This document shows, piece by piece, positions 1 to 22,009 of a DNA stretch of 22,009 nucleotides. The DNA is taken from IMG/VR virus record IMGVR_UViG_3300028925_001363, positions 1 to 22,009 of that record. One strand, 5' to 3'. Position 1 is the stretch's first letter. Every line of letters starts with the position of its first letter. The translations under genes were made by a program, and so were the position numbers. Under the pieces are notes generated by a model. That model saw nothing but the letters and a program-made list of their open reading frames with translations. It was not told the origin of the DNA and ran no database searches. Source of the stretch: a virus.

Positions 1-1577
1 CTGTCGCCTATATACAGCGCTTTAACAGCAGTGCCAACTCCAGTTGTTATTGTTTTTGAATCGTAACTAGCAGTCGATACGTCCCAAGCTGTACTCATAG
101 TGTATGAAAATATCTTTAGACCTTGAGTAACATAAACTCTTAAACCGTTTGTACTAAAAAAACCAGTACCAAGAGTTGTTCCTATTTGTGTAGCTGGATC
201 GTATGTATCTGAATTGTAAGCATTACTTGTAAAATCATAACCTGTTTTAAAAGTTTTTAATTCTAATTCAAGTTCGCCAACTGCAGGGACATTTGCATAT
301 GTATATGTGGTTGGAGCTGTTAGTGTATGTGTTTGTATGTCTGAAGCAGACCAATCTAATTCATCAGTAGTTCCTGTTAGTGCGGTAGTCGTTAGTGGTA
401 CAGCACCTGCTTCAGCCCATGTCATACCACCTGTATTACCAGATTGCGCTGTTAACATATAGCCATTAGTAGGGGCATTTGATATTTTCAAATTAGCCTC
501 ATCAATAATATTGTTGGCTATAGTTACTGCACCTGTATCTAACATTGTTGCTTCACCAGACATCACATTATCTATCCATTTAGATGCACCTGTATCATAC
601 AACATCATTGAACCATCAGCTATTGATGTGAATGTTGTATCTGTCATTGAATCTAATGTTGTTGCAGTACCTTGAATAGATACCCATGCAGAACCATTGT
701 AATATTTTAATAAGTTATCTGTAGAATTGTAGACTAAGTCACCTTCATCTAAAGAACTATCTGGATCAGATGATGCTATTCTGTATATACTAGCAAAGCT
801 ATTAACTCCTGCAACATTAGAAGCTACTGTTGTTACGTTAGCAGATATGCCAGCTACTGTAGTTACATTGGCACTGATGCCTGCTACTGTAGTTACGTTT
901 GCAGTTACACCAGCTACTGATGTTACGTTAGCAGATACACCTGCTACTGATGTTACGTTAGCAGATATACCTGCTACTGTTGTAACGTTAGCTCTAATTC
1001 CAGCTACTGTTGTTATATCAGCAGTGATATCAGATAGTGAGGAAAGACCAGATGAGGTTATTGTTGTTTCAACATGACCACTAGAATCAAAAGATAGCAT
1101 CTTTGATGCTCTAGTAGCACTAACTGGTAAAGTTAATGTCGCTGATGTTACATCTGTGTCTAACAACTTAATAGAACGATCGCTTTGTGTTTCTCTTTCT
1201 GCAACCATACTAGTTAAAGAATCTAATTGTGTATTTAAAGTAACAATATCAAATGCTCCAGCAGGTGAGAAGTCTGTAATTCTTTCTACAACAACATCTC
1301 TTAATATAACTACTGAATCATTAACTGTTAAACCACTACCGAATGTTACAGTACCACCTGCACCAAACTCGTATGCACTATCAGAAGCATTAACACTTCC
1401 TTCAACCGAATAAGTTATTGAAGTAGAAGGTGCTGGATCATGAGTCATAAGAACTCCGTTCTTATAAACTACTACATCTGCTACTGTGTAAAATTCAAAA
1501 GCTACTGTAAAAACTGTTTGCGCTGATGTCGCAACATAAGAATTACGTGGTACATTTAAAGCTGTGGTTATTGCCAT
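1..1577 (-). CDS. Tail fiber protein, T7 gp17-like N-terminus (partial, runs off left edge)
   Basis: The frame is open for 525 codons from an ATG at 1577 to the window edge, so the C-terminus is missing. The start follows AGGA with a 7-nt spacer. Residues 1 to about 150 (MAITTALNVPRNSYVATSAQ, then FTVAFEFYTVADVVVYKNG) look like the T7 tail-fiber N-terminal domain that attaches the fiber to the tail. A short helical stretch (LNTQLDSLTSMVAERETQ) and seven 10-residue repeats of the type TTVAGIxANV (about residues 182-252) form a probable trimeric shaft. The middle part (KWIDNVMSGEATML..GAVTIANNII) resembles fibers of marine phages. From about residue 447 a module with FFSTNGLRVYV and STAWDVSTASYDSK matches the blade repeat of phage beta-propeller-type receptor-binding domains. 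The role is host recognition. It is the last gene in the module, after the ejection proteins. The N-terminal assignment is firm; the propeller call is inference. Confidence 0.85.
   Translation of the reverse strand, partial: MAITTALNVPRNSYVATSAQTVFTVAFEFYTVADVVVYKNGVLMTHDPAPSTSITYSVEGSVNASDSAYEFGAGGTVTFGSGLTVNDSVVILRDVVVERITDFSPAGAFDIVTLNTQLDSLTSMVAERETQSDRSIKLLDTDVTSATLTLPVSATRASKMLSFDSSGHVETTITSSGLSSLSDITADITTVAGIRANVTTVAGISANVTSVAGVSANVTSVAGVTANVTTVAGISANVTTVAGISANVTTVASNVAGVNSFASIYRIASSDPDSSLDEGDLVYNSTDNLLKYYNGSAWVSIQGTATTLDSMTDTTFTSIADGSMMLYDTGASKWIDNVMSGEATMLDTGAVTIANNIIDEANLKISNAPTNGYMLTAQSGNTGGMTWAEAGAVPLTTTALTGTTDELDWSASDIQTHTLTAPTTYTYANVPAVGELELELKTFKTGYDFTSNAYNSDTYDPATQIGTTLGTGFFSTNGLRVYVTQGLKIFSYTMSTAWDVSTASYDSKTITTGVGTAVKALYIGD
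823..1032. repeat. Seven tandem 30-bp units inside the fiber gene
   Basis: On the plus strand, units beginning GCTACTG start at 823, 853, 883, 913, 943, 973 and 1003 with an exact 30-bp period. Each encodes ten residues (VTTVAGIxAN type) on the minus strand, so the array keeps frame whatever the copy number. The two units at 913 and 943 are nearly identical, which points to recent duplication. It probably forms part of the fiber shaft. Confidence 0.9.
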
Positions 1578-1603
1578 TATTTTTTCCTATTTAAATTGAT
1601 GTT

Positions 1604-1631
1604 ATTATACACTATTATTCACCGAAGTCAC
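1604..1631 (-). promoter_or_regulatory. Possible sigma70-like promoter before the fiber gene
   Basis: On the minus strand a perfect TATAAT (1604-1609) lies 16 bp after GTGACT (1626-1631, 4 of 6 matches to TTGACA). The 37-nt gap between the last internal virion protein and the fiber gene is one of few true gaps in the module, which makes a separate fiber transcript plausible. The -35 lies inside the end of the upstream gene. Such AT-rich matches arise easily by chance. Confidence 0.3.
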
Positions 1632-4600
1632 TACCTTTTATTACTGTTTTTGCTAATGGATCATATATTTTTCTAAACAAGTCTTTTGTATAGAACAGAT
1701 TATTAAATGGAGTCGCCCTTCTTAGTACTCCAACTCTGTTTGCTTGAGAATTTTCAGTAAGGAATGAATGAGCTAGACCCATCATCAAACCACCAGAAGC
1801 TCCCAATGGTTCTGATATTGCATCTGCTAAATTCTCTTTACCAAATCTACCTTTAACACCAAGCAAAGGTCTTAAACCTACATTACCCATTGTTAGATTT
1901 TCTATATTGAAAGACAGATCAGACATCACACCCAACACACCTGATATTTCTATTGCTCTAATAAATCTTTCCTCATCACTCATTGCCATGAATCTGTCGT
2001 GTGGTGTTTTCATATACAAAGATATACCACCCATGAACAGCATAGACATTAAGCCACCAACAAAGTTTTTATCCTTACCAGACATACCTGCCATTACAAC
2101 TTTTCTGTTTGCTGATACACCCCAACTCATAAACTGCATTGGTAAAGCAAGTAAAGCATTATTCATAGAGCCACCATCTTGTCCTTTTTTATAACCCAAT
2201 TTTCTACCTACAGCATTATTCCAGAAAGCATTACCTTTAGGACTATTGATCCTGCTTTGTCCGTGCATAATATTTAGTTGATCTACTATATGTGGTGTAA
2301 CAATAGCTCTGTCTGTTTCTGCATACAAGGCTTCTTGAAATTTAATAGACGCATTTTCTCCACCTTTTTTAGATAACCACTTATCTACATTGGCTAACCT
2401 CATACCATCAACTTCTTCCCAAGGCATACGAGCTATAGTTTTTGCAGTAGTTTCATCTATACCCATAGATGCCATTCTGTTTATAGTATGCCTAGAAGCT
2501 TTACCTTTTGACATATTGATAGCATCATTAAGTATTTCTTGATGACCTATAACAGCTTCAAAGTCTTTCATTTTCTGAGTCCAAGGAGTTAAACCATTGA
2601 CTACAAACCATGAAGGCTGTAGTTCGTTAAGTTTATTTAAAGCTTTACCAAACAAACCTGTACCTCTATTAGAGGGTGTTATTTGTCCTGCCTCTACCAT
2701 AAATCTTTTCTTTGCCATACCAAGTTCAGTATCTATTGTAGCTCCTAAGCCTTTGTTTTGTTTTAAAGCTTTTAAATAAGCTATTCTATTATTACCAAAT
2801 GCTTGTCTAAATACTTGACCTGCTACTTTTTGTAATCCATGAACCATAACTGGTCTAGCTACATCAACTACTGCTGAATACACAACACGTCCCATCATAG
2901 TTGTACTTGCTATATTCATTAAACCCTCAGCAACTTTCTTTGATCTTGCAGAAGAATCTTGTAGATTAATAGTACCTGTCATCTTACCTTTTTCATCTGT
3001 AAAGGCATTAATGATTCTGTTATATTTTGTCATATCTTTTGTTGATTTGATTTCACCTGTTAACAGTTTAATTCTAGCATCAACTGTCCAATTAGACATA
3101 TTAGCATCACCAAATCTTTTGGCAATCTCTATAGCTGTACCAGCTCTTTGAGTATATTGTCTCATAATAACTGATGAGTCTAGTTCTATAAAATCTTCAA
3201 CACCATTGTATTGTTTTGTTAACATCTTGTTAGGTATGTTAAGATTTCTGCTCATAAATTGTTTTGCACCATAAGTAACATTGCCTTCATCATCTAATGC
3301 TTTACCAAGTATACCTTCTATATCATCTGATTCTACAGTAAGAATATGATTATAAACTTTCCTTGCTCTTTTCATAGTTTCAGTTTTAGAAGAAGACAGT
3401 TGAGTTATCTCACCAGTTTCTTTGTTTATTACATTCTTTCTACCAATAGGACTTTGAAAGAAATCTGATAACATATTAATAAACACAGTTTTATTAGCAA
3501 TGATAGCATCTTTATTATATACCCTTGGTAAATACTTTTCTTTGTTGTGTATATTTAAACCCTTTAATTGACTTTCTTTTGCTAGGTCACCAAGTTGTGT
3601 ATCCAAGTCTTTTATAAGAGCTTTTTCGCTATCCAGTATTTCGTTTAACTTACCTTTTTGAAAAGCATTTAACTCAGTATCACTAGCCAATGTTTTTTCT
3701 AGATCATCTATGATTGTTTGTTTAGCAAGTTTAAAATTAGTAACAGATGTTTTGTTATTTGATATACCATACAGGTCCATATCTTTACCTGTTTTTTCAA
3801 AGTATGCTGTCATCTCATCTGCTTGTTGTCTAACATACTTATTGGTAGTAGCATAAAAAGTATCATCTGAAATAGCTCTAGAAATATCTGCTCTAAACTC
3901 AGCTACAGATTGACCCTCAGTTTTACCTTTAAAGTCACTTATTCTTAGTTTGTTTTTGGTTTGGTTAAATGAAGCAAGATAAGTAGATTCTTCGTCGTCC
4001 ATTCTAAATCTAACCCATGCTTCATCATTGTTTCTAAGAATATTAGCTAATGGTATTTCATGGTTTCTTCTTATAGCAAGGGCTACAGAACTCTTTGTAG
4101 CTCCACCAGCTCTGTTAACTTCAGACATAGTTGAATGATCACCACTAAGAGCTATCATAGATTCTTGCATATACCTACCAACTTTAGTATTTTTAAATAC
4201 TCCGTTAGCTGTTACTTTACCAGCATTAGTAAGTTTTTCTAAATTGTTAAATGCTTTAGAGAAGATATTACTTCTGGCTAATGAACCTTTTGATGCTTCT
4301 TTTTGAAATTCTCTATAAGCTAAGTCTAATGTTCTTAACTCAAAATCTCTTTCTGATTCTATAAATTCTCCTGTTGTTCTACTTACTTTTCTACCTTCAC
4401 CTTGAACTTCAGTGATGAATAATTGTTTTACTTTAAGTTGTTGGTAGTTTTCAAATGAACCAATTCTGTTTCTCATGTTAGGAGTTTCATTATTCCAATC
4501 ATCTAACAGTTTTTTTGAATTGATTTTAATTGTAGGTTTAGATGTTTTAGTGGCTTTGTTAAATCCTATAGATTTTTTAAACCTGTTACTTATTTTTTCA

Positions 4601-5685
4601 ACTGAACCAGTAACATCATTAATAAACTTATAAGTCCACAATGGTGTTGCATCAGTTTCTTCTATTAATCTAAAAGCATCATCATATAGTACAGCTAGTC
4701 TTTCTGCTTTGTTTGGGTACATACCTGTGAAAGTAGGTGAGTTCATAAAAGGTTGCTGTAATTCTGGTTCTGTGTAAGACCATTGTTTGGTATTGGGGTT
4801 TTGTGTAAATCTTTTATTAACCATTGCTTTACCAGTTTTAACAGTTTTAGCTCCTACCATACCACCCATTAAACCACCCATCAAACCACCTATACCTAGT
4901 AGCATAGCTGATTCTTGCCATGTAGAATTGTAATCATATTTGCGTCTTAGGTATTCGTTTGGAGACATAGCTCCAGCTGTTATCGCACCAGACTTACCTG
5001 CACGTCTAGCAAAACTTGAACCTCTCATTAAAGTTCTAGTCAATTTCATAGTTGTAGAACCTAATAAACCTAACCCAGAAAACGTACCAATTAACATTGA
5101 TGGATCACCAATAGCACCACCCACCATTCTAGCCATAAGTCTATCACCTCTAGCTAATCTTTCTTCTTTACGATTAACTCTATCTATACCAACTTTGATT
5201 GCGTCCATATGTTTTTCGTTTATAACATCACCAAAATCATTGACATATGCTTCATACCCTGCAAGGTTTTCTTTTGTATAAGGGTTAAAACTTTGATCAT
5301 AACCAGCTTCTCTATAACCTGATGCTATATTATCTTGTTCTTGAGCTAACCATAATTGTATACCTTCCATAGAAAAAGATGTACCAACATCTTCCCAGAA
5401 CGTTTGGTCTCTACCTGTAAATTCAAATTCACCATTGTTAGGTTTATAGTCCGACCACTTGTTACCTAGTGCTAATTTCTTACGACCAGCTTCTTGTTCT
5501 TGTTCTCTAGTCAATTGACTCTTTACAGGAACGTGATCGTTTTGTAATACAGCACGTAATTCATCACCACGAATCTGTTTATTTTTTTCGTTAGTTACCT
5601 TTAGTTGATCTGTGATATCTTTATTGGCTAAATGTTTTTTAGTCAAGTCACCCCAGTCATTAAACAACCCAGCATGTTTTACCAT
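1615..5685 (-). CDS. Internal virion protein D-like (T7 gp16 position), ejection protein
   Basis: A 1356-residue protein in the place and size class of T7 gp16 (1318 residues), the largest internal core protein, which is ejected into the host envelope to help carry DNA across. The sequence is mostly polar and helical. Two Gly/Met-rich hydrophobic stretches stand out at about 187-210 (GGAIGDPSMLIGTFSGLGLL) and 260-279 (AMLLGIGGLMGGLMGGMVGA). A third hydrophobic region lies near the C-terminus (about 1180-1225: ALLALPMQFMSW and GGLMSMLFMGGISLYM). These could insert into membrane. I see no lytic transglycosylase (SLT) motif at the N-terminus, where T7 gp16 has one. The ATG follows AAGGT with a 7-nt spacer and lies 1 nt after the preceding stop codon. 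Function is assigned by size, order and composition, not by a domain match. Confidence 0.7.
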   Translation of the reverse strand: MVKHAGLFNDWGDLTKKHLANKDITDQLKVTNEKNKQIRGDELRAVLQNDHVPVKSQLTREQEQEAGRKKLALGNKWSDYKPNNGEFEFTGRDQTFWEDVGTSFSMEGIQLWLAQEQDNIASGYREAGYDQSFNPYTKENLAGYEAYVNDFGDVINEKHMDAIKVGIDRVNRKEERLARGDRLMARMVGGAIGDPSMLIGTFSGLGLLGSTTMKLTRTLMRGSSFARRAGKSGAITAGAMSPNEYLRRKYDYNSTWQESAMLLGIGGLMGGLMGGMVGAKTVKTGKAMVNKRFTQNPNTKQWSYTEPELQQPFMNSPTFTGMYPNKAERLAVLYDDAFRLIEETDATPLWTYKFINDVTGSVEKISNRFKKSIGFNKATKTSKPTIKINSKKLLDDWNNETPNMRNRIGSFENYQQLKVKQLFITEVQGEGRKVSRTTGEFIESERDFELRTLDLAYREFQKEASKGSLARSNIFSKAFNNLEKLTNAGKVTANGVFKNTKVGRYMQESMIALSGDHSTMSEVNRAGGATKSSVALAIRRNHEIPLANILRNNDEAWVRFRMDDEESTYLASFNQTKNKLRISDFKGKTEGQSVAEFRADISRAISDDTFYATTNKYVRQQADEMTAYFEKTGKDMDLYGISNNKTSVTNFKLAKQTIIDDLEKTLASDTELNAFQKGKLNEILDSEKALIKDLDTQLGDLAKESQLKGLNIHNKEKYLPRVYNKDAIIANKTVFINMLSDFFQSPIGRKNVINKETGEITQLSSSKTETMKRARKVYNHILTVESDDIEGILGKALDDEGNVTYGAKQFMSRNLNIPNKMLTKQYNGVEDFIELDSSVIMRQYTQRAGTAIEIAKRFGDANMSNWTVDARIKLLTGEIKSTKDMTKYNRIINAFTDEKGKMTGTINLQDSSARSKKVAEGLMNIASTTMMGRVVYSAVVDVARPVMVHGLQKVAGQVFRQAFGNNRIAYLKALKQNKGLGATIDTELGMAKKRFMVEAGQITPSNRGTGLFGKALNKLNELQPSWFVVNGLTPWTQKMKDFEAVIGHQEILNDAINMSKGKASRHTINRMASMGIDETTAKTIARMPWEEVDGMRLANVDKWLSKKGGENASIKFQEALYAETDRAIVTPHIVDQLNIMHGQSRINSPKGNAFWNNAVGRKLGYKKGQDGGSMNNALLALPMQFMSWGVSANRKVVMAGMSGKDKNFVGGLMSMLFMGGISLYMKTPHDRFMAMSDEERFIRAIEISGVLGVMSDLSFNIENLTMGNVGLRPLLGVKGRFGKENLADAISEPLGASGGLMMGLAHSFLTENSQANRVGVLRRATPFNNLFYTKDLFRKIYDPLAKTVIKGSDFGE

Positions 5686-5686
5686 T

Positions 5687-8173
5687 TTATTTACCTTGAA
5701 ATTCTAATTGATCTTTTGCCTGTTGAAGTTCACCGCTTCTTATTTGTTTAAAACGATCTACGCCTAGAAGATCAATATAAGCTTCATCTAAATCTACGAT
5801 TGTTAAAGCACCACTTGTTTCTCTAAACATAAATGGAACTCCATCTGAATGCATACCTTTTAAATGATAGATACCTTTTACTTCAGATTTTACTAAGTAA
5901 GCATTATCACCTAATTGTATATCTTTAAAGGTATCACCAAAATCTTTTGCAAATCCTTCTGGTATAGCTTTTTTGACTACACCTGATATCCAATCTACTG
6001 AACCTTCATCATCAAGATATAGTTTCTCTACAGGGTTACTCATTAAGATAGGTAAGTCATAGTCATCTCTTTGATCTGAGAAATCTTCTTCTTCAATAAA
6101 ACTTGCACCAACATTTTCATATGCTAAAACACGTTTACCAATTGAACTCATAACCTTTTCTAATTGACCTTTAGTCATATTAGGATTAAGGTCTACAGCT
6201 TTCATATACACTGTTCGTAATTTGTCTTGAATGTTAATTGTCATTTGACCTTCTTCTATAACGTTAACTAAAACATCATTACCTTTATAACTGTTTTTAG
6301 GATTTCTTCTACCATCTGCACCTCTAGCAGGCAGTACATGAGAATCATTTGTCATTGAAGTTGTACTCCAATTTTCTGAACTTGATAACCAATCATCAAA
6401 AACTGTATCCACTCTATTATCTCTAGAGGTTCTATCTTGCAGTGACATATCAGACTCATCTCTTTGCAAAGCTTTAAGTCTTAAAGGATAATAATAGTTT
6501 AAACTTTCAAAACCTTCTTTGCTATTCAGGTTACCTTTATAATCATAATGACCATCATCATTACCTATCATGTATAAGAATAAATCTTCTTCTACATTTG
6601 CTCCTTGAGGATTATCTGCCATCATTTGAGCATGCCCAGAATTTCTAAGTACAAGGATAGCATTAAATCTATCTTCAGGGCTAGCTTCAGGACTCTGAGC
6701 TACAGCAACTAATTGATTGACATTTGCAGAATAAGCTTTACCTGTAGCTATGAATACTTGTTCATCTCTATCCATTGCTAAATTGAATTTATGTTCATTC
6801 TGTATTCTTGCTGATAATTCCTCAGGTGATTCGTCACCTACTAATGGTTGACTAAAAGATTGTTGCCATGTAAGTAATGTATTAACATCTACGTTATTAA
6901 CTTCAGCATGGGATATATCAGTACCATATTTAGAGTTGTAATTACCCACAGACATTTCATTAAATATATCTCTCTGCTCTACATCTGTAAAATCAATGTT
7001 CATAGTATCAGGATCGTAATTACCATTAACTATACTTCTTGCATCTTGCTTAGTAATTTCTTTAGCAATGAATCTATCGCGATTAATTGCATTAGTTTGT
7101 TGTAATTTTACTATATGGTTTTTTAAACTTTCTTTTAATGGTTTGTCGTTTTTAAACTTACCATTCAATTTACTAGTCTGGAAGTTTGCAACCTCTCCAT
7201 TGTCTAATGTCATGGATAAATCTTCAATATTACCATCTGTTTCTAACATTTCAAGTAATTTTCGGTACGTATTGTTCTTTCTTTCATAAACAGCCACAGA
7301 GGTATCGCCACCCTCCGTAACTAATTTAAGGTTGTTTGATGTAATAAGTTCGTTTACCCCTACTCCCAGCTTAATCTCGACCTTTAAATTTTCCAATCTT
7401 ATGATATCTTCAGGTGTTCTCATGTTCATAGCTAGTTCTCTATCAATATCTGCTATAGTAGAGTTAGAATTTACTTTGAACTGTTCAGCATCATCTTGTA
7501 CCAATATATTATCTCTATGAACTACTGTGTTATCAATTATCATATCCATACTTCTTGCATTGGTAACTGTTATTTCTCTTTGATTGAATTTATATTTATA
7601 TGCAAGGACTCTATCCTCAAGACTACTTAGTAAAGATTGTCTTTTTAATTCTTTTTCTTTTTCTGGCAATGTGTCCAATACTGTTTCTAAAGAATCAGTC
7701 ATCTGTACATGAAGTTGTTCAGGTGTTTGATTATAAAGATTTGCATTGGTAACTTCTTCGTTCATTATCCTGTTAGTAGTTTTATCAATTTCTTTTGAAT
7801 ATAAGTTATAAGCATTTAATTGGAATGCTTCCTGCTCTGATTTAGTTTTCAAATGAATAGGTGTAATAGGATCACTCATAACCTTAGCAGTTTTTATAAC
7901 ACTTACAGGACCTCTAGCTTCACTAGAATATTCTTCGCTCTTGTATTCAATAGTTTCATTAATAGGTTTGTAGTATTCGAAAGCTTCTTTACCACGTTTA
8001 GCTCCCCATTTCTTTTGAACCTTTAAAGCTTCTTTAGCATACATGTTAATAGAGTCATCTATAATACTAGCATCTTTGTTTGCACGATTAGCTTTGTCTC
8101 TTAAACCTTGACCAGCATTTATTTTAATTCTATCTTTGTATAAGACTGCTCTAGTTTCTTTTCTTAATGCCAT
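5687..8173 (-). CDS. Internal virion protein C-like (T7 gp15 position)
   Basis: An 828-residue, highly charged, mostly helical protein without signal peptide or clear membrane segment. It begins MALRKETRAVLYKDRIKINA and is rich in Asp, Asn, Lys and Glu. T7 gp15 is 747 residues and forms the middle layer of the internal core and of the ejected channel; position and composition here fit that role. It lies between the gp14-like and gp16-like genes, the order seen in T7 and its relatives. The start is supported by AAGGA 6 nt before the ATG. Its stop is separated from the next ATG by a single base, so coupled translation is likely. No catalytic motif was recognised. The assignment rests mainly on synteny. 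Confidence 0.7.
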   Translation of the reverse strand: MALRKETRAVLYKDRIKINAGQGLRDKANRANKDASIIDDSINMYAKEALKVQKKWGAKRGKEAFEYYKPINETIEYKSEEYSSEARGPVSVIKTAKVMSDPITPIHLKTKSEQEAFQLNAYNLYSKEIDKTTNRIMNEEVTNANLYNQTPEQLHVQMTDSLETVLDTLPEKEKELKRQSLLSSLEDRVLAYKYKFNQREITVTNARSMDMIIDNTVVHRDNILVQDDAEQFKVNSNSTIADIDRELAMNMRTPEDIIRLENLKVEIKLGVGVNELITSNNLKLVTEGGDTSVAVYERKNNTYRKLLEMLETDGNIEDLSMTLDNGEVANFQTSKLNGKFKNDKPLKESLKNHIVKLQQTNAINRDRFIAKEITKQDARSIVNGNYDPDTMNIDFTDVEQRDIFNEMSVGNYNSKYGTDISHAEVNNVDVNTLLTWQQSFSQPLVGDESPEELSARIQNEHKFNLAMDRDEQVFIATGKAYSANVNQLVAVAQSPEASPEDRFNAILVLRNSGHAQMMADNPQGANVEEDLFLYMIGNDDGHYDYKGNLNSKEGFESLNYYYPLRLKALQRDESDMSLQDRTSRDNRVDTVFDDWLSSSENWSTTSMTNDSHVLPARGADGRRNPKNSYKGNDVLVNVIEEGQMTINIQDKLRTVYMKAVDLNPNMTKGQLEKVMSSIGKRVLAYENVGASFIEEEDFSDQRDDYDLPILMSNPVEKLYLDDEGSVDWISGVVKKAIPEGFAKDFGDTFKDIQLGDNAYLVKSEVKGIYHLKGMHSDGVPFMFRETSGALTIVDLDEAYIDLLGVDRFKQIRSGELQQAKDQLEFQGK

Positions 8174-8182
8174 GTTCTGTCC

Positions 8183-8668
8183 TTAAAATGTTTCATCAAA
8201 TGTTGATTTAGCTCTTATAAGATTTCTGCTAACTGTAGAGAATACATCAGCTTTAGTATGTTTAGCAGACTTCTTACTCATTAAAGCTTGATCTCTACTG
8301 TACATACTATTCATTCTGTTCTCAATACCTGCTAATGCTATAGCTCCCATATCATCTTTCATTGTATTTTGATTAGCTTGCATTAAAGCTCTGAATGATG
8401 CACTGTTAGAAGATACACCTGTAGTACTCATTAAAGCTCTGTTAGTTGAAACTGTTTGGAAGTACTGTCTTTTTCTTTCTAGTTCAGTTGCATTGGCTTC
8501 AAGTATAGCTCTTTGTGCTTGATCTTCGTATTGATCTGCTTGAGATTGTAGACGTTGTTGTTCATACTTTGCACTCTGTTTTTGTGCGCGTACTTGCATT
8601 ACAGTACCTATCCCTTGAGAAATCATAGAGAAGATACCCAATAATTGAGGTGTTAGAAATCCAAACAT
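8183..8668 (-). CDS. Internal virion protein B-like (T7 gp14 position)
   Basis: A 161-residue protein. A hydrophobic N-terminal segment (residues 1-25, FGFLTPQLLGIFSMISQGIG) is followed by a long Gln/Glu/Arg-rich helix with coiled-coil character (about 27-75, with QSAKYEQQRLQSQADQYEDQ). The middle part (TVSTNRALMSTTGVSSNSAS) is typical of T7 gp14-like and related podovirus ejection proteins. T7 gp14 (196 residues) sits at the portal end of the core and is placed in the host outer membrane on infection. The ATG overlaps the stop of tail tubular B as TAATG, so translation is probably coupled. The family call is good from pattern and position. Confidence 0.8.
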   Translation of the reverse strand: MFGFLTPQLLGIFSMISQGIGTVMQVRAQKQSAKYEQQRLQSQADQYEDQAQRAILEANATELERKRQYFQTVSTNRALMSTTGVSSNSASFRALMQANQNTMKDDMGAIALAGIENRMNSMYSRDQALMSKKSAKHTKADVFSTVSRNLIRAKSTFDETF

Positions 8669-11463
8669 TAGTAATATATCTCCGAAGTTATACCCACAAT
8701 CCTTAATGGAAGTGGATAGTCCTGTGTTACAGTAACATGTGGTTCAGTATTATAACCTAATACATGTACTCTTTTAGTTCCTGTAAATCCTTCTAATCCT
8801 GTAGTAGTGTTTATTTGTACTGTAGGTATGATAACATCACTACCAGATACTTTCAAGTGATATGAATTAACCATATCAACTATTGTTACACCGATCTTTC
8901 TCGGCATATGAGTTAATGAACCACCATCAATAGTAGCATCTTTTCTTAATGTTTCAATTTCCATATCAAATTGTAATCCAAAATCTGCTGAGTTGGTTGG
9001 TGACTGAATTATAACTACACCTGTACCTGCTACAGTACCTTTACCATAATAATGAACTTCTCCACCTTCTAATGATCCTGCTGTAGCCCATGCAGTTTTT
9101 CCTTCAAGAACTCCTAAGCCAGTGAATACTTTACTTGTTATAAATATCATTGGTGCATTATCTAGTTCAACTGCATTGGCAGTTAATGAAATAGTATATT
9201 CACCTGTTGATACATAAGTTGCAGATGATATAGTATATGTATCTCCGTTATCATTAAACTTAAATGTTTCACCTTGAGATGGTGCATTAGTAAATCCATC
9301 AGCAGTAAATGTTGCTAATGGTCCAAATCCACCTTTAACCAATGGTGTACCATGAGGTTGATATGAAGTTGATAATGTTTTTGAAACACTACAATCTGTT
9401 GGTAGATCAAATGCTGAGTCTGCAAACTGTTCTAAATAATGAACAGAAGTTCCAACAAAGTCTGCAACTGTAACTCTTGTAGTATCTGTAGTTGTTACTG
9501 ATAAATTGTTTGTACCATCTGTATCTCTTACTACTGATAATATATTAGCACTAGGATTAGCAACTGTTAATCCAGATATAGCATTCAATACTGCTTGTAT
9601 ATTATCGGCTGTAGTATTGTTGTTAGTAAATGGTCTATAATAATAATTGGGTGCAGATGGTGTCGTTGGTGATCCTGCACCAGAAGCTTCTGAGATTAAG
9701 TTGATTACAGTACCATCATTCAAAGTAAACACTGTAGTAGTACCTACTGCTATATTAGCATAGTCAGTTACAGTTACTGCACTGCTATAATCTTTAGGCA
9801 ATATTCTTTCTGTTGCTACATATGCAGATGTTAATGTAGTTGCTACTGAATCAAATTTGCCATCAGTCTCCCATTGAACCCAACCTGCAATCTTCTCTGC
9901 TCTTTGTGATAAAAACACTGCCATATGTCCATCATCACCGCACTGATAATAAAACTGCTCAGTCCTGCCGTGCATAGATGTTACCACTGCACTGTCAACA
10001 GGGTCTTCAATTAAATGAGATGATAATAATGAAACTGAATTACCTGTATAACCTTCTACTGATTCTTGAAACAAAAATTCTCTTACATTCTTACCATTGT
10101 TTTGAACCCATACTGTTGCACCATCAAATGGTTTTGGCTTAGGGTAAATTTTAGAACCATAAGATGATTGGGATATAATACGAATACCTGATGGTGTAAC
10201 AGGAGTATTGATAGCTGTTTTAATAAAGAACTCACCAGTTGATGTAAAGATTTCTACATTCCTTGTAGGAACTAAATGTCTAATTTCGTTTATGTGATCT
10301 GATGATATTTGTACTTGTATTGCTTCATCATCTAATGCAGTACCCACATCAAAGTTAAAGAAATACCCTACCTTACTAGCTTGTATACCATCTGGTAAAG
10401 CAGTTGAACCTGCAAAATATAATCTGTCTTCGTGGAAACAACATGTTTGTGGATAACCATTAACACTAGATAATACTTGTTCGTCCCAATTTCTTGTAGC
10501 AGGGTGTCCACTAATAGTAACTGATACACCACCACCATCTCTAGAATCTTCACCAACATCTCCTGAACTTGCAGTAAAAGACCAATGATCATCATCAATA
10601 ACTGTTACAGAGAATGTGCCTTCCATGTTTGCAAATGCTAGACCAGCACCTGTAGTTGTGAATATATCTTCTACACTGTCTATAATAACTGAAGCTCCTG
10701 TTACGTAACCATGATCTACTTGAGTTACAGTAACTATACCTGAACCCTGAGTTGATTGGAATGGATCATCATCTAATGTAACCAACACTTTACCAAGCAA
10801 AGTTGCTGTTACTACTGTTGTACTTGTATAACCTGTGATTAACAATTCAATACCTTGGTATCTTATTATTTGTCCTACATAGGCTGATGTCCAAAATGCA
10901 GATGATGTTGTACATGTAACACCAGTTGCACCTTTAGTAACACTGTTAATATCTAATGTTATTGATTCGTTAGCAAATTTGAAATAAGGTTGATATGTTT
11001 TTTCTCCGTTAAGAGAAGTATCAAATGCAAATGTAGCCAATGTAAATGTAGTAGCACTTGTTCTTGTTATTACTTGAGGTGCAAAATGAGTGTCCACAAC
11101 AAGAATAGTATCACCAGACTGTGCTGTATGAAATTCAAATAAGTCATCTGTGTCCCAAGGACAACTTGTTATTGTTTGTAATAATACACCAAGATCAGAA
11201 TAAATTTTCAATACAGTATCTTGAAATGCCATAATATATTCTTGTTCAGCAGAGAAAGTAAATTCTTCTATTCGTGAATGAGCGCCTAAGTCAGCTAGGA
11301 ATAACGTTCCTGCTCTACGTTCAATACCACCTTGGTTTAATGGAATAACATTCTTTGCTGTTTTTAATCCATCACCATAGGCATCTAAGTCTGTTCTACC
11401 ATGTAAGTTAGGATCAAGTTCACCTTTTAAGAATGATGATTGGTGTAATCTTACTAATGACAT
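8668..11463 (-). CDS. Tail tubular protein B (T7 gp12-like nozzle)
   Basis: A 931-residue protein. The start (SLVRLHQSSFLKGELDPNL, then LKTAKNVIPLNQGGIERR) is the characteristic opening of T7 gp12-like tail nozzle proteins. The conserved region with GYPQTCCFHEDRLYFAGS (about 336-353) is also present. T7 gp12 is 794 residues; the excess is explained at least partly by two beta-rich insertions. One at about 242-318 (VTVTQVDHGYVTGASVII...) resembles the FCCH-type module often found in phage tail proteins. Another at about 555-670 contains DNIQAVLNAISGL and GTNNLSV. The protein should form the distal tube and carry the fibers. It starts 1 nt after the tail tubular A stop and shares a TAATG with the next gene. 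Confidence is high. Confidence 0.92.
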   Translation of the reverse strand: MSLVRLHQSSFLKGELDPNLHGRTDLDAYGDGLKTAKNVIPLNQGGIERRAGTLFLADLGAHSRIEEFTFSAEQEYIMAFQDTVLKIYSDLGVLLQTITSCPWDTDDLFEFHTAQSGDTILVVDTHFAPQVITRTSATTFTLATFAFDTSLNGEKTYQPYFKFANESITLDINSVTKGATGVTCTTSSAFWTSAYVGQIIRYQGIELLITGYTSTTVVTATLLGKVLVTLDDDPFQSTQGSGIVTVTQVDHGYVTGASVIIDSVEDIFTTTGAGLAFANMEGTFSVTVIDDDHWSFTASSGDVGEDSRDGGGVSVTISGHPATRNWDEQVLSSVNGYPQTCCFHEDRLYFAGSTALPDGIQASKVGYFFNFDVGTALDDEAIQVQISSDHINEIRHLVPTRNVEIFTSTGEFFIKTAINTPVTPSGIRIISQSSYGSKIYPKPKPFDGATVWVQNNGKNVREFLFQESVEGYTGNSVSLLSSHLIEDPVDSAVVTSMHGRTEQFYYQCGDDGHMAVFLSQRAEKIAGWVQWETDGKFDSVATTLTSAYVATERILPKDYSSAVTVTDYANIAVGTTTVFTLNDGTVINLISEASGAGSPTTPSAPNYYYRPFTNNNTTADNIQAVLNAISGLTVANPSANILSVVRDTDGTNNLSVTTTDTTRVTVADFVGTSVHYLEQFADSAFDLPTDCSVSKTLSTSYQPHGTPLVKGGFGPLATFTADGFTNAPSQGETFKFNDNGDTYTISSATYVSTGEYTISLTANAVELDNAPMIFITSKVFTGLGVLEGKTAWATAGSLEGGEVHYYGKGTVAGTGVVIIQSPTNSADFGLQFDMEIETLRKDATIDGGSLTHMPRKIGVTIVDMVNSYHLKVSGSDVIIPTVQINTTTGLEGFTGTKRVHVLGYNTEPHVTVTQDYPLPLRIVGITSEIYY

Positions 11464-11464
11464 A

Positions 11465-12067
11465 CTACGGACTAACTGCTGTTATATGTCTACCACCACC
11501 ACGATTGTTTCTAAACCTGTTTACGTTTAGACCTCTGTTAGTTTGTGCCTGAGCATCAATACCTTTAGCTGTTTTTAATTGTCTTATTGCTCTGCCTTCA
11601 TACATAGATGCTAAAGCATCATTTCTAGTAATAGCACCAGCAAATATAGATGCTAGTTCAAATACTAATGTTTGTTTAAAGTATGGTGGGAATGTAGATT
11701 CACTAGGTTGATAAGTATAATCTGCTATAACTGTATCTGAACTAGTGGTGTTTGTGAAAATGAATTGTCCATATCTGTCATAGACGATAGGTGAATCTGA
11801 AACTGTAACTGTGTTAATTAGAAATGCGTCCGTTGGTAATGCGTATGCTGAATCATATCTTGCATCAGGACTTGTTGCACTTTTTGAAAGTTGTACTTGC
11901 TTAGTAGAAAATCTCCATCTAACTCTTGTTAGTAAATCTTCTAATGTAGATTCATATAATGAATTAGCTACTATAGATTCTGTTGTACTTTGTGTGAATG
12001 ATGATATTGTATTTGCTCCTACTAAAAGAAGTGCTTTATTACATATATCAAATTTTGAATCAGCCAT
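11465..12067 (-). CDS. Tail tubular protein A (T7 gp11-like adaptor)
   Basis: A 200-residue protein, close to T7 gp11 (196 residues). The pattern is typical: FDICNKALLLVGANTISSF at the N-terminus, ANSLYESTLEDLLTRVRWRFSTKQ at about 34-57, YALPTDAFLI at about 75-84, and a helical C-terminal part with a basic Gly/Asn/Arg-rich end (NRFRNNRGGGRH). It forms the ring that joins the portal to the nozzle. The ATG follows AAGGA with an 8-nt spacer, just downstream of a strong hairpin. It leads the tail gene group, with tail tubular B 1 nt behind it. Confidence 0.93.
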   Translation of the reverse strand: MADSKFDICNKALLLVGANTISSFTQSTTESIVANSLYESTLEDLLTRVRWRFSTKQVQLSKSATSPDARYDSAYALPTDAFLINTVTVSDSPIVYDRYGQFIFTNTTSSDTVIADYTYQPSESTFPPYFKQTLVFELASIFAGAITRNDALASMYEGRAIRQLKTAKGIDAQAQTNRGLNVNRFRNNRGGGRHITAVSP

Positions 12068-12083
12068 ATTTATTCCTTATATT

Positions 12084-12119
12084 AATATAGTGATAGCCAA
12101 TTAAGGCTACCACCATATT
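12084..12119 (-). terminator. 15-bp hairpin between head and tail genes (candidate attenuator)
   Basis: On the minus-strand RNA, 12105-12119 pairs with 12084-12098 around a 6-nt loop (UUAAUU). All 15 positions pair, with two G-U wobbles and a GCC/GGC closing block. On the opposite strand the wobbles would be A-C mismatches, so the hairpin is oriented for the transcribed strand. No clear U-tract follows, so it may be a weak terminator, an RNA-processing site or an mRNA stabiliser. T7 has its TPhi terminator at the same place, after the capsid gene and before gene 11. Confidence 0.5.
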
Positions 12120-12125
12120 CAGTAT

Positions 12126-12377
12126 TTAAGCTAGTTTAGTTGATGTTACTGTAGTTGCACCTGTTGCAGATGAAACTATAAGTAGATCAGATTCTGCTGT
12201 ACCGCCATTAGTACCAACAGTAAGAATCATATCGAACTGTTTTACTTCTGGGTAAGACAAGTTGAAATAACCTGAACCAACTATAACCGAAGTTGCGTCT
12301 CCATCAGCATAGTACCATAATGAGTTTGCACCCATTTGAGCTACTTTCTGAATCGGATTTGCTAATGCGTATGCCAT
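12126..12377 (-). CDS. Small head-associated protein, possible decoration protein
   Basis: An 83-residue protein rich in Gly, Ser, Thr and Val with predicted beta content. The opening MAYALANPIQKVAQMGANSL, then WYYADGDATSVIVGSGYFN and a Val/Thr-rich end (VSSATGATTVTS) are a pattern I know from small proteins next to capsid genes in many podoviruses. No enzymatic motif is present. The location directly after the major capsid gene suggests head decoration or head stabilisation, but this is inferred from context. The ATG has AGGAG with an 8-nt spacer. The gene ends just before the head/tail hairpin. Confidence 0.6.
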   Translation of the reverse strand: MAYALANPIQKVAQMGANSLWYYADGDATSVIVGSGYFNLSYPEVKQFDMILTVGTNGGTAESDLLIVSSATGATTVTSTKLA

Positions 12378-12391
12378 GTTGTATTCTCCTA

Positions 12392-13216
12392 TTACTCAGT
12401 GATTTCTGTTTGAACAGCGCCTATTGCGTCGATCATAACAGCGCCCATAGACATGTATGAAGTAATTAAACTTGATACTTTCTCAGGTACGTAATTAATT
12501 TCAGTTCTTATATCTGCACCAGTAGCAAGACCGATAGCTGATTTATGCCAAGCATGAGTATTACGAGTAGTAGACGCAATAGTTAAACCAGAATGTGTAA
12601 AGAACATAAAACCCAACCAACGTTTAGCAGTTAAACCGCCAGCATATGGTAAGTCAGCTTCGCCAACATAGTCGCTTCTTGAGAAAGCATCTATTGCTAG
12701 TAAGTCTGCCCAACCTGCAGGTGAAACCATGAAGTATCTGTCGCCATCATCAGGTACATCAGCACCGCCAAATGATTCATATACATTCAAACATTTAGCA
12801 AGAGTCAAACCAGCTGAACCATGAACTTGGTTGTCGCCATTTGAGCCTGCGTCTAAAACGTCCATGATAAGCTGATCAGTTTTTCTACCTAAAGCAGAAG
12901 AAGATGATTGAGCTAGTACTTGACGTTCGTCAATGTTTGTTTTGATTTCGTCTAATGAGTCAACGTAATCAGATGCGTAGTAGTCTGCTAATGTAACGTC
13001 TACTGTAGTATGAGCGACTTCCATTGTAGGGATCATTGCATGCCTTGCTTTAGTAACGGCTGTGCCTGTACCCACTTTTTGGAATCTTGCTTGACTACCT
13101 TTAACGTTATTAATTTGCCTTACAGTATTCATTAACTTAGAACCCATACGTTGATATGCCATATGAACTTCAGCTTCGAACTGTTTAATAAAGGCAGTAG
13201 AGATTTGTGTTGCCAT
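12392..13216 (-). CDS. Major capsid protein (HK97-fold, podovirus type)
   Basis: A 274-residue protein. The N-terminal region (AFIKQFEAEVHMAYQRMGSK, then NTVRQINNVKGSQARFQKVG), the segment VDVTLADYYASDYVDSLDEI followed by KTNIDERQ and ALGRKTDQLIMDVL, and the later FMVSPAGWADLLAIDAF are typical of podovirus major capsid proteins of HK97 fold. It is shorter than T7 gp10A (345 residues) and resembles the shorter capsids of T7-like marine podoviruses. The ATG is preceded by a very strong AAAGGAG with a 9-nt spacer and by a possible own promoter, which suits a protein needed in hundreds of copies per head. It follows the scaffold after two small genes. Confidence 0.93.
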   Translation of the reverse strand: MATQISTAFIKQFEAEVHMAYQRMGSKLMNTVRQINNVKGSQARFQKVGTGTAVTKARHAMIPTMEVAHTTVDVTLADYYASDYVDSLDEIKTNIDERQVLAQSSSSALGRKTDQLIMDVLDAGSNGDNQVHGSAGLTLAKCLNVYESFGGADVPDDGDRYFMVSPAGWADLLAIDAFSRSDYVGEADLPYAGGLTAKRWLGFMFFTHSGLTIASTTRNTHAWHKSAIGLATGADIRTEINYVPEKVSSLITSYMSMGAVMIDAIGAVQTEITE

Positions 13217-13240
13217 TTAAGGTAACTCCTTTATGAAAAG

Positions 13241-13268
13241 TTAATATTAATAGTTTAAAATATGACAA
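13241..13268 (-). promoter_or_regulatory. Possible sigma70-like promoter for the capsid gene
   Basis: On the minus strand TTGTCA (13263-13268, 5 of 6 to consensus) lies 16 bp before TATTAA (13241-13246, 4 of 6). It sits in the 90-nt gap upstream of the capsid gene, whose ribosome binding site (AAAGGAG, 13226-13232) follows. Extra capsid transcription would make sense, but the region is very AT-rich and chance matches are likely. Confidence 0.35.
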
Positions 13269-13284
13269 TTATCTATCTGAGGGA

Positions 13285-13311
13285 ACTAAGTTATCCAGAG
13301 TTGGACTTAGT
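13285..13311 (-). other. Bulged hairpin overlapping the stop codon upstream of capsid
   Basis: ACTAAG (13285-13290) pairs with CTTAGT (13306-13311), and TCCA (13294-13297) with TGGA (13302-13305), around a GAGT loop with a 3-nt bulge. It overlaps the stop codon of the gp13-like gene and is not followed by a U-tract on either strand. It could mark an mRNA end or a processing site upstream of the capsid message. It is modest in size. Confidence 0.35.
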
Positions 13312-13804
13312 CTTTCTGTTCAAGGTTGTAACTTCTATAGAAGTACACCATTTCTACACCTTTGACAAGCACTGATTTAGAATTAAATTCAAAACCTAGC
13401 CAACGTAGCCATTTGATTGACTTTTCTTGATGTATTGATATGTAGTTTGAAACGTAGTTATGGTCAACTTGTATCAAATTGAGCCATTTCTTGTTTACTC
13501 TTATAATATCTCTGTAATATGTATCCATTAAATCAGAACCTAATAGCCATATAATACCATGATTCCACTCAGGTCTTTCCATAGCATCATTAACCAGAAC
13601 AACACCAAACATACATACTATATTGTTGTCTTGATCTACTGCTGTGTAATTATGTTTGATGTCGAATGGTGATTGGAACGGAGCAAGTAATCCTTCTAAT
13701 GGAGTCATACCCCATAGGATACATTCATATCTATCTTCTTGTTTTAAATATGGTGCTAACTGATAAGCATCATCTGGTATAGAGTTTCTTACGTATAATG
13801 GTAT
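13307..13804 (-). CDS. T7 gp13/DUF2833-like protein with GNAT-like fold, apparent AUA start
   Basis: The frame from the first ATG (13708) gives 133 residues, but conserved sequence continues upstream in frame: PLYVRNSIPDDAYQLAPYL, then KQEDRYECILWGMTPLEGLL, the usual N-terminus of DUF2833 and GNAT-like phage proteins. The next in-frame stop is at 13817-13819, and no ATG, GTG or TTG lies between it and the conserved part. An AUA at 13802-13804 lies 8 nt after a perfect AGGAG (TAAGGAG), so I place the start there (165 residues). Later family landmarks are GIIWLLGSDLM (about 83-93) and SIKWLRWLGFEF (about 129-140). T7 gp13 is a virion-morphogenesis factor of 138 residues; whether this protein acetylates anything is unknown. 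It overlaps the membrane-protein gene by 35 nt. The family call is fairly firm; the AUA start is inferred. Confidence 0.65.
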   Translation of the reverse strand: MPLYVRNSIPDDAYQLAPYLKQEDRYECILWGMTPLEGLLAPFQSPFDIKHNYTAVDQDNNIVCMFGVVLVNDAMERPEWNHGIIWLLGSDLMDTYYRDIIRVNKKWLNLIQVDHNYVSNYISIHQEKSIKWLRWLGFEFNSKSVLVKGVEMVYFYRSYNLEQKD

Positions 13805-13997
13805 TGAACAATCTCCTTAAAACATACGATCTAATTATAGATATTAAACTAAAAATTACTCCTATTCCTACTGAGTCTGCTATTGAAACATTAAATCCAA
13901 ACAATGGTAAAACAAAGTAGTTAGCTGTTACTGCTATGAGATACCCTAGTATTACATTGGCAAATGCTTCTGTAATACTAGATAGTTTCGTTTGCAT
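13770..13997 (-). CDS. Small two-pass membrane protein (DUF7220-like)
   Basis: A 75-residue protein that starts QTKLSSITEAFANVILGYLI. It has two hydrophobic segments (about 13-33 and 41-57) separated by FGFNVSIADS, and ends in a basic tail (SYVLRRLFNTIIRKKLYTR). This layout, with NVILGY, PLFGFNV and ISIIRSYVLRR, matches the small DUF7220-type proteins seen in many phages. Their function is not known. The ATG overlaps the scaffold stop as TAATG, and its 3' end overlaps the gp13-like gene by 35 nt. The positive-inside rule suggests that the basic C-terminus faces the cytoplasm. It could be holin-like by size, but nothing supports that over the DUF7220 assignment. Confidence 0.7.
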   Translation of the reverse strand: MQTKLSSITEAFANVILGYLIAVTANYFVLPLFGFNVSIADSVGIGVIFSLISIIRSYVLRRLFNTIIRKKLYTR

Positions 13998-14737
13998 TAT
14001 CTAAAAAGTCTTTGAAAAGCTTCATCAACTTTTTTAACATAATCGTTATCTCTTTCTCTTTGATCGAAATAACGTGGGTCTTTCATCATTCCTCTAACAT
14101 CAGCTATTGTTAAAGGTCTTTCTGGTTGTGCTACACTCGAAGCATTACTCATATTCTCTTTTAATGAGTCCATCATTCTTTCTAAAGCTTCGACACCTTC
14201 TGCAGTTGCACCGAGACTAGAGGCTACGGCTTCGTATTCATTGGGGGCAAAGAAGTTTGAAGCCCAAGAATTGACAGCATCTAGTCTGGCTTCAGCATTT
14301 TCACCGAGGTTATTCATCTCAGTGTCCATGTTAGGCATAGAATTAACAAAGCCATCAATGTACTTGTTAATCCCTTCTTCATATACTTCTTGGGTATATG
14401 AATTAGTTTTACAAAACTCACCCCACCATGAAGACATAGGGTTATCATTAACCATTTCTTCTGTGATGTTCTCAGGTAACTTCGGTAATATATAAGCTTC
14501 TGGTGTATTGGTAACTGCTTCTTCGTTCATTTCGTTTTGAATAACTTCACGAAGTTCTTCTTTTTTTCCACCAACGTATTTCTCTAAATTAGAATAAGAC
14601 TTACCAAATTCTTCTAGGTTAACTACACCATTGTCTGTATCCCAAAACTTCTCAGGAATGAACTCTGGTCTAGGTTCTATATCAGTAGTCATTGGTACTT
14701 CATCTATTACTGATTCTATTCCACTATCTTCAATCAT
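13997..14737 (-). CDS. Capsid assembly scaffolding protein (T7 gp9-like)
   Basis: A 246-residue acidic, helical protein. The N-terminal part has RPEFIPEKFWDTDNGVVNLE followed by GKSYSNLEKYV, a hallmark of podovirus scaffolds. The middle is acidic and helical with EEMVNDNPMSSWWGEFCKTN and ASNFFAPNEYEAVASSLGAT. The C-terminus (GMMKDPRYFDQRERDNDYVK, then KVDEAFQRLF) is the usual capsid-binding end. It should assemble inside the procapsid and leave before or during DNA packaging. The ATG overlaps the preceding stop as ATGA and has AAAGGA 9 nt upstream. T7 gp9 is 307 residues, so this is a shorter version. Confidence 0.85.
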   Translation of the reverse strand: MIEDSGIESVIDEVPMTTDIEPRPEFIPEKFWDTDNGVVNLEEFGKSYSNLEKYVGGKKEELREVIQNEMNEEAVTNTPEAYILPKLPENITEEMVNDNPMSSWWGEFCKTNSYTQEVYEEGINKYIDGFVNSMPNMDTEMNNLGENAEARLDAVNSWASNFFAPNEYEAVASSLGATAEGVEALERMMDSLKENMSNASSVAQPERPLTIADVRGMMKDPRYFDQRERDNDYVKKVDEAFQRLFR

Positions 14738-15018
14738 TTAACATTGTCCTTTGCTATGTTTTGAGATTTACCTTTATTGACTCGTCTCTGAATTAAACCA
14801 ACTATATATCTTTGTCCTTCAAGATGTCTTAAATGAGCATCTGTTATTTCAGGACCAGCAACAGATTCTAATGTCATTGATTTTAGATATGTTAGTATGG
14901 CACTGCCTGTTGGTGTAGTCATTGCAACACTAAACATAGAGTTCAATGCTTCTTCTTCTGCTATAGGTCTTTCTAAATTGTCAAGTCCTATACATCTAGT
15001 GATAATCTTTTTAACCAT
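14734..15018 (-). CDS. Bbp19-like small phage protein
   Basis: A 94-residue protein from the ATG at 15018. A longer start at 15033 exists, but GGAG lies 9 nt before the 15018 ATG and nothing suitable precedes 15033. The pattern ALNSMFSVAMTTPTGSAILT, then HLRHLEGQRYIVGLIQRRV matches the Bbp19-like family of small proteins found near portal and scaffold genes in podoviruses. The family consensus is a phenylalanine, a short T/G segment and a C-terminal G-R helix. The molecular function is unknown. It overlaps the DUF3310 gene by 8 nt and the scaffold by 4 nt, so the three are likely translated together. Confidence 0.6.
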   Translation of the reverse strand: MVKKIITRCIGLDNLERPIAEEEALNSMFSVAMTTPTGSAILTYLKSMTLESVAGPEITDAHLRHLEGQRYIVGLIQRRVNKGKSQNIAKDNVK

Positions 15019-15241
15019 TATAATCTTCTCCATAAGTATCTTTTAATATTGCTCTTAAAAACCAGATACCTTTTTTGATATCCATTGCTTTACCTTTGTT
15101 TTTGTGTCTAGTGATATATTTAATAGCACTTGCTTCAGAGTAAGGTAAATTCTTTAGGTAATCGTATGCTTGTAATTCTTTATCACAACCTGTACATTTA
15201 CCTATTTGATAGTAACTAGGGTTTGTTTTATCTTCGCTCAT
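15011..15241 (-). CDS. DUF3310 (SaV-like) protein, possible nucleotide kinase
   Basis: A 76-residue protein. The family signature is clear: NPSYYQIGKC at the start, then LPYSEASAIKYITRHKNKGK (about 47-66 of the usual domain layout) and MDIKKGIWFLRAIL. DUF3310 proteins are common in phages. The T7 member gp1.7 has been described as a nucleotide kinase, but most members are uncharacterised, so the activity here is inference. A CTGC pair (C16 and C19) near the N-terminus is present. The gene is unusual in sitting inside the head block, coupled to the phosphoesterase by an ATGA overlap and to the Bbp19-like gene by an 8-nt overlap. Confidence 0.75.
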   Translation of the reverse strand: MSEDKTNPSYYQIGKCTGCDKELQAYDYLKNLPYSEASAIKYITRHKNKGKAMDIKKGIWFLRAILKDTYGEDYNG

Positions 15242-15948
15242 CTAACTTCCCCTATCCAATTACCATCTCTGTTTAATGTCATGGGTATAGCTCTAGGTAC
15301 TCCGTCTATAATAACTCCACAACCTAACATGAACCTTGTATTAAAGTTCTTTGCATATTCAAATGCCATTGACTTTTGGTTTATAAGACAACCTACCTGC
15401 ATTCCGAAGAATATATTATCAGGGTTAGCCCAATAAGATACAGATAGTTTTGTGTGATAATGTCCTTGTACTGCACTCATACCCATAGATTGAGATGTTT
15501 TTAATACATCTGCTGATCTACCATGAGTGAAATGACAACGTCTACCATCAGATAATTCTATTGTTAAATCATCTTGCCATGTCCAATCTTTACCTGTACC
15601 TAAGAAATCTCCGTAAGATTTAAGGAAGTGTTTGCTCATTCCATATTTCAATGCCCTCCTATAAACTAAACTTGAATGATTTGAATGAACCTCTGTTACT
15701 ACAGGAAAGATTTTCTCTAGTTCGTGTATATAATCTTTCGCTAAGGATAGTTCATCACCAGCACTAGGAAGGTCTGGATTATTATCGTGCATACTTATTG
15801 CATGGAAATCTAATAGATCACCAATGTTAACAACTCTGTCTGGTTTGAATTTCTTTTTAACAGCTTTAAGGAAAGCGAAGCTGTCTTTATGATGATAAGG
15901 TATATGCAAGTCTGATATTATTAAAACTCTTTTGTTTCTAATAGTCAT
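15238..15948 (-). CDS. Calcineurin-like metallophosphoesterase
   Basis: A 236-residue protein from the ATG at 15948; an upstream TTG at 15972 would add eight residues. The two-metal phosphoesterase motifs are visible in order: D13-x-H15 (ISDLHIPYHH), G43-D44-x-x-D47 (NIGDLLDFH), N90-H91 (HSNHSSLVYRR), H142 (FTHG) and G162-H163-Y-H165. The third motif has Ser where GNHD/E enzymes usually have an acidic residue, but the N-H pair is kept. The substrate is unknown; relatives act on nucleotides, phosphoproteins or nucleic-acid ends. The gene lies between the portal and scaffold genes with its stop overlapping the DUF3310 start. GGGG lies 8 nt before the ATG, and a possible promoter with a start site near 15975 favours the ATG over the TTG. 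Confidence 0.88.
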   Translation of the reverse strand: MTIRNKRVLIISDLHIPYHHKDSFAFLKAVKKKFKPDRVVNIGDLLDFHAISMHDNNPDLPSAGDELSLAKDYIHELEKIFPVVTEVHSNHSSLVYRRALKYGMSKHFLKSYGDFLGTGKDWTWQDDLTIELSDGRRCHFTHGRSADVLKTSQSMGMSAVQGHYHTKLSVSYWANPDNIFFGMQVGCLINQKSMAFEYAKNFNTRFMLGCGVIIDGVPRAIPMTLNRDGNWIGEVR

Positions 15949-15981
15949 TGTGCTTGCCCCACATTGTTTCAATTATGGGTA

Positions 15982-16010
15982 ATCCTAACACTATTATATA
16001 ATAAAGTCAA
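15982..16010 (-). promoter_or_regulatory. Possible promoter upstream of the phosphoesterase
   Basis: On the minus strand TTGACT (16005-16010, 5 of 6) is followed after 17 bp by TAGGAT (15982-15987, 4 of 6). The spacer contains a perfect 12-bp palindrome, TATTATATAATA (15992-16003), that includes a TATAAT hexamer and could act as a binding site or an alternative -10. It is the only gap between portal and scaffold, so it could drive the three accessory genes separately. Confidence 0.35.
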
Positions 16011-16019
16011 CCCTAGTGA

Positions 16020-17591
16020 TTATTGTTGAGGTTCTTCAGGGGCTTGTTGCTGTTGCATAGCTTGCATCTGTTGCATTGCTTGTTGCATTTCTTCCTGAGT
16101 TCGAATCAAATCATCTGGTACACCAAGTTTTTTGGCAACGTATTTAGCAACTTCATCTTGCTTGATAAGTACGTTCAATAATTCTGGACCAACTCTTGAT
16201 TGTATTAGACCTAAGAATCTGTCTATGGTTGCAACGTCTGAATGTTGTTGAGCCTGTGCTAATGGTGAGGAAGACCTGATCTTGACTTCCCTACCATTAA
16301 CAGTAGGCACTGTGATCCGTCCTTGCTTCTTTAATATATAAATAACTCTTTGCAGGACAGGGTTAACCAATTCTGCTTGTAGTCTACCGAAGGCAGAACC
16401 TATGGTCCTTGATAAATCAGCCATTCTTTCAGCAACTTCTGTAGCAGTCATTGGAGTTTTCTCGTTAGGGTTACCCAACATATCGTTGTATAATGCCTTC
16501 TTAATGTTTGTTCTCATATCTCTTAGTACAAGATCACTAACATTAAAGTTTCCTGCTGGTGCAATAGGCTGTAAGCCACTGCTACCTTGGGCTTTAGGAA
16601 TTATAGACCCTGGAATTAATTGTATGTTATCAACATTAACTACACCATCATCTTCTACTTGATACATACCAGAGATAGCCATCTGTGCATTCTCTAATAT
16701 TAACTCTATAACAAGGTTAGATGTCTTGATTGCAGGTAATGCTAGTTGTAATGGACCACGTCCGTATATTTCACCAGCTACTTTAGACCATCTGTACACA
16801 ACATAAGGATTAGAACCTATTCCTGTATATGCACTTTCAACTATCTTATGTACGTAATCTAGTGCAATAACACAGTATCTGTGTTCTTCTTCTTTAGTAT
16901 TCTCATACATTCTGTAAACAACTTCTAGTATTTCTACATTTGTTTCTGGACTTTTCTCTAAATCCATTGCCATCTTCTCAGATATTTCTCCATTAGGATA
17001 TGCGTATGGGAGGTCTTTCATTCTTATTTTTCTTTTACGGAATACATGATCTATCTTATCATCATGACCTGAGTCTAAAACAATTTGAGGTAATGGTATA
17101 GCTTTAAATTTAATTGGTTGAACTGCATCACCTTCTTCTATAAGCAATACACCTGTACCAACTGCTACATCTAGGAATGTTTCGTGAACTTCTTGAGCGA
17201 AGTTTGAATTTTGTAATACTTCAAATACATATTCAGTAACTTTATCTAATTCAACATTGACTTCTTTTTGTTCTGCTTCTGGTATCTCAGAACCTGCAAC
17301 AAGATCAGCCCATCTAGCATAGTTAGGAACTATACCTGATTGTAATCTACTTGCAAATTCTTGTACACCAACAACAGCAGTCTCATCAAAGATTCTGTCC
17401 GTTCTTCTTGCTCCAACTGTTTCTGAATAAAAGCTTTCTCTTTGAGGTAAAGCAAATTCATAACACTCTTGCATTGTTGGAAGCCATAAATCTTTTATAG
17501 CGGAAGCATGTTTGTATCTAGCGAGTAATCTCTTTACATTATCTGTAGAGTAATCATTAGATACAATAGGGACTTGTTCTATGATAGCCAT
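16020..17591 (-). CDS. Portal (head-to-tail connector, T7 gp8-like)
   Basis: A 523-residue protein, close to T7 gp8 (536 residues). Landmarks are RLLARYKHASAIKDLWLPTM and ECYEFALPQRESF near the N-terminus, DRIFDETAVVGVQEFASRLQ (about 65-84), FLDVAVGTGVLLIEEG (about 139-154), PYVVYRWSKVAGEIYGRGPL (about 257-276) and MTATEVAERMADLSRTIGSA (about 376-395). All are typical of podovirus head-tail connector proteins. The C-terminal 30 residues are Gln/Met-rich, a common low-complexity ending in this family. Twelve copies should form the ring through which DNA is packaged and ejected. The start has AGGTG with an 8-nt spacer, formed by the end of the preceding gene. Confidence 0.95.
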   Translation of the reverse strand: MAIIEQVPIVSNDYSTDNVKRLLARYKHASAIKDLWLPTMQECYEFALPQRESFYSETVGARRTDRIFDETAVVGVQEFASRLQSGIVPNYARWADLVAGSEIPEAEQKEVNVELDKVTEYVFEVLQNSNFAQEVHETFLDVAVGTGVLLIEEGDAVQPIKFKAIPLPQIVLDSGHDDKIDHVFRKRKIRMKDLPYAYPNGEISEKMAMDLEKSPETNVEILEVVYRMYENTKEEEHRYCVIALDYVHKIVESAYTGIGSNPYVVYRWSKVAGEIYGRGPLQLALPAIKTSNLVIELILENAQMAISGMYQVEDDGVVNVDNIQLIPGSIIPKAQGSSGLQPIAPAGNFNVSDLVLRDMRTNIKKALYNDMLGNPNEKTPMTATEVAERMADLSRTIGSAFGRLQAELVNPVLQRVIYILKKQGRITVPTVNGREVKIRSSSPLAQAQQHSDVATIDRFLGLIQSRVGPELLNVLIKQDEVAKYVAKKLGVPDDLIRTQEEMQQAMQQMQAMQQQQAPEEPQQ

Positions 17592-17594
17592 TTG

Positions 17595-17855
17595 TTATAC
17601 ACCTAAAGTTGTCTTGCCTGATTTTTTCTGAGTTGCAAAGCCACGTCCGCCTGCACTACCAGATAGTAATGATGAACGTCCACGTCTTTTACTAGAAGCT
17701 TTTCTTAATTCGTATTGAGCATCTTTGTTTGCTGATTCTTCTTCGTATTGATCTTCAGCTAGAGCTTCTCTTTCTCTTGCATTGACTGAGGAGTTGTCTT
17801 CTTGAAAAGGTAAACCTTTGCCTTTAGACTTGCCGATTGCATTACCGATACACAT
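17595..17855 (-). CDS. Small basic phage protein between terminase and portal
   Basis: I start this gene at the ATG at 17855 (86 residues, MCIGNAIGKSKGKGLPF), which lies 1 nt after the large-terminase stop. A longer frame exists upstream but overlaps the terminase by 50 nt. The middle is a charged helix (REREALAEDQYEEESANKDA). The C-terminus (SSKRRGRSSLLSGSAGGRGF) resembles the Gly/Ser/Arg-rich ending of small proteins found beside podovirus portal genes. The function is unknown. The position suggests a head-tail assembly or packaging accessory. The ribosome binding site is weak (AAGAAGA inside the terminase end), so reinitiation after the terminase is probable. Confidence 0.65.
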   Translation of the reverse strand: MCIGNAIGKSKGKGLPFQEDNSSVNAREREALAEDQYEEESANKDAQYELRKASSKRRGRSSLLSGSAGGRGFATQKKSGKTTLGV

Positions 17856-17856
17856 G

Positions 17857-19362
17857 TTATCTTCTTCTTTCATATATGTTGTTAGGTTTGACACTGAATA
17901 CGTCAAATGCCCTTTTAGCTACTACAGGTTTAGCAGAAGTTCTGCCTACTGTCAAGTTCCTTCCTTCACCTGCACCCAATAAAAGATATTGAAACGCATC
18001 ATGAATATGTGAGAACCTATTTTTATTTGGACGTTCGTCATATCTTTCGCCACTTACCTGCATACGTCTGTAGTGATATCCACCAGCAAAACCTCTAATT
18101 AAATTTTTACACTTAGGGTCTATAATGATACCTGTTTCTCCATCAGTTAGTCTTGTTAGTACAGATGTTACAGATTCTAATCTTGTTACGACATCATTAC
18201 TTGGTGCTGGTCTAGCAAATAAACCTTTAGCTCTTAGTATTTGGAAGGGTGTTGTCTCATCTGTTTGTACTCTTTGATCACCAGCAGGGTCACCAAATAT
18301 AATAAACTCCCTCGGTAACCATTGAGCCATATGTGATTTCATTAATTCACCAAACCTAACGATACCCATATCTTCTGCAACCAATTCATCAAGGACAACC
18401 CATCTACCTCTTACTCTTTGAGCAAAGACACAGGCAGGAGTTAATCCAAAATCAAGTCCAACAAAGATAGGAGACCCTAATATAGGAGTTAAATCTCCCT
18501 TGGCTACGTGTAAATCGTGTCTGAATGATTCATATACAGGCTTATCATCTGATACTTCACCCAATTTGTTTAATACATAGACATCTATCCATGACTTTGT
18601 CTTACCTCTAATGATATTGGGATAATAGTTCTTTGTTAGATGTTTCTGGTTCTCAACTTCAGGGTTCATTTCGTATCCGTTAATGACACGTTTTTCGTCT
18701 CTAGTTTCTAACATAGCTGGGGCTTGATTCCAGAATGACCAATTATCAGGACGGACTAACATCTTGCTTTCTTGTTTACTCATATAATCAGGAAGCATTG
18801 CTTCGCCAGACATGATCGACCACCAATGATCTACATCTGGTGGGTTGGTATCGCATATAACTCCGTACCAACTTGGACCACCTTCTCTCATACTTGGATA
18901 TCTACCGACCCTCATGGTACAAGCATCAACAATAGACTTAGGAATTTCTCTTGCTTCGTTAATCCAGACACCAGTTAGTTCAAGTGACAATAGTTTCTTA
19001 ACATCTTCTGGTCTATCCAATGCTAGGAACACAACTTCAAGTTCTATCTCACCCTTCTTTATCATATGAGTGAATGGTACAGACCAATGAAACCTTCCCC
19101 AATCTTCTTCTGGAAACCAATCCAACCAAGTTTTAATTGTTGTTGTTTTTAATTGTGGGTTGGTATTACGAATGACTGCCCATCTGGATTTTCTTTTTCC
19201 ATCAGGTGTTAGTTTCTGTTGCAATGCTCTGCGCATTATTTCAATACAACAGCCAACAGACTTACCACTACCAACAGGTCCACGCAATCCTCTAAAGAAA
19301 CTTTCGTCTTTTAAAAATTCCTTTAATGTACTGCCATCAGGCTTATAGCTCAGAGATGCCAT
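17857..19362 (-). CDS. Terminase large subunit (packaging ATPase and nuclease)
   Basis: A 501-residue protein from the ATG at 19362; an in-frame TTG at 19368 would add two residues. The ATPase domain shows a Walker A at about 28-35 (GPVGSGKS) and a Walker B at about 129-140 (LTGVWINEAREI, with E136 as the likely catalytic acid). The nuclease domain shows three acidic sites: D304 (FVGLDFGLTPA), D358 (FGDPAGDQR) and D455 (FSHIHDAFQYLL). All expected catalytic residues are present. It should pump DNA into the procapsid through the portal and cut the concatemer. It overlaps the preceding small gene by 20 nt and precedes the portal region. In T7 the equivalent gene lies at the far end of the structural block. 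Confidence 0.96.
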   Translation of the reverse strand: MASLSYKPDGSTLKEFLKDESFFRGLRGPVGSGKSVGCCIEIMRRALQQKLTPDGKRKSRWAVIRNTNPQLKTTTIKTWLDWFPEEDWGRFHWSVPFTHMIKKGEIELEVVFLALDRPEDVKKLLSLELTGVWINEAREIPKSIVDACTMRVGRYPSMREGGPSWYGVICDTNPPDVDHWWSIMSGEAMLPDYMSKQESKMLVRPDNWSFWNQAPAMLETRDEKRVINGYEMNPEVENQKHLTKNYYPNIIRGKTKSWIDVYVLNKLGEVSDDKPVYESFRHDLHVAKGDLTPILGSPIFVGLDFGLTPACVFAQRVRGRWVVLDELVAEDMGIVRFGELMKSHMAQWLPREFIIFGDPAGDQRVQTDETTPFQILRAKGLFARPAPSNDVVTRLESVTSVLTRLTDGETGIIIDPKCKNLIRGFAGGYHYRRMQVSGERYDERPNKNRFSHIHDAFQYLLLGAGEGRNLTVGRTSAKPVVAKRAFDVFSVKPNNIYERRR

Positions 19363-19540
19363 AGTCAACTGCTAATTTTATTAATTCATTCTGTGCTTGT
19401 TCACTCATAGCTTCTATGATTCTGTCTGCTTCCATATCTGTACACAGTTCAGTAGGATATGCTTTCATATGTTGACTTCTAACAAGAACTCTTAACTTGG
19501 TTAAGTCTTTGATCATAACTTTTCTAAATATATTACTCAT
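19343..19540 (-). CDS. Small conserved-looking protein upstream of the large terminase
   Basis: A 65-residue protein (SNIFRKVMIKDLTKLRVLVR, then SQHMKAYPTELCTDMEADRI). It is helical, and the C-terminal half (EADRIIEAMSEQAQNELIKL) looks like a small protein-interaction helix pair. An internal ATG at codon 9 would give a 57-residue form. I do not recognise a characterised family. It starts with an 8-nt overlap (ATGAGTAA) with the preceding gene and overlaps the large terminase by 20 nt, so it is translated with both. The location suggests a packaging-related accessory, but this is context only. Confidence 0.65.
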   Translation of the reverse strand: MSNIFRKVMIKDLTKLRVLVRSQHMKAYPTELCTDMEADRIIEAMSEQAQNELIKLAVDYGISEL

Positions 19541-19826
19541 CTTTTAACCTGTCTCTAAACATAGCCTTAGCCATATTGTTAGCAGTCTTGATATCATGAC
19601 CTTTTAATACTTTGCGTTCTACGTAATCTTGGAATTGTTTAGTCGCATGTCTATCTTTTTCTCTCTGCTCGTTACCAAGCATAATGATAGCTCTAGCTTC
19701 TGCCTTCTGGAGTTTTGTTCTTTGCGCCAAGGGTGGTCGGTTTTGTTTGAACGAGTGTATTGCGACTTTTTCTAACTTCTCTTGCTTCGTCGTGGTTTTT
19801 TTTGGAGTCATTTCTTCCGCTTTCAT
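19533..19826 (-). CDS. Small basic helical protein, unknown; N-terminus uncertain
   Basis: A 97-residue, strongly charged and mostly helical protein (KQEKLEKVAIHSFKQNRP, then TKLQKAEARAIIMLGNEQRE and NNMAKAMFRDRLKDE). No family was recognised. The start is unclear: the ATG at 19826 lacks a ribosome binding site and the ATG at 19811 has GGAAG too close to it. A different frame opens at 19851 with a TAATG junction to the preceding gene (MAHQLNSTYESGRNDSKK) and meets this frame at a run of eight A (19796-19803), one base out of phase. A frameshift, or an extra A in the sequence, would join them into a longer protein. The 3' end overlaps the next gene by 8 nt. Confidence 0.6.
   Translation of the reverse strand: MKAEEMTPKKTTTKQEKLEKVAIHSFKQNRPPLAQRTKLQKAEARAIIMLGNEQREKDRHATKQFQDYVERKVLKGHDIKTANNMAKAMFRDRLKDE
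19796..19803 (-). other. A8 homopolymer run near the start of the small basic gene
   Basis: The transcribed-sense strand reads CC followed by eight A at this place. Two open frames meet here: one starting at 19851 and one running to 19533. They differ by one base, such that a +1 slip or a seven-A run would fuse them. It may be a slippage site or a base-count error. Confidence 0.4.
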
Positions 19827-19850
19827 AAGTTGAGTTTAGTTGATGTGCCA

Positions 19851-20024
19851 TTAATTTAATAATCCTTTATCTTCTAATTCAAAAATGATCCCTTCGTCTT
19901 CGGCTGTAAACAATTCTGCATAAGCTTTTAAAGCTTCTTCTTGGTCTTTTATTATCTTAACGAGTGTAGCATAACTACTGACAAGGACATCAAAATCCTT
20001 TTGTAGTTGTGCTTTAGTTTTCAT
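19851..20024 (-). CDS. Small acidic protein coupled to the repeat protein gene
   Basis: A 57-residue gene reading MKTKAQLQKDFDVLVSSYAT and ending in FELEDKGLLN. It is helical, with a basic start and an acidic second half (EELALKAY-like helix, then AEDEGIIFELED). The ATG overlaps the stop of the repeat protein as ATGA, a classic coupled junction, and its own stop shares TAATG with a possible downstream start at 19851. The codon use looks like that of the neighbours. No family was recognised. The short length and junctions on both sides make a real gene likely; a small packaging or regulatory partner is only a guess. Confidence 0.65.
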   Translation of the reverse strand: MKTKAQLQKDFDVLVSSYATLVKIIKDQEEALKAYAELFTAEDEGIIFELEDKGLLN

Positions 20025-21106
20025 CTGTAGTTCTTGTACTTAGAGTTCTTCTTACGTGTAGCAGTTGTTTGTTTTAGCATAGATATATTACTACCGACAG
20101 TTCTGTGTTTAATATTCAGATTGTTATCAGCCAATGCTTCGGCTACATAATCTTTTGTTTTACCTGCAGTAAAGTCTTTGTTAACTTTCCTTACTTCTGT
20201 TGGTTGTTTATAATTTGTAGATGCAGTTGTAATACTTGGATCACCTGTGGCTAATCGTGGTTGTGTTGTACTAGTCTTAGGTTTAATACCAAAGTAAGAA
20301 GTTATCTTAGCCATAAGGCTGTTGTCTTGTTGTATATAAGTCTTTAAGGACTTAGGCTTAGCGTTAACTTTGTCTGTTACATTCTGTGAAGGATTAAAGA
20401 ACTTAGGGTGCTTGCTTCTACCGAATATAGCATTCTTGTCTTTTCTATCATGACCAGCAGAGTTCAGGAAAGAACCGAGCGGAACACCAACATCATCTTT
20501 TCTTACAGAAGAAGGTCTTGCTCTTTTAGCTCTATCGGATATCTTGTCTGCTCTATCAGCACCTCTTGTATTAAATGAACCCAGCGGTGTACCGACATCA
20601 TCTTTTCTTTTCTGTGATACTGCTAACTTACCACCATCAACTCTATCATGTCCACCTGATTTCATGAAACTTGCGGAACGTATGGAGAAATCAACACCAG
20701 CATTTGTCTTGTTTTTCATTAATGATCTAGGTTTCTTAGTAGGAAGTCCTATAAGCTTAGGCTTAACATTGTCATGACCACCTACGTTAAAGTTACCCTT
20801 AGGTGTTCCAACATCATCTTTTCTTTTCTTAACAACATCTGTCTTTGCTAGAAAAGGTGAGGACAATAGATTAGACATAGCCGTATTCATTGACTTAGTC
20901 TTAGGTTTAACCAGTGCGTTTAATGTTGTTATATTACTTTCTTTGATGGAAGGTGTGTTCTGTCTAGTCCAGTTGTTATCTGTACGTTTCTTCCAATCGG
21001 AATCCTTCTTACCAAGGTTAGAATTGTCGCCTACTTTGTAAGTAGAGTTAGGTCCGTAGTTCTTTGCAACTCGTTTAGCGATCTTAAATAATGTAAATAT
21101 TCCCAT
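20021..21106 (-). CDS. Unrecognised basic repeat protein between the terminase genes
   Basis: A 361-residue, Lys/Arg/Asn-rich protein with little hydrophobic core. It opens with a short amphipathic helix (MGIFTLFKIAKRVAKNYG). The central part has three good copies of a motif of about 22 residues: KRKDDVGTPKGNFNVGGHDN (about 94-113), KRKDDVGTPLGSFNTRGADR (166-185) and RKDDVGVPLGSFLNSAGHDR (202-221). A degenerate copy at about 138-157 keeps SFMKSGGHDRVD. The rest is low-complexity, basic and probably disordered, with a KKNSKYKNYR end. I do not recognise a family. High charge suggests nucleic-acid or scaffold binding. The ATG has AAAGGA with a 7-nt spacer and follows a possible promoter. It lies between the small and large terminase genes and is coupled to the next gene. 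Confidence 0.7.
   Translation of the reverse strand: MGIFTLFKIAKRVAKNYGPNSTYKVGDNSNLGKKDSDWKKRTDNNWTRQNTPSIKESNITTLNALVKPKTKSMNTAMSNLLSSPFLAKTDVVKKRKDDVGTPKGNFNVGGHDNVKPKLIGLPTKKPRSLMKNKTNAGVDFSIRSASFMKSGGHDRVDGGKLAVSQKRKDDVGTPLGSFNTRGADRADKISDRAKRARPSSVRKDDVGVPLGSFLNSAGHDRKDKNAIFGRSKHPKFFNPSQNVTDKVNAKPKSLKTYIQQDNSLMAKITSYFGIKPKTSTTQPRLATGDPSITTASTNYKQPTEVRKVNKDFTAGKTKDYVAEALADNNLNIKHRTVGSNISMLKQTTATRKKNSKYKNYR
20435..20827 (-). repeat. Imperfect coding repeats of the RKDDVGTPxGSF..GGHDRxD type
   Basis: The copies lie at 20762-20827, 20543-20611 and 20435-20503, with a degenerate one at 20636-20695. DNA identity is visible in the shared stretch CATCATCTTTTCTT (plus strand) inside the three good copies. 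The spacing is uneven, so they are dispersed, not tandem, and were kept at the protein level. Confidence 0.75.
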
Positions 21107-21265
21107 GACTGGTCCTTTGTGTTGTCCTATGTATATCTTATTTCGGAGACTATTGCAAGTAAAAAAATATTTTACATTTAACCAAAAGCTTATTGGGGAT
21201 AAAATTGCGAGAGTGAAGTACTGTTACATAGATAGCACTCCGTTTTTCGGGTCACCTAAAATACA
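21107..21265 (-). other. 159-nt gap between small terminase and repeat protein
   Basis: No gene is supported here. It holds a possible promoter (21130-21158) and a weak AT-only hairpin (GTAAAA with TTTTAC, inside 21150-21180), which is unlikely to terminate transcription. A 21-codon GTG frame with a C-x-x-C pair was seen but has no ribosome binding site. Confidence 0.5.
21130..21158 (-). promoter_or_regulatory. Possible sigma70-like promoter before the repeat protein
   Basis: On the minus strand TTGCAA (21153-21158, 4 of 6) and TATACA (21130-21135, 4 of 6) are separated by 17 bp, just upstream of the ribosome binding site of the repeat protein gene. The position in a true intergenic gap and the exact spacing support it; the matches themselves are moderate. 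Confidence 0.4.
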
Positions 21266-21679
21266 TCAGCTCAAATCGATCTTAACCTTAAAGTCACCCA
21301 GTACTTGCGATTGAATCTGAGTTACAGGTGCAAAGCCAGCCCTATCTAATATATCCTGCGAAGCTTGCAATTTGACGAACTCTGATCGCGCCGTATCACT
21401 CAATGTCTCTATGTTATGTAATGCCTTGGGCGCTTGTAAGCTATACTTACTGTACATCTTTTCTTTTAGATAGGCTTTAGCCGATAATGTTGAAAGAGAA
21501 CTATACGCATTCTGTCTGCCTGCTTCACCAATCCAACCTTGATCTAAGGCTACTTCTTGAACTGATTTACCTGTGCTGACAAGTCCCTCTATAAGGTCTC
21601 TAACCTTGCTAGAAAGTTTTACTTCCTTACCAGACTCTAATTTGATTGTTACTTCTTTAGTTATCCTGTTCTTTGTCAT
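21266..21679 (-). CDS. Terminase small subunit-like DNA-recognition protein
   Basis: A 137-residue protein. A probable helix-turn-helix lies at about 38-65 (GKSVQEVALDQGWIGEAGRQ). A long helical region with APKALHNIETLSD follows. The C-terminal segment FVKLQASQDILDRAGFAPVT and the final beta-like VKIDLS are the usual ending of many phage small terminases. It should bind the packaging start site and recruit the large subunit. Three small genes and a large unknown gene separate it from the large subunit, which is unusual, though order is kept. AAAGG lies 8 nt before the ATG. It is the first gene after the strongest promoter candidate in the window. Confidence 0.75.
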   Translation of the reverse strand: MTKNRITKEVTIKLESGKEVKLSSKVRDLIEGLVSTGKSVQEVALDQGWIGEAGRQNAYSSLSTLSAKAYLKEKMYSKYSLQAPKALHNIETLSDTARSEFVKLQASQDILDRAGFAPVTQIQSQVLGDFKVKIDLS

Positions 21680-22009
21680 ACTATATACCTTTACTATTGG
21701 CGCACTACTACTTGAAAAGAGAAGAAGATAAAAAGAGAAAAGGAATACAGGTTTTTCTATACTTCAAATCTTTCTACCATAGATCAGAAGTAAGTAAAAC
21801 TTTAAGAGCAGTAAAATCTGTAGTCCTTTTTTTTCTTTAACCTTTTTCTTTAAGAGGTACAAAGTCTAAGTAGTTATCTTGTTAAGAAGTAAAACACTTT
21901 GATTAACTTCTCGTTACACTCGAAGTATGATCCTTAGCTTACAGGTTGTCAAGGAAAAAAGAACAGAAAGAGAACATTAAATATATGCACATGCTACACA
22001 GTATGCTCA
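21680..22009 (-). other. Gene-free leader region upstream of the module
   Basis: No gene is supported in these 330 bases. They contain a promoter at 21924-21952 and, from its expected start near 21917, a leader of about 240 nt. A nearly pure purine tract on the plus strand (21714-21745, one pyrimidine) lies just upstream of the small terminase, giving a pyrimidine-rich leader RNA segment. No convincing terminator hairpin or binding repeat was found. Confidence 0.6.
21924..21952 (-). promoter_or_regulatory. Sigma70-like promoter for the late module
   Basis: On the minus strand a perfect TTGACA (21947-21952) is followed after 17 bp by CATACT (21924-21929, 4 of 6). It is the best match in the window, is correctly oriented, and lies upstream of the first gene of the block. 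It suggests that host RNA polymerase can transcribe the late genes. Confidence 0.6.

What the first reader, a model, noticed from the sequence alone, without database searches (positions are those of the whole stretch)
20021..21106. Basic repeat protein of unknown family between the terminase genes
Seen: a 361-residue Lys/Arg-rich protein carries three good and one degenerate copies of a motif around RKDDVGTPxGSF..GGHDRxD. It sits between the small and large terminase genes, starts with its own promoter-like sequence, and is coupled to a new 57-residue gene. Known podovirus modules usually have the two terminase genes close together. Inference: it may be a DNA- or RNA-binding packaging accessory, or a protein packed with the DNA.
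Basis: partly seen in the sequence, partly recalled or inferred. Interest (0 to 1): 0.55.

Follow-up and report, generated by a model that had tools for sequence, protein, structure and literature searches.

The report
Swappable lysine-rich gene between terminases
A marine phage related to a phage of the ocean bacterium Pelagibacter carries, between its two DNA-packaging genes, a lysine-rich unstructured repeat protein in a slot where related phages carry different but similarly built proteins, which may be a docking place for exchangeable proteins that travel inside the virus.

Summary
The gene is real: 361 aa, net charge +44, no cysteine, three near-exact RKDDVGxPxGxF repeats (best self-match 84; maximum 66 in 1000 shuffles). 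It matches no family in Pfam, PHROGs, NCBIfam, PADLOC or PDB, and AlphaFold2 without an alignment finds no fold. Its place is not odd, however. The window belongs to a clade around Pelagibacter phage Hodr (TerL 77%). There, 56 non-redundant TerS-TerL intervals span 217-4204 bp and hold lysine-rich genes; all 32 interval ORFs of 180 aa or more lack cysteine, against 3 of 131 control ORFs. Close relatives with 92-95% identical flanks carry different genes in this slot. Pairs of slot proteins often share only the N-terminus: 45 share N but not C, 0 the reverse; controls 10 and 58. ORF361 shares such a stretch with its L002/L003 counterpart, with diverged codons. The best analogy is T4 internal proteins (targeting tag plus variable basic body). 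Virion packaging, DNA binding and the tag's role are inferred, not shown. The 57-aa neighbour is not new; the promoter claim is unsupported.

The parts
21266..21679 (-). Terminase small subunit, 137 aa, a divergent member
   Evidence: PHROG 2538 E 4.8e-11; joins the clade's iterated TerS profile; no relative by pattern scan of IMG/VR
20021..21106 (-). ORF361, lysine-rich Cys-free repeat protein, occupant of the variable slot
   Evidence: no family match
21056..21100 (-). Predicted N-terminal amphipathic helix, aa 3-17, modest confidence
   Evidence: AlphaFold2 single sequence, block pLDDT 62-66
20972..21040 (-). Shared N-terminal stretch (putative tag) YKVGDNxNLGKKxxxWxxRxxNN, aa 23-45
   Evidence: L002/L003 315-aa protein, phmmer E 0.0013 and 0.00043; 8 of 15 identical residues with different codons
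20789..20824 (-). Repeat 1 core, aa 95-106
20723..20752 (-). IGLPTKKPRS, aa 119-128, shared with a 115-aa ORF of L003
   Evidence: phmmer E 0.00058; 8 of 10 codons identical
20636..20692 (-). Degenerate repeat ending GGHDRVD, aa 139-157
   Evidence: self-alignment to aa 205-223, score 49
20573..20608 (-). Repeat 2 core, aa 167-178
20468..20503 (-). Repeat 3 core, aa 202-213
19851..20024 (-). 57-aa acidic small protein, ATGA overlap with ORF361; family in 17 of 82 loci
19533..19826 (-). 97-aa basic protein; related ORF in 41 of 42 TerS-TerL intervals
19343..19540 (-). 65-aa protein overlapping the TerL start; related ORF in 42 of 42 intervals
17857..19362 (-). Terminase large subunit (ATG at 19362; the tool lists a TTG start at 19368)
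   Evidence: PHROG 2 E 1.1e-20; Hodr 77%

Best explanation
ORF361 is the current occupant of an exchangeable slot between TerS and TerL in a Hodr-like pelagiphage clade. Shown by sequence: (1) the slot is normal for this clade and holds lysine-rich, cysteine-free, weakly conserved proteins; (2) occupants are swapped as cassettes between close relatives; (3) pairs of occupants often share a short N-terminal stretch and nothing detectable beyond it. Inferred: the N-terminal stretch is a docking or targeting tag for a common phage component (scaffold, portal or terminase complex). Through it the positively charged, disordered body, with its RKDDVG..GHDRxD repeats, is loaded with the DNA; there it neutralises DNA charge or is delivered into the host at infection, and the body diverges in a host arms race. 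This would work like T4 internal proteins (conserved capsid-targeting sequence plus diverse basic body); descent from them is not claimed.
For: 56 non-redundant intervals: 258 of 368 ORFs have pI above 9.5 and K+R averages 23.3%, against 5 of 131 and 10.4% for control ORFs downstream of TerL; 32 of 32 interval ORFs of 180 aa or more lack Cys, against 3 of 131. L002 and L005: flanks 92% and 95% identical in DNA, no match across the slot where L002 has its 315-aa protein. N/C asymmetry: 55 pairs share the first 60 aa, 10 the last 60, N-not-C 45, C-not-N 0; control proteins 10 and 58; shuffled N-termini gave 0 pairs in 20 trials. 45 tag-profile hits lie upstream of TerL and 0 elsewhere in loci with a located TerL; 9 more are in records without one, copies of the window and of L002 among them. 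Window/L002 tag: 8 of 15 identical residues use different codons, pointing to selection on the protein. Paralogues with the same tag occur inside single islands: L008 (two), L161 (two). The gene is on the same strand and in the same run as TerS, TerL, portal, capsid and tail genes. T4 internal proteins: CTS plus diverse set, lysine contacts to DNA (passages of PMC3012670; PMC9026906).
Against: No virion proteomics, DNA-binding or expression data for any island protein. ORF361's own tag has only one independent counterpart (L002 and L003 are 99.85% identical over their shared 4.8 kb) and borderline E-values. L004 keeps the C-terminal half of the L002 protein with another N-terminus, the opposite of the tag rule; it lacks TerS and so was outside the 56. 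41 of the 55 N-pairs come from one 12-member group. Five of the 32 long ORFs are acidic. Canonical internal virion proteins are encoded elsewhere in the window, so this gene is not needed for that role. No prohead protease was seen among the window proteins searched, so T4-style tag cleavage is unlikely.
Confidence: 0.42

Rival explanations
1. Packaging accessory that is not in the virion: the basic protein helps TerS/TerL grip or condense DNA, and the N-terminal stretch docks on the terminase.
For: Lies between the terminase genes, with two conserved small genes before TerL; net charge +44; the clade keeps lysine-rich proteins in the slot.
Against: Bodies are hypervariable and swapped while the 2.1-kb stretch with the start of TerL stays 95% identical in DNA; distant relatives have adjacent terminase genes without such proteins; L067 has only 217 bp between the terminases.
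Confidence: 0.22
2. Intracellular accessory (anti-defence or host takeover) protein made in the infected cell and not carried in the virion; the slot is an ordinary accessory-gene hotspot.
For: Cassette exchange between close relatives and absence of sequence relatives are typical of accessory loci (general knowledge).
Against: No match to defence models; every long occupant is Cys-free and most are lysine-rich, an unusual constraint for a mixed accessory locus; the position is in the structural/packaging gene run.
Confidence: 0.22
3. Low-constraint ORFan: a recently born or decaying low-complexity gene with little function, kept by hitch-hiking.
For: Disordered, low-complexity composition and internal repeats; no homologue of the whole protein.
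Against: Shared N-terminus with diverged codons in window/L002 and in most pairs of the large group; long lysine-rich Cys-free ORFs in 32 of 56 intervals.
Confidence: 0.12

Closest known systems
T4 internal proteins (IPI, IPII, IPIII)
   Same: Short shared N-terminus with unrelated basic bodies; variable between related phages; members of one phage share the N-terminus (passages)
   Different: No sequence relationship shown; no prohead protease seen among the window proteins searched; packaging not shown; here the slot is between TerS and TerL of a podovirus
Pelagibacter phage EXVC031P Hodr TerS-TerL island
   Same: Same TerL type (77%), same conserved small genes before TerL, basic small proteins between the terminases
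   Different: Hodr carries DUF6321 and a 132-aa basic protein in place of an ORF361-like protein
DUF6321 (PF19846)
   Same: Lysine-rich, found in this slot in many relatives; C-terminal part of a lysine-rich protein annotated as structural near TerS in cyanophage S-E7
   Different: ORF361 has no match to it
Podovirus internal virion (ejection) proteins
   Same: Virion proteins delivered with DNA, the role proposed here (general knowledge)
   Different: The window's own members lie elsewhere: 8183-8668, 13307-13708, 1615-5685; ORF361 does not match them

Membership tests
T4 internal proteins | Short conserved N-terminal targeting sequence with diverse bodies | tested here: inconclusive
   Pattern present across the island class (45 vs 0), with a counterexample in L004; targeting itself not tested
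T4 internal proteins | Basic body | tested here: met
   Net +44, pI 10.4
T4 internal proteins | Cleavage by a prohead protease | tested here: inconclusive
   No protease family among the window proteins searched; not all window ORFs were searched and the record is incomplete
T4 internal proteins | Presence in the virion | not testable with these tools
   No proteomics of this clade found
T4 internal proteins | Sequence homology | tested here: not met
   No PHROGs or Pfam match
Hodr-clade TerS-TerL island proteins (class defined here) | Located between TerS and TerL of this clade | tested here: met
Hodr-clade TerS-TerL island proteins (class defined here) | Lysine-rich and Cys-free | tested here: met
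   K+R 20%, 0 Cys
Hodr-clade TerS-TerL island proteins (class defined here) | N-terminal stretch shared with another island protein | tested here: met
   With L002, BLAST E below 1e-3 on the first 60 aa; one independent partner only
DUF6321 | PF19846 match above cutoff | tested here: not met
   0 Pfam families
Known anti-phage defence proteins | PADLOC model match | tested here: not met
   0 families for ORF361

The most novel reading that the evidence does not exclude
The TerS-TerL interval of this pelagiphage clade is a cargo dock: short interchangeable N-terminal tags load a fast-evolving repertoire of lysine-rich, cysteine-free disordered proteins into the capsid with the genome, a podovirus counterpart of the T4 internal-protein system that would also help explain why terminase genes keep appearing in marine metaviromic islands.
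Probability: 0.3. Interest if true: 0.75.

Novelty: new variant of a known kind. Interest (0 to 1): 0.5.

Why it matters
Pelagiphages are held to be among the most abundant viruses in the ocean (general knowledge). If the N-terminal stretches target proteins into the capsid, they would mark a reservoir of unknown proteins delivered into SAR11 bacteria and a way to load cargo into a small podovirus. It would also give a concrete reason for the terminase genes that a metaviromic-island study found under-recruiting without explanation (passages of PMC3909814). The prediction is directly testable with the cultured relative Hodr.

Tried and rejected
Homologue searches with ORF361: tblastn in phage records, pattern-based scans of IMG/VR and of GTDB genomes: none. 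A DNA pattern for KDDVGxPxG in IMG/VR gave 10 stretches, each with a single match; I did not inspect these ten further. The window's TerS as query gave no IMG/VR relative, so Hodr's TerS was used. The IGLPTKKPR pattern gave 5 stretches, of which only L003 was examined.

RNA-level explanation: no Rfam match in window, L002, L005 or L082. A DNA-level site (pac/cos) as the cause of the shared N-terminus was considered and set aside because synonymous sites have drifted. No fold search was run: a model with pLDDT 48 would give meaningless matches. The GHDRxD resemblance in the L002 protein (AGNDRLD) is not significant (conditional E 0.04-0.1). Three other island proteins gave no phage match by tblastn.

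Rows dropped before counts: interval statistics use 56 of 91 loci with TerS and TerL in order (35 dropped for sharing half or more of their 15-mers with a kept one), out of 152 records. The N/C test uses 46 of 58 interval ORFs of 140 aa or more; 12 were dropped for K+R below 17% or for having Cys. The control sets differ: one search has 131 ORFs of 180 aa or more with open-ended ones included, one search has 112 closed ORFs of 140 aa or more. output was cut; its content was recomputed. Interval lengths are measured to the codon of the seventh residue of the 503-aa TerL ORF.

Literature: section 26 and other passages of PMC3037559; passages only of PMC3012670, PMC9026906 and PMC3909814; all other papers only as search listings. 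That the island was not found described rests, in an open-access library only.

Full report
THE GENE. The ORF at 20021-21106 (-) is a real gene by frame, start site and codon pattern. Its product has 361 residues, net charge +44, pI 10.4 and no Cys, and lies on the disordered side of the charge-hydropathy boundary (H 0.398 against 0.457). AlphaFold2 without an alignment gives mean pLDDT 48 and a short N-terminal helix (aa 3-17) at modest confidence. A single-sequence model is weak evidence for disorder, but the composition agrees. The repeats are far beyond chance (for the DNA pattern).

NO KNOWN FAMILY. ORF361 matches nothing in PHROGs, Pfam, PADLOC, NCBIfam or PDB sequences. No relative came from tblastn in 50,697 phage records or from pattern-based scans of IMG/VR and GTDB genomes. 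Those scans start from short peptides and find close relatives only.

WHICH PHAGE. TerL is 77% identical to that of Pelagibacter phage EXVC031P Hodr and 43% or less to the other phages listed. The window carries a podovirus module: head-tail connector, metallophosphoesterase, major capsid, tail proteins and internal virion proteins. The record is 22 kb and incomplete.

THE PLACE IS NORMAL FOR THE CLADE. Eighty IMG/VR loci with TerL 74-83% identical were fetched. With Hodr and the window, 42 of 82 loci contain TerS upstream of TerL, at 216-4203 bp (window 1915 bp); in the other 40 no TerS was found, often because the contig ends. Adding 70 further loci from a TerS scan, 91 of 152 records have TerS and TerL in order; after redundancy removal 56 intervals remain, 217-4204 bp, median 2492. 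In more distant phages the genes are adjacent or nearly so: BcepC6B and Pmp11; in Ss1 an unnamed gene precedes TerL; MEP301 has three small ORFs between them. The 3' part of the interval is conserved: relatives of the 97-aa ORF in 41 of 42 intervals and of the 65-aa ORF in 42 of 42. The 57-aa family is patchy (17 of 82 loci, 5 of 42 full intervals).

WHAT FILLS THE SLOT. In the 56 intervals, 258 of 368 ORFs have pI above 9.5 and mean K+R is 23.3%; control ORFs of 180 aa or more downstream of TerL give 5 of 131 and 10.4%. Of 32 interval ORFs of 180 aa or more, 32 lack cysteine, against 3 of 131 controls. Twenty-seven of these 32 are net positive and five acidic. One recurrent small gene is DUF6321. 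In cyanophage S-E7, DUF6321 is the C-terminal part of a lysine-rich protein annotated as structural, two genes after TerS. That annotation is a lead only: the virion proteomics section that I read names no such protein (PMC3037559).

CASSETTE EXCHANGE. L002 and L005 are 92% identical over the DUF6321 gene and 95% over 2148 bp from the 57-aa family gene into TerL, with no DNA match in between, where L002 has a 315-aa lysine-rich protein and L005 two small ORFs. ORF361 sits in that same position. L004 shares the C-terminal half of the L002 protein but not its N-terminus.

SHARED N-TERMINI. Among 46 long, lysine-rich, Cys-free island proteins (of 58 of 140 aa or more), 55 pairs share their first 60 residues and 10 their last 60; 45 share N but not C and none the reverse. 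Control proteins of the same loci show 10 and 58, and shuffled N-termini give no pair in 20 trials. There are 8 groups, but 41 of the 55 pairs fall in one group of 12, so the pairs are not independent. In loci where TerL was located, all 45 tag-profile hits lie upstream of it. ORF361 shares YKVGDNxNLGKKxxxWxxRxxNN with L002/L003. The match is short and borderline (E 0.0004 to 0.0013), but it lies in the same slot of the closest TerL relatives, and the DNA pattern for its core occurs in IMG/VR only in those two contigs. Of 15 identical residues 8 have different codons, so the likeness is kept by selection on the protein rather than by recent copying. By contrast IGLPTKKPRS, shared with a 115-aa ORF in L003, has 8 of 10 identical codons, which looks like recent exchange. 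L003 is 99.85% identical to L002 over 4.8 kb but differs upstream, so an assembly chimera cannot be excluded there.

HOW IT MOST LIKELY WORKS. A short docking sequence plus a variable basic body is the design of T4 internal proteins, described as a highly diverse set sharing only a capsid targeting sequence (passages of PMC3012670; PMC9026906). I propose that island proteins are loaded with the DNA through their N-termini, the body binding DNA by charge and perhaps acting after ejection. Nothing here shows packaging, DNA binding or the partner of the tag. A packaging aid outside the virion, an intracellular accessory protein and a low-constraint ORFan remain open.

LINK TO EARLIER WORK. A study of marine metaviromic islands lists TerS (10) and TerL (6) among frequent island genes and calls the reason obscure (passages of PMC3909814). 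A hypervariable TerS-TerL slot could account for part of this; I did not test their contigs.

Noticed in passing
L082:7407, also L002, L005, L027, L029, L031, L035, L041, L049, about 96-337 bp after TerS: A conserved non-coding element, AAGGTTCGTTCAA followed by an AT-rich stretch, precedes the first island gene in 9 of 42 intervals and is absent from the window. Possibly a promoter; it also resembles a tRNA T-loop.
   Followed up: partly
L003:1-1843: L003 joins a region unlike L002 (very acidic and coiled ORFs, no TerS found) to a 4.8-kb stretch 99.85% identical to L002; recombinant or assembly chimera.
   Followed up: no
L082:8431-8829: A 132-aa basic protein (PHROGs 14910 and 17747) is shared, whole or by halves, by Hodr, HTVC034P, HTVC103P, Lederberg, HMO-2011 and Roseobacter CRP phages, in different genome places.
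   Followed up: partly
L162, L173, L174, L177, L178 (TerS-TerL interval): A subset of intervals carries an acidic 258-289-aa ORF with a shared N-terminal motif instead of a long basic protein.
   Followed up: no
window:15238-15972 (-): Metallophosphoesterase gene (PHROG 221 E 9.6e-66, PF00149) next to the portal gene, inside the structural module.
   Followed up: no
window:3-1577 (-): Fibre-like ORF with several tandem NVTTVAGISA-type repeats, cut by the window end.
   Followed up: no
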